Shown here: in pieces, positions 1-52,353 of the stretch
Position numbering within the stretch: position 1 is the first letter of the stretch
Layout: each line of letters begins with the position of its first letter
Origin: a bacterium
Lineage (GTDB): Bacteria > Sysuimicrobiota > Sysuimicrobiia > Sysuimicrobiales > Segetimicrobiaceae
Length of the DNA stretch: 52,353 nt
Direction of reading: 5' to 3'
NCBI GenBank assembly: GCA_035703895.1
Contig: DASSXJ010000160.1
Coordinates: 1 to 52,353 of the forward strand
The notes under the pieces: generated by a model
What the model was told of the DNA's origin: nothing
What the model saw: only the letters and a program-made list of their open reading frames with translations
Database searches by the model: none
Translations under genes and position numbers: made by a program

Positions 1-152
1 GCGAGCTGTCCCAGGATCCGCAACAGCGGCAGGTAGGACTGGACCGACGCTTCCGCCAGCCAGTCGCTGCCAAACGGCCATCGGCCGTGGTTCAAGACAA
101 ACGGAAGGTGCGAGTGTAGGGTGAAGATCAAATTCCCAACAGGTTGAGCCAT
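1..152 (-). CDS. Glycoside hydrolase family 57 / DUF1957-type protein, N-terminal fragment cut by the window edge
   Basis: An ATG at 152-150 opens a frame that runs without a stop to base 1 and gives about 50 residues. The translation begins MAQPVGNLIFTLHSHLPFVL and continues with NHGRWPFGSDWL. The LHSHLPFV then NHGRWP pattern is typical of the N-terminus of GH57 alpha-glucan branching or amylase-like enzymes of the DUF1957 group, where the His pair lies in the first beta strand of the catalytic barrel. It follows the MscS gene on the same strand after about 140 bases, so it may have its own promoter or be the distal gene of the GpgS operon. A weak AGGGA lies a few bases upstream of the ATG. 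The catalytic residues are outside the window, so the exact activity cannot be assigned. Confidence 0.8.
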   Translation of the reverse strand, partial: MAQPVGNLIFTLHSHLPFVLNHGRWPFGSDWLAEASVQSYLPLLRILGQL

Positions 153-212
153 GGCATCCCTGGGTGCTCGACACGGGTCGGCGGGAGGACTGTGCGGGCG
201 CCGCCTGAATTG

Positions 213-230
213 ATTCTACACCTAATTGTA
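213..230 (-). promoter_or_regulatory. Possible promoter -10 elements for the GH57 gene
   Basis: In this AT-rich patch between the MscS stop and the GH57 start, the minus strand reads TACAAT (230-225) and then TAGAAT (218-213). Both look like sigma-70 -10 boxes and stand out from the GC-rich surroundings. No convincing -35 element is seen at 16-18 bases, so this is a weak call. Confidence 0.28.
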
Positions 231-293
231 CCGTAAAATGCTACCCGCTTTTCACACATTCCGGCCGGCGTGCCGCGCGGTCGGCGAACGGCG

Positions 294-1133
294 CTACGCT
301 GTCGGCGGGACGGTCGTGGGGATCGCCACGCCGGGGGTGATGTCGCGGTGCGCCAACGCCTCCAGTACGCGCTGCCGGAGCTCGGACGATACCGTCCACT
401 GATCGCCGGGGAGCACCAGCACCGAGCACTGCACGACGGCGCCGGCATCGCGAAGCTCAATGATGCCGTCGACCTTCGCTTCGGCCTGCCGGTCCGCCAG
501 ATGGGCGCTGGACCAGGTGCGCGCTGCGTCGCCGACGGCCTCGAGCGCCGCCCCCACGCTTGCGTCGTAGGGGATCAAGACCTGGACGATCGCACGCGCG
601 TAATCCCGGCTCAGGTTGCCGATCTTCACGATCGAGCCGTTCGGGACGCTGACCAGTTCCCCGGAGAACTTGCGGATCTGCATGACCCGCAGCGTGATGC
701 GCTCGACGACGCCCGCGTCGCTGTCGACCCGGACGAAATCCCCGATTTGGACGATGCCTTCGGTCAGGAGGAAGATGCCCGCCAGGAGATCCCGGATGAT
801 CTGCTGGGCGCCGAAGCCGAGCGCGACCCCCAGCACCGTAGCGCTGGCCAGCACCGGTGTGACGTTGATGTGCACCGCGCTGAGCATGAGGATGATGGCC
901 GTGAAGACGATCGTGTAGCGGAGCAGGCTCTCCACGATGGGGGTCATGCGTCCGGCGGGATGTCCGGTACGCCAGGCCGCCGTTCGCCGGACAAGGCTCA
1001 GCGAGACCCGGAGCGCCACCCAGGCGCCGAGCGCGATGAGCACGATCCAGAGGCCTGCCTCGATCGCGCGGGCGATCCGGTCGGGATCGTTCAGGTCCTG
1101 AACGACCCGGCGGAGGGGTTCGAGCGGATCCAT
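294..1133 (-). CDS. Small-conductance mechanosensitive channel, MscS family
   Basis: A 279-residue protein close to the compact E. coli MscS size. Hydrophobic segments lie near residues 25-46, 70-90 and 93-115. The last is a pore-lining helix rich in Ala and Gly (ASATVLGVALGFGAQQIIRDL), followed by the beta domain with the typical GDFVRVD and ERITLRVMQIRK stretches and then VPNGSI. Such channels open under membrane tension and release solutes on hypo-osmotic shock. The ATG lies 2 bases past the stop of the glucosyl-3-phosphoglycerate synthase gene, so the two are almost certainly co-transcribed and probably translationally coupled. The pairing makes sense: one gene makes an osmolyte, the next can vent it. 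The family call is firm; the exact subtype is not resolved. Confidence 0.93.
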   Translation of the reverse strand: MDPLEPLRRVVQDLNDPDRIARAIEAGLWIVLIALGAWVALRVSLSLVRRTAAWRTGHPAGRMTPIVESLLRYTIVFTAIILMLSAVHINVTPVLASATVLGVALGFGAQQIIRDLLAGIFLLTEGIVQIGDFVRVDSDAGVVERITLRVMQIRKFSGELVSVPNGSIVKIGNLSRDYARAIVQVLIPYDASVGAALEAVGDAARTWSSAHLADRQAEAKVDGIIELRDAGAVVQCSVLVLPGDQWTVSSELRQRVLEALAHRDITPGVAIPTTVPPTA

Positions 1134-1135
1134 CC

Positions 1136-2173
1136 CTAGCCGTCTCCCGCCGCCGCGCCGGCCACAGCAGCGAGGCCCCGCCCCCGGCGATATGCCGGGA
1201 TCGTGATCATCGGCGGCCGCTCGTACTCCTGTACCTCGCGAGCTTCGAGGGACACGCCGTCATCTGCGCTGATCAGCGTCATCGCCCGGTTCATCTGCTC
1301 GGCGATCGGCGCCCGGGCGGCTTCCCCCACCCGGGTCATCACCACCTGGGCGATCGCGAATGCCATGACCGAGAGCGAGGGGAGGTCCCGGTTCCGGTGC
1401 ACCCGGGAGCCCAGGTTGACCTGGCCGATCCGGTCGAGCCCGAACCGCGATAGGACATCGATGAGGAGTCCGATCTCGACCCCGTAGCCCGTGAAGAACG
1501 GCAGCCGCTCGAGGACCTCGCGGCGTCCCGCATATTCGCCCGACAGCGGCTGGATCAGTCCGGACAGTTCCGGGAAGAACAGGTTGAGGAGCGGCCGCGC
1601 CGTCAGTTCCGTGACGCGGCCGCCTCCGGACTCGGACTGCCGGTCGCCCACCTGGATCGGCCGCCGGTAGTATCCCTTGACGTACGCCAGGTGCGGCTGG
1701 CGCAGCAGCGGCCCCAGGAGACCGTAGACGAACTTGGGGTGGATGTTGCGGATGTCGGTGTCCACCCAGGCGATCAGGTCGCCGCGGAGGACGTGCAGGC
1801 TCTTCCACAGCGCCTCGCCTTTCCCCACGTAGCTGCCCTGGTCCGGGAGGATCTCGGCGTGGTGGTACGTAGGGATCCCGAGGCGCCGGGCCAGCGCGGC
1901 GGTCGCGTCCTCGGACCCGCCGTCGACTACGACGATCTCGTCGAGGAGCGGCACCTCCTCCATGAGGGTCCGCCGGAGGATCTCGATCTCCCGTCCGATC
2001 GTCGCTTCTTCGTTGAGGGCGGGCAGGCCGAGGCTGATCGTTACCCCCTGGGCGCGTTTGAGGGCGAGAAGCGCATCCCGATCGCTGAACTCCTGGGCGT
2101 CAAACGTATTGCGGGCGAACCAGCGGTCCACCACGACGGACGACCACATCCGGCCCGGCACCGGATCGCTCAC
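1136..2173 (-). CDS. gpgS: Glucosyl-3-phosphoglycerate synthase (GT81)
   Basis: Transfers glucose from an NDP-glucose to 3-phosphoglycerate, the first step to glucosylglycerate or, with further enzymes, mannosylglucosylglycerate. The protein has the GT-A fold landmarks of the GpgS family: SLGLPALNEEATIG near the start, VVDGGSEDAT, the acidic metal/nucleotide motif WVDTDIRNIHPKFV, and YVKGYYRRP. I choose the GTG at 2173, whose GTGA overlaps the stop of the upstream glycosyltransferase gene (345 residues). A longer frame to 2239 would overlap that gene by 70 bases with no family support, and an internal ATG at 2149 is a second candidate. No glucosyl-3-phosphoglycerate phosphatase is present in this window, so that step must be encoded elsewhere. 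Confidence 0.9.
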   Translation of the reverse strand: MSDPVPGRMWSSVVVDRWFARNTFDAQEFSDRDALLALKRAQGVTISLGLPALNEEATIGREIEILRRTLMEEVPLLDEIVVVDGGSEDATAALARRLGIPTYHHAEILPDQGSYVGKGEALWKSLHVLRGDLIAWVDTDIRNIHPKFVYGLLGPLLRQPHLAYVKGYYRRPIQVGDRQSESGGGRVTELTARPLLNLFFPELSGLIQPLSGEYAGRREVLERLPFFTGYGVEIGLLIDVLSRFGLDRIGQVNLGSRVHRNRDLPSLSVMAFAIAQVVMTRVGEAARAPIAEQMNRAMTLISADDGVSLEAREVQEYERPPMITIPAYRRGRGLAAVAGAAAGDG

Positions 2174-3447
2174 GATCCGACGGCGGCGGCCGCGCGGGAG
2201 AGGAGCGGAACGATCTGCTCGCGCATGATGACGCTCCACCGGTAGGACGCGAGCACGCGCCGGCGGAGGCGATACCCGCGCTCTTCCATTAAGGTATCAA
2301 TGATCGCGGCGGCGACGCGCGCCGGGGGATCCCCGAGGTCGAATGTGTGGATCGCATCGTCCCCTACGGCCCGCAGCGCCGCCAGGTCGGTCGTAAACGC
2401 CGGCAGGCGCGCGAGGCCCGCCTCCAGGAGCGGGAGCCCGAAGCCTTCGTCTCGGCTGGGGAGGAGGAGGGCATCGGCCAGCATGTAGAGATCCGCCATC
2501 GTCCGATCGGAGAGCACAAGCGGCCGTCCCCGGGGGCCGCGGAGGTCTGTGCAGAACACGACGTGTTCTTCGAGTCCCAGCCGGCGGCGCAGGGCGCGCA
2601 GTTCCTGGAGGTAGCTCCGGTTTCGAGGGTTGTGGGCGCCGAGAGGACCGGTCACCAGCAGCCGCACCGTTAGTTCGCGCCGCACTATCTCGGATGCGAC
2701 GGCGAGCGCGTATTCGATCTGTTTGCGCCGCGTGATCCGGGCGGGGAGGAGCAGGACGATTTGATGGTCCCACAACCGGAGGGTGTCGGCGAGCCATCGT
2801 CCGACCCCGGTGAGGCGGAGAAACACCGCGGGGTCGATGCCGTTCGGGATGACTGCGACCGCGGGCCCCGCGAGCCCGAGAGCGGCGCAGAGCGCCTGCT
2901 GGCGCGCGCGTGAGACGGCGACGTAGGTCCCGCCGCGCACTCTGGTCCGGAGCAGGTCCCACGGGGCCCCCGGATGGAGATGCGGGCCATATAGGGGATT
3001 CGTCCAGGCGAGATCGTGGCACCACACCACGATCCGCGGGGAGCTCTTCCGCGCGGCGATCTGGTGCAGCGCCGCCGTCAGGGCGAGGTTCTTGTGCAGC
3101 GTCAAGACGTTGTGCGCGACGCACACGTCGATCCCGGCCAGCGCGCGTTCCAGATCCTCTCCGATCCGCGCGGTGAGGGCGGGGAAGGCGGCGGTGATCC
3201 TTCCCGCCTCGAGATCGCGGGCCACCGCCAAGACCCGCGGGTGGCGGGAGTCAAGGAGGGGAAGTCGATGGAGGCGCACGCCTGCCCCGAGAGATTCTCC
3301 GCGACCGGTCAGGACGCTCACGTCGAACCCCTCGAGCGCGAGCTGGCGGGCGTGTCGGGCGAGCACGGTCTCGACCCCTCCGACGACGGGCGGGGTGGTG
3401 TAATGGAGCAGCGCGACACGGGGGCGGCGCGATTCAGACTCGGTCAT
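2170..3447 (-). CDS. Glycosyltransferase family 4 (group 1), possibly mannosylglucosyl-phosphoglycerate synthase-like
   Basis: A 425-residue GT-B protein. The N-terminal acceptor domain opens with VALLHYTTPPVVGGVETVL, the glycine-rich loop usual in GT4 enzymes. The C-terminal donor domain has VIPNGIDPAVF, RITRRKQIEYAL and the EX7E-type segment LLPSRDEGFGLPLLEAG. The ATG overlaps the stop of the upstream small gene (ATGA at 3447-3444), and its own stop overlaps the gpgS start. Sitting directly upstream of gpgS, it is a good candidate for an enzyme that adds a second sugar to glucosyl-3-phosphoglycerate or glucosylglycerate, as the GT4 enzyme MggA does in known mannosylglucosylglycerate pathways. 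The donor and acceptor cannot be read from sequence. Confidence 0.82.
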   Translation of the reverse strand: MTESESRRPRVALLHYTTPPVVGGVETVLARHARQLALEGFDVSVLTGRGESLGAGVRLHRLPLLDSRHPRVLAVARDLEAGRITAAFPALTARIGEDLERALAGIDVCVAHNVLTLHKNLALTAALHQIAARKSSPRIVVWCHDLAWTNPLYGPHLHPGAPWDLLRTRVRGGTYVAVSRARQQALCAALGLAGPAVAVIPNGIDPAVFLRLTGVGRWLADTLRLWDHQIVLLLPARITRRKQIEYALAVASEIVRRELTVRLLVTGPLGAHNPRNRSYLQELRALRRRLGLEEHVVFCTDLRGPRGRPLVLSDRTMADLYMLADALLLPSRDEGFGLPLLEAGLARLPAFTTDLAALRAVGDDAIHTFDLGDPPARVAAAIIDTLMEERGYRLRRRVLASYRWSVIMREQIVPLLSRAAAAVGS

Positions 3448-3839
3448 CGGCGGATCCTCCGCACCGGGGGCGCGGCCGGAGCGCCACTACTCCTGCGACC
3501 CCTGCGGGCTGACTGCCATCGGGTCAGACGGCGGATGTACCGGGCCACGGCTTCGGCGTCATAAGGCGGCAACGTCCCCACCCGCCAGTTGATTTCTCGC
3601 ACCAGCTCAGTGCCGGTCATCTCGGGAAGCGGTCCTGAGGGGTCTTCCATAGGGATCCTGCGGTCTCGGCGCTCGCTGCGGAGACGCTCCATCATCTCAA
3701 GCACCTGGATCTTCGCCGGGCGCGGCAGCAGATACGCGGCGGTCTTGATATACTCCCGGTGCGTCAGCAGGGCTCGGATGTTGATCGCCGACTTCCGTCC
3801 TGGCCGGTGTTGCTCGGCCGGCGGCCGCTCTCCGCTCAT
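3444..3839 (-). CDS. Conserved-looking hypothetical protein, first gene of the gpgS operon
   Basis: I do not recognise this 131-residue protein. It is basic, with charged, disordered-looking ends (RPPAEQHRPGRKS at the start, an Arg/Pro/Ala-rich tail) around a helical middle (NIRALLTHREYIKTAAYLLP, PAKIQVLEMMERLRSER). No signal peptide or membrane segment is seen. The ATG at 3839 is chosen because GGGAG lies about 9 bases upstream; a longer frame reaches 3911 without a better site. Its stop overlaps the start of the GT4 gene, so it heads a three- or four-gene translationally coupled operon. A regulatory or accessory role in solute synthesis is only a guess. Confidence 0.65.
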   Translation of the reverse strand: MSGERPPAEQHRPGRKSAINIRALLTHREYIKTAAYLLPRPAKIQVLEMMERLRSERRDRRIPMEDPSGPLPEMTGTELVREINWRVGTLPPYDAEAVARYIRRLTRWQSARRGRRSSGAPAAPPVRRIRR

Positions 3840-3959
3840 CCCTGCTTCTCCCGGATGGGTGTGAAACGCGTGTGGTCCTTCGGGCCCGCGGAGAGCTCTC
3901 CCTGCGCACATCCACCGTCCCGGGCGGGGGGAACGCGCCCCTCCGGCGAATCCTCAGGT

Positions 3960-5018
3960 ATGTCCGTCCTGGACGATCCGAAACGGGCGCGCACCTGCGA
4001 TCCGTCCGGAATGCTCGGCGTCGCGCTCGGCCTGCCCCGGCAGGTCCGTGAAGGTTGGGCCCTGGGCCGGGCAGCGCAGGTGCTCCCCCTGTCCGCGGCC
4101 CCCGAGCATCTCGTCATCTGCGGCATGGGCGGGTCCGCGATCGGCGGAGACCTTCTGTCGGGGTACCTCGCGTCCGCGTGTCCCATCCCGATCGCCGTGG
4201 TGCGGGGGTACGAGGTCCCCAAGTTTGTCGGCCCTCGCTCCGTCGTGATCGCGGCGTCTTATTCGGGGGCCACCGAAGAGACGCTGTCGGCCGTGGCCCA
4301 GGCCGAGCGCGCAGGTGCGACGGTGTTCGCGGTCACGTCGGGGGGACAGTTGGCCCAGACCGCCAAGCACGCGGCGGTCATGGTACCGGCCGGCCTGGCC
4401 CCGCGTGCCGCACTCGGTTACCTGATGTTCTCGGCGCTGGCCGTCCTCGAACGGTGGGAGTTGACCGGGCCGTGCGCGAAGGGCGTGGAGGAGGCGGCGG
4501 GTGTGCTCGAAGGGATCGCGGCGGAGTGCGGCCCCGAGGTCCCCGCCGTCCGCAATCCGGCCAAGCGTCTCGCGGAGGAACTGGCCGGTCGCGTGCCGGC
4601 GGTCTATGCCGCATCTCCGGGGATCGAGGCCGCCGCCCGCCGCTGGAAGTGCCAGTTCAATGAGAACAGCAAAACGCTCGCCACTTGGAATGTGTTCCCG
4701 GAGCTCAATCATAATGAGACGGTCGGTTGGGGCGCCCCCGCTGCGCTCGCGGCCCACTTCGCCGTGGTCGTGCTGCTCGAGGGGACGGAGCCGGCGCACC
4801 TGATGCGGCGGATCGGTCTCACGTCCGACCTGGCGCTTGGCCCGGCCGCGGGCGTGCACGAGGTGCGTGCGCGCGGGCGCGGCCGTCTCGCCCGGCTGCT
4901 CTCGCTGGTCTTCATCGGGGACTTGGTGAGCATCTATCTGGCCTACCTCCGCGGAGTCGATCCGACGCCTGTCGAGGTGATCGACGCCATCAAGCAGGGT
5001 CTGCGCGAGCCCCACTGA
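3960..5018 (+). CDS. Bifunctional phosphoglucose/phosphomannose isomerase (SIS domains)
   Basis: Interconverts fructose 6-phosphate with glucose 6-phosphate and mannose 6-phosphate. The 352-residue length matches the archaeal/bacterial PGI-PMI family rather than the ~550-residue classical PGI. SIS domain features are clear: CGMGGSAIGGDLL near residue 57, AASYSGATEETL for the phosphate loop, and CQFNENSK then ELNHNE in the second half, which carry the Glu and His used in isomerisation. The ATG at 3960 is preceded only by weak purines; frames upstream lack family similarity and overlap the divergent gene. It is divergent from the gpgS operon across 120 bases. Its products feed NDP-glucose and GDP-mannose, the likely donors of that operon. 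Confidence 0.9.
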   Translation: MSVLDDPKRARTCDPSGMLGVALGLPRQVREGWALGRAAQVLPLSAAPEHLVICGMGGSAIGGDLLSGYLASACPIPIAVVRGYEVPKFVGPRSVVIAASYSGATEETLSAVAQAERAGATVFAVTSGGQLAQTAKHAAVMVPAGLAPRAALGYLMFSALAVLERWELTGPCAKGVEEAAGVLEGIAAECGPEVPAVRNPAKRLAEELAGRVPAVYAASPGIEAAARRWKCQFNENSKTLATWNVFPELNHNETVGWGAPAALAAHFAVVVLLEGTEPAHLMRRIGLTSDLALGPAAGVHEVRARGRGRLARLLSLVFIGDLVSIYLAYLRGVDPTPVEVIDAIKQGLREPH

Positions 5019-5111
5019 TTCCCTAAACTCTCGGGCTATCCCGCCTTCGCTGCGGCGAGGCCTCGTTGAACGGCCGCGATGTCTCCCCACCTCGTGAAAT
5101 GGGGCATTTAA

Positions 5112-5345
5112 TGGCTATTTGGGGGGAAACGCCGCCCGCACGGGGGTTCGAGAGCCACGCCACAGACTCTGACCAAGCGCAAACGGCCAAAAGCCGGAGG
5201 CCCGCGGAAGCACTTCCTCGCGCTCATCGAGCACAGTTCCGACGCGATCGCGGAGATCCGGCGGTGCGCGCGCGCGCAGTTCGACCCCGACGTCGTCGAG
5301 GTCTTCTGCCACATCGTGGAGCAGACGGGACCCCCGGTCCCATGA
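5112..5345 (+). pseudogene. Remnant of a PAS/HD-GYP sensor gene with its interior deleted
   Basis: A 77-codon open frame with no ATG and no usable GTG or TTG; only a CTG at 5169 could start it. Residues from 5208 read KHFLALIEHSSDAI, which resembles the opening of a PAS domain. They run straight into AEIRRCARAQFDPDVVEVF, which resembles the closing helix of an HD-GYP domain (compare residues 529-547 of the next protein). Everything normally lying between is absent. The stop TGA overlaps the ATG of the intact HD-GYP gene, the same coupled spacing that links that gene to the GGDEF gene. The simplest reading is a former upstream HD-GYP gene in the same operon collapsed by an in-frame internal deletion. 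The stretch 5019-5111 shows nothing else I can name. Confidence 0.6.
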
Positions 5346-7030
5346 CGGCGTCCACGCGCGTCGAGGCGGATCCCTCGCTCCTCGCGCCCCCGCCTCCGGT
5401 CCTGTTGGGCGTGCGCAGTGCGGAGGGGTGGATCAGCCTCATTCGGGTCCTGGTGCTCCTCTCGCTGATCCCGGCGCTGTGGTTCGGGATCATCGGGGTC
5501 ACCCATCCCGGTGTCACGAGCCTCGTCGTGCTTCTGGGGATCTACGTTATCGCGCTGGCGCTCGGCCCGCGGCGGTTCCGGCTGCTGCAGAAGACCGACC
5601 TCATCGTCGCGCTCGATATCCTCGTGGTCACCCTCGTCGTCAGCATCTCAGGCGGAATCAACAGCCCGTTCGTCTTCCTGTTCTATTTGACGATCGTGGA
5701 GGCCGCGGCACGGCTCAACGTCCGCCAGGCGATCACCGCCTCGCTCGCGATGGCCGGAATGCTGGTGCTCTTGGGGGTGCGCGCGGGGTGGGACGAGACG
5801 GCGGTCACGGCCGGGTTCAAGCTCGGCGCGCTCATGGCCGGCGGTTTTTTCCTCGCCCTGTTCCTCGGTATGCTCGTTCAAGAGTACCGGACCGGCCACG
5901 AGCGCACCTGGTGGGGCGCGCAACTGGATCACGCGCGGGCGCAGCGGACGGCCGAACTGGAAGCGTTCTACGATCTGTCCATGCGGTTACGGGCGGCGCA
6001 TGACGCCGGTGAGATGTATCCCATCATCGTCGATCACGCGGTCGAGCTCCTTCGGGCCGACCACGGAACCCTGGCGCTACTCTCTTCCGACCACCAGATG
6101 CTGGCCCGGCTCTATACCGCCGGGGTGTCCGCGGGGCCTGCGGGAGAGACCTTTCCCGTGGCCGGCAGTCCGTCGGAGTATGCGATCAAGACGGGGACGG
6201 CCTTTGTGACCGAAGATTTCGCGGGCGTGTCCGTTCCGGGATTTGACCCCGCTCCCTATCGCGCCTTCGGCCCCGTGGTCATCGTCCCGGTGCGCTCCGA
6301 GCAGGAGATCATCGGGGCCTTGGAGCTGGGGCGCAGCCGGGGCGGCGGGGCACGCGTGTTCACGGACGCCGACATCCGTCTGCTCGAGGGGATCGCGGAG
6401 ATCGGGGGCACTGCCGTTCGCCGGGCCCGCCTGTTCCAAAACCTGGAGCAGTCGTACATGCAGATGGTCCTGGCCCTCGCGCGGACGATGGACGCGCGCG
6501 ACACCTACACCGCCGGGCACAGCGAGCGGATCGCCGCGCTCGCGGAGACCGTGGCCAGGGCTTTGGGGAGCGCAGAGGAGGAGATTCAGGACGTCCGGTG
6601 GGGCGCGCTGCTCCACGACATCGGCAAGATCGGCGTGCCGGATGAGATCTTGAGGAAGCCCGGACCGCTCACCGAGGCGGAGCAGATCGTGATGCGGCAG
6701 CACCCGATCGTGGGGGAGGGAATCCTGGCCCCCACCGAGCGCATGCGCGGAGTGGCCAAGATCGTCCGCTACCACCAAGAGCGGTGGGACGGGTCCGGGT
6801 ATCCCGACGGCCTCCGAGGGGAAGCGATCCCCCTCGGCGCCCGCATCCTGGCGGCGGTCGACGCCTACAGCGCGATCACGGACGATCGGCCGTACAAGAA
6901 GGCGCGGTCTCACGCGGAGGCGATGCTGGAGCTCCGCCGGGGCGCCGGTACGCGGTACGACCCCCACATCGTCGAGGTGTTTTGTCAGGTGGTGGGCTGG
7001 GCCAAGGACGGCAAGGAGCGCGTGTCGTGA
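5342..7030 (+). CDS. Membrane GAF-HD-GYP protein, probable cyclic di-GMP phosphodiesterase
   Basis: 562 residues from the ATG at 5342. The first ~180 residues hold about five or six hydrophobic segments (near 31-52, 58-75, 86-102, 107-122, 130-145 and 158-179), then a short coiled linker, a GAF domain (about 220-365) and an HD-GYP domain (about 375-555). HD-GYP signatures are present: GHSERIAALAE, LLHDIGKIGVPDEIL with H425-D426, RQHPIVGEGIL, and WDGSGYPDGL. The paired-His motif reads YHQER instead of HHER, a change also found in other members. The enzyme is expected to hydrolyse c-di-GMP in response to a GAF or membrane signal. Its stop overlaps the GTG of the GGDEF gene. Confidence 0.93.
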   Translation: MTASTRVEADPSLLAPPPPVLLGVRSAEGWISLIRVLVLLSLIPALWFGIIGVTHPGVTSLVVLLGIYVIALALGPRRFRLLQKTDLIVALDILVVTLVVSISGGINSPFVFLFYLTIVEAAARLNVRQAITASLAMAGMLVLLGVRAGWDETAVTAGFKLGALMAGGFFLALFLGMLVQEYRTGHERTWWGAQLDHARAQRTAELEAFYDLSMRLRAAHDAGEMYPIIVDHAVELLRADHGTLALLSSDHQMLARLYTAGVSAGPAGETFPVAGSPSEYAIKTGTAFVTEDFAGVSVPGFDPAPYRAFGPVVIVPVRSEQEIIGALELGRSRGGGARVFTDADIRLLEGIAEIGGTAVRRARLFQNLEQSYMQMVLALARTMDARDTYTAGHSERIAALAETVARALGSAEEEIQDVRWGALLHDIGKIGVPDEILRKPGPLTEAEQIVMRQHPIVGEGILAPTERMRGVAKIVRYHQERWDGSGYPDGLRGEAIPLGARILAAVDAYSAITDDRPYKKARSHAEAMLELRRGAGTRYDPHIVEVFCQVVGWAKDGKERVS

Positions 7031-8142
7031 CGAAGGGGCCGTCGCACGGGCGGTCCCGCAAGACGCACGCGGGCGGCAGCGGGGAGCCTCGCGGCCCGCA
7101 CGCGCCTGCGGCCGGTGGCGGGGTCGCGACGGAATCGGGGCAAGCCCTCGCCTTTCTGGCCCGCCTGGCGATGGAGTTCACGGCGGTCCTGAGCCTCCCC
7201 GATCTGCTAGAGCACGTGACCCGCGTGCTCCGCGAGGAGACGGGGTTCGACTCGTGCGCCGTCTCGCTGCTCGCCACGCAGGACACCGAGGATGTACTGA
7301 TCGTGCGAGCCGCATCCGGGCTCCGCAAGATCATGAAGGGCGCCGTCCTCCCCCGCGGCCGGGGGCTCTCCTGGACGGTGATTGAATCGGGTCTCCCGCT
7401 GCTCGTGCCGGATATGGAGGCCGAGCCCCGGTGGTTTCTGAAGGACCCGCAGGTACGGTCCAGCATCTGGGCGCCGATGGTCGTGCAGCGGCGTGCGATC
7501 GGGGTGCTGAGCGCCTTTCGGAGCGCGGTCAACGCCTTCACGGAAGCCGATCTCGATCTGCTGACCGTCGTGGCGCGGTACCTCGCCGGCGCCGTCGAGG
7601 TGGCCCGCCTGCACGAGCAGCTCAAAGAGATCGCGGCGACCGATTCGTTGACCGGCCTGGCCAACCGCCGCACGTTTCTCGACCGGCTTCAATCCGAAAT
7701 CTCGCGGACCCGCCGCGCGCGCTCAGAGCTCTCCATCGTGCTGCTCGACCTCAATCATTTCAAGACGGTCAACGACGTGCACGGCCACGCCGTCGGCGAC
7801 CAGGTGCTCATCCGGGTCGCTGAGACGCTGAGCCAGACCGTGCGCCAGTCCGACGTCGCCGCCCGGTTCGGCGGGGACGAATTCATCCTGCTCCTCCCGG
7901 AGTCCACCCGGGCTGAGGCATCGCAGATCCTCGAGCGGCTGCGGGGGCTCTCGATCATGGTCCCGGATCGGGCGGGCAGCCGGGCGCGCGTCAACTTCTC
8001 CTGGGGGCTGGCCGTCTGGCCTCACGACGGCGAGGAGATCGAGCCGCTCCTCAAGGTCGCCGACCACAGACTCTACGCCATGAAGCGCGCCCGGGAGATT
8101 CCGGATCCCCGCCCGACGGGCCAGCCGCTGACCTCCGACTGA
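7027..8142 (+). CDS. GAF-GGDEF protein, probable diguanylate cyclase
   Basis: 371 residues from the GTG at 7027, which shares GTGA with the stop of the HD-GYP gene. The first ~35 residues are low-complexity and basic. A GAF domain covers about 40-195 and a GGDEF domain about 200-365. The catalytic loop is the intact RFGGDEF (GGDEF at 282-286), the metal-binding Asp lies in LLDLNHFK (D241), and NDVHGHAVGD matches the family. An inhibitory I-site RxxD (RQSD, 273-276) sits five residues before the loop, so product inhibition is expected. No membrane segment is seen. Together with the preceding gene it forms an antagonistic synthesis/degradation pair made from one transcript. Confidence 0.93.
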   Translation: MTKGPSHGRSRKTHAGGSGEPRGPHAPAAGGGVATESGQALAFLARLAMEFTAVLSLPDLLEHVTRVLREETGFDSCAVSLLATQDTEDVLIVRAASGLRKIMKGAVLPRGRGLSWTVIESGLPLLVPDMEAEPRWFLKDPQVRSSIWAPMVVQRRAIGVLSAFRSAVNAFTEADLDLLTVVARYLAGAVEVARLHEQLKEIAATDSLTGLANRRTFLDRLQSEISRTRRARSELSIVLLDLNHFKTVNDVHGHAVGDQVLIRVAETLSQTVRQSDVAARFGGDEFILLLPESTRAEASQILERLRGLSIMVPDRAGSRARVNFSWGLAVWPHDGEEIEPLLKVADHRLYAMKRAREIPDPRPTGQPLTSD

Positions 8143-8284
8143 CAGGCGATCGCGGCGCGCCGTACTTCCCACAGAACCGCAAGCAGGGGAGGGCTCTCCC
8201 GGCGTCGTAGACCAGCCTCGTGCGGCGGCAACTCGCTGGGTGCGGGGAACCGCGCAGAGACTGGGCCGCCGCCGGGGGTGGGCC

Positions 8285-9385
<1,101 letters not shown>

Positions 9386-9401
9386 GTCCCGGCGCCAACA
9401 C

Positions 9402-9440
9402 CGCGCACACGCGGGCCCCGGGACGTTGTCCCGGGGCCCG
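9402..9440 (+). repeat. 39-bp direct repeat, copy 1 (contains a perfect hairpin)
   Basis: These 39 bases are identical to 10307-10345. They comprise a CGCGCACACG flank followed by a 13-bp perfect inverted repeat with a GTT loop. Since the flank is asymmetric, both copies lie in the same orientation, 905 bases apart, on either side of the secreted-protein gene at 9548-10144. Confidence 0.9.
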
Positions 9441-9446
9441 TGGTTT
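9412..9446 (+). terminator. Intrinsic terminator after the ABC ATPase gene
   Basis: A perfect 13-bp GC stem (9412-9424 with 9428-9440) and a 3-base loop are followed by TGGTTTT. It lies 27 bases after the ATPase stop. The short T tract makes it a good rightward terminator; on the minus strand no T tract follows. Confidence 0.8.
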
Positions 9447-9547
9447 TCTGGGAAAGTTGCTTATCTCCCCGATGGTCACCTGCCAAACCCCGAGGGTGGG
9501 AGAGACCGAGTCGTCATCTGCGCGAGACAATCAGTAGAGCGTTCCGG

Positions 9548-10144
9548 CTATTTCTGCGCATCACCCGCGTCCTTCCCGCTGCCATTATTGGCGTCGGTGA
9601 CCGCGGCGTCCACGAGTTCCGGTTGAGCCGGTGCCACTGATGCCGGTGCCACTGATGTTGGTCCCTGAACTGGTTGAACTGCGGCTGCGGGTGCGGGTGT
9701 GGCAACCGGGTCTGTGACCTGCTGGAGAATGCTTGGCAAAAGGCCACTGCCGTTGGTTGTCGCTCCCGTAGGGAGGACATTCGCGATCGCCGGAGACTGC
9801 GCAAGTTGCAAGAGTTGGTTGATGCCCATCGATTGGCCCAGGGGTCCCGAAGCGGCCTGCGGCCGTGGCGCGGGCGAAGCGGCGGGGTGCGTGTATGCCC
9901 GTGCGCGGGACGACGATGGTGTGGAACCCACGCGAGGGGCGAGTGTCGCGGGCGCCACCGGCGTTGCCACGACCGACTCCAAGGATGCCGGGGCCGAAGC
10001 AGATCTGTCCTGAATCACTTCTACGGGCGAGGGGGCGGCCGCTCGATGTTTCATCCCGAGCGCGCCCTGGCCGCCGAGCACCGCGCTCCCGGCCAAGGCG
10101 AGCATCGTGACTGCACCGAATCCCACCGCGACTGACCGTACCAT
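9548..10144 (-). CDS. Secreted low-complexity hypothetical protein
   Basis: I do not recognise this 198-residue protein. It begins with a probable signal peptide or membrane anchor (MVRSVAVGFGAVTMLALAGSA). The rest is rich in Ala, Pro, Ser, Val and Thr, with a slightly more ordered centre (SMGINQLLQLAQSPAIANVL). No Cys fits a lipobox. GGAAAGGGGG just upstream of the ATG supports this start. It is alone on its strand between the ABC ATPase gene and the slipin gene and is bracketed by the two 39-bp repeats. The 107 bases before 9548 and the 230 bases upstream of 10144 hold no other gene; the latter should contain its promoter, but no clear -35/-10 pair is visible. Function unknown. Confidence 0.62.
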   Translation of the reverse strand: MVRSVAVGFGAVTMLALAGSAVLGGQGALGMKHRAAAPSPVEVIQDRSASAPASLESVVATPVAPATLAPRVGSTPSSSRARAYTHPAASPAPRPQAASGPLGQSMGINQLLQLAQSPAIANVLPTGATTNGSGLLPSILQQVTDPVATPAPAAAVQPVQGPTSVAPASVAPAQPELVDAAVTDANNGSGKDAGDAQK

Positions 10145-10306
10145 GAGTGTCCCCCTTTCCTGATCACTGTCCGGTCCGTGTCTGCCGTCGATTTCGAGGA
10201 CCTTCCATATCTGTCTTTGACGCAGAATACGCGCTCGAAACTATTTTGCGATGAAGATCTCACGAATGTGTTGTGAAGAGCCTGTGAAGCTACCCTGCGA
10301 AGCGGA

Positions 10307-10345
10307 CGCGCACACGCGGGCCCCGGGACGTTGTCCCGGGGCCCG
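10307..10345 (+). repeat. 39-bp direct repeat, copy 2
   Basis: Identical to 9402-9440. Here the hairpin (10317-10345) is followed by CAACG on the plus strand and CGTGT on the minus strand, so it lacks the T tract of an intrinsic terminator. It lies 30 bases beyond the slipin stop and may still mark the end of that transcript. Confidence 0.9.
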
Positions 10346-10375
10346 CAACGTTCTGCTGAGCCGGCGCCTCGGCGG

Positions 10376-11239
10376 CTACGGCGTCTTCTGCGGTGCGGGA
10401 GCGCGTCCCCCATCCACGAACGGCTGGAGCAGCTTGGTGAACTCCATCGGAAAGATGAACTTGGTCGCGGGGCCGGCCCCGAGCGCCTTGAGGGCCTCGA
10501 GGTACTGCAGGCTCATCGTGTTTGTGTCGACGGTCCTGGCGACCTCGAAGATCTTGCCCAGGGCCAGCGAGAAGCCCTCCGCTCGAAGGATCGCGGCCTG
10601 GCGGTCGCCCTCAGCCTTGAGGATCGCGGCCTGCTTCTCGCCTTCGGCGATCGTGATCGCGGCCTGCTTCTTCCCGTCGGCCTCGGTCACGAGCGCGCGC
10701 CGGCTCCGCTCGGCGGACATCTGCCGCGTCATCGCTTCCTGGACGTCCTTCGGAGGCGTGATCTCGCGGATTTCGACGGTGGTCACCTTTACGCCCCACC
10801 GTTCCGTGGCCTCATCGAGTTTGGCGCGGAGGACCTGGTTGATCTGATCGCGTTTGGCGAGGACCTCGTCGAGGCTGATATCCCCGATCACGGCCCGCAG
10901 CCCGGTGGTCGCGATGCCCTGTGCCGCCCCGGCGAAGTTGCCGACCTGAATGACACTGAGTTGCGGATCGACGACTTTGTAGTAGATGAGAAAGTCAATG
11001 GAGATGGGCGCATTGTCCTTGGTGATGCACGTCTGCGCCGGGATCTCGAGGAAGATTTCGCGGAGGTCCACCCACACGGCTTTGTCGACCATGGGGATGA
11101 GGTACACTACGCCCGGTCCCTTGGGGCCGAAGCTCCGGCCCAAGCGAAAGACGACCAGGCGCTGGTATTCTCGGACGATCTTGACGCCGTTCCACAGCAA
11201 GAGCGCCACGATGATGATCACGGCCAGGGCGAACCACAT
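10376..11239 (-). CDS. SPFH/band-7 protein, slipin (stomatin-like)
   Basis: 287 residues: one N-terminal membrane helix (ALAVIIIVALLLW, residues 4-17), then the SPFH domain from REYQRLVVFRLGR through LDEVLAKRDQI. A long charged helix follows with repeating EADGKKQAAI, EGEKQAAIL and EGDRQAAIL units, typical of the stomatin/slipin coiled coil. These proteins form ring oligomers on membranes and organise microdomains. AGGAGG lies just upstream of the ATG at 11239, which settles the start against a longer frame to 11284. The usual NfeD-type partner gene is not adjacent. It is divergent from the M24 gene. Confidence 0.9.
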   Translation of the reverse strand: MWFALAVIIIVALLLWNGVKIVREYQRLVVFRLGRSFGPKGPGVVYLIPMVDKAVWVDLREIFLEIPAQTCITKDNAPISIDFLIYYKVVDPQLSVIQVGNFAGAAQGIATTGLRAVIGDISLDEVLAKRDQINQVLRAKLDEATERWGVKVTTVEIREITPPKDVQEAMTRQMSAERSRRALVTEADGKKQAAITIAEGEKQAAILKAEGDRQAAILRAEGFSLALGKIFEVARTVDTNTMSLQYLEALKALGAGPATKFIFPMEFTKLLQPFVDGGRAPAPQKTP

Positions 11240-11410
11240 GGTGATCCCTCCTATTCCTTCCGAGGCTTCGCCCCGATTCCACACCCCCCCTGCCGGTCAT
11301 TCGTGGTCCGAGACGTCATGGCTGCGGTGCCATCCGTTGCGGAGGAAAGGGTTGAATCCGGCGCCGAACCTGGCATGCGGGACCACGACGAACGAAAGCG
11401 AGGCGAGCGC

Positions 11411-12604
11411 ATGGCGTGGCAGCTCAGCCAGCAGGAGTTGCACCAGCGGCAGCGCCGGGTCCGCGACGAGCTCGGCCGCCGCGGCTTGGCGGGATTGTGC
11501 CTGTTCAGCCCGACGCACGTGTATTATCTGACGGGCTTCTCGTTCATCCAGACCGAGCGGCCGATCGGTCTGGCATTCCCGCGAAACGGGCGCAGCCTGC
11601 TCTTCGTACCCCGGCTGGAAGAAGAGCATGCGCACGAGCACGCGCGCGTGGACGTGGTGGAAGCGTACGCCGAGTATCCCGGGCGGGTCCACCCGATGCA
11701 GCGGTTCGCGGAGATCTGCCGTGACGCGGGGCTCGGCGCGGGCGGGGTGGGCGCGGACAGCGACGGCTACGGCGGCGGATACGGATACCAGGGACCCAAG
11801 CTGAGCGAGTTGCTCCGCGACGCGACGATTACCCCGGCCCGTTCCCTGATGGAAGAGCTGATCATGATCAAGTCTCCCGAGGAGATCGCGTTCATCCGAG
11901 AGAGCGCGAAGTGGGGGAACCTGGCCCACACGCTGCTGCAGCAATACACGCGCCCGGGTCTGAACGAGACCGAGGTGAGCGCCCGCGCCTCAATCGAGGC
12001 GACGCAGGCAATGATCCGCACCCTGGGTCCGACCTACCGCCCGCTTTCCTGGACCCGCTCCGGCGCCCACGCAGGGTACCGCGGCCAGATCGGGAAAGAT
12101 TCCGCGATCCCCCACTCGCTGACCACCAACGCCGTATTCAGCGCGGGGGATGTGCTGGTGACCGGGGCGGGGGCGTCGATGGGAGGGTACGGGAGCGAGC
12201 TTGAGCGGACGATGATTATCGGAAAGCCCGACGACCGCCAGAAGCGGTACTTCGAGCTGATGCTGGGAGCGCAGGACACCGCGTTCGCGGCGATCCGCCC
12301 GGGCGCGCGGGGCAGCGACGTGGACCAAGCAGTGATGCGATACTTCGAGTCCCACGACTTGATGACGCATTGGCGCCACCACACGGGGCATGCGCTCGGC
12401 ATGGGGATTCACGAGGCACCGTTCTTCGACATCGGCGATCCGACGCCGATTCAAGCGGGCATGGTGTTCAGCGTCGAACCTGGGATCTATATCCCCGGGT
12501 ACGCCGGGTTCCGCCATTCGGACACCGTCGTGGTGACCGACGACGGCATCGAATTCTTGACCTACTACCCGCGGGCGCTCCAGGACCTCATCATCCCGGC
12601 CTGA
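11411..12604 (+). CDS. M24-family (pita-bread fold) hydrolase with altered metal-binding residues
   Basis: A 397-residue two-domain protein: a creatinase-like N-terminal domain (about 8-145) and a pita-bread catalytic domain (about 155-390). Aligned by eye to Xaa-Pro aminopeptidases, two ligand positions are kept: the His of HTGHALG (H327) and the Glu of SVEPGIY (E356). Three are altered: Asp to Gly252, Asp to Glu263 (SELERT), and the last Glu to Ser370 (FRHSDTVVV). Metal-independent relatives such as creatinase show similar losses, so it is more likely a C-N hydrolase on a small substrate than a metallopeptidase. An in-frame ATG at 11375 is an alternative start. The ROK kinase gene follows closely. 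Confidence 0.85.
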   Translation: MAWQLSQQELHQRQRRVRDELGRRGLAGLCLFSPTHVYYLTGFSFIQTERPIGLAFPRNGRSLLFVPRLEEEHAHEHARVDVVEAYAEYPGRVHPMQRFAEICRDAGLGAGGVGADSDGYGGGYGYQGPKLSELLRDATITPARSLMEELIMIKSPEEIAFIRESAKWGNLAHTLLQQYTRPGLNETEVSARASIEATQAMIRTLGPTYRPLSWTRSGAHAGYRGQIGKDSAIPHSLTTNAVFSAGDVLVTGAGASMGGYGSELERTMIIGKPDDRQKRYFELMLGAQDTAFAAIRPGARGSDVDQAVMRYFESHDLMTHWRHHTGHALGMGIHEAPFFDIGDPTPIQAGMVFSVEPGIYIPGYAGFRHSDTVVVTDDGIEFLTYYPRALQDLIIPA

Positions 12605-12650
12605 CGGGTGACGGGTGAGCGGCGGCGCTCCGGGCGATCGCGTTGGGGCG

Positions 12651-13625
12651 ATGCGTCTCCCCGCGCTCGCGGTCGACCTCGGCGGGACCAAGCTCCTCGT
12701 CGGCCTGGTGGATCATCACGGACGTGTATTGGCCCGACAGCGCATCGCGACGCCGCCTGGGGGACCGGCGGCGGTGGCTCGCGCGATCCGGGCCCTCGCC
12801 CGCTCGCTTCGGGCGGACGCGGGTCCGGTGGGTGGGACTATCGCCGGTGCGGGCGTGGCGGTGGCCGGACCCACCGACCACGAGCGCGGCGTGATCTACG
12901 ATCCGCCGAACCTCGCAGGGTGGGGACGGGAGACGTCCTTTGGGCCGCTCCTTGCGCGCGAACTCGAGGGGACGGTTCAGATCGAGAACGACGCCAACGC
13001 GGCGGCGCTCGGAGAGGCGTGGGTCGGGGCGGGGCGCGGCGTGCCCGACCTCGTGTACATCACCGTCTCGACCGGCATCGGAGGCGGGCTCATCCTTGGC
13101 GGGCGGCTGCACCGGGGAGCCAACGGGACGGCGGGAGAGATCGGGCATGTCGTCGTCGATCCGGATGGGCCGTTGTGTCACTGCGGAAATCGCGGGTGTC
13201 TGGAGGCGCTCGCATCGGGGACCGCGCTCGCGAGACAGGCCCGAGACGCGGTCGGACGTGGGGCGCCGACATCGTTACAGGCGCTCGCCGCGCATCCCGG
13301 CGAGCTCACGGCCGCGACCATCGCCGCCGCCGCGCGCGCGGGGGATGCACTCGCCGTGCGCCTCTACCGCGAGGCCGGCACGCGCATCGGGGTTGCGCTG
13401 GGTAACCTGGTCGCGCTCCTCAACCCGAAGATGATCATTGTGGGCGGCGGGGTCAGCAACGCCGGCGACCTGCTGTTCCGCCCCCTTCGCGACGCGATTC
13501 GCACGCGCGTCTACCCGCGGCCGGCGCTAGAGGTCGTGGTGGTGGCCCCCGCGGCCCTGGGAGACGACGTCGGCATCATCGGTGCGGCTGCGCTCGTCTA
13601 CTCGAGAGCCGCGGACCGGGCGTAG
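12651..13625 (+). CDS. ROK-family sugar kinase (glucokinase-like)
   Basis: About 324 residues. The phosphate-1 motif is VDLGGTK at the N-terminus. The catalytic ENDANAAALGE is present, as are VSTGIGGGLI and the ROK zinc motif CHCGNRGCLEAL. These place it with bacterial ROK glucokinases, which phosphorylate glucose with ATP; other hexoses or N-acetyl sugars are possible. I place the start at ATG 12651 because DLGGTK normally lies within the first dozen residues. A GTG at 12615, only 10 bases after the M24 stop, would add 12 residues and cannot be excluded. It converges with the peptide permease gene whose stop is 2 bases away. Confidence 0.88.
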   Translation: MRLPALAVDLGGTKLLVGLVDHHGRVLARQRIATPPGGPAAVARAIRALARSLRADAGPVGGTIAGAGVAVAGPTDHERGVIYDPPNLAGWGRETSFGPLLARELEGTVQIENDANAAALGEAWVGAGRGVPDLVYITVSTGIGGGLILGGRLHRGANGTAGEIGHVVVDPDGPLCHCGNRGCLEALASGTALARQARDAVGRGAPTSLQALAAHPGELTAATIAAAARAGDALAVRLYREAGTRIGVALGNLVALLNPKMIIVGGGVSNAGDLLFRPLRDAIRTRVYPRPALEVVVVAPAALGDDVGIIGAAALVYSRAADRA

Positions 13626-13627
13626 GG

Positions 13628-14515
13628 TCAGCGGAGGTCCGGGCTCAACCGGTCCCGCAGCCAGTCGCCGACGAGGTTGAAGCCCATGACGGTGAGCATG
13701 ATCGCCACTCCGGGGAACGTGGAATCCCACCAGGCCGTCTGGATGTAGTTCCGGCTGTCGGCGAGCATGCCGCCCCATGAGGGGATGGTCGGATCGACCC
13801 CGAGCCCGAGGAACGTCAGCGACGCCTCGAGGAGGATGTTGTTGGCGATGCTCAACGTAGCGAGCACCATCACCGCGCCGAGGGCGTTCGGGAGGACGTG
13901 CCGCCAGATGATGCGCCGGTCCGCCACCCCGATCGCCCTGGCCGCCAGGATATAATCGGTTTCGCGGACCGCGAGGGTCTCGCTGCGGACAACCCTTGCA
14001 TACTGAGCCCACTGTGTGGCCGCCAGGACAAAGATGATCCGGTTGAGCCCCGGGCCCAGGACGACGATCACGACGATCGCGAAGAGGATGAAAGGGAAAC
14101 TGAGCTGCAGGTCCGCGACCCGCATCACCACCTCATCGAACCACCCGCCGTAAAATCCGCTCAGCAGACCGAGCGCGGTGCCGGCGAGCGACGACAGCAG
14201 CACCGAGAGGAGGCCAACCTCGAGAGAAATCCGCGCCCCGTAGATGATCCGGCTGAGCATGTCGCGGCCGATCGCGTCGGTCCCGAGGAGGTAGGGGGAA
14301 CCCGGCGTGAGCCAGGCGGGCGGGGTGAGACGGGCTCGAAGGTCTGCAGCAAGCGGGCTGTGGGGAGCCAGAAGAGGCGCCCCGATCGCAGCCGCGGTGG
14401 CCAGCACCACGAGGACGAGGCCGACCCCCAATCCCCACCTCCGGCCGGCGATGCCGCGCCGCCACGCCAACAACCCCGCCGTGGCTCCCGCTGGGGCGGC
14501 AAGTTGCATGCTCAT
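13628..14515 (-). CDS. Peptide/nickel-type ABC transporter permease, DppC family
   Basis: 295 residues with an N-terminal cytoplasmic tail, a first helix (LGVGLVLVVLATAAAIGAPL) and five further helices. The family motif GTDAIGRDMLSRIIYGAR precedes the transmembrane core, and the EAA loop reads AARAIGVADRRIIWRHVLPN. It pairs with the DppB-type permease upstream, whose stop overlaps its ATG (ATGA at 14515-14512). It is the last gene of the pcp, binding protein, dppB, dppC order. No DppD/DppF ATPase follows, because the strand switches at the next gene. Confidence 0.92.
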   Translation of the reverse strand: MSMQLAAPAGATAGLLAWRRGIAGRRWGLGVGLVLVVLATAAAIGAPLLAPHSPLAADLRARLTPPAWLTPGSPYLLGTDAIGRDMLSRIIYGARISLEVGLLSVLLSSLAGTALGLLSGFYGGWFDEVVMRVADLQLSFPFILFAIVVIVVLGPGLNRIIFVLAATQWAQYARVVRSETLAVRETDYILAARAIGVADRRIIWRHVLPNALGAVMVLATLSIANNILLEASLTFLGLGVDPTIPSWGGMLADSRNYIQTAWWDSTFPGVAIMLTVMGFNLVGDWLRDRLSPDLR

Positions 14516-15438
14516 ACGCCCACGCGGACCCGCGGGTTCAGCAGCCCGTAGCTGATGTCCACAAGCAGGTTGATAAGAATCACCCCACAGGCGAGGACAA
14601 CGACGATCCCCTGAACCACCGGGTAGTCGCGCGTGACGACCGCTGACACCGCCAGCTGGCCGATCCCCGGCCAGGCGTAGACGGTTTCGAGGATGACGAT
14701 CCCCCCGAGCAGCGCGCCGAACTGCAGCCCGACGAAAGTGACGACCGGGAGGAGAGCGTTCCGCAGCGCGTGCCGGCCGATCACGACGCGCTCGCGGAGG
14801 CCCTTCGCCCGCGCCGTGCGGACGTACGGCTGCCCCAGCGTGTCCAGGAGGCTGGCACGAACCAGGCGTACGAGCGTGCTGGCGAGGACGATGCCGAGCG
14901 TGACACTGGGGAGGATCAGAGACTCCGGTCCGCTGTAGCCGGAAGGCGGGAGCCAGCGAAGGCGCACCGCGACGATGAGGATCAACATGATCCCGAGCCA
15001 GAAGTTCGGAAACGACAATCCGAGCAGGCTCCCGACCCGGATCAGGACGTCGGCGAGCGCGTTGCGGTGCGTCGCGGCGTACGTGCCCAGCGGGAACGCG
15101 GCGAGCAGCGCGACCACCATCCCCCCGGTGGCCAGCGCCAGGGTGGCCGGGGTCCGTTCTGCGATCAACGCGACCACGGGCTGCCCGCTGCGAAACGAGG
15201 TCCCGAGATTGCCCCGCAGGGCGTCGGCGACAAACGCCCCGTACTGCGTAAGGAACGGTCGGTTGGTCCCAAGCGCCCGCTGAATGCGGGCGATATCCTC
15301 GGCGCTCGGCGGGGTCCCTCCCTCGAACTGAGCGACCGCGGGGTCACCCGTCAGCCGCACCCCAAAGGCAACGAAGAGGGTGATCGCCGCAAGGACGGCG
15401 AGCGCGCCCCCCGTTCTGGCGGCGATGTACCGAAGCAC
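14512..15438 (-). CDS. Peptide/nickel-type ABC transporter permease, DppB family
   Basis: 308 residues starting MLRYIAARTGGALAVLAAIT, the usual N-terminal helix of DppB proteins, followed by a periplasmic loop containing RIQRALGTNRPFLTQYGAFV and the membrane core. The EAA loop TARAKGLRERVVIGRHALRN couples to the ATPase. Six helices are expected. It starts 6 bases downstream of the substrate-binding protein stop, consistent with one transcript and close stoichiometry. Confidence 0.92.
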   Translation of the reverse strand: MLRYIAARTGGALAVLAAITLFVAFGVRLTGDPAVAQFEGGTPPSAEDIARIQRALGTNRPFLTQYGAFVADALRGNLGTSFRSGQPVVALIAERTPATLALATGGMVVALLAAFPLGTYAATHRNALADVLIRVGSLLGLSFPNFWLGIMLILIVAVRLRWLPPSGYSGPESLILPSVTLGIVLASTLVRLVRASLLDTLGQPYVRTARAKGLRERVVIGRHALRNALLPVVTFVGLQFGALLGGIVILETVYAWPGIGQLAVSAVVTRDYPVVQGIVVVLACGVILINLLVDISYGLLNPRVRVGV

Positions 15439-15444
15439 GAAGGG

Positions 15445-17001
15445 CTACTGGACGTCGATCGAGAGCAGCCGAACCCGGTCGTCCGGCGGCGCCACAAACC
15501 CCCGGACCCGCTTGTTGATGCCCCAGAGGTTCACCGTCTGCCACAGCGGGAAGTCAATCGCCAGGTCGTACAAACGGTGGTCGAGCGCGAAGAACGCCTT
15601 CCGGCGGGCTCCCTGGTCGTTGGTCGTCCGCTCCTGCGTCAAGTAGCGCTCCACCTCGGAATCGCTGAAAACCGGGTTCCAGTATTCCCCCTTGTGATAG
15701 AGCAGGTAGGCGGTGTTGTCGAAGTCGAGCGTCCATCCGCCCCAACCGAACTCGTAGATGGGCCCCGTCTTGGCGTGCGGGAGGATGTCGCTGAAATAGG
15801 TGACCTGCTCGAACGGCTGGAGCACGAGCTTGAGCCCGACGGCCTGCAGGTAGCTGCCCATCGCCTGCGCCGCTTCGCGAAAATCCGCATTGTTGCTGGG
15901 GAAGCTCAACGTGACTTCCGTGCCCGGTTTGATCCCGGCCTCCGCCAGAAGCTGCTTCGCCTGGTTGGGATCGTAGGGATAGGGTTTCATCGACGCATCG
16001 TTGCCGAACGAGAGCGGGCTCTGGAACGTTGAGACGCGGTGACCGTAGCCCTGCAGGATCGTGCTGATGATCGTCTGCACGTCGATCGAGGCGATCACGG
16101 CCTTCCGGAAGCGGACGTCGCCCGCGGGCGGCTTCGACGGGTCGAAGCGGATCTCGATAACCGTAGGGCTGCCGACCGGCATGAGCGTGAGATTCGCATC
16201 CTTCTTCACCACCTCGGCCTGACTCACCGGGATCCCTTGGGCGATGTCCGCGCGCCCGGCCTGGAGCTCCGCCACCCGGGTCGCGGCCTCCGGCACGAAC
16301 CGGTAGGTGACCGCGGAGACATGAGGCGCCCCGTTCCAGTAGTCCCGGTTGACCGCCAGAGTGAGGTGATCGTCCTTCCGGTATTCGACAAACTTGAAGG
16401 GGCCTGTGCCGACAGGGTTGCTTCCGAAGTAGGCGCTTCCGTGCTCCTGGATGTACTTGGGCGGGACGATCATCGCCCCGTATCCGGCGAGCTTCGTGAC
16501 GATCACGGGATCCTCGGTCTTCATGACGAAGTTGACCGTGAAGGGGTCGACAACCTGGACGTGATCGATCGACTTGTAGTTGCCCTGCTGGGGCCCCTTG
16601 GCGCCCTCCGGCCCGAGGAGGCGATCGAAGGTGAACTTCACGGCGTCGGCGTCGACCGGCTCGCCGTTGTGAAACTTCACGCCCTTGCGGAGCTTGAACT
16701 GCAAGACGTCGGGGCGGATCCACATCCAACTCGTCGCCAGTCCCGGCCGCAGGACGAGGTCCGGGCCCCGGTCCAGCAGGCCATCAAAGAGGTTCGACCC
16801 CACCATTCCCCACGAGAGCAGGAACGTCGCGATCGGGTCCCAGGTCTGCGGATCCTGGGCCTGCACGATCACGAGCGATCGGCCCCGGGAGTGGGCGGGT
16901 GACTGCGCCCCCGCCGGCCCGCCGCCCAGCATTGCTGTCATCACCGCGCAGAGCGCGACCGCAAGCCCGACTCTCACGGCGCCGTGTGCTCTAGACGTCA
17001 T
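15445..17001 (-). CDS. Extracellular solute-binding protein family 5 (peptide-binding)
   Basis: 518 residues. A signal peptide runs to about AGAQS (VRVGLAVALCAVMTAMLGGG hydrophobic core). The mature protein shows the family 5 landmarks: DPQTWDPIATF, the LATSW segment, FKLRKGVKFHNGEPVDADAVKFTFDRLL and the conserved GTGPFKF. I choose the ATG at 17001 because GGGGGAG lies 6 bases upstream and it gives a proper signal peptide; a longer frame to 17124 does not. No lipobox Cys is evident. Substrate class is probably peptides or a similar hydrophobic/cationic ligand, supported by the neighbouring pyroglutamyl peptidase. Confidence 0.9.
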   Translation of the reverse strand: MTSRAHGAVRVGLAVALCAVMTAMLGGGPAGAQSPAHSRGRSLVIVQAQDPQTWDPIATFLLSWGMVGSNLFDGLLDRGPDLVLRPGLATSWMWIRPDVLQFKLRKGVKFHNGEPVDADAVKFTFDRLLGPEGAKGPQQGNYKSIDHVQVVDPFTVNFVMKTEDPVIVTKLAGYGAMIVPPKYIQEHGSAYFGSNPVGTGPFKFVEYRKDDHLTLAVNRDYWNGAPHVSAVTYRFVPEAATRVAELQAGRADIAQGIPVSQAEVVKKDANLTLMPVGSPTVIEIRFDPSKPPAGDVRFRKAVIASIDVQTIISTILQGYGHRVSTFQSPLSFGNDASMKPYPYDPNQAKQLLAEAGIKPGTEVTLSFPSNNADFREAAQAMGSYLQAVGLKLVLQPFEQVTYFSDILPHAKTGPIYEFGWGGWTLDFDNTAYLLYHKGEYWNPVFSDSEVERYLTQERTTNDQGARRKAFFALDHRLYDLAIDFPLWQTVNLWGINKRVRGFVAPPDDRVRLLSIDVQ

Positions 17002-17074
17002 CGCACTCCCCCCTCTACGAGCTGATCTGGATAATGGCAACGCCATACTGCGTGGCGCGCTGTTCGGTGTGCGC

Positions 17075-17758
17075 CTACTCTGTGGGAAGGCCGACCCGCT
17101 GTCGGGAGGGCGCTGCTCGCCCATCGCTAAGGGATGCCACGACCTCGACGATCACCTCGAGGATTGCGCGGACTCCGCGGAGCATGGTGTCTAGTCCCAT
17201 CGACGGGCCGGGCCGGTCCTCGCGCGCCACCTGCTCCGGCAGCAGCGGGACGTGCACGAACCCTACGGGGGTCGAGGGGACGGTCGCGGAGAGATAATGA
17301 AGCGCCGTGAAGAAGACTTCGTTGCAGAGGAACGTCCCCGCGGAGTTTGAGAGCCGGCACGGCACTCCCGCCGTCCGAACCCGATCGCGAATCGCCGTCA
17401 CCGGGAGGGTCGCGAAGTAGGCGGCCGGTGCGCCTGGGATGACCGGTTCCCCGGTCGCACGGTAGCCTGCGTTGTCCGGGATAGGGTAGTCGCGGATGTT
17501 GGCGGCCAACCGCTCGATCCTGAGCGCGGTCTGCCGGGGGCCGCCCTGGCCGAAACACACCACCGCCGCCGGGTGACAACGTTCGATCAACTGGGTGACG
17601 CGCTCGCCGGCAAGGGCGCGGACGACCGGGAGGATGCCGGTCCGGACCATGATGCCCGCGATCTCCCGATCCGTCAAGGCAGCGGCGATCTGCGCGCTTG
17701 GGTTCACCGGGTGTCCCCCGAACGGGTCAAATCCCGTCACGAGGACTGACTGTGCCAC
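17075..17758 (-). CDS. pcp: Pyroglutamyl-peptidase I (C15)
   Basis: Removes N-terminal pyroglutamate from peptides. The 227-residue protein has all C15 landmarks: VTGFDPFGGHPVNPS at the start, GQGGPRQTALRIERLAANI with the catalytic Glu, SNSAGTFLCNEVFF with the nucleophilic Cys, and FVHVPLLPEQ with the His. It is cytosolic (no signal peptide). It sits 73 bases upstream of the peptide-binding protein gene on the same strand, so imported pyroglutamyl peptides could be its substrate. The gap 17002-17074 shows no terminator. Confidence 0.94.
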   Translation of the reverse strand: MAQSVLVTGFDPFGGHPVNPSAQIAAALTDREIAGIMVRTGILPVVRALAGERVTQLIERCHPAAVVCFGQGGPRQTALRIERLAANIRDYPIPDNAGYRATGEPVIPGAPAAYFATLPVTAIRDRVRTAGVPCRLSNSAGTFLCNEVFFTALHYLSATVPSTPVGFVHVPLLPEQVAREDRPGPSMGLDTMLRGVRAILEVIVEVVASLSDGRAAPSRQRVGLPTE

Positions 17759-17822
17759 GATCTAATGGACTTCGTGTTACCGTCTGGGGATCCTCCCGTT
17801 GGCGCGGGAGGGGCGTGCCCGA

Positions 17823-18746
17823 CTACGCGGTGATCCCCAACGATCGCCACAGATACAGCGCTCCGTAGCTCCGCCACCCCTTCCAGTGCTCGGCCAGCGC
17901 GCGCATCTCGTCTTCCCTTGGACGGTCTTTCCGCCCCAGGACCCGCTGAACCGCCACGGCGAGTCCGAGGTCACCGGCGGGAAAGACATCGGGGCGGCCC
18001 AGTCCCCGCATCAGCACGATTTCTGCGGTCCACCGGCCGACCCCGGGAATCTCCATCAACCTCGCGATCACCGCCTCATCATCGAGCGCATCAAAGAGCG
18101 CGGGGTCCAAGGCTCCAGCTGCCGCCCGCGCGGCGATCTCCAGGACATAGCGCGCCTTCTGGCGGCTCAGGCCCAGCGCGCGCAGGGCGGGGGAGCGCGT
18201 GGCCAGCAATCGCCGGGGAGACGGGTAGGCCATGTACGTGATCCCGTCGCTCGTGATTCGGTCGCCCAGGGCCGCGTTCATACGGCGGCGGATCGATTCG
18301 GCAGACGCCACGCTGACCTGCTGGTTCACGACGGCGATGAGCAGGGCCTCGTAGGGATCGGGGGTCCGGATCATGCGCAGGCCCCGGCAGGGTCCCAAGA
18401 GCGGCGCCATCACCGGATCGCTCTTGAAGACGCGATAGCAGCGCTGCAGGTCGTCACCGAGGCTCCATACGGTGGCCGCGAGCCGCCGGAGGGCGGGCGC
18501 CGCGGCCGGATCCTTCCCCCCGCGCCGTCTCCCGTCTGCCGCTGCGCCCGCAACCGCGACCCGGAGCTTCATGCCCGCGGCCTTCGGGAAGCCAAACTCC
18601 ACCACCGTCGGGCACCCGTCCAGGTGGACCAGCCGGCGGACGCGGCGCGCATCCATGAAATGGTAGGGGGTTCGCAGTGAGGAGTTCTTGAGGAACGACA
18701 GCGTGCGAGTAACGTGAAACAGCCGCGGGAGCGGGAGACTGATCAT
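17823..18746 (-). CDS. DNA-3-methyladenine glycosylase II family (AlkA-like HhH-GPD)
   Basis: 307 residues with an N-terminal AlkA-like domain and a C-terminal HhH-GPD domain. The helix-hairpin-helix reads LMEIPGVGRWTAEIVLMRGLG and the catalytic Asp follows in FPAGDLGL. It removes alkylated purines from DNA as the first step of base-excision repair. The protein lacks the four Cys of an iron-sulfur cluster, as AlkA does. It is separated by 9 bases from the ArsR-type regulator gene upstream on the same strand, so the two may be co-transcribed. Confidence 0.88.
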   Translation of the reverse strand: MISLPLPRLFHVTRTLSFLKNSSLRTPYHFMDARRVRRLVHLDGCPTVVEFGFPKAAGMKLRVAVAGAAADGRRRGGKDPAAAPALRRLAATVWSLGDDLQRCYRVFKSDPVMAPLLGPCRGLRMIRTPDPYEALLIAVVNQQVSVASAESIRRRMNAALGDRITSDGITYMAYPSPRRLLATRSPALRALGLSRQKARYVLEIAARAAAGALDPALFDALDDEAVIARLMEIPGVGRWTAEIVLMRGLGRPDVFPAGDLGLAVAVQRVLGRKDRPREDEMRALAEHWKGWRSYGALYLWRSLGITA

Positions 18747-18755
18747 CAGAGCCGT

Positions 18756-19472
18756 CTATACCGATGGGGTGTGGTCGGCACGGATCCCGAGATGCTTGCG
18801 GAATCCTCTCCGGCCGCTTGCCGTGACCACCACGATCCGGGTGCCGGGCTTGTGTATCGCCCATCCCTGTTCCAAGGACCGGGCCCACAGCGCCGCCCCG
18901 AGTGCGCCGCCCAGGTGCGGCCTCCGTTCAGTCCAGTCACCGCAGGCCGTCGCGAACTGGCGTCGCTCCTTGCGTACATCATCGAGCTCGATTCCCAGAC
19001 GACCAAACACCTCCGCACCCGCGGGCCCGAGGTTCAGCGGGCCCCGGTACCGCTTGTCGGGCTGCGCAATCGCGCGGCGCGCCACGAGGGAATCGAAGAT
19101 CGCCACGCCGAGGCGGCCCGCCAGGTGATCGTAGCAGGTGCGCGCCCTGGCCAGCGAGGGCGACTGCTCGAGTCTCGTGGGGCTGCGCCCTGCAATGACG
19201 ATCAGGGATTCCACCAACTGTCCCACCGATGCATTCGAGATCTCGTAGAGCCGCTGCCGCCCCAGCCGCGTTGCGTTGACCAGCCCGCGGTCCCTCAACA
19301 CGGCCAGGTGATTGGAGACCTTGGACTGAGTCCCCCCGTTGAGCAGCACAAGCTCCGAGACCGCCGCCGGGCCCGCCATCAGCCGCTCCAAGATGGCGAG
19401 CCGGACCGGATCGGCGAGCGCCTGCGCCATCGTCACCACGGTGCTTCCTGCCGGCATAGATCTCCACGTCAT
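18756..19472 (-). CDS. ArsR-family winged-helix transcriptional regulator with C-terminal extension
   Basis: 238 residues. The first ~90 form an ArsR-type winged helix: MAQALADPVRLAILERLMAG, VSELV, and the recognition helix region GGTQSKVSNHLAVLRDRGLV with the wing LGRQRLYEIS. The remaining ~140 residues are a less conserved domain that may bind a ligand; no Cys-rich metal site of the CxCxxC type is visible. The ATG at 19472 lies directly after an AT-rich promoter-like stretch, so the mRNA may be nearly leaderless. Targets may be itself and the AlkA-like gene downstream. Confidence 0.83.
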   Translation of the reverse strand: MTWRSMPAGSTVVTMAQALADPVRLAILERLMAGPAAVSELVLLNGGTQSKVSNHLAVLRDRGLVNATRLGRQRLYEISNASVGQLVESLIVIAGRSPTRLEQSPSLARARTCYDHLAGRLGVAIFDSLVARRAIAQPDKRYRGPLNLGPAGAEVFGRLGIELDDVRKERRQFATACGDWTERRPHLGGALGAALWARSLEQGWAIHKPGTRIVVVTASGRRGFRKHLGIRADHTPSV

Positions 19473-19500
19473 ATATCAGACTTACATGTTATATTAGTGT
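19473..19500 (-). promoter_or_regulatory. AT-rich promoter/operator-like stretch before the ArsR-type gene
   Basis: A 28-base AT-rich island in GC-rich DNA. On the minus strand it contains AATATAAC as a possible -10, and the sequence carries ATAT repeated on either side of a centre that includes the palindrome ACATGT. It lies immediately before the start codon, so it is the likely promoter and possibly an autoregulatory site. Confidence 0.4.
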
Positions 19501-19528
19501 ACCGCGTCCATCCGCGTCAAGGTCGCCC

Positions 19529-20035
19529 TCAGCCCGTCGGCAGCGGGAGCGGTCGAAGCGGCACGGGTGAGGACTGGACAATCGACGTCGTGGTCTGCCC
19601 GAGGATGAGGAAGCGATCGAGAATCTCCTCGATCTGGTCCACCTCGGCGACGTGGAGTTTGAGCAAGAAGCAGTCCTCGCCGGTGATCCTGTGGCATTCA
19701 ACGACCTCCGGCGTTCGCCGCGCCAGTTCAACGACGTTCGCCAGCTGTCCGGGCGTGGGTCGGATGCGGACGTACGCGGCCAGCGGGAGTCCCAGCGCCT
19801 TCGGATCGACGTTCACCCGGTAGCCGGTGATGACGCCGCCCTCCTCCAGGCGCCTCACCCGCTCCGTAATCGCGGGCGCGGACATTCTGACACGCCGCGC
19901 GAGTGCGGACATGGTCAAGCGCGGATCGAGTTGTAGTTCGCGCAGCAGGCGGACGTTCACGTCGTCCAGCAATGGACTTACATGTGCAAAAGTGATCCGC
20001 CGTCGTTGCCGCTGTTTTCCAGGCATCTTCGCCAT
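19529..20035 (-). CDS. Lrp/AsnC-family transcriptional regulator
   Basis: 168 residues: a basic N-terminal extension of about 20 residues, then the AsnC-type helix-turn-helix (LDDVNVRLLRELQLDPRLTMSALARRVRMSAPAITERVRRLEEGGVI) and the RAM ligand-binding domain (YRVNVDPKALGLPLAAYVRI to the end). Lrp-type proteins sense amino acids and act as dimers or octamers. The gene is divergent from an EamA-family exporter across 54 bases, the typical layout of a regulator controlling an amino-acid efflux gene. Confidence 0.9.
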   Translation of the reverse strand: MAKMPGKQRQRRRITFAHVSPLLDDVNVRLLRELQLDPRLTMSALARRVRMSAPAITERVRRLEEGGVITGYRVNVDPKALGLPLAAYVRIRPTPGQLANVVELARRTPEVVECHRITGEDCFLLKLHVAEVDQIEEILDRFLILGQTTTSIVQSSPVPLRPLPLPTG

Positions 20036-20049
20036 AGTACTTCAATACT
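20036..20049. promoter_or_regulatory. Candidate Lrp operator in the divergent intergenic region
   Basis: AGTACTTCAATACT has matching AGTA/TACT ends and stands between the lrp-like start and the exporter gene. On the minus strand TAGTAT just before the ATG could serve as a -10 for a leaderless lrp transcript. Binding is inferred from position only. Confidence 0.35.
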
Positions 20050-20089
20050 ACCATGGACGCCGGCCGCCTTGGCTGCAAACATAAGGATC

Positions 20090-20989
20090 GTGAGGGGAAA
20101 CATCCGGGGCGGCGACCGGCCAACGCGGGCGCACGCAGGGCGCGCTGCCGCGGCGGGCGCCATCCCGCCCCAGGCATTCTTTCTGGTGAGCGCCTTGTTC
20201 CATTATCTGGGGCCATCGTTCGCGGTGCTGCTGTTCCGCCACATCGCCGTGTTCGGCGTCGTCTGGCTGCGGATCGCCAGCGCAGGGGCGATTTTTGTGA
20301 TGTGGCGGCGGCCGTGGCGGTTCTGGCACCGGCTTCAGCCGCCACAGCGGCAGACGCTGATGGCCCTGGGTGCCGTCCTCGCCGGCATGAACACGTGTTT
20401 TTACCTGGCCATTGATCGGCTGCCGCTCGGGACGGTCGGGGCCATCGAGTTCCTCGGCCCGATCGGCCTTGCGGCCGCGGGCGCCCGGACCGGCCGCAAC
20501 CTCGTCGCGCTGGCCCTTGCCGCGGGCGGTGTATACCTGCTCGCGGATATCCGCATCGCCGGTGAGCCGTTCGGTTTCGTGTTTGCCTTCGCCAACTGCG
20601 CCTTGTTCGTCATGTATGTCATCCTCGGTCACCGGCTGGCCCAGGACGGCGGCACTGCTGGGATCGACCGGCTTGGCGCGGCGATGCTCATCGCCCTGGT
20701 GGCCAGCACGCCCTTCGGCCTCGTCGACGCTGTGCCCGCATTCCTGCACCCCCCGCTGCTCCTGGCCGGCATCGGGGTTGGGGTTAGCTCCTCCGTAATT
20801 CCCTACGTGTGTGACCAGCTGGCGATGTCTCGGCTGCCGCGCGCGACGTTCGCCCTCATGCTCGCACTCCTCCCGGCCACCGCGACTGCCGTTGGGGTCC
20901 TCGTGCTCCGCCAGTTCCCCACTGCGATCGAGCTTGTCGGCGTGGTGCTTGTCGTGGCCGGCGTCGCCGTACACAGAAGTCCCTCATAA
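20090..20989 (+). CDS. EamA/DMT-family exporter, RhtA-like
   Basis: About 299 residues with ten predicted membrane helices in two EamA halves; the RhtA-like segments YLAIDRLPLGTVGAIEFLGPIG and SSSVIPYVCDQLAMSRLP are clear. RhtA exports threonine and homoserine; related proteins export other amino acids. The start is uncertain. A frame with ATG at 19982 overlaps the divergent regulator. GTG at 20090 gives a length equal to RhtA (295) and has AAGGA only 2-3 bases upstream. The divergent Lrp regulator supports amino-acid efflux as the role. Confidence 0.85.
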   Translation: MRGNIRGGDRPTRAHAGRAAAAGAIPPQAFFLVSALFHYLGPSFAVLLFRHIAVFGVVWLRIASAGAIFVMWRRPWRFWHRLQPPQRQTLMALGAVLAGMNTCFYLAIDRLPLGTVGAIEFLGPIGLAAAGARTGRNLVALALAAGGVYLLADIRIAGEPFGFVFAFANCALFVMYVILGHRLAQDGGTAGIDRLGAAMLIALVASTPFGLVDAVPAFLHPPLLLAGIGVGVSSSVIPYVCDQLAMSRLPRATFALMLALLPATATAVGVLVLRQFPTAIELVGVVLVVAGVAVHRSPS

Positions 20990-21053
20990 CCCATCCGAAG
21001 ACACCGAGGGTCCGGTGGGACGTGGGTCGGCCGGGCAGACCGCTCGAGACCGG

Positions 21054-22409
21054 CTAGGCCCGGAGCGCGCTCAGGTCTATGCGGCGCTGCACGAAGTTGA
21101 CGTACACTTCGCCGCGCCTGAAGAACGCGTTGTCGAGCGCTTCTTGATGGAACGGGATCGTTGTCTGGATCCCGGCGATTTCAAACTCGCCGAGCGCCCG
21201 CTGCATCCGGACGATCGCTTCGTCGCGATGCTGCCCCCAGGCGATGACCTTAGCGATGAGGGAATCGTAATGCGGAGGGACGGCGTAGCCGGCGAAGGCG
21301 TGGGTGTCCACGCGGATCCCGGGTCCGCCGGGCGGGACGAATGCCGTGATCAGCCCCGGGCTGGGCAAAAATCCCCGCGCCGGATCCTCGGCGTTTACGC
21401 GGCACTCGATGGCATGCCCCCGCGCCTCGACCTCGCGGGGGATCGTGAGGCGCTCCCCCGCGGCGATCCGGATCTGCTCTTTCACCAGGTCGACCCCGGT
21501 GACCATTTCGGTGACGCCGTGCTCAACCTGGATCCGCGTGTTCATCTCAACGAAATAGAACCGCTCGCTCTGGTCCACGAGGAACTCGACCGTTCCCGCG
21601 TTCGTGTACGCGACCGCCTCTGCGACACGGGCGGCCGCCCGGGCCAGCGCCCGGCGCAGTTTGGACGTGACGCCCGGGGACGGCGACTCCTCGATGAGTT
21701 TCTGATGCCGGCGCTGCACGGAGCAGTCGCGCTCGCCCAGCGTCGAGATGGTGCCGCGGTGGTCGGCGAGGATCTGCACTTCGATGTGGCGCGGCTCTTC
21801 GAGATACTTCTCGATGTAGACCTCGCCGTTCCCGAACGCCGCCTCGGCTTCCGCGTGGGCTTCGTTAAGTCCCCGGCGCAAGTCGTCGCGGTTGTGCACC
21901 ACCCGCATTCCCCTGCCGCCACCGCCGCCCGCCGCCTTGATGATGAGCGGATAACCGAGGTGTCTGGCGGCGACGGTCGCCTCCCCCTCGTCGCGGACGG
22001 GGCCGTCGCTGCCCGGCACGATCTCCACACCGGCTTTGCGGACCATCGCCCGCGCGGCCGATTTATCGCCCATTTTCCCGATCGCCTCGGGTGACGGCCC
22101 GATGAACGTAATCCCGATGTCGCGGCAGACTTCTGCGAAGTGAGGGTTCTCCGCGAGGAAACCGTACCCGGGATGGATCGCGTCGACGCCCAGCAGTTCG
22201 GCCGTGCTCATGATGCTGGGGATGTTGAGGTAGCTGTCCCGGGCGGGCGCGGGCCCGATGCAGAAGGCTTCATCGGCGAGCCGGACGTGCAGCGATCCGC
22301 GGTCGGCGTCCGAGTATACGGCCGCGGTTCGCACGCCTAATTCGCGGCAGGCGCGGATGACCCTGACCGCGATCTCCCCTCGGTTCGCGATGAGTACTTT
22401 GGAAAACAT
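21054..22409 (-). CDS. accC: Acetyl-CoA carboxylase biotin carboxylase subunit
   Basis: 451 residues, full length. The start [32 protein letters not shown], the glycine-rich ATP loop [40 protein letters not shown] and ECRVNAEDP are all biotin carboxylase signatures. It carboxylates biotin on AccB with ATP and bicarbonate. It lies 780 bases beyond accB on the same strand, with an opposite-strand gene between them. The ATG at 22409 has only a weak GGAT-type site upstream. Confidence 0.96.
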
Positions 22410-22606
22410 CAGCCCGATATCCTAAGGGTTGTTGGAATCCTTGGCCGCTCCACGAAGACGGGACACATGTTCGCTGCCCATACGGCGGCTACCCTGCAGC
22501 GACTCCCGACACGTTCTGGCACAGCGGGGCGTGCGGGTGGGTGGGGAAACGAAAGGCGCGATGCGGACGTTTGGAATGACAAACGGGTCCTCCGGGGAGG
22601 GCGTCG

Positions 22607-23185
22607 ATGAAGCTGCAACGCGTCGTGGTACTCCTGTCCGTGACGATGGCCGTGAGCCTGTGTGGACATGCGGTCGCCGCCGCTCCCGCCGCAGGGATGG
22701 TGGGGGTTGTCGATTTCTATGCCCCGACCCCGCTTGGTGCATTCGGCTTCGCGCCCGAGCAGTTCGCGGCCGACGACCTCACCGCGTTGCTCAGCGGAGC
22801 GGGGGCCGGTCGGCTCACCATCGTGTCGCGCGAATCGATCGAACGCGCCGAGGCGTCCTTGGGCTGGCAAGGCGCAGACATTCTTCGTTTCGACAGGCTG
22901 GGGGCTCTGGCCCGGGCCGTGGGCGCGAACGCGCTGATCGTGGGACGGATTCCCCTCCTCGACAATCTCGAAGGCGGAAGGACCCCACCCGAGGCGAGCG
23001 TCTATACCACCCTATGGCTTCAGGTCTTCGATGTGGCGCGGGGGCGGTTCGTGGCGGAGACCCGACAGTCGGCGTTTGTGGTCGCCGGGATCCAGCGCGA
23101 CCTGCGCACGAAACAGGTCCTGCACGACGCCCTGGTACGTGCCGTTCCACCCCTGGTCGACGCCCTGAATACGGGATCTCCCTAA
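22607..23185 (+). CDS. Secreted hypothetical protein, possibly LpoB/CsgG-like fold
   Basis: 192 residues with a signal peptide (VVLLSVTMAVSLCGHAVAAA). The mature part has VVDFYAP, DDLTALLSGAGAGRLTIVSRESIERAEASLGWQ and ARAVGANALIVGRI. This order of a short strand, a Leu-rich helix, then an Ala-Asp/Asn-x-Leu-Ile-x-Gly strand recalls the CsgG/LpoB/GNA1162 fold, in which a protein reports an aggregated response level. That is a pattern impression only. GGGGAGGG lies before the ATG. It is opposite to and between accB and accC: it converges on accB with 6 bases between stops, and diverges from accC. The gap 22410-22606 must hold its promoter; I see no clear box. Confidence 0.72.
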   Translation: MKLQRVVVLLSVTMAVSLCGHAVAAAPAAGMVGVVDFYAPTPLGAFGFAPEQFAADDLTALLSGAGAGRLTIVSRESIERAEASLGWQGADILRFDRLGALARAVGANALIVGRIPLLDNLEGGRTPPEASVYTTLWLQVFDVARGRFVAETRQSAFVVAGIQRDLRTKQVLHDALVRAVPPLVDALNTGSP

Positions 23186-23191
23186 CGGCTG

Positions 23192-23629
23192 TTAGGCGGG
23201 TTCGACAAGGAACAAGGGTTGCCCGTACTCAACGGGCGCGCCGTTGTCGACGAGCACCTGGGCGATGCGACCGTCGACCTCGCTCGTGATCTCATTGAAC
23301 AACTTCATCGCCTCGAGGACGCATACGGTCTGTCCGACGCGGACCTGGTCGCCCTCGTTGACGAAGGCGGGGGCATCGGGTTTAGGGGACCGGTAGAACG
23401 TCCCGACCATCGGCGCGATGATCGGCACGAGGCGGCCGTGGGGCTCGGCGCGCGCGCCGTCCGGATGGGGGATCTCAACCGCCGTCCGGTCCGCCGAGTT
23501 TCGGGTGGCCTTCTTGATCCGCACCTTGACGTGTGGGGCGTCGACGTCGAGCTCGGTGATGTCGGCTTCCGTCGCGAGTCGGATCAACGCCCGGATCTCC
23601 TCGAGGTCCAGCCTCCGCTCTTGGCTCAT
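23192..23629 (-). CDS. accB: Biotin carboxyl carrier protein of acetyl-CoA carboxylase
   Basis: 145 residues with the two parts of AccB: an N-terminal helical region (LDLEEIRALIRLATEADITELDVD), a charged linker, and the C-terminal biotinyl domain beginning IIAPMVGTFYRSP with the biotinylated Lys in VLEAMKLFNEI. It carries carboxybiotin between AccC and AccA/AccD. It lies 55 bases after accA on the same strand. Confidence 0.95.
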   Translation of the reverse strand: MSQERRLDLEEIRALIRLATEADITELDVDAPHVKVRIKKATRNSADRTAVEIPHPDGARAEPHGRLVPIIAPMVGTFYRSPKPDAPAFVNEGDQVRVGQTVCVLEAMKLFNEITSEVDGRIAQVLVDNGAPVEYGQPLFLVEPA

Positions 23630-23684
23630 CCCGTTGGCCCCCTCTCGCCTGTGCGCGATCCCCGCACCGCCGGCCGCGGCGCGC

Positions 23685-24731
23685 CTACCCGGGCGTGTGG
23701 TGCTCGCGTGGGGACTGGTCCGAAACCTGGCTGAGGTCGCGGAGACGGCCGATCCGACGGTACTTCTCGTACCGCGTGCGGAGCAGCGTCTCCACCGGCC
23801 GGGCGGCCAGCGTGATCAGATGCCGGCGGATCGCGGACGCGACGGCGGCCACTGCCTGGTCGGGGTGCCGGTGGGCGCCTCCATCGGGTTCCGGGACGAT
23901 CTCGTCGACGATGCCGAACCCGACGAGGTCGCGCGCGGTCAGGCGGAGGGCTCGGGCGGCTTCCCGGCTTCGCGAGCCGTCCCGCCACAGGATCGCCGCG
24001 CAGCCCTCCGGGGAGATCACAGAGTACACGGCTCGCTCCAGCATGAGGACGATATCCCCCACGCCAATGGCGAGCGCCCCGCCGCTGCCGCCTTCGCCGG
24101 TGATCACCGCGATGGTCGGGGTACGAAGCCGCGCCATCTCGATGAGTGCAGTAGCGATCGCCTCGCTTTGCCCCCGTTCCTCGGCTTCTCTCCCAGGGAA
24201 CGCGCCTGGGGTGTCGATCAGCGTGACGACCGGCGCGCGGAGTTTCGCGGCCAGGTGCATGATGCGCACGGCCTTCCGGTACCCTTCCGGGTTCGGCATC
24301 CCGAAGTTCCGGGCGATGTTTTCCCGCGTGTCGCGGCCCTTGGCGTGACCGATCACCGCCGTGGTGCGTCCGTCGACGTCGCCCAGCCCGCCCACGATCG
24401 CCGGGTCGTCGCGGAAGACCCGGTCGCCGTGGAGCTCGACAAAGTCGGTCGTGAGCCCGGCCATGTAGTCGCCGATCTTCGGCCGCTCCGGGTGGCGGGC
24501 GATCTGGACGGTCTGCCAGGGTGTGGGGTCGCGGGCGATGGCGTCCCCCAGCGCCTCCGCACGCTGCTCAAGGACGCCGATCTGGCGGGTGAGGTCGAGC
24601 CCCTGGTTGCTCTGCGTGATGCGTTTGAGTTCAGCGATCTCGCGCTCGACGCCCTCGAGCTCGCGCTCGAGGCGCTCGCCGGCCGCCTCGCTCGTGAACG
24701 CCGGGCCGGCCAGGTCAGAGGGGACGGCCAT
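23685..24731 (-). CDS. accA: Acetyl-CoA carboxylase carboxyltransferase subunit alpha
   Basis: 348 residues, slightly longer than E. coli AccA (319). The N-terminal coiled region (LERELEGVEREIAELKR) is followed by the crotonase-like carboxyltransferase core with FVELHGDRVFRDDPAIVGG, NFGMPNPEGYRKAVRIM, TLIDTPGAFPG, GEGGSGGALAIGVGD and YSVISPEGCAAILWRD. It transfers the carboxyl group to acetyl-CoA with AccD, the upstream gene, with which it overlaps by 17 bases. Confidence 0.96.
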   Translation of the reverse strand: MAVPSDLAGPAFTSEAAGERLERELEGVEREIAELKRITQSNQGLDLTRQIGVLEQRAEALGDAIARDPTPWQTVQIARHPERPKIGDYMAGLTTDFVELHGDRVFRDDPAIVGGLGDVDGRTTAVIGHAKGRDTRENIARNFGMPNPEGYRKAVRIMHLAAKLRAPVVTLIDTPGAFPGREAEERGQSEAIATALIEMARLRTPTIAVITGEGGSGGALAIGVGDIVLMLERAVYSVISPEGCAAILWRDGSRSREAARALRLTARDLVGFGIVDEIVPEPDGGAHRHPDQAVAAVASAIRRHLITLAARPVETLLRTRYEKYRRIGRLRDLSQVSDQSPREHHTPG

Positions 24732-25626
24732 TATCGGTGGCGACGGCGCTCGGAGATTGGGGCAGGACGGCCTCCGGTGCGGGGGCCTCCGGGGCTCCGA
24801 ACAACCGGAGGAACCGTCCGAGCGAGGGGCGGAGGTCGCCCCTCAGCACGATCGCATCGATCAAGCCGTGCTCGAGCAGGAACTCCGCGGTTTGGAACCC
24901 CTCCGGCAGTTTCTGCTTGATGGTCTGTGCGATCACGCGGCGCCCGGCGAAACCGATCAGCGCTCCCGGCTCGGCCAGGATGACATCGCCCTGGAAGGCG
25001 AAGCTCGCCGCCACCCCGCCCGTTGTGGGGTCACACAGGACGGAGATGAACGGCACCCCGGCGTCCGACAGCCGGCCGAGCGCGACGCTCGTCTTGGCCA
25101 TCTGCAGCAACGAGAGCGCGCCTTCCTGCATCCGTGCGCCCCCGGACGCTGAGAAGATGATGAGCGGGTTTCCGAGCGACGCCGCCCGTTCGGCGCTGCG
25201 GGCCACCTTCTCTCCCACGACCGCGCCCATGCTGCCCCCGAGGAATCCGAACTCCATCGCTCCCACCACCGCCCGCCGGCCCTCGATCGCGCCGGTTCCG
25301 GTGATGATGGCTTCGGGCAACCCGGTTCGGCGCTGGGCGTCGTCGATCCGGGCAGGGTAGGGCCTCTCGTCGATGAACTCCAGTGGATCCTCCGGGACGA
25401 GCCCTTCGTCGTGCTCCACGAAGGTCCCCTCATCGAGGACCATCGCCAGACGGTCGGCGGCAGAGAGCCGGTGGTGGTAGCTGCAGCGGGGACACACCCG
25501 GAAGTTGCGTTCGAGTTCCTTGCGGTAGACGAGGGCGGCGCACCGGGGACACTTGGTCCACAGCCCGGCCGGGACGTCCCGGCGTTCCACGGAAGCATAC
25601 TTCGGCCGTCGGATCCAGTTCAGCAC
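24715..25626 (-). CDS. accD: Acetyl-CoA carboxylase carboxyltransferase subunit beta
   Basis: About 303 residues. The N-terminal zinc ribbon has CPRCAALVYRKELERNFRVCPRC and the core has GAIEGRRAVVGAMEFGFLGGSMG and FSASGGARMQEG. I place the start at GTG 25626 (VLNWIRRPKYASV), which resembles normal AccD N-termini. The longer frame to ATG 25710 would include a well-formed promoter (-35 at 25701-25696, -10 at 25678-25673) inside the coding region and has no ribosome site. It is the first gene of the accDAB transcript. Confidence 0.93.
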   Translation of the reverse strand: MLNWIRRPKYASVERRDVPAGLWTKCPRCAALVYRKELERNFRVCPRCSYHHRLSAADRLAMVLDEGTFVEHDEGLVPEDPLEFIDERPYPARIDDAQRRTGLPEAIITGTGAIEGRRAVVGAMEFGFLGGSMGAVVGEKVARSAERAASLGNPLIIFSASGGARMQEGALSLLQMAKTSVALGRLSDAGVPFISVLCDPTTGGVAASFAFQGDVILAEPGALIGFAGRRVIAQTIKQKLPEGFQTAEFLLEHGLIDAIVLRGDLRPSLGRFLRLFGAPEAPAPEAVLPQSPSAVATDNGRPL

Positions 25627-25672
25627 CGAAGGGACGCTCCATTCTCGCAGCCGCGGAGACTCAATCGCACCG

Positions 25673-25701
25673 ATTATACCGTAGGCGTCCTCGTGCGGCA
25701 A
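25673..25701 (-). promoter_or_regulatory. Promoter of the accD-accA-accB transcript
   Basis: On the minus strand, TTGCCG (25701-25696) and a perfect TATAAT (25678-25673) are separated by 17 bases, 46 bases before the GTG start at 25626. This is the best sigma-70 promoter in the window and decides the accD start. Confidence 0.75.
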
Positions 25702-25807
25702 ACGATCCATGATCGGCCGCCGCGTCGTGGTCGCGCGGAGTCGAGGGGAGGCGGGCGTGGGTGGCCGAAGCGGGTGGGAATTGGGGACAAGGATGACAAA
25801 AGGTGGA

Positions 25808-25816
25808 TGCTATAAT
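25808..25816 (+). promoter_or_regulatory. Extended -10 promoter of the htrA-like gene
   Basis: TGCTATAAT is an exact extended -10 motif, about 38 bases before the ATG at 25854. No good -35 hexamer is seen, as is usual for extended -10 promoters. Confidence 0.65.
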
Positions 25817-25853
25817 AGGTAAGGCCAGACGAAAGACAAGGAGGGATCGTGTC

Positions 25854-27029
25854 ATGGCTATGCAGACACCGAGCGCGCCGCCGCGCCGCCGCGGTCCAGG
25901 GTACCTCGCCGGGACACTCGCGATTTTGGTGGTCGTGGCGGTCGGAGCCCTGCTCGGCACCCTCGTGCTGCCTCAATATCTGGGGCTGCATCCGGTCTTT
26001 TCGGCGCAGCCGGTCCGGTCCGCACCGGCGCCCGCCGCGCCGTTGACCCCCGCGCCGCCCGTGTCCGTGAGCGGGACGGTGCGCGTCGCGCCCGAGGAGT
26101 CGGTGATCATCAACGTGGTCAAGCAAGTCCGCCCGGCCGTCGTCAACATCGATACGGAGTCGCAGGTCCAGACGATGTACGGGGTGTTCCCTCAGCAGGG
26201 CGCGGGATCCGGCGTGATCGTCCGCCCGGATGGCTACATCGTCACAAACAACCACGTCGTGCAGGGCGCGACGACGATCAAGGTGACGCTGATCGGGGGC
26301 AAGACGCTGACCGGCCGGATCGTCGGGCGCGACCCGCTGGCCGACCTGGCCGTCATCAAGGTGGACTCCAAAGATCCGCTCCCGGCGGCGCGGTTGGACA
26401 GCAGTAGCGGCCTGCAGGTCGGGCAACTGGCCATCGCCATCGGCAACCCGTTTGCGCTGGGGAGCACGGTGACCACGGGGGTGGTCAGCGCGCTCGACCG
26501 GAACATCCAGCTTCCGAACATCGCCGTGGAGAACTTGATCCAGACCTCCGCGGCGATCAACCCGGGCAACAGCGGCGGCGCCCTCGTCGACAGTTCGGGA
26601 GGGGTGATCGGGATCAACACGGCGATCATTCCGAGCGCACAGGGCATCGGGTTTGCGATTCCCAGCGACGTGGTCCGAGTCGAGATGGAGCAACTCATCG
26701 CCAACGGCCGTGTCATTCGGCCCAGGGTCGGGGTCGTCTATGGCGGTGAGGTGGATCCGCAGTCCGCGCGCGCGTACAATCTCGGGACCGACCACGGGGT
26801 CATCGTGCGGGAGGTCGAGCCCGGGGGACCGGCCGCGCGCGCCGGGATTCAGCCGGGTGACATCGTCACCGCGGTCAACGGGACGAGGATCGAAAGCTGG
26901 AACGATTTCGTCCGAGACGCCGTCGTCACGAAGAAGGTGGGGGAGACGATCAAACTGACCGTCGTGCGAGACCGCACGGCGCGCACGATGTCCGTGGTGC
27001 TGACCGAACGTCCGGCAGAGTCCCGCTAG
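25854..27029 (+). CDS. HtrA/DegP-type membrane-anchored serine protease with PDZ domain
   Basis: 391 residues. A single membrane anchor near residues 19-42 (LAGTLAILVVVAVGALLGTLVL) is followed by a Pro/Ala linker, the trypsin-like domain and one C-terminal PDZ domain. The catalytic triad is visible: His in VTNNHVVQG, Asp in DPLADLAVIKV, Ser in NPGNSGGALV. The PDZ carries EPGGPAARAGIQPGDIV. It degrades misfolded proteins outside the membrane. The start is fixed by AAGGAGGG about 8 bases before the ATG. glpX begins 2 bases after its stop, so it may head an htrA-glpX-argS transcript. Confidence 0.94.
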   Translation: MAMQTPSAPPRRRGPGYLAGTLAILVVVAVGALLGTLVLPQYLGLHPVFSAQPVRSAPAPAAPLTPAPPVSVSGTVRVAPEESVIINVVKQVRPAVVNIDTESQVQTMYGVFPQQGAGSGVIVRPDGYIVTNNHVVQGATTIKVTLIGGKTLTGRIVGRDPLADLAVIKVDSKDPLPAARLDSSSGLQVGQLAIAIGNPFALGSTVTTGVVSALDRNIQLPNIAVENLIQTSAAINPGNSGGALVDSSGGVIGINTAIIPSAQGIGFAIPSDVVRVEMEQLIANGRVIRPRVGVVYGGEVDPQSARAYNLGTDHGVIVREVEPGGPAARAGIQPGDIVTAVNGTRIESWNDFVRDAVVTKKVGETIKLTVVRDRTARTMSVVLTERPAESR

Positions 27030-27031
27030 TC

Positions 27032-28012
27032 ATGGCGGGCACGATGGAACGCACCCTCGCGCTCGAGATCGTGAAGGTGACTGAGGCCGCGGCGATCGCC
27101 GCGGCCCGTCATATGGGAGAGGGGAATACCGAGCAGACGGATAAGGCGGCTGTCGCGGCGATGCGCGCCTCCCTGGCCGAGTTGCCGATCCACGGCCGGA
27201 TCGTGATCGGCGAGGGGGAGCGCGACGAGGCTCCCCTGCTCTTCATCGGCGAGGAGGTCGGCTCCGGCGCCGGGTTGGCCGTCGATGTCGCCGTCGATTC
27301 GCTCGAGGGGACGAACCTCGTGGCCAAAGGCCTCCCCAACGCGATCGCGATTCTCGCGGTGACGGAGAAGGGCGGTATCCTGCACGCGCCCGATATTTAT
27401 ATGGAGAAGCTTGTGGTGCCCCCGCAGGCGGCCGGGAAAGTCGATCTCCGGTGGCCGCCCGAGCGCAACCTCGAGGTGCTGGCGGCCTCGCTAGCGCGCC
27501 AGATCTCCGACATCACCGTCGTCATCCTGGACCGGCCGCGGCACGCCGATCTCATCGCGGCGGTCCGCAAGGCGGGCGCGCGCATCAAGCTGATTTCCGA
27601 CGGGGACGTCGCCCCGGCCATCTCCGCGGCGGTCTCGGGGCCCGGCGTGAACGCCGTGATGGGGATCGGCGGGGCCCCGGAAGGCGTACTCACGGCCGCG
27701 GCGCTCCGCTGCCTCGGGGGCGAGATCCAGGGTCGATTCTGGTATCGCAACGATGGGGAGCGCCTGCGCGCGAAGGAGATGGGCATCAGCGATCCCGATC
27801 GTGTCTACCGGACGGAGGATCTCGTCCGCGGCAAAGACCTCGTCTTCGCCGCCACGGGCATCACCGATGGCGACTTGTTCCGCGGCGTGCGGCTCTTCGG
27901 CGGCGGGGTCCGGACGCACTCCATCGTCATGACGGCGTCTGCGCACCAGATCCGGTTCGTGGATGCGATCCACATCCACGACATGCCGCGGGTCGGCGTC
28001 GTCAGACTCTAA
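27032..28012 (+). CDS. glpX: Fructose-1,6-bisphosphatase class II
   Basis: 326 residues, close to the usual GlpX length. Motifs include MGEGNTEQTDKAAVAAMR, IVIGEGERDEAPLLFIGEEVG, the metal/phosphate loop and SDGDVAPAI. The metal loop reads VDSLEGTNL where most members have VDPLEGT; the Asp is kept, so activity is expected. It catalyses the gluconeogenic release of phosphate from fructose 1,6-bisphosphate. The start ATG is 2 bases past the htrA stop; argS starts 2 bases after its own stop. Confidence 0.94.
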   Translation: MAGTMERTLALEIVKVTEAAAIAAARHMGEGNTEQTDKAAVAAMRASLAELPIHGRIVIGEGERDEAPLLFIGEEVGSGAGLAVDVAVDSLEGTNLVAKGLPNAIAILAVTEKGGILHAPDIYMEKLVVPPQAAGKVDLRWPPERNLEVLAASLARQISDITVVILDRPRHADLIAAVRKAGARIKLISDGDVAPAISAAVSGPGVNAVMGIGGAPEGVLTAAALRCLGGEIQGRFWYRNDGERLRAKEMGISDPDRVYRTEDLVRGKDLVFAATGITDGDLFRGVRLFGGGVRTHSIVMTASAHQIRFVDAIHIHDMPRVGVVRL

Positions 28013-28014
28013 GC

Positions 28015-29688
28015 GTGCTCACCCAGGAACTCGGAGCGGCGATCGCCCAGGCCGCGGAACGCGCCGTCGCCTCGGGAGCGTTGCCGTCCTCGGTGTGGCC
28101 GCTGCCGTCCTTTGAGGTCGAGCCTCCGCGCGATCCTCGTCACGGTGATTTCGCCGCCAACCTCGCGCTCGTCGTCTCCCGGGCCGCGGGCCGCCCGCCC
28201 CGCGAAGTCGGCGAAGTGATCCTCCGTCACCTCCAGGTCCCCTCAGCGCTCATCGCCAAAGCCGATCTGGCCGGACCCGGGTTTCTCAACCTGACGCTGA
28301 CGCCGGCCTACCTTCATGGGTGGCTCCGGCGGGTCCAGGTCGAAGACCGGCGGTTCGGGCACGCCGACGTGGGCGCGGGCCGCCGCGTGCTCGTCGAGTA
28401 CGTGAGCGCGAACCCTTCCGGGCCGCTGCACGTCGGATCGGGGCGGAACGGCGCGGTCGGGGAGACAATTGCCCGCCTGCTCGAAGCCTTGGGCTACGGC
28501 GTGTCCCGCGAGTACTACATCAACGATTACGGAAACCAGATGGAGACGCTCGCCCGGTCGGTCGAGGCCAGGTACCTCGAGGCGCTCGACCGCGCCGCCG
28601 CGTTTCCCGAGGATGGATATCGCGGCGAATACGTGGGCGAGATCGCGCGGCGGATCGCGGCCGAGCACGGGTCCGCGCTGGCCGATGCGGACGAGGGGAC
28701 ACGCCTCTCGCAGATTCAAGAGATCGCGCTCCGGGCGATGCTGGACGACATCCGGGTCACGCTCGAGGCGTTCGGCATCACCTTCGATACCTGGTTCAGC
28801 GAGCGCACGCTGCACGAGAGCGGCGCGGTCCGGCGAACGCTGGAGGAGCTACGCCAGCGCGATCTCGTCTACGAGCAGGACGGCGCGCTGTGGTTTCGGG
28901 CCACCCGGTTTGGGGACGACAAAGACCGCGTGCTCGTGCGGAGCGACGGCCGGCCGACGTACTTCGCGTCCGACATTCCCTACCATCTCGACAAGTACGC
29001 TCGCGGGTTCGATCATCTCATCGACGTGTTGGGCGTGGACCACATCGGGGACTTGGCGCGCGTGCGCGGGGGGCTGCAGGCGCTCGGCAAAGACCCGGCC
29101 ACAATCGAGTTCGTGATCCATCAGCACGTCCGCCTGCGAAACGAGGGCGAGGTCGTGCGGATGAGCAAGCGCAGCGGGGACTTTGTGACGCTGCGGAATC
29201 TGCTCGAGGCGGTAGGGCGCGACGCCGCCCGATTCTTCTTTATCATGACCAGCCCCGGCGCGCCGATGGATTTCGACCTCGCGCTCGCCCAGCGCAAGTC
29301 GGTCGACAACCCCGTCTACTACGTGCAGTATGCGCACGCCCGCATCTGCAGCATATTGCGCGAGGCCGAGCGGGCCGGCATCGCCCTGCCTCGTGCGGAG
29401 GAGACCGATTTGACCCCGCTGGCATCGGCGGAAGAGTGGGTGCTGGCCAAGCGCGTCGTGACCTTCCCGGAGGTCGTCTACGCGGCCGGCACCAAACGCG
29501 AGCCGCAACGTCTCTGCGCGTATGCACGCGAGCTGGCCGAGGCGTTGCATGTCTTCTACACGCAATGCCGGGTGCTCACGGACGACCCGCGGCTCTCGGC
29601 CGCCCGGCTGGTGCTGGTGGATGCGACGGGGAGAGTGCTGCGGAGCGCGCTGGACCTCGCCGGGGTGACGGCGGTGGAGCGCATGTGA
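28015..29688 (+). CDS. argS: Arginyl-tRNA synthetase
   Basis: 557 residues, full length for class I ArgRS. The N-terminal additional domain (GDFAANLALVVSRAAGR) is followed by the HIGH-equivalent in SANPSGPLHVGSGRNGAVGE, INDYGNQMETLARS, the KMSKS-equivalent VRMSKRSGDFV, and the C-terminal anticodon domain with DALYA-type region ending LDLAGVTAVERM. I choose the GTG at 28015, right after the glpX stop; the longer open frame upstream lies inside glpX and has no family match. No strong ribosome site is visible, so translation may rely on coupling. Confidence 0.95.
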   Translation: MLTQELGAAIAQAAERAVASGALPSSVWPLPSFEVEPPRDPRHGDFAANLALVVSRAAGRPPREVGEVILRHLQVPSALIAKADLAGPGFLNLTLTPAYLHGWLRRVQVEDRRFGHADVGAGRRVLVEYVSANPSGPLHVGSGRNGAVGETIARLLEALGYGVSREYYINDYGNQMETLARSVEARYLEALDRAAAFPEDGYRGEYVGEIARRIAAEHGSALADADEGTRLSQIQEIALRAMLDDIRVTLEAFGITFDTWFSERTLHESGAVRRTLEELRQRDLVYEQDGALWFRATRFGDDKDRVLVRSDGRPTYFASDIPYHLDKYARGFDHLIDVLGVDHIGDLARVRGGLQALGKDPATIEFVIHQHVRLRNEGEVVRMSKRSGDFVTLRNLLEAVGRDAARFFFIMTSPGAPMDFDLALAQRKSVDNPVYYVQYAHARICSILREAERAGIALPRAEETDLTPLASAEEWVLAKRVVTFPEVVYAAGTKREPQRLCAYARELAEALHVFYTQCRVLTDDPRLSAARLVLVDATGRVLRSALDLAGVTAVERM

Positions 29689-30117
29689 CGGCGGGACGGG
29701 TTGCCTCCGACGGCCGGGTAGTGTACTATATGTTGGGTGTCATGCACATTCGGCTTTTCCCCCTGTTGGACCCATAGCCAGACCCACCGCCTCTCATCCC
29801 TCCTGGCGTGCCAGGGCGGAGAGGGGCCAGGTGAGGGATAGGAAGGAGAATCGGGTTCAGCGACGAATACGCCGCACCAAAGTTTTTATGGTTCGTCCTG
29901 CCGTACACGAGAGGCCGGTTCCACCACGCTCATGCGCCTGCGGGTCGTGTGGTAGGTCTCCCTCCCGCCGATGACGTTCTCCAAATCTTCCTATTGACAG
30001 GCCGGTTCGGGGAGGAGCTCAAGCGGGCGTGACCCGCGTGCCCGCTCGCGGCGGGGTAGAGGGGGCCTGCGGAACCTGCCATTGGGGCATGTAACTATGA
30101 AGCCGAGGAGGACTGTG
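29689..30117 (+). other. 429-base intergenic region with several hairpins, no gene seen
   Basis: Between argS and the SLH gene I find no credible coding frame. Inverted repeats are present: CCTGGC/GCCAGG (29802-29815) nested in CCTCTC/GAGAGG (29790-29824), GACGAA/TTCGTC (29862-29897), and ACCAC/GTGGT near 29930-29955. None has a clean T tract. A TTGACA at 29994-29999 has no matching -10 at 16-18 bases. The long structured leader suggests post-transcriptional control of the SLH gene, but I cannot name the element. Confidence 0.5.
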
Positions 30118-31365
30118 ATGAGGGGACGCACTTTGGCTGCTCTGGCGTGGATCCTGGCGGCGGCGTTAGCCGTGGTCGCTGTACCGGTCCAGGCCGCGGT
30201 GTTCTCGGACATCCAAGGCGATCCGAACCAGCGGGGGATCGAAAAGCTGGCGATCACCGGGATCGTCTCCGGGTTTCCCGACGGCACGTTCAAGCCCAGC
30301 CAGCCCATCACGCGGCTCGGAGCCGTGGCGGCTCTGGCCAGGGGGCTGGACGTCAAGGGCACGGGGTCCATCCCCCAGTACAAGGACATCTCGGAGATTC
30401 CTGACGATGTCAGGCCCGCCATCGCAGCGCTGCTGAACACCGGCGCCGTCTCGCAGCAAAAGGCCGAGCTGAAGAAGGGCAGCATCGTCTACCAGCTGGC
30501 GACGGACAAAGCGGTCTACGGCACGGAGGATCCTGTGGACCTCACGCTGACCGTCACCAACACGGGGGCGGACGACGCCAAGTTCTTGTTTCCGACGACC
30601 CAGCAGTACGATTTCATCGTCAGGCGGGGCGACGCGTTGATCGCGAAGTGGTCGCTCGGGCAGACATTCATTCAGGGGGGTCTCGATCTGATCCTGGCGG
30701 CGGGGAAATCCTTCACCTTCAACACCCGGTGGCTGCAGAAGGACCAGGACAACCACTTTGTGGGACCCGGCCCCTACGAGATCGTCGGGATGTTTACTGC
30801 GAAGGACAATCCCGTGACGGTGGCGCTGCAGTTCCAGAAGGGGCTGCTGTCGACGTTCCCCGACAATACGTTTCGCCCCAACGGGCAGGTGAGCCGCGCC
30901 GAGTTCTCGGCGCTGCTCGTGCGGGCGCTCGGCCGTCAGGGGGAGGCGACGCAGAAGGCGTCGGCGCCCCTTTCGGTCAAGGACGCGGCTGATGTCCCGG
31001 CGACGCTGCACGGCTATGTGGCCGTGGCGATCGATCAGAAGATCATGCTGCCCTCTGCCGACGGGTCCTTCCGTCCCAACGCCTCTACCACGCGCGCGGA
31101 GGCCGCTGGCGCGCTGGCGTCCGTGATGAACGCGCTCAACAAGTTCAACTATGTCAAGGGGAAATTTATCAGCATCACCCCAAGCGATATCACGGTGAGC
31201 ATCGACAACCAGGCGGTCCAGAGCTACGCTCTCACACCCCAGGTGGCCATTTACCGCAACGACAAGTCGGTTGCGGCCGGCGAACTTAAGCCGAATGACC
31301 AGGTGCTGATGCTCCTCACCGGCCCCCGGGGACGGGCTGGCTACATCGAAGCCACCGGTCAGTGA
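30118..31365 (+). CDS. SLH-domain surface protein with a BsuPI-type domain nested in the SLH repeats
   Basis: 415 residues. Signal peptide to about VQAA (residues 1-27). SLH repeat 1 spans about 28-80 (GIVSGFPDGTFKPSQPITR). The first half of repeat 2 is at 88-115 (YKDISEIPDDVRPAIAALL), then a beta-rich BsuPI/intracellular-proteinase-inhibitor-like domain fills about 122-238 (DPVDLTLTVTNTG, FNTRWLQKDQDN, GPYEIVGMF). The second half of repeat 2 resumes at 241-272 (STFPDNTFRPNGQVSRAEF), followed by repeat 3 (287-338) and a small C-terminal domain. SLH repeats bind secondary cell-wall polymers. GAGGAGGA lies 5 bases before the ATG, which settles the start. rho follows after 24 bases. Confidence 0.85.
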   Translation: MRGRTLAALAWILAAALAVVAVPVQAAVFSDIQGDPNQRGIEKLAITGIVSGFPDGTFKPSQPITRLGAVAALARGLDVKGTGSIPQYKDISEIPDDVRPAIAALLNTGAVSQQKAELKKGSIVYQLATDKAVYGTEDPVDLTLTVTNTGADDAKFLFPTTQQYDFIVRRGDALIAKWSLGQTFIQGGLDLILAAGKSFTFNTRWLQKDQDNHFVGPGPYEIVGMFTAKDNPVTVALQFQKGLLSTFPDNTFRPNGQVSRAEFSALLVRALGRQGEATQKASAPLSVKDAADVPATLHGYVAVAIDQKIMLPSADGSFRPNASTTRAEAAGALASVMNALNKFNYVKGKFISITPSDITVSIDNQAVQSYALTPQVAIYRNDKSVAAGELKPNDQVLMLLTGPRGRAGYIEATGQ

Positions 31366-31389
31366 GGGACGGCGTGGAGGAGGCACGGC

Positions 31390-32649
31390 GTGGCCATCGC
31401 TGAACTTGAGACGAAGAGCCTGAACGAGCTCCAGGACCTGGCCAAAGATCTCAGCATCCCCAATTTTCGCCGCTACCGAAAACAGGAGTTGATCATGAAG
31501 ATTCTGCAAGTACAGACCGAGCAAAGTGGGCTGATGTTCCGCTCGGGCATCCTTGAGATCATGCAGGAGGGCTATGGCTTCCTGCGTACCAGCGGGTATC
31601 TGCCGGGGCAGGAGGACATCTACGTCTCGCCGTCCCAGATCAAACGATTCGGCCTCCGCGTCGGGGACGAGGTCCTCGGCCAGGTCCGCGCCCCCAAGGA
31701 CAACGAAAAGTATTACGCGTTGCTGCGGGTCGAGGCGGTCAACGGGCTTGACCCGGAGCAGGCGCGGTCGCGGCCCGACTTCGAGAAGCTCACCCCCGTG
31801 TTCCCGCACGAACGCTTCAAGCTGGAACTGCCGCAGAGCGACCTCACGGTGCGGATCGTGGACCTGTTCTCCCCTATCGGGAAGGGCCAGCGCGCGATGC
31901 TCGTTTCGCCGCCGAAGGCCGGGAAGACGACGCTGCTCAAGAAGATCGGCCAGAGCATCGTGCAGAACCACCAAGAGGTCTATCTGATGGTGCTCCTCCT
32001 CGACGAGCGGCCGGAGGAAGTGACCGACATGCGCCGCTCGGTCGAAGCCGAAGTGATCGCCTCCACCTTCGACCGACCCCCGGAAGAGCACGTCCAGGTC
32101 GCCGACCTCGTGCTCGAACGCGCCAAGCGGCTCGTCGAAGGCAATCGGGACGTCGTCGTCCTTCTGGACAGCCTCACCCGCTTCTCCCGGGCCAATAACC
32201 TGGTGATCCCCCCGAGCGGCCGCACGCTCTCCGGCGGCCTCGACCCCGCCGCGCTGCACCGGCCCAAGCGGTTCTTCGGGGCAGCCCGGAAGATCGAAGA
32301 GGGGGGCAGCATCACCATCGTCGCCACGGCGCTGATCGACACGGGCAGCCGGATGGACGACGTGATTTACGAGGAATTCAAGGGGACCGGGAACATGGAA
32401 TTGCACCTCAACCGCAAGCTCCAGGAGCGGCGGACGTTCCCCGCGATCGACATCAAGCTCTCGGGGACCCGGCGTGAGGAGTTGCTCCTGAACGAGGAAG
32501 AGCTCCGAAAGGTCTGGGTGCTCCGGAAGAGCCTGGAGACCCTCGATACGGTCGCGATGACGGAGTTGATCCTCGACCGGCTCCGGAAGACGTCGAACAA
32601 CCAAGCGTTCCTCCGCTCGATCATCAAGAACAGCGAGGACGGCGCCTAA
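31390..32649 (+). CDS. rho: Transcription termination factor Rho
   Basis: 419 residues, the compact form without the long N-terminal insertions of many high-GC bacteria. The N-terminal Rho_N region is KSLNELQDLAKDLSIPN. The cold-shock-like RNA-binding domain has GYGFLRTSGYLPGQEDIYVS. The ATPase has Walker A PPKAGKTTLLKKI, Walker B VVVLLDSLTRFSRA, and the later DTGSRMDDVIYEEFKGTGNMEL. The hexamer terminates untranslated transcripts. GGAGGAGG lies 5 bases before the GTG start. This may explain why few intrinsic terminators with T tracts are seen here. Confidence 0.96.
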   Translation: MAIAELETKSLNELQDLAKDLSIPNFRRYRKQELIMKILQVQTEQSGLMFRSGILEIMQEGYGFLRTSGYLPGQEDIYVSPSQIKRFGLRVGDEVLGQVRAPKDNEKYYALLRVEAVNGLDPEQARSRPDFEKLTPVFPHERFKLELPQSDLTVRIVDLFSPIGKGQRAMLVSPPKAGKTTLLKKIGQSIVQNHQEVYLMVLLLDERPEEVTDMRRSVEAEVIASTFDRPPEEHVQVADLVLERAKRLVEGNRDVVVLLDSLTRFSRANNLVIPPSGRTLSGGLDPAALHRPKRFFGAARKIEEGGSITIVATALIDTGSRMDDVIYEEFKGTGNMELHLNRKLQERRTFPAIDIKLSGTRREELLLNEEELRKVWVLRKSLETLDTVAMTELILDRLRKTSNNQAFLRSIIKNSEDGA

Positions 32650-32689
32650 ACGAGTTTCCTGTATTCTTCCACCAAGGTTCCACGGAAGT

Positions 32690-32899
32690 AGGAGAAATCA
32701 GGCGAGAACCCGAAGGGGGACCACCTACACGGGGGTGGTACTCGTCCCAAGACTCCAGTGAGACGAAGCGATCGAGCGTGGCAGGAATTCTCTCCTGCCT
32801 GACGAATAACATAGACCAGTCCGGTCCAGGGATCTCAGTTTCGGATCCTCAGCGCGCAAAAACACATCACCCACCCCACTAAAAGTTATAGGAGGCGTG
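32690..32899 (+). promoter_or_regulatory. Structured leader of the LysM/M23 gene, possible divergent c-di-AMP (ydaO-type) riboswitch
   Basis: The 250-base gap between rho and the LysM gene holds no open frame worth calling. It contains GGGGGACCACC followed after a few bases by GGGGGTGGT, then a 7-bp hairpin GGCAGGA/TCCTGCC (32780-32799), then TGACGAATAAC, reminiscent of the GACAGCTAAC closing strand of ydaO-yuaA RNAs. Those riboswitches often precede cell-wall hydrolase genes. The match is partial and made by eye. Position and layout support some structured leader; the class is uncertain. Confidence 0.3.
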
Positions 32900-34198
32900 A
32901 TGGCCGACCACGCTCGGCTTGCGGCTGCGGGTTTGTTTCTCGCGTTGACGCTTGCTGCCGTCCCAGCGCTCCTTCCGATCAACCTCGCGGGGAATGATGC
33001 CAGCCCGCGTGCCGAAGCGGCGGCGCCGGTGGGGCCCCTTGTTCGCCTGCGGGCGGGGAACCTGACCCCCGCGCAGACCGCGATTGCCGCGGAAGATCCC
33101 ACGGTCGCTCCGGACGGTGTGCTGCATTTTGCGATCGCCGAGGCGGCGCCACTCTCTCACACCGTCGAGGCGGGTGAGACGCTGTGGAGGATCTCGCAAG
33201 ATGCGGGGATCGGAGTCGAGGCGCTGGCTGCCGCCAACCATCTGACGCTCGGCTCGCTGCTGCATCGCGGCCAGGTGCTCATCATCCCTCCCGTCGATCC
33301 ATCGTCCGCCAACGCGGCCTCGCCCGTTCTGACGCATGAAGTCGCCTCGGGCGAGACGCTCTGGGGGATCGCGCGGGCATCGGGATTGCGCGTAGAGACG
33401 CTGGCAACCGCCAACCACCTGTCATTGGACTCGGTGTTGCATCCCGGACAGGCGCTGGTCATCCCGTCACAGGACGGTCCCGTCCAGAGCGCGGGGGCGC
33501 GACAGGCGCGGTTCCGCGGTCCGGCTGTCTCCGTGGGGGCCCAAAAGCTCACGTTCCAAAACGCACCGCTCCTCGGAGATTCCTGGCCCTTGGCCCGACC
33601 ATCGGAAGGGATGATCACATCCCCGTTCGGCTGGCGAATCCATCCGATCTTCGGCACGCGGGAGTTCCACACCGGGCTCGACATCGCGAACCGTGCCGGC
33701 ACGCCGGTTCGGGCCGCGGAAGGCGGCATCGTGCGGTTCGTTGGATGGATGGGAGGCTACGGCCGGCTCATCATCGTGACCCACGCCAACGGTTTGGAGA
33801 CGAGTTACTCGCACCTGTCCGCGATGCTGGTCGCTCTCGGCCAACGCGTGGGCCGGGGGCAAGTGCTGGGCCGGATGGGCAGTACCGGCTGGAGCACCGG
33901 TCCGCATCTCTTCTTCGAGGTCCGTCGTAACGGTGTGGCGGTTGATCCGACTCCGTTCCTGCAAGGGATGCGGGGAGCGGCCCCAGCGCCGCCGGTCCCA
34001 GCGCCGCCGGCCCCAGCGTCCTCGGCTCCGTCTCCCCGGCCCGCCCGGCCCGACGCCGCGGGTGCAGTCTCGACTCCGGCCTCTGCGGTCGCTCCGGCGG
34101 TCTCCGCGCCCCCGTCCGCTCCGGCAGCGGCAGAGCCCTCCGAGGAGCACCGGATCGCGACCGAGCCCCTCCAGAGTCCACCGCCGCCGATCCCCTAG
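32900..34198 (+). CDS. LysM-LysM-M23 cell-wall protein with a degenerate peptidase site
   Basis: 432 residues. A signal/anchor segment (residues 8-30) is followed by two LysM repeats at about 85-131 (HTVEAGETLWRISQDAG) and 145-189 (HEVASGETLWGIARASG), an M23/LytM domain at about 235-355 and a Pro/Ala-rich tail. In the M23 domain HTGLD (H257, D261) and YSHLS (H305) are present. The usual HLHFE motif reads HLFFE: the second His, a zinc ligand in active LytM enzymes, is Phe338. The protein may therefore be a non-catalytic activator or scaffold binding peptidoglycan, like EnvC or NlpD. GGAGG lies 4 bases before the ATG. Confidence 0.9.
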   Translation: MADHARLAAAGLFLALTLAAVPALLPINLAGNDASPRAEAAAPVGPLVRLRAGNLTPAQTAIAAEDPTVAPDGVLHFAIAEAAPLSHTVEAGETLWRISQDAGIGVEALAAANHLTLGSLLHRGQVLIIPPVDPSSANAASPVLTHEVASGETLWGIARASGLRVETLATANHLSLDSVLHPGQALVIPSQDGPVQSAGARQARFRGPAVSVGAQKLTFQNAPLLGDSWPLARPSEGMITSPFGWRIHPIFGTREFHTGLDIANRAGTPVRAAEGGIVRFVGWMGGYGRLIIVTHANGLETSYSHLSAMLVALGQRVGRGQVLGRMGSTGWSTGPHLFFEVRRNGVAVDPTPFLQGMRGAAPAPPVPAPPAPASSAPSPRPARPDAAGAVSTPASAVAPAVSAPPSAPAAAEPSEEHRIATEPLQSPPPPIP

Positions 34199-34248
34199 GG
34201 CGTGGGCCCCGGCCGCGGGGCGACCGCAGGCCTGCGCAGCGCCTGTAA

Positions 34249-34278
34249 TTGCGGGAGGAGCAGCGCCTGTGGTATACT
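34249..34278 (+). promoter_or_regulatory. Promoter of rpmE
   Basis: TTGCGG (34249-34254) and TATACT (34273-34278) are separated by 18 bases and lie about 67 bases before the rpmE start. Both hexamers match sigma-70 well. Confidence 0.65.
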
Positions 34279-34344
34279 ACCGCCTGCTGTCGTGCCGCCC
34301 GGTGCCATGAGGTCTCCCCGGCGCCGGGCCGAGGAGAGACTCCA

Positions 34345-34548
34345 ATGCGGAAGGGCATCCATCCGAACTACAAGCAGACCACGGTGACGTGCGCCTGCGG
34401 AGAGACGTTCGTCACCGGATCCACTCGAGAAAACATTAGGGTCGAGATCTGCTCGAAGTGCCACCCGTTCTACACGGGCCAGCGCAAGTTCGTTGACTCC
34501 GAGGGGCGCGTCCAGAAGTTCGCCAAGAAGTACGGCATCCAGATCTAG
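34345..34548 (+). CDS. rpmE: 50S ribosomal protein L31 (zinc-binding form)
   Basis: 67 residues, full length. [20 protein letters not shown] opens the protein and [11 protein letters not shown] follows. The four Cys (CAC then CSKC) make this the zinc-containing type, which is usually replaced by a zinc-free paralogue when zinc is short. GGAGAG lies just before the ATG. An upstream extension to 34249 would overlap the promoter and is rejected. Confidence 0.96.
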
Positions 34549-34596
34549 CGGGCCTCCGTTCCCCAAGGCCGCGGTCTGGGACATCGGGACTCCATC

Positions 34597-34626
34597 GAGC
34601 CGGTCGGCCGCGCGGCCGGCCGGCTC
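34597..34626 (+). terminator. Strong GC hairpin after rpmE
   Basis: GAGCCGG pairs with CCGGCTC and an inner GGCCG with CGGCC, giving a long stem 48 bases past the rpmE stop. No T tract follows, so it may be a Rho-assisted or pausing site rather than an intrinsic terminator. Confidence 0.4.
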
Positions 34627-34651
34627 GCGCATCGGGAGACCCGAATGCCGA

Positions 34652-34660
34652 TGGTATAAT
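34652..34660 (+). promoter_or_regulatory. Extended -10 promoter of prfA
   Basis: TGGTATAAT, an exact extended -10, lies 31 bases before the prfA GTG. No -35 hexamer is evident. It would drive prfA-prmC-tsaC and perhaps more. Confidence 0.62.
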
Positions 34661-34691
34661 CCTCTTCGAGAAGGGTTCGGAGGAGACACGT

Positions 34692-35767
<1,076 letters not shown>

Positions 35768-35771
<4 letters not shown>

Positions 35772-36703
35772 CGCACCCGACGGTGCTGTCCCAATCGGTC
35801 CGGAGCCGCCGGGAGGCGTGGGCGTGGGGGGCGGACCGGCTGCAGCGCGCGGGGACGCCCGCCTCGGCCGCACTGCTCGAAGCCGAAGTGCTCCTCCGCT
35901 GCGCCGCCGGGCTGACCCGCGAGGAGCTCCTCGCTCGTCCATCGTGTGAGCTCGAAGAGACAGCGTTGGTGGGTTACGCGGGCGTGATCGCCCGGCGCGT
36001 CGGAGGCGTGCCCACCGCCTACATCGTCGGGCGCCGCGAGTTCTTTGGCCTCGAACTCCTCGTGGACGGCCGCGCGCTGATCCCTCGTCCGGAGACAGAG
36101 CACCTCGTGGACGTCGTGACCGCCGCGCTCGGGGGACGGGCCGCACCGGTCGTCGTCGACATCGGCACGGGATGCGGCGCCGTCGCGATCGCGATCGCTC
36201 GAGCGCTTCCGTTCGCGCGCGTGCTGGCGACCGATGTATCCGCCGCCGCGCTCGATCTCGCCCGCATCAACGCCGCGGGCTTCCGTGTGGAGGATCGGAT
36301 CACGTGGGCGCTGGGCTCCGCGCTCGATCCCCTCGATCGCCTGACCGGCGGGCGGTGCGTTGACGCCATCGTCTCGAATCCACCCTACATCCCGACGTCG
36401 GAAGTCGCCCGGCTCCCCAAGGAAGTCCGCGAGCACGAACCGGCGGCGGCGCTGGACGGCGGGCCCGACGGGCTCAACGTGCATCGGGCGATTGTCGGCG
36501 GGGCGGCCCGCTACCTCGTCCCGGGGGGCATGCTGGCGCTCGAGGTCGCGGCGCTGTGGGACCAGGCCGCCACGGTGGCCGGTCTGATTGCCGCCACGCG
36601 GGCGTTCGACGCGCCGGGAATTGTCCGAGACTACGCCGGGGCGGATCGTATCGTCGTCGCGCTCAAGAGAAGGGATGAGAGCTTTGGGCATGCGAGGCGA
36701 TGA
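35768..36703 (+). CDS. prmC: Release factor glutamine methyltransferase
   Basis: 311 residues. The N-terminal helical domain contacts RF1. The methyltransferase core has SAM motif [17 protein letters not shown] and the substrate-binding [10 protein letters not shown]. It methylates the Gln of the GGQ motif. The GTG start shares GTGA with the prfA stop, and its own stop overlaps the ATG of tsaC, so the three are translationally coupled. Confidence 0.95.
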
Positions 36704-37341
36704 TCATCATCGGCGTTGATCCTGCCAGCCTCGATGTTCCACGGCGCGCGCTCGAGGTCTTCGAGGAGGGTGGGTTGGTGGCGTTTCCCACCGACACCTT
36801 CTACGCGCTTGGAGCGGCAGCGCGGGACGCGGATGCGGTGGCGCGCGTCTTTGCCGTCAAGCGGCGCCCGCGCGAGGAGCCGCTTCCGGTGTTGGTCGCG
36901 GATCGGGATCAGTGGAGGTCGCTGGTGGCGAACCTGCCCGAGGCGGCCCTGCGGCTGGCCGATCGGTTCTGGCCCGGGGCTTTGACGATCGTGTGCCGGC
37001 GCGGGCCGGGTGTTCCCCTCGCCCTCGCGGGCGGCGGAGACACGATCGGGGTCCGGCAGCCGGCCCTGCCCATCGCCGCGGGGTTGTGTGGAGCCCTCGG
37101 GGGTCCGATCGTCGGCACGAGCGCGAACACGCATGGCGCGGCCGCTCCCGTGACGGCGGGCCTCGTCGCGCTCGATCTGGGGGCCAAGGTCGACTTGATC
37201 CTCGACGGAGGCCGGTGCCCGCTCGCCCTGGCGTCGACCGTGATCGATGTGACGCGGACGCCGGCCGCGGTCGTGCGTCCCGGCGCGGTCTCGATGGACG
37301 CGCTGCGGGAGGTCCTGGGCGAGGTAGCGGGCCCCCGCTAA
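36700..37341 (+). CDS. L-threonylcarbamoyladenylate synthase (TsaC/Sua5/YwlC family)
   Basis: 213 residues, the short TsaC-like form without the Sua5 C-terminal domain. Family features are [15 protein letters not shown], the basic [27 protein letters not shown] and [12 protein letters not shown]. It makes threonylcarbamoyl-AMP from threonine, bicarbonate and ATP for the t6A modification of ANN-decoding tRNAs. The ATG overlaps the prmC stop. Confidence 0.94.
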
Positions 37342-37399
37342 GGGAAAACTGAGAGGGTCGCCGGCGGAGACGCGCGGGCGGCCGAGGGAGGCGAGCGTC

Positions 37400-38656
37400 G
37401 TGGACGAGCTCCGCCGGACGGATCCGGAGATCGCGCGGGCGATCGAGCAGGACACCGATCGCCAGCGGTATCATATCAACCTCATCGCATCGGAGAACTA
37501 CGCCAGCCTCGCGGTCATCGAAGCGCTCGGGACCGCGATGACCAACAAGTACGCGGAGGGCTATCCCGGCAAGCGCTATTATGGAGGCTGTGAGTTCGTG
37601 GACGTCTCCGAGCGGCTGGCGATCGACCGCGCCAAAGCGCTGTTCGGGGCCGACCACGCGAACGTCCAGCCGCACGCGGGCGCGCAGGCCAACATGGCAG
37701 CGTACTTCGCTTTCCTCCGGCCGGGCGATCCTATCCTCGCGATGAACCTGGCGCATGGCGGTCACCTGACGCATGGGAGCCCGGTGAACTTCTCCGGGCA
37801 ACTCTACCGGATCATCCCGTACGGTGTCGATGAACGAACCGAGCAGATCGACTACGACGTGGTGGCCCAGCTTGCCCGTGAGCACCGCCCCCGCATCGTG
37901 GTCTCGGGCGCCACGGCGTACGCCCGCACGTTCGATTTCCCCCGGCTGCGCGCGATCTGCGACGAGGTCGGCGCGATCATGCTGGTGGACATGGCCCACT
38001 TCGCGGGGCTCGTGGCGGGCAAGGCGCACCCCGACCCGGTGCCGTACGCCGATGTCGTCACGTCGACGACGCACAAGACGCTCAGGGGACCGCGCGGCGG
38101 GCTCATTCTGTGCAAAGCCCCGCACGCCTCCCCGATCGATAAGGCGGTGTTCCCGGGGATCCAGGGCGGCCCGCTCGAACACAGCATCGCCGCCAAGGCC
38201 GTGTGTTTTCTCGAGGCCTCGCGGCCGGCGTTCCGCACCTACGCCGCCCGGATCGTCGAGAACGCCCGGGCCATGGCCGACGAGTTCCTGCGCCGCGGGT
38301 ATCACGTCGTGTCCGGCGGAACGGACAACCACCTGATCCTCCTCGATGTGCGAACGAGACGGCTCACCGGGCGCAAGGCCGAGAAGGCGCTTGACGGCGC
38401 CCACATCATCGTCAACAAGAACATGATCCCGTTCGACCCGGAGAAGCCGATGACGACGAGCGGGATCCGGGTCGGGACGCCGGCGATGACCACGCGGGGG
38501 ATGGGGCCCGACGAGATCCGCCGGATCGCCGGATGGATCGATGAGGTCCTCCTTGCTCCCGAGGACCTGCAGACCGCAGCGCGGATCAGAGGTCAGGTGA
38601 GGGAGTTGTGCGCGTCGTTCCCGGTCTACCCCCAGCCGGTGGAGGTGACGGGCTAA
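37400..38656 (+). CDS. glyA: Serine hydroxymethyltransferase
   Basis: 418 residues, full length. It opens [28 protein letters not shown] and has the PLP-lysine in [21 protein letters not shown] and [10 protein letters not shown] are further signatures. It interconverts serine and glycine and charges tetrahydrofolate with a one-carbon unit. GAGGGAGGCGAG before the GTG supports the start. upp begins at the very next base after its stop. Confidence 0.96.
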
Positions 38657-39286
38657 GTGGGCCAGGTCCGGGTCTTCGACCACCCCCTCATCCAGCACAA
38701 GCTCACCATCCTGAGGGACCGGTCCACGGGACACAAGGAGTTCCGCGAGCTGGTCGAGGAGATCGCGATGCTGATGGCGTTCACAGCCACAAGCGATCTC
38801 CCGACGCGGACGGTCGAGGTCGAGACCCCGCTCGCGACGGCCAGGGGGACAACGATCGCGGGTCAGGAGGTCGCCGTCGTGCCGATTCTCCGAGCGGGGC
38901 TGGCGATGGAGGCGGGGATCCTCCGCCTGATGCCGACCGCGCGCGTCGGCCACATCGGGATCTACCGCGATCCCGCATCCCTCGACCCGCACACCTACTA
39001 CTGCAAGTTGCCGCCCGACATCGCCAACCGGCAGGTGCTGGTGGTGGACCCGATGCTGGCGACCGGCGGATCGGCCGTCGCTTCCATCGACCTGCTGAAA
39101 GAGCGTGGAGCCCGCGTGATCCGCCTGTTGGTCCTGATCGCCGCTCCCGAGGGCGTCCGGCGCGTCCAGGAGGCGCACCCGGACGTCGCCATCTACACGG
39201 CGGCGGTGGACGAGCGGCTCGACGACCACGGGTACATTCTCCCCGGTCTCGGCGATGCCGGGGACCGGTTGTACGGGACCCGCTGA
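38657..39286 (+). CDS. upp: Uracil phosphoribosyltransferase
   Basis: 209 residues. [36 protein letters not shown], the PRPP loop [17 protein letters not shown] and the uracil-binding [16 protein letters not shown] are diagnostic. It salvages uracil to UMP with PRPP. Starts at GTG directly abutting the glyA stop, so it depends on upstream translation. Confidence 0.96.
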
Positions 39287-39292
39287 CGGCCT

Positions 39293-39760
39293 ATGGCGAG
39301 ACCGTCCTGGGACGAGTACTTCATGAGCCTCGCACGTCTGGCTGCGACGCGGTCGACCTGCCTGCGCCGCCAGGTCGGCGCAATCATCGTCAAGGACCGG
39401 ATGGTCCTCAGCACCGGCTACAATGACACGCCGCGCGGGCTCCCGAACTGCGGTGACGGGGGATGCCCGCGATGCCGGTCGGATGCGCCCGCGGGCTCGG
39501 GGCTGGACACATGTCTCTGCCTGCACGCTGAACAAAACGCGATCATCCAGGCGGCGTATCATGGCGTGGGCATCGCCGGTGCGGTGATCTACTGCACGCA
39601 TCAACCCTGCCTGACCTGCGCAAAGATGATCATCAACGCCGGGCTTTCGCGGGTCGTGTATGGGTCGTCGTACCCGGACCCGGTGGCGGAGCAACTGCTG
39701 CGGGACGCCGCGGTCGAGCTCGCGCGTGTCCCGGGGGGAGCGGCGGTGCCCGGGGCCTGA
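39293..39760 (+). CDS. dCMP deaminase family protein (ComEB-like)
   Basis: 155 residues. The catalytic zinc motif is HAEQNAII with PCLTCAKMI, and an accessory cluster NCGDGGCPRC fits the structural zinc of dCMP deaminases. WDEYFMSLARLAATRSTCLRRQVGAIIV opens the fold. It deaminates dCMP to dUMP for thymidylate synthesis. It follows upp by 6 bases, so glyA, upp and this gene form a one-carbon/pyrimidine group. Confidence 0.92.
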   Translation: MARPSWDEYFMSLARLAATRSTCLRRQVGAIIVKDRMVLSTGYNDTPRGLPNCGDGGCPRCRSDAPAGSGLDTCLCLHAEQNAIIQAAYHGVGIAGAVIYCTHQPCLTCAKMIINAGLSRVVYGSSYPDPVAEQLLRDAAVELARVPGGAAVPGA

Positions 39761-39801
39761 GGCTCCCGCCACGCAACACGAAGGGCACCCGGCGGCCGAG
39801 G

Positions 39802-39830
39802 TTGTGTGCCACTGGGGTGCGTGCTATAAT
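39802..39830 (+). promoter_or_regulatory. Promoter of rplY
   Basis: TTGTGT (39802-39807) and TATAAT (39825-39830) with exactly 17 bases between, and a TGC directly before the -10 (extended -10). It lies 65 bases before the rplY ATG. Confidence 0.75.
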
Positions 39831-39894
39831 CACCGGTCGTGGGTGCGGCGCGTCACGCGCGGCGCCGGTCCGGTAATGAAGGAGGGTCAGGCAG

Positions 39895-40644
39895 ATGGAG
39901 CGTGTCAACCTGGTCGCGCAGCCGCGGCCGGAGGTCGGGAAGAACGCGGTGAAGCGTGTCAGGCAGGCGGGCTTGGTCCCGGCCGTCCTGTATGGCCGGA
40001 GCCGCGCATCGGTGCCGCTGGCCATCGACCGGAAGGCGCTGTTGAACGCGCTCAGCACGGAGGCCGGACGCAACGTCCTGATCGACCTGCAGGTCACGCA
40101 CAACGGAGAAGAGACGAGCGATACCGTGATGATCGCCGAGATCCAGCACGACCACCTCAGGCGTGAGGTCGTGCATGTCGATCTGCACCAGATCAGCCTC
40201 ACGGAGCAGGTCGAAGCGCGGGTGCCGATCATCCTGGCGGGCGTGCCCGAGGGCGTCAGCGCGGGCGGCGGCATTCTCGAGCAGCATCTGCGAGAACTCC
40301 TCGTGCGCTGCCTGCCCACCGCCATTCCGGAGCACATCACGGTCGGCGTGCAGGACCTGCGCCTCGGCGCCTCCCTCCATGTCCGGGATCTCCCCCCTGC
40401 CGAGGGCGTCGAGGTGGTGACCGCTCCTGAAGAGGTGATCGCGGCGGTCGTCGCTCCGAAGGAAGAGCCGGTGGCGGCGGAGGCCGCGGCGGCGCCTGCC
40501 GAACCGGAAGTGGTTGGGAAGGAGACGGCGGCGGCTGAAGGAGAGGCCAAGAGCGAGCCCGGGGCCAAGGCCGAGGCCAAGTCCCCGAGCGGCTCCGCTT
40601 CTTCCAGCGGGGACAAGCCCGCCAAAGCGGAGAAGAAAGAATAA
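39895..40644 (+). CDS. rplY: 50S ribosomal protein L25, general stress (Ctc) type
   Basis: 249 residues: an N-terminal L25 5S rRNA-binding domain (about 1-92; KNAVKRVRQAGLVPAVLYG), the TL5/Ctc C-terminal beta domain (about 93-185; VPIILAGVPEGVSAGGGILEQHLREL) and a low-complexity Ala/Glu/Lys tail. GAAGGAGGG lies before the ATG. The tail is longer than in many homologues and probably disordered. It is followed by a hairpin and pth, the common ctc-pth order. Confidence 0.94.
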   Translation: MERVNLVAQPRPEVGKNAVKRVRQAGLVPAVLYGRSRASVPLAIDRKALLNALSTEAGRNVLIDLQVTHNGEETSDTVMIAEIQHDHLRREVVHVDLHQISLTEQVEARVPIILAGVPEGVSAGGGILEQHLRELLVRCLPTAIPEHITVGVQDLRLGASLHVRDLPPAEGVEVVTAPEEVIAAVVAPKEEPVAAEAAAAPAEPEVVGKETAAAEGEAKSEPGAKAEAKSPSGSASSSGDKPAKAEKKE

Positions 40645-40682
40645 CCTGTGCCGTGGCCGGCTAAGGCCAGGGGAGACAATGT

Positions 40683-40722
40683 GCAGAAGGGCGTGGAAGC
40701 AGGCGCGCCCTTTCTGCTTTCC
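40683..40722 (+). terminator. Hairpin between rplY and pth
   Basis: GCAGAAGGGCG (40683-40693) pairs with CGCCCTTTCTGC (40706-40717) with one bulged base, followed by TTTCCCC. It may terminate or attenuate rplY transcripts just before the pth start at 40725. Confidence 0.6.
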
Positions 40723-40724
40723 CC

Positions 40725-41315
40725 ATGATCATCGTGGTGGGGCTCGGGAACCCCGGCCGGCGCTACAAGGGCACCCGCCACAACGTGGGCCGGGAGGTCA
40801 TCCATGTCCTGGCGGAGCGATTCAAGATCCGGTTTGCGGATGACGGCTGGGCGAAGGTGGGCCGGGGCCGGATCGAAGGTACCACGCTGCTCCTGGCGGT
40901 GCCGGAGACGTACATGAACGTGAGCGGACAGGCGGTGAAGGATCTATTGCACCGCCGCCGCCGGCACCCGGAAGATCTGCTCATCGTCCATGACGAGATG
41001 GACCTGTCGTTGGGACAACTCCGGCTGCGGCCGGGCAACGGGCCGGGCGGACACAACGGGGTGCGGTCGATCATCGAGGAGATCGGGACGGGCATGTTTC
41101 CACGCCTCCGGATCGGGATCGGCCGGCCGCCGGCGGGAGTGGATCCCGTCGAGTTCGTGTTGGACCGATTCACGGTGGACGAGCGCCCCCGCATGGACGA
41201 GGCGGTGGCGCGGGCCGCCGACGCCGTGAGGGTCGTCGCCGCAGAGGGATTGCCCGCGGCGATGAACCGGTACAATCGCCGGGCCACCCCCGGAAGCCTG
41301 GTGGAGACGCCGTGA
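40725..41315 (+). CDS. pth: Peptidyl-tRNA hydrolase
   Basis: 196 residues. VVGLGNPGRRYKGTRHNVG includes the Asn and catalytic His, YMNVSGQAV binds the tRNA side, and VHDEMDLSLGQLRLRPGNGPGGHNG holds the Asp and substrate loop. It recycles peptidyl-tRNA from stalled ribosomes. No Shine-Dalgarno is visible: the ATG follows the hairpin by only a few bases, so the message may start close to the ATG or depend on the hairpin. The stop overlaps the GTG of the next gene. Confidence 0.95.
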   Translation: MIIVVGLGNPGRRYKGTRHNVGREVIHVLAERFKIRFADDGWAKVGRGRIEGTTLLLAVPETYMNVSGQAVKDLLHRRRRHPEDLLIVHDEMDLSLGQLRLRPGNGPGGHNGVRSIIEEIGTGMFPRLRIGIGRPPAGVDPVEFVLDRFTVDERPRMDEAVARAADAVRVVAAEGLPAAMNRYNRRATPGSLVETP

Positions 41316-42010
41316 ACGGCTCGGCTTCGCCGCCCGCGCTCGCGGCCCTCCGGCGGTGGGTCGCCGACGAGACCTGGCTCAAGCGGGCGCTCACGGCGCG
41401 CCGCTGGATGAGCCGGGTCTACTTCGAGGCCCGGTACATTATTCCGGATCCGTGGCGCCTGGCCACCTCGCCGTACGAACGAGCGCGCGCGCAGGCGTCT
41501 CTGCGAATCCTCGGGGGCCGCCATTATGCGTCCGCCGTCGAAGTCGGGTGCGGAGAGGGGATCTTCACGGCACGCCTGGTGAATCAGTGCACGCATCTTG
41601 TGGCCGTTGACTTCTCCACCCTGGCGATTCGTCGAGCCCGGCGGCGGTTTGCCGGCGATCCCCGCGTGGACGTCCGGCGGCTCGACGTCCGCATAGAGGA
41701 CCTTGATCGGACGTTCGACCTGGTGTTCTGCGCCGAACTCTTCTATTACTTGAACCATGCCGAATGCGAGGCCGTGGGGGCCCGGTTGCTCCGATGGCTG
41801 GCCCCCGGGGGCGACCTCTGCCTGGAACACGGGACCTCGGTCCACGATGTCGAACCTGCTGACGCAGAGTCGGCACGGCCCGGCTCCATGGGGGCGAGCA
41901 TGATCCACGAATGGTTCCGCCGGGTGTCAGGTCTCGTGGTCGTTCGTGATCTGGCCCTACCCCGCTTCCGGGTCACGCTGCTCCGGCGGATCGAGAACGC
42001 CCGTGACTGA
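41312..42010 (+). CDS. SAM-dependent methyltransferase, NodS-like
   Basis: 232 residues. The SAM-binding glycine-rich motif is AVEVGCGEGIFTARL, followed by acidic VAVDFST and the later FDLVFCAELFYYLNH. The best fit is the NodS-like/class I small-molecule methyltransferase group; the substrate is not apparent. The GTG start shares GTGA with the pth stop, and the next permease gene begins within its last codons, so it is coupled on both sides. Confidence 0.8.
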   Translation: MNGSASPPALAALRRWVADETWLKRALTARRWMSRVYFEARYIIPDPWRLATSPYERARAQASLRILGGRHYASAVEVGCGEGIFTARLVNQCTHLVAVDFSTLAIRRARRRFAGDPRVDVRRLDVRIEDLDRTFDLVFCAELFYYLNHAECEAVGARLLRWLAPGGDLCLEHGTSVHDVEPADAESARPGSMGASMIHEWFRRVSGLVVVRDLALPRFRVTLLRRIENARD

Positions 42011-43592
42011 ACGGACGGCATCCGTCTCGGTGCCCGCGGAGAGCCTCCGCCGGGACGTCTCGGTGTGGGGTTCCTTCATGTGGGGGTTCGCGGATGTCGG
42101 CGCGGACATCTATGCGGCCCTGGGCATCGTCATCGCGGCCACGATGGGTGCCGCGCCGCTGGCATTCGCGGCGGCGGGCCTCGTCTATGTCATGATCGGC
42201 CTGGCGTATACGGAGCTGGCCTCCGCGTATCCCATGGCCGGCGGCGGGCAATATTTCGTCAGCCGCGGCCTGGGGGACATTGCCGGGTTCATCGCCGGGT
42301 CCGCGCTGCTGCTGGACTACACCATCGATATTGCCCTGTTTGCGGTGTTCTCCGCCGGCTACTTGAATTTCTTCTTCCCGGCGGTCCGGGACTATAAGGT
42401 CAGCCTGGGACCGTTCCCGATCATCGGGACGCTGTCGAACATCACGCCGCTGTGGGCGGCGGAAACGGTCGTGTTCATCGTCTTCCTGACGTGGCTCAAC
42501 GTCCGAGGCGTTCGCGAATCATCGCTCCTCAATGAATTTATCGGAGCGTTTGGCCTGATCGTCGAAGCCGGACTCATCATCATCGGACTGGTCTTCGCTT
42601 GGAAGCCCGAACTCCTGGTGAGCCAGTGGGTCCACCAATTCCCGACCCTCAACCAGTTCATGTACGGGTCCTCGCTCGCGATCATCTCGTACGTCGGGCT
42701 CGAGTCGATCTCGCAGGCCGCGCAAGAGACCCGCCGCCCCGCGACCGTGATCCCCCGGACCTCCATCGGGCTGATCGGCAGCGTGTTCCTTTTCGCTGTG
42801 TTCTTTTCCATCACGGGGCTCGGGTTGCTGCCCTGGCAGGCCTACGCGAAGGATGTCGATCACTCGGTGGCATTGTTCGCCGACCGCCTCCCGTTCGTTG
42901 GGCCGATCGCCGGGCCCCTGGCGGCCATCCTGGGAGCCGTGATCTTGCTGATCTCCTCAAACACCGGCGTCATGGGGGCGAGCCGCCTCGTCTACTCGAT
43001 GAGCCAGCTCAAGCTCATGACGCCGTGGTTCCGCGAGGTCCACCCGCGTTACCGCACTCCGGCTCGAGCGATCCTGATCTTTTCGGGCATCGGCCTCCTC
43101 GAGGCGATGCTCGCGTTCCTCACCCCGAGCGCCGTCGACGCGCTCGCCAACATGTACGCGTTCGGCGCCACCCTGGGCTACACGTTGGTCTTCATCGCGC
43201 TGATCTCCCTGCGCATCAACGATCCGTACTCTCCCCGGCCCTATCGGGTGCCCTGGAACGTCCGGTGGACGCGCCGGGACGGGCAGGTGATCGCGATCCC
43301 GTTGATCGGGGTGCTCGGCTTGGTTGGCGTCCTCATCACGCTGACCGAGGTCGTGCTCACGCACGCGATCGGCCGGGTCGCCGGCCCGGTCTGGGTCATC
43401 GCCTGCCTGACGTACTACGTTCTGTACCGGCGCAAGCAAGGGCTTCCCGTGTGGCACAGCGCCAACCATCACTGGGAGGAGCAGCAGCGGGCGATTCTGA
43501 AAGACGCTGAGGAGTACGATCTCCTGGAGACCTATGAGTTCGCGCTTGCCCAGCGGGACCGCCAATTCGCGAGGGGGCAGGGGCATGCCTGA
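42003..43592 (+). CDS. APC-superfamily permease (amino acid or K+/cation uptake)
   Basis: 529 residues with about twelve membrane helices. The first helix region WGSFMWGFADVGADIYAALG and the loop YTELASAYPMAGGGQYFVSRGLGD are APC features. The helix 6-8 region has SSLAIISYVGLESISQAAQE. The hydrophilic C-terminus is acidic and charged. The GTG at 42003 overlaps the methyltransferase stop by 8 bases. Downstream come a small membrane protein, a membrane-anchored Usp and two TrkA proteins, which suggests that transport is gated by nucleotide-binding subunits. A close paralogue lies at 50115-51680. Confidence 0.88.
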   Translation: MTERTASVSVPAESLRRDVSVWGSFMWGFADVGADIYAALGIVIAATMGAAPLAFAAAGLVYVMIGLAYTELASAYPMAGGGQYFVSRGLGDIAGFIAGSALLLDYTIDIALFAVFSAGYLNFFFPAVRDYKVSLGPFPIIGTLSNITPLWAAETVVFIVFLTWLNVRGVRESSLLNEFIGAFGLIVEAGLIIIGLVFAWKPELLVSQWVHQFPTLNQFMYGSSLAIISYVGLESISQAAQETRRPATVIPRTSIGLIGSVFLFAVFFSITGLGLLPWQAYAKDVDHSVALFADRLPFVGPIAGPLAAILGAVILLISSNTGVMGASRLVYSMSQLKLMTPWFREVHPRYRTPARAILIFSGIGLLEAMLAFLTPSAVDALANMYAFGATLGYTLVFIALISLRINDPYSPRPYRVPWNVRWTRRDGQVIAIPLIGVLGLVGVLITLTEVVLTHAIGRVAGPVWVIACLTYYVLYRRKQGLPVWHSANHHWEEQQRAILKDAEEYDLLETYEFALAQRDRQFARGQGHA

Positions 43593-43791
43593 GCCCCAGT
43601 TCACGCGCGCCGATCTTTACCGGACGGCGACCAGCGCCCTGATGGTCGCACTGGGGCTGGTGATCCTTGCCCGGACGGTGGGATTCGGCCTCCACCCGAT
43701 GTCGCTCCTGGTGGGGTTCGGGTTTATCGGGCTGGGTGCCTACCGGCTCTCGTTCGTCGTCGCGTACCTGCGGCGGAGGGGGTCGGCGTGA
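43585..43791 (+). CDS. Small two-helix membrane protein
   Basis: 68 residues. Two hydrophobic segments (about 15-32 TSALMVALGLVILARTVG and 37-60 PMSLLVGFGFIGLGAYRLSF) with a basic end (YLRRRGSA). AGGGGG precedes the ATG, which overlaps the APC stop by 8 bases; its stop overlaps the GTG of the Usp gene. The tight packing suggests a subunit or regulator of the permease. I do not recognise the family. Confidence 0.68.
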   Translation: MPEPQFTRADLYRTATSALMVALGLVILARTVGFGLHPMSLLVGFGFIGLGAYRLSFVVAYLRRRGSA

Positions 43792-44462
43792 CCGGTCCGT
43801 TGCACGTCAGTTTCCTCGGCGCGGTCCTGGCCGCCGCGTTCGCGATTCCCATGGCCGCGCTGCTCCTGTGGATGCTCCGGGTTCCTCGGCCGGTACCCCA
43901 GGAGGTCGCCCGCGCGGTGCGGTCGGTTGGTGCGGTCCAAACGATTCTCGTGCCGATACTCGAGCACTACTACTCGGAGCGCGCGGTCGAGCTGGCAAGC
44001 CGCTTGGGGCAGATGCAGAAGGCCAGGATCTTGCTTGGCTACGTTGTGGAGGTCCCCCGGACGCTGTCCTTGGGCGTCCCGCTGCCAACGGTAGAGGAGC
44101 AGGCCACTCGCGCGCTCGCGCAGGCGAAGACGATCGTCAAGATGCACGCGCTCGAGGCCAAGGCGGAGATCATCCGAGCCCGAGAGGCCGGGGAAGGGAT
44201 CGCGCGCGTCGCTCGGGACCGGGGCGTCGATCTCATCGTCCTCGGGATTTCCCCGGAAGCAGGCCTCACCGAGGGGTCCGCGGCGAGATGCGCGGAGGGA
44301 CTCTTCCGGCACGCTCCGTGCGAGGTCATCATCGACCGCCTGGCGGAGACCAGCATCGGAGCTGCGGCCGAAGAGGAACACCGGGGCGTGCCCCCCGAGC
44401 CATCAACGAGCGCGGTCGGGACAACAGCTCCTCGGAAGGAAGCACCCAGGCGCCCGGTGTAA
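43788..44462 (+). CDS. Membrane-anchored universal stress protein (UspA) domain
   Basis: 224 residues. An N-terminal helix (VSFLGAVLAAAFAIPMAALLLWML, about 8-31) anchors a UspA domain (about 48-195; TILVPILEHYYSERAVELASRL, then DLIVLGISPEAG, and GSAARCAEGLFRHAPCEVII). The ATP-binding type usually has G-2x-G-9x-G(S/T); here the tail part is GLTEGSAARC, so nucleotide binding is unclear. The Pro/Ala-rich C-terminus is disordered. The APC transporter KimA has a cytosolic Usp-like domain; here an equivalent may be supplied as a separate subunit. Confidence 0.82.
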   Translation: MTGPLHVSFLGAVLAAAFAIPMAALLLWMLRVPRPVPQEVARAVRSVGAVQTILVPILEHYYSERAVELASRLGQMQKARILLGYVVEVPRTLSLGVPLPTVEEQATRALAQAKTIVKMHALEAKAEIIRAREAGEGIARVARDRGVDLIVLGISPEAGLTEGSAARCAEGLFRHAPCEVIIDRLAETSIGAAAEEEHRGVPPEPSTSAVGTTAPRKEAPRRPV

Positions 44463-44528
44463 GGGAGGGCGAGGCCCCCGCCGTTCCGGCGTGGGGTGAA
44501 TGATTCGCTTGGAGGGAGGAGTCAAGCC

Positions 44529-44984
44529 ATGCATGTCGTGATTCTTGGTTGCGGTCGTGTGGGTGCGACCCTCGCGCTGATGCTTGAGTCCGAGGGCCAC
44601 TCGGTCGCGATCGTGGACCGCGATCGGGAAGCGTTCCGGCGTTTGGGCCGGAACTTTAGGGGGAAAACGATCCTCGGCATCGGCATCGACGAAGACGTTC
44701 TCCGCAAGGCCGGCATCGAGCGGGCGGGCGCGTTCGCGGCGACGACCAGCGGGGACAACTCGAACATCATGTCGGCCCAGATCGCCAAGATCAAGTACAA
44801 GGTCGCCCGGGTCATCGCCCGCATCTACGACCCCTTGCGGGCCGAGGCGTACCAAGAACTGGGAATCGACACGATCAGCCCGACGCTCCTGGGCGCGGGG
44901 ATGTGCCGGGATTTCATCGTCGGGGCTGCCTGGCGGACCATCGGGGAGTACCAGGCGCTCCCCGAGTTCTTGGCCCACGCGTAG
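44529..44984 (+). CDS. TrkA-N (RCK) nucleotide-binding protein, single domain
   Basis: 151 residues comprising only the RCK N-terminal domain: HVVILGCGRVGATLALMLESEGH with the GxGxxG loop, VAIVDRD with the acidic ribose-binding residue, and TTSGDNSNIMSAQIAKIKY. The TrkA-C domain is absent. GGAGGGAGGAG before the ATG at 44529 settles the start. It is followed after 21 bases by a second TrkA protein. Confidence 0.88.
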   Translation: MHVVILGCGRVGATLALMLESEGHSVAIVDRDREAFRRLGRNFRGKTILGIGIDEDVLRKAGIERAGAFAATTSGDNSNIMSAQIAKIKYKVARVIARIYDPLRAEAYQELGIDTISPTLLGAGMCRDFIVGAAWRTIGEYQALPEFLAHA

Positions 44985-45005
44985 CCTCGAAAGGAGCGAC
45001 CCGCG

Positions 45006-45680
45006 ATGTATGTGATCGTCGTTGGGGGCGGCAAGGTCGGATATTACCTGACCAAGGCCCTGATCGCTGCCCGTCAGGAGGTCACCGTGCTCGAAAAGCT
45101 CCGGCGGCGGTTCGATCTGCTGCAGGAGGAGTTCGGGGACGCCGCGTTTCTCGGCGACGGGTGCGAGGTTCGGACGCTTGAGCAGGCCGGCGCGCCTCGG
45201 GCCGATCTCGTCGCGGCCGTCACCGGGGACGACGAGGACAACCTCGTGATCTGTCAGATGGCCAAGCGGAAGTTCAATGTGAAGCGAGTCATCGCGCGGA
45301 TCAACAACCCAAAGAACGAAGTCACGTTTCAGATGCTGGGGATCGACGAGACGGTCTCTTCGACCAAGCTGATTTACAGCCTGATCGAGCAGGAGGTCGA
45401 GATCGCCGACGTGATTCCGCTCACCGCCCTCCGGAAGGGGCAGCTCGAACTCGTGGAGGTGGCGCTGCCTGAGGGCGCTCCGAGCGTCAACCGGCGAGTG
45501 CGGGATCTGGCCCTCCCGGCCAAGAGCAGCCTGGCGATCCTGGTGCGGGGGAATGATGCGGAGATCATCAACGGCGACACGGTTCTCCGCGGCGGCGATA
45601 TCATCGTGGCCATCACGCCCTCGGCCATCGTCCAGGAGTTTCGCAAGGCCATGCTGGGCAGGGCTGTTCCTACGCCCTGA
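45006..45680 (+). CDS. TrkA-family potassium uptake regulator (TrkA-N plus TrkA-C)
   Basis: 224 residues. YVIVVGGGKVGYYLTKALI is the dinucleotide-binding loop and TVLEKLRRRFD follows. The RCK domain runs to about 135, and a TrkA-C domain covers about 140-220 (VEVALPEGAPSVNRRVRDL, VAITPS near the end). Such proteins sense NAD(H), ATP/ADP or c-di-AMP and gate K+ transporters. With the preceding single-domain protein it forms a pair like the actinobacterial CeoB/CeoC, which co-occur with APC or Trk permeases. Confidence 0.9.
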   Translation: MYVIVVGGGKVGYYLTKALIAARQEVTVLEKLRRRFDLLQEEFGDAAFLGDGCEVRTLEQAGAPRADLVAAVTGDDEDNLVICQMAKRKFNVKRVIARINNPKNEVTFQMLGIDETVSSTKLIYSLIEQEVEIADVIPLTALRKGQLELVEVALPEGAPSVNRRVRDLALPAKSSLAILVRGNDAEIINGDTVLRGGDIIVAITPSAIVQEFRKAMLGRAVPTP

Positions 45681-45774
45681 CCCCTCGACCCGTCCGGCTC
45701 CTCCGGCCCCCCATGGAACTTTTCCCCCGCCCCCGGCGCTTCATAACATACGTGTCGATCCGGGGGGCCGGGCG

Positions 45775-46434
45775 ATGGCGGACGCGGTATCGGTTGTCGG
45801 AGGCCTGGGAAGCATGACGTCCCCGTTCCCCGTGGGGGAAGGGGACAGGGAGGCGGTGTCCGGCGCCGAGGTGCCCGGAACGGTCCACCGGCTGGCGGCC
45901 TTTGAGGAGCTCGTCCTGCAGCACCAGAAACAGATCTACCGGGTCGCCTATCGGCTCACGGGGAACCACAACGACGCCGAGGACCTCGCCCAGGAGGCCA
46001 TCGTCGAGGCGTTTCGAGCGTTCGACCGGTATCAGCCCGGCACCTATTTCGACCGGTGGCTGTACCGGATCATGAGCCGGACATACATCGACACCGTCCG
46101 CCGCCGCAACCGCAGGCCGGTCGTCTCGCTGGATGCGCCGATGGGCGGTAAAGGCGATCCACTCGTCACCGTGATGGGAGATTCGAGCCAGGATCCGCAG
46201 CAGATGACCGAGACGTTCGATTTGGACGGGGTCGTTCAGCTGGCGCTGGACGGCCTCCCGCAAGAGTTTCGGACGGCGGTCGTTCTTGCGGACATCGAGG
46301 GCCTGTCGTATGATGAAGTGGCGCAAGCCCTGCGGTGTCCGGTCGGGACGGTGCGGTCGAGGCTGCACCGGGCCCGGCAGATGCTCCGCGAGGCGCTTGG
46401 GCCGCACCTGGGCGCAAGGAGGGATGACCGATGA
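45775..46434 (+). CDS. ECF-type RNA polymerase sigma factor
   Basis: 219 residues. A disordered N-terminal extension of ~45 residues precedes sigma region 2 (LVLQHQKQIYRVAYRLTGNHNDAEDLAQEA, then WLYRIMSRTYIDTVRR) and region 4 (LPQEFRTAVVLADIEGLSYDEVAQALRCPVGTVRSRLHRARQML). No C-terminal extra domain. A GGAACTT at 45715-45721 resembles an ECF -35 element and hints at autoregulation, but I see no matching -10. ATG 45775 is chosen with G-rich upstream sequence. Its stop overlaps the anti-sigma start. Confidence 0.92.
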   Translation: MADAVSVVGGLGSMTSPFPVGEGDREAVSGAEVPGTVHRLAAFEELVLQHQKQIYRVAYRLTGNHNDAEDLAQEAIVEAFRAFDRYQPGTYFDRWLYRIMSRTYIDTVRRRNRRPVVSLDAPMGGKGDPLVTVMGDSSQDPQQMTETFDLDGVVQLALDGLPQEFRTAVVLADIEGLSYDEVAQALRCPVGTVRSRLHRARQMLREALGPHLGARRDDR

Positions 46435-46925
46435 GCCGGCATGTTGCTGACCAGCTCTCGGCCTACATCGACGGCGCCCTCGGCGTGCGGGACGTCGAGC
46501 GGGTGAAGGCCCACCTGGATGTGTGCCCGATGTGTCTCCAGGAGTATCACGAACTCCATGGCGTGCAGCGTCTGCTCCGGGGATTGCCCGATCCGGGTCC
46601 CCAGCCGGGGTTCCTGGACCGAGTCCACTGGCGGCTGCAGCGCGAGGCCGCGCAGCACCATCGGCCCAGCCTGGTCCCCAGGTTCGTGAGCACATTGCAG
46701 ATCAGGCCCTTCCGGCTGGCGGTTGCGGCGAGCGCCCTGGCGTTGATGCTGGCGATCCCCTGGGCGTGGATGACCGGGCAGTTCGGATGGCGTGTAGCAC
46801 CCCTCGATTCGGATGCCTACGTGCGCCATTATCTGGTGCTGTCCTCCGACCGATCGCTGGTCGACGAAGCGACCACCACGTTCGTGTCCAACGACCTGGG
46901 CGTCCCGGATCAGCCGACCCGGTAG
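46431..46925 (+). CDS. Zinc-finger anti-sigma factor, membrane-anchored
   Basis: 164 residues. The ZAS motif HLDVCPMC (H-x3-C-x2-C) near residues 28-35 binds the ECF factor. A membrane helix at about 96-114 (AVAASALALMLAIPWAW) separates it from an extracytoplasmic tail of ~50 residues. Its ATG overlaps the sigma factor stop (ATGA), the usual cognate pair layout. Signal-dependent cleavage or conformational change would release the sigma factor. Confidence 0.92.
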   Translation: MSRHVADQLSAYIDGALGVRDVERVKAHLDVCPMCLQEYHELHGVQRLLRGLPDPGPQPGFLDRVHWRLQREAAQHHRPSLVPRFVSTLQIRPFRLAVAASALALMLAIPWAWMTGQFGWRVAPLDSDAYVRHYLVLSSDRSLVDEATTTFVSNDLGVPDQPTR

Positions 46926-46926
46926 G

Positions 46927-49359
46927 ATGCGTTCACCGATCATCCGCCAGGCGGCCGTCCTGGCGGTTTTTTCATTGCTGGTGAGCGCCGTCCCCTCCCC
47001 TGGGTGGTCCCAACCCGTGCTCCCGGGGGGCGTTGACACCGCCGTGTCCTGGCTTCGGTCGGGCGCAACGGCGCCCCGGCGGGTCAGTTACGAGGGCACG
47101 AAGTCGATTACGATCTGGGGCGCCCAGGTGCAGGCGTCTCAGGTGCACATTTACCATGCCGCCCCGGATCAGACCAGGCTTGAGTACCTGGCGGCAGGCA
47201 ATCAACCTGGGCGGGTCGTGGTCATCAGAGGTCGTACCATGATGGAGTACGTGCCGGCCCGCAACCAAGTCGTGGAGCGGCCGGCGCCCGAGGCCGATGA
47301 GGAGCGTCTCACCCGGGGGGTGCTCCCCCAGATCCTGACCAACTACGACGTCGGCTTCGCGGGCACAGAATCCGTGGCGGGGCGAGCCACCCGGGTGGTC
47401 AACGTGCAGAGCAAATACCCGGGCCGGCCATCGCTTCGGGTCTGGGTGGACCGCGAGCGGCGGTTGATCCTGAGGTTCGAGCGATACAAGCCGGATGGGA
47501 CGCTCCAGGAGACCGCGGCATTCATCAACGTCCAGTATGATCCCGTGTTTGCCCCGGACCTGTTCACGGTGCCGGCGCCGCCGGGCACGCAGGTGCAGCA
47601 GCAGCGGCCCCCCGGCCGCATGACGATCGCGGAGATCGCACAACGCGTCGGCTTCACGCCCCAACTGCCGTCCTACCTGCCATCCGGGTTTCAACAGAGG
47701 GGATCCCGCGTGGTCAACGTGCAGGGGCAACCGGTGGCGACGTTTGTGTACTCCGACGGCCTCTCCACGATGACTTTGTTCGAGAGCCGAGGACCGCAGG
47801 GCCCGCCGCCGAAGGGCCAGCCGGTCCGCATCGGGTCCATTCAGGGGACCGTCGCGCCGCGGGGACTCGCGACGCTGCTCCACTGGAACGCCGGGGGCAT
47901 CTCTTACACGCTCGTCGGAGAACTGCCGCAGGAGGAGTTGGTGCGGATCGCCGCCTCGGTGCCGCAGGTCTCGGGTATGCGCACGTCGATGCCGGAGCGG
48001 TTCTGGGGGTCTGTGGCGACGCTCGGTGCCCTCCCCGCCGCCCAAGCGGCGCAACCGAGTCCCAGCCCGGACTCACCGGATTGGCCGGGCGTCCCACCCG
48101 TGCCGATCGCACCGTACATTACGAACGATACGCACCCGATCGGCCCGGGGCTCGCCGCCGAAGAGGTCCGGATCTGGCGTGCCCTCAAGACCGCCGGGCT
48201 CACCCCGATGGTGGTCAAGGTGACGGTCGCGGGCGACGGCGTCACCCGGCTGTCGGACGGACGCCTTGGGCATCTCGCCTGGATCCGCTTCGTGTACGGG
48301 ATGGACTGGACGGGAGACCGCGAGGGAATCGTCCGGGAGGTCCAGGACATCGCCCGCGCGCTGGCGGCGACGGCGTTCCGCGCCGACTCGCGAGCCGGCC
48401 AGGTCGTGCTGACGGGACAGTATCATCGGAGCGGGCCGTTCAACCCCCAGCGATGGGACGTCACCTTCACCGCACGCTTGTACCGAGATCTGCTGACGTC
48501 GGCGCCGACCGATCTGGAGGCCGGCCCGGCGCTGGCCCAGGCGGGGGATGTCTGGTACAGTCCCGACCTCGTCTCCGGCGCGCTCGTGATGCTGCCTCCG
48601 CGCGCTCATGAGCCCCTCAGGAGCCCGCGATCCGCGAGGGTCGCCGCCGCGCTACCTGGAGATCGGTCTGCCGAGGCGGCGGTACACTTCAAGGGGAATG
48701 TTCTCCAGGTCATCGTGGAGACCAAGCGCCGGCTCGACGGCATCCTGTTCGGCATCGAGAGCGACGGCCGTCTGTGGCGCGGGAATCCGCGCCGGCAGGA
48801 GGTCGCGCTGACGTTTGACGACGGACCGGATCCCGTCGCCACGCCCCTGCTGCTCGGTGTGCTTCGGCGGTTCGGGGTCCACGCGACGTTTTTCGTGATC
48901 GGCGAGCACGCGACCACCTACCCGTACCTGATCAAGCAAATGGCGGCGGAAGGGCACGAAGTGGAGGATCACACGTTTCACCATCCGCGGCTGACGACGG
49001 TGGATGCCTCGGTCGTACGCGAGGAGATCGCGGCGGGGTCGGAGGTGCTCGCGCCCCTCGCGGGACGGGCGCGATGGTTCCGGCCTCCCGGCGGCGACTA
49101 CAGCGCCGACATCGCCGGCGCAGCCCGGGAATCGGGGATGCGGCTCGCGATGTGGACGGTGAACTCGGGGGATTGGACCTCGCCCCCGTCGAAACGCCTG
49201 GTTGAGCGGGTGCTGGCCCGCGCGGAGCGTGGGGCGATCATCCTGTTGCACAACGGCACGCTCGTGACCGTCCGGGCGCTTCCCGAGATCATCGGCGAAC
49301 TCCAGCGCCGGGGATATGACCTCGTGACGCTCGCAGAGCTGGCGCACGGGTCGGAGTAG
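46927..49359 (+). CDS. RseB/MucB-like sensor fused to a polysaccharide deacetylase (NodB) domain
   Basis: 810 residues in one uninterrupted frame. Signal peptide to about residue 29. Residues ~34-225 resemble the lipid-binding N-domain of MucB/RseB (YEGTKSITIW, VNVQSKYPGRPSLRVWVD, RFERYKPDG). Residues ~232-345 resemble the RseB C-domain or DUF4367 (LPSYLPSGFQQRGS). Residues ~395-590 are a domain I do not recognise. The NodB domain (~625-808) has TFDDGPDP (629-636), H682 and H686, RPPGGDYS (719-726) and LLHN. The ATG is 1 base after the anti-sigma stop. It probably senses envelope damage and deacetylates a wall or surface polymer; fusing both is unusual. Confidence 0.85.
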   Translation: MRSPIIRQAAVLAVFSLLVSAVPSPGWSQPVLPGGVDTAVSWLRSGATAPRRVSYEGTKSITIWGAQVQASQVHIYHAAPDQTRLEYLAAGNQPGRVVVIRGRTMMEYVPARNQVVERPAPEADEERLTRGVLPQILTNYDVGFAGTESVAGRATRVVNVQSKYPGRPSLRVWVDRERRLILRFERYKPDGTLQETAAFINVQYDPVFAPDLFTVPAPPGTQVQQQRPPGRMTIAEIAQRVGFTPQLPSYLPSGFQQRGSRVVNVQGQPVATFVYSDGLSTMTLFESRGPQGPPPKGQPVRIGSIQGTVAPRGLATLLHWNAGGISYTLVGELPQEELVRIAASVPQVSGMRTSMPERFWGSVATLGALPAAQAAQPSPSPDSPDWPGVPPVPIAPYITNDTHPIGPGLAAEEVRIWRALKTAGLTPMVVKVTVAGDGVTRLSDGRLGHLAWIRFVYGMDWTGDREGIVREVQDIARALAATAFRADSRAGQVVLTGQYHRSGPFNPQRWDVTFTARLYRDLLTSAPTDLEAGPALAQAGDVWYSPDLVSGALVMLPPRAHEPLRSPRSARVAAALPGDRSAEAAVHFKGNVLQVIVETKRRLDGILFGIESDGRLWRGNPRRQEVALTFDDGPDPVATPLLLGVLRRFGVHATFFVIGEHATTYPYLIKQMAAEGHEVEDHTFHHPRLTTVDASVVREEIAAGSEVLAPLAGRARWFRPPGGDYSADIAGAARESGMRLAMWTVNSGDWTSPPSKRLVERVLARAERGAIILLHNGTLVTVRALPEIIGELQRRGYDLVTLAELAHGSE

Positions 49360-49360
49360 G

Positions 49361-50098
49361 ATGGCGGACCGGGACAAGCACATGACGCTGGTGGAGCACC
49401 TCGAGGAGCTCCGCCAGCGCCTCCAATACGCGATCCTCGGGCTGCTCGTTGCGACGGGAGTCGGACTCTTCTTTGTCGACGTCCTCCTCGGTATTCTGCT
49501 CCGGCCGGCAGGGAGCGTGAAGCTCACCACCCTGACCGTGCTCGAGCCGTTTCTCGTCAAGATCAAGGTCGCGTTTCTGTTCGGGTTCGCCGTGAGCATG
49601 CCCTGGATCGTTTACCAGCTGTACGCGTTCGTCGATCCCGCGCTCACGGAGACCGAACGCCGCAGAACGATCCCCTTGTCGCTCCTCGCGGGGTTTCTGT
49701 TTGCGGTCGGCATCGTGTTCGGGTACCTCGTGATTCTGCCCGTCAGCCTGCATTGGTTGCTCGCGCAGGCAGGGACCCAGTTCAACGCGTTGATCACCGC
49801 GAACGCCTATATCTCGTTCGTCCTCTTCTTTCTCTTGATCGTCGGCGCGACGTTCGAGACGCCCCTTGTCATCCTCACCCTGGCGTTTCTCGGCGTGGTC
49901 TCCGCGCAGACCCTCCGCCGGGAGTGGCGGATCGCCTACATGATCATCGCGGGGATCGCCGTCTTCGGCACGCCCGACTGGAGCCCGGTGACGATGCTCC
50001 TCGTCGCGATCCCGATGGTCCTGCTCTACGAGTTCAGCATCGTCCTCTGCCGGATCTTCATTAAGCCCCCGGCCCCGGAGCCGATCCGGGGTACGTAG
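49361..50098 (+). CDS. tatC: Sec-independent protein translocase TatC
   Basis: 245 residues with six membrane helices. It opens MTLVEHLEELRQRLQYAI, the signal-peptide-binding N-terminus of TatC, and includes FVDPALTETERRR and FGTPDWSPVTMLLVAIPMVLLYEF. It recognises twin-arginine signals of folded exported proteins. It starts 1 base after the deacetylase stop, so it is part of the sigma/anti-sigma operon. No tatA/tatB is adjacent. It converges on the APC permease with only 16 bases between stops. Confidence 0.94.
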   Translation: MADRDKHMTLVEHLEELRQRLQYAILGLLVATGVGLFFVDVLLGILLRPAGSVKLTTLTVLEPFLVKIKVAFLFGFAVSMPWIVYQLYAFVDPALTETERRRTIPLSLLAGFLFAVGIVFGYLVILPVSLHWLLAQAGTQFNALITANAYISFVLFFLLIVGATFETPLVILTLAFLGVVSAQTLRREWRIAYMIIAGIAVFGTPDWSPVTMLLVAIPMVLLYEFSIVLCRIFIKPPAPEPIRGT

Positions 50099-50114
50099 GT
50101 GTGATCCGTCCGAC

Positions 50115-51680
50115 TCACCGCCGGTCTCGTTGGATTCGCGCTTTGTCCCTGGCAGCAAGCGCAAACCGATACTCCTCCAACAGCGAATATTCTTCCGCCG
50201 ATTCTAGGATCGCCATCTGTTCCTCGGGCCAGTTCCGTGGGATGGACCCCAAGATAGGGTACCCTCGCTTCCGCCGGTACGTCACGTAATAGGCGATGCA
50301 AAGGATGACCCACGCGGGCCCAGCGATCCGTCCAATGGTGTGTGTGGCGATGACCTCAAAGAGGATGAGGCTCACGCCTGCGATGCCAAGGAACCCAAGC
50401 ACCGGGATTCGAACCGACTCCCCTCCGCGACGCCACGTAATGTTGAGGGGCACGTGATAGGGACGAGGCGTGACCGGATCGGTGAACCGAAGCCGGACCA
50501 ACGATACGAAGACCAAGAGGTAGGCTAAGGTCGCGCCGAACGCGTACATGTTCCCCAAGGTATCGAGGGCCTGGGGTGTAAGGAATGAAAGCAGGGCCTC
50601 GATGATCGCCAGGGCAGAGAATACAACGATTGTGCGGTAGGGAGTGCGATATTGGGGGTGCACCGCGTTCATCCACCGGGTGGCCAGTCCCAGCTCGCTC
50701 ATGGAGAACGTCAGCCGGGACGAGCCCATCACTCCCGTGTTGGCGGAGATGAGCAGGATGGTCGCCCCCAGCACGGCCGCGAACGGGCCGGCAATCACCC
50801 CGACAATTGGAATGTTTTGAGCCAACAGCGCCACAGGATCGTCCTGGTGCTGCGCGATCTGCTGCCAGGGCAGCATCCCGATTCCCAACGTGGAGAATGC
50901 CATCGCGAACAGCAGGACGCTGAAAATCAGTCCGAGCGATGTTCGCGGGATGACCGTGGCCGGACGACGGGTCTCCTGGGCGGCCTGGGAGATCGATTCC
51001 AACCCGACGTACGAAATGATCGCCAGTGAAGACCCGTACATGAACTGGGAGAACGTAGGTTGTTGCGTCTGAAACTGGTGCACGAGCAACTCGGGTTTCC
51101 ACGCGAATAGGAACCCCAGGATGATGACCGATGACTCTGTGACCATGTCGATGCTGCCGATGACCTCGTTGAAGAGTGACGACTCACGTATCCCCCGGAT
51201 ATTGAGCCAGATGAGGAAGAGAATCAACACGACCGTCTCCGCCGCCCAAAATGGGTTGATGTGCCGAAACGGGCCCAGCGTTACCGAGTAATTCCGAATG
51301 GCGGGAACGAAGAAGTTGATGTATCCTGCCGAGGCCGCCGCAAACAAGGCGATATCAATGGTGTAGTCAAGGAGGAGCGCCGACCCCGCTATGAACCCCC
51401 AGAAATCCCCCAACCCCCGCGCCGTATAGTACTGCCCGCCTCCCGCCACCGGAAAGGAACTCGCGAGTTCGGTGTAGGCGAGACCGATGAGAACGTAGAC
51501 TGCGCCCGCGACCGCGAACGCAAGAGGAGCAAGCCCCATAGACGCGGCCACGACAATCCCGAGGGCTGCGTAGATGTCGGCACCGACGTCGGCGTATCCC
51601 CACATGAACGAGCCCCAAATGGAGATATCTCTGCGAAGGCCCCGGGAAGACCCGGAGTGGGTTTCTTGCGTTTGGGTCAT
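50115..51680 (-). CDS. APC-superfamily permease, paralogue of the 42003-43592 gene
   Basis: 521 residues, about twelve membrane helices. It aligns along its length with the permease at 42003, sharing WGSFMWGxADVGADIYAALG, a ~36-residue identical block from QFMYGSSLAIISYV through RRPATVIPRTS, and the charged C-terminus (AEEYSLLEEYRFALAARD). The ATG at 51680 is chosen because it gives exactly the same number of residues before LRRD as the paralogue; ATGs at 51695 and 51728 are less likely. Its DNA appears less GC-rich than its neighbours. It has no Usp or TrkA partner nearby and has its own upstream region with phased repeats. Confidence 0.88.
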   Translation of the reverse strand: MTQTQETHSGSSRGLRRDISIWGSFMWGYADVGADIYAALGIVVAASMGLAPLAFAVAGAVYVLIGLAYTELASSFPVAGGGQYYTARGLGDFWGFIAGSALLLDYTIDIALFAAASAGYINFFVPAIRNYSVTLGPFRHINPFWAAETVVLILFLIWLNIRGIRESSLFNEVIGSIDMVTESSVIILGFLFAWKPELLVHQFQTQQPTFSQFMYGSSLAIISYVGLESISQAAQETRRPATVIPRTSLGLIFSVLLFAMAFSTLGIGMLPWQQIAQHQDDPVALLAQNIPIVGVIAGPFAAVLGATILLISANTGVMGSSRLTFSMSELGLATRWMNAVHPQYRTPYRTIVVFSALAIIEALLSFLTPQALDTLGNMYAFGATLAYLLVFVSLVRLRFTDPVTPRPYHVPLNITWRRGGESVRIPVLGFLGIAGVSLILFEVIATHTIGRIAGPAWVILCIAYYVTYRRKRGYPILGSIPRNWPEEQMAILESAEEYSLLEEYRFALAARDKARIQRDRR

Positions 51681-51724
51681 CGGTTGTGATCCCATGTCCC
51701 CGAGAAGTGTACCAGGGCCGAGGA

Positions 51725-51774
51725 TCAAGAAACCCTCAAGAACATGCGCAGAATCATCAAGATCTGCTCAAGAA
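51725..51774. repeat. Four helically phased 7-bp repeats upstream of the second APC permease
   Basis: TCAAGAA occurs at 51725, 51736 and 51768 and TCAAGAT at 51757. Start-to-start distances are 11, 21 and 11 bases, so all four face one side of the helix in two pairs. On the minus strand they read TTCTTGA and lie 45-94 bases before the permease ATG. Paired 7-bp direct repeats with 4-bp spacers are the DNA site type of PhoB/OmpR response regulators. Confidence 0.7.
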
Positions 51775-51905
51775 TCACAGGTTGCAACGCAAGGACAGTT
51801 GAGCAGGTGAAGGAGGGGTGATCCGACGATATTCGATCGGGGCCCCCTGGGAACCCGGTCGCCCGGCCATCCGTACTATTGGGGAGAGGGGGCCAGATAC
51901 CCGGA

Positions 51906-51926
51906 CGGATGACGGGCCGTCATCCG
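51906..51926. promoter_or_regulatory. 21-bp perfect palindrome between the divergent permease and oxidoreductase genes
   Basis: CGGATGACGG and CCGTCATCCG flank a single G. Such a 10-bp-arm palindrome is a typical operator for a dimeric repressor (GntR, TetR or LacI types). It lies 94 bases before the oxidoreductase start and 226 before the permease start. A hairpin in RNA is the alternative reading. The remaining gap sequence (51775-51905, 51927-51975) shows nothing I can name. Confidence 0.55.
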
Positions 51927-51975
51927 AGAGCGTCCGAGATCCCCCGAACGATGGGCGCCATCGACTTGACGGGTC

Positions 51976-51984
51976 TGGTAAAAT
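51976..51984 (+). promoter_or_regulatory. Possible extended -10 promoter for the FAD oxidoreductase gene
   Basis: TGGTAAAAT resembles an extended -10 and would place the transcript start a few bases before the ATG at 52000. TTGACG at 51966-51971 is too close to pair with it. Confidence 0.4.
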
Positions 51985-51999
51985 AGATTGGTATTATTC

Positions 52000-52353
52000 A
52001 TGAGTTATCGCGCCCGGTCAGCCGGGTTACTGATCGTCGGTTTCATGGTCGTGGCCGTCGCGGGGCTCGCTCCTGTCGGGGTGACCGTCGCGTCGCCGGG
52101 AACTGTTTCTTCACCGCAGAACTGCCCCGTCTCCGTTCCCATCTTGGTCGTGGGGGGAACCCCCAGCGGCGTCGCGGCCGCGGTCGCAGCGGCTCGGTTG
52201 GGGACCCGGGTCGTGCTGACGGAGGCCCGGCCGTACCTCGGCGGCGATCTCACCGGCTCGATGCTCAACATGTTCGACATGGACTTTGGTCCCAACGGGA
52301 TCCACCTCGCCCGCGGCATCTTCATGGACATCTACTCGCAGCTCGGCATGACC
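52000..52353 (+). CDS. Exported FAD-dependent oxidoreductase, N-terminal fragment cut by the window edge
   Basis: 118 codons from ATG 52000 to the window end. A signal or anchor sequence ([20 protein letters not shown]) precedes the dinucleotide-binding fold [23 protein letters not shown] with the GxxxxG loop (GGTPSG), [19 protein letters not shown], typical of FAD-dependent oxidoreductases of the FAD_oxidored (PF12831) group. Substrate domain is beyond the window. An upstream frame (51818-52003) has a stop overlapping this ATG but no usable start spacing and is not called. Confidence 0.85.

Follow-up and report, generated by a model that had tools for sequence, protein, structure and literature searches.

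An ECF sigma factor operon of Candidatus Segetimicrobiaceae encoding an RseB-like protein fused to a CE4 deacetylase

Results

Organization of the operon and integrity of the fusion frame

Four same-strand genes at positions 45775-50098 of a 52,353-nucleotide stretch (contig DASSXJ010000160.1 of assembly GCA_035703895.1, from position 1; hereafter the window) encode an ECF sigma factor, an anti-sigma factor, an 810-residue fusion protein and TatC. The fusion joins a two-domain RseB-like half, through a linker and a middle domain (MID), to a NodB/CE4 polysaccharide deacetylase, a type of enzyme that strips acetyl groups from sugar polymers such as the cell wall. This lineage-specific architecture is new, and its component parts are all known. 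We favor, with somewhat better than even confidence, a joint reading as an autoregulated envelope-stress operon in which an RseB-gated anti-sigma controls the sigma factor and a deacetylase is fused to the brake. The features considered here are as follows.

25803..27029, + strand: candidate site-1 protease, HtrA/DegS-like, outside the operon (Trypsin_2, E 2e-32; PDZ_2, E 5e-15)
45715..45740, + strand: predicted promoter of the ECF type ahead of sigma, GGAAC-N17-CGCT
45775..46434, + strand: ECF sigma factor, 219 aa (Pfam Sigma70_r2, E 1e-18; Sigma70_r4_2, E 5e-16)
46431..46925, + strand: zinc-finger anti-sigma (Pfam zf-HC2, E 4e-8)
46927..49359, + strand: probably secreted fusion, 810 aa, with a signal-peptide-like N terminus, RseB, linker, MID and CE4 deacetylase
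47041..47547, + strand: RseB N-terminal (LolA-like) domain, aa 39-207 (PF03888 MucB_RseB, E 4e-17)
47674..47961, + strand: RseB C-terminal domain, aa 250-345 (PF17188 MucB_RseB_C, E 1.2e-7)
47977..48150, + strand: linker, aa 351-408 (~58 residues), predicted disordered (pLDDT about 30)
48157..48561, + strand: MID core, aa 411-545, alpha-beta-beta-alpha-beta-beta (pLDDT mostly above 90)
48772..49344, + strand: NodB/CE4 deacetylase domain, aa 616-806 (Polysacc_deac_1, PF01522, residues 619-740, E 5e-33)
49361..50098, + strand: TatC, 245 aa, closing the operon (PF00902, E 1e-57)

The sigma and anti-sigma genes share a 4-bp ATGA overlap, and 1-bp gaps separate the anti-sigma gene from the fusion and the fusion from tatC. 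An earlier note on this DNA had described four genes with overlaps or 1-base gaps; the open reading frames agree with that description, and the identities are supported by Pfam calls that exceed curated cut-offs on all four genes. In NCBIfam, TatC scored 164 bits against TIGR00945 (cut-off 132.7), and the nearest model for the sigma factor was SigE, mycobacterial-type, with a score under its cut-off.

A long frame of this kind could result from an assembly or frame error that merged two genes. The source genome is a fragmented draft of 337 contigs, and among the relatives the frame is broken in one genome (G002) and the gene is interrupted by a contig break in another (G007), as such an error would lead one to expect. 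However, the same single frame, at 54-67% identity, runs unbroken through long contigs of other species (one of 410 kb) from independent genomes of four genera, and third-position GC stays at 0.81-0.90 in every domain, so that codon-position GC is even along the fusion. Misassembly therefore does not lie behind the fusion; we regard an artefact as extremely improbable, and the single 810-residue frame reported in the earlier note stands. A separate internal translation start for MID-NodB was considered and rejected, as the linker carries no conserved Met in the orthologue alignment.

Elsewhere in the window, two amino-acid permease genes that are 65% identical and lie in opposite orientation (41946-43592, + strand; 50115-51728, - strand) bracket the Usp/TrkA/sigma operon region. 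Tandem TrkA-type genes (44496-44984, N domain only, and 45006-45680) are found directly upstream of the sigma gene, and TrkA-type genes occur upstream of sigma in several other family genomes too.

Distribution of the fusion

The hosts are uncultured soil bacteria of Ca. Segetimicrobiaceae, phylum Sysuimicrobiota, and the fusion gene is present, whole or in pieces, in 12/12 family genomes. A single unbroken match was obtained in seven genomes of four genera (G000, G004, G006 and G008-G011); in G005 one frame is covered by two adjacent matches, contig ends cut the gene in G001, G003 and G007, and it is frame-shifted in G002. Wherever contigs permit, sigma, anti-sigma, fusion and tatC come in this order, and tatC follows the deacetylase end in all 12 genomes, pieces counted. 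The fusion was not found in the other 31 genomes of the phylum or in about 250 more distant genomes (E <= 1e-38; about one genome per genus), no plasmid record covered 80% of it (0 records), and one run of a contig scan returned only Ca. Segetimicrobiaceae matches. The same domain order, which the earlier note proposed to seek in other genomes, thus recurs within the family and in none of the others searched. In the part of the literature that was covered, neither an RseB-deacetylase fusion nor any other enzyme-bearing RseB was found.

Outside the family, genomes of the phylum carry a lone RseB behind sigma/anti-sigma genes, and MID-NodB is a separate protein of secreted type, mostly 412-485 aa long with its own signal-peptide-like N terminus. 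One extra-phylum genome (G088) also encodes a stand-alone MID-NodB. These proteins share MID and the CE4 domain with the fusion and are likewise probably secreted, but have their own putative signal peptide and no RseB half. Outside the phylum, MID linked to a CE4 deacetylase lies at L123:6073-7332; within Ca. Segetimicrobiaceae genomes, we saw no further protein with MID.

The RseB half

RseB is normally a secreted protein that relays envelope stress to a stress-response switch, and in each of the phylum's other families examined it is a separate protein, as the earlier note had assumed. The N-terminal half of the fusion was proposed there to have an RseB/LolA-like fold. An AlphaFold2 model of the whole fusion (38-sequence alignment, mean pLDDT 83.8) returned E. 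coli RseB as its top PDB fold match in Foldseek (E 9.4e-21, TM 0.77 on the target), in an alignment of ~320-327 columns that covers both RseB domains. The best structural matches included 2v42, 2p4b, 3m4w and 6jau, which have the two-domain RseB fold; LolA was also matched by the N domain (E 3e-10), and phmmer matched E. coli RseB in the PDB at E 9e-7. These results substantiate the proposed fold.

Every full-length fusion begins with a basic and hydrophobic segment that is signal-peptide-like by sequence. Export of the fusion by the Tat pathway was entertained and set aside: several orthologues have an RR pair ahead of their hydrophobic stretch, but the window protein lacks it (IIRQAAV).

An RseB-like half might serve as a lipid- or wall-binding module that targets the deacetylase rather than as a tuner of the anti-sigma. 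SsdC, an RseB-like protein of Bacillus subtilis, is a spore-shape factor that influences spore cortex assembly (PMC7769602), an instance of the fold being repurposed for wall assembly. A wall-type enzyme as fusion partner would fit such a role, and in the family genomes a further RseB, without a fusion partner, follows another sigma/anti-sigma pair. Against this, the fusion lies directly behind its anti-sigma gene, as the earlier note had asked, in all family operons whose contigs include the upstream side; both RseB domains are retained, the anti-sigma tail is conserved, and the fusion RseB groups in the tree with stand-alone RseBs of sigma/anti-sigma operons. We therefore consider a pure targeting function improbable.

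The anti-sigma factor and candidate proteases

The anti-sigma has a single hydrophobic segment (about aa 94-114) followed by an outer tail of ~50 aa, which contains a YVRxY...(R/D)PLxDE-like motif common to RseB-linked anti-sigmas throughout the phylum. By Pfam it consists of zf-HC2, the hydrophobic segment and the short tail only, without a DUF4163/DUF3298 receptor. The shielding of the RseA/MucA anti-sigma by RseB/MucB was taken as the mechanistic model (PMC7400510), and by analogy with those pairs one would expect the tail of the anti-sigma to be shielded by the RseB half. Counting against this, the window tail is about half the length of those of MucA/RseA (~90-97 aa; PMC7400510), and no match of it to their RseB-binding helix was demonstrated.

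The product of 25803-27029, with an N-terminal hydrophobic segment, a trypsin domain and a PDZ domain, is one among several site-1 protease candidates. The genome encodes a site-2 protease, HtrA-type proteases (this product among them), LpxC and Omp85. Because LpxC and Omp85 are present, the host likely has an outer membrane with lipid A; given these proteins together with the proteases, the cell could use a lipid signal of the RseB kind and regulated proteolysis.

MID and the CE4 deacetylase

The earlier note described a middle domain that it could not name, and naming it from Pfam, PDB sequences or fold failed here as well: MID belongs to no Pfam family, has no PDB sequence match, and in fold searches gave only weak matches to small alpha/beta folds, namely C-terminal domains of cation-efflux proteins (MamM-type, E 0.016) and FliF ring motifs. 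From sequence and the predicted model, MID is a candidate new domain family tied to CE4 deacetylases.

The catalytic motifs TFDDGP (TFDD), HTFHH, RPPGGDYS, SGDW and LLH are all present in the window fusion (5/5) and likewise intact in all fusions read; this motif audit and the PF01522 match confirm that the NodB motifs are intact, as noted earlier. CE4 enzymes in the PDB were matched down to E 2e-37 (phmmer), and fold matches of this half included PdaC, Bc1960 and acetylxylan esterase (Foldseek, TM 0.85-0.94). The CE4 fold and motifs resemble those of PdaC, PgdA and Bc1960 (TM 0.85-0.87 to PdaC and Bc1960), whereas no match of MID to any part of them turned up in sequence or fold, and in the material covered they do not figure as partners of an RseB. 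No NCBIfam equivalog model was matched at or above its cut-off; peptidoglycan or another envelope glycan is the likeliest substrate.

The linker

Linker residues 357-375 (ERFWGSVATLGALPAAQAA) look like a signal peptide of reduced length that has an AxA|A site, and they occupy the place of the signal peptide in stand-alone MID-NodB proteins. The pattern is (R)..W-(hydrophobic)-A[EQD]AA, in which the segment before the A[EQD]AA is weakly hydrophobic and mostly preceded by Arg. All orthologues that extend over this position (9/9) have A[EQD]AA there, and apart from this segment linker length is very variable. Judged by sequence, the segment may be a relic signal peptide of a stand-alone MID-NodB ancestor. 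Its 10-residue mean hydrophobicity is 1.3-2.3, versus mostly 2.3-3.4 for true N-terminal signal peptides, and it contains charges in G005, G006 and G011. Since it is less hydrophobic than most signal peptides and charged in three orthologues, cleavage of the linker is doubtful; a working internal signal peptide was rejected on the same grounds, and only a possible relic was retained.

These properties bear on whether the fusion provides anything beyond co-expression. It could be a historical accident that sets equal dose, with halves that act independently once exported, RseB on the anti-sigma and MID-CE4 on the wall, and a linker that is irrelevant or is cut into two proteins at its relic signal-peptidase-like site. 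The linker is disordered and variable save for a conserved, signal-peptide-like A-[EQD]-A-A placed like the signal peptide of stand-alone MID-NodB, and the halves may therefore act independently or be separated; in relatives, two separate genes suffice. On the other hand, the low hydrophobicity and the charges make cleavage questionable, A-x-A-A comes easily in Ala-rich linkers, and the fusion has been kept across four genera. Co-expression alone is a serious possibility, although we do not favor it.

Promoter and autoregulation

The sigma gene is preceded by an exact GGAAC-N17-CGCT in 10/10 fusion operons, where 0.006 would be expected per 200-bp stretch; this count is not blind, as the motif was first read from those very sequences and some promoter stretches were hand-adjusted where the ORF start preceded the motif. 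The same motif opens most sister-clade operons and is also found before tatA in G039 and G040 and before the stand-alone MID-NodB of G042, and the exact form is absent upstream of 9/10 stand-alone MID-NodB genes. In the second sigma clade, 0/12 operons have the exact motif; looser GGAAC...CGT-type sites with a different -10 are seen instead. This ECF-type promoter makes it probable that the operon is autoregulated by its own sigma factor, and further support comes from the -10 element, whose form segregates with the sigma clade. Regulon prediction from the exact pattern was abandoned, as the whole source genome gave 4 matches versus 4 in the backward control, showing no enrichment.

In G039 and G040, divergent ECF-type promoters are predicted between tatA and the sigma operon (L068, about 4579-4733; L069, about 6915-7052), and this arrangement suggests that tatA belongs to the sigma regulon in these genomes. 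Sister-clade sigma operons open with a small secreted-looking protein of ~125-131 aa (L069:7052-7447, L107:1628-1999 and L106:3953-4336), with no Pfam match in the two that were scanned.

Origin of the fusion

Sigma and RseB trees each resolve two clades with full support. Copies of other families group with the fusion clade; their neighbors are tatA (L068, L069, L103, L106), tatA-tatC (L107) and, in G039/G040, stand-alone MID-NodB. The second clade holds the unfused paralogue that the family also keeps (e.g., G000:C152). By these sequence trees, the fusion is shown to descend from a Tat/NodB-neighboring sigma copy. The simplest history that we infer is loss of the rseB stop codon before a neighboring signal-peptide-MID-nodB gene.

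The second sigma/anti-sigma/RseB set of the source genome (L083 on G000:C152, sigma at 5475) has no deacetylase and a CGTC -10 element, so that two parallel RseB systems, the fusion operon and this set, are present in one cell.

Discussion

In the reading we prefer, the zinc-finger anti-sigma would keep sigma at the inner membrane, and the RseB half, outside that membrane, would bind the short tail of the anti-sigma and block a DegS/HtrA-like site-1 protease. Lipid or lipid-A-type stress ligands could fill the LolA-like pocket, upon which the tail would be let go and site-1 and site-2 (RseP-like) proteases would cut the anti-sigma and free sigma. Free sigma would then transcribe its own operon from GGAAC-N17-CGCT, renewing the RseB brake as feedback and yielding the MID-CE4 deacetylase, for modification of envelope glycan or peptidoglycan, and TatC, for export. 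The deacetylase, an older operon neighbor, would have been fused to RseB in this family, and the enzyme might be retained close to the anti-sigma and set free only under stress. Tail binding, ligand, substrate and tethering are the inferred elements of this scheme.

Because the deacetylase is fused to RseB, sensor and enzyme are made 1:1. The predicted disorder of the linker argues against tight mechanical coupling, and the evidence speaks more strongly for regulatory coupling, in which a single autoregulated sigma operon encodes both halves. The suggestion in the earlier note that sensing and repair reside in one molecule is plausible as a hypothesis. In a stronger version, the tail-bound deacetylase would be parked at the inner membrane until a ligand event or a cut in the linker frees it. 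We think this somewhat unlikely; if true, it would allow immediate post-translational wall remodeling, ahead of transcription.

The operon resembles E. coli rpoE-rseA-rseB and P. aeruginosa algU-mucA-mucB in its order of sigma, anti-sigma and RseB, its two-domain RseB, its membrane anti-sigma with an outer tail and the presence of site-1/site-2 protease candidates in the genome. It differs from them in that RseB is fused to MID and a CE4 deacetylase, the operon ends in tatC, and the anti-sigma is a zf-HC2 protein (ZAS) with a short tail, not RseA-type. Precedent for a deacetylase under an ECF sigma comes from sigV-rsiV systems, in which the operon or regulon of such a sigma includes a peptidoglycan-modifying enzyme (the C. 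difficile csfV operon with the PdaV deacetylase; E. faecalis PgdA; B. subtilis OatA). In those systems, however, the anti-sigma (DUF4163/DUF3298) is itself the lysozyme receptor, the deacetylase is separate and there is no RseB. M. tuberculosis sigE/rseA-htrA-tatB likewise combines a SigE-like ECF sigma, an anti-sigma and a Tat gene at one locus, but with htrA in place of the RseB-deacetylase, tatB rather than tatC, and no fusion.

If the coupling is real, sigma release would be linked to an effector within the same molecule, and one could ask whether ligand binding by RseB controls the location of the enzyme. The meaning of the Tat gene in the M. tuberculosis sigE locus has been called still difficult to understand (PMC10027907), and the conserved sigma/RseB/Tat/deacetylase neighborhood bears on the reason for the placement of Tat genes in loci of the sigma-E type.
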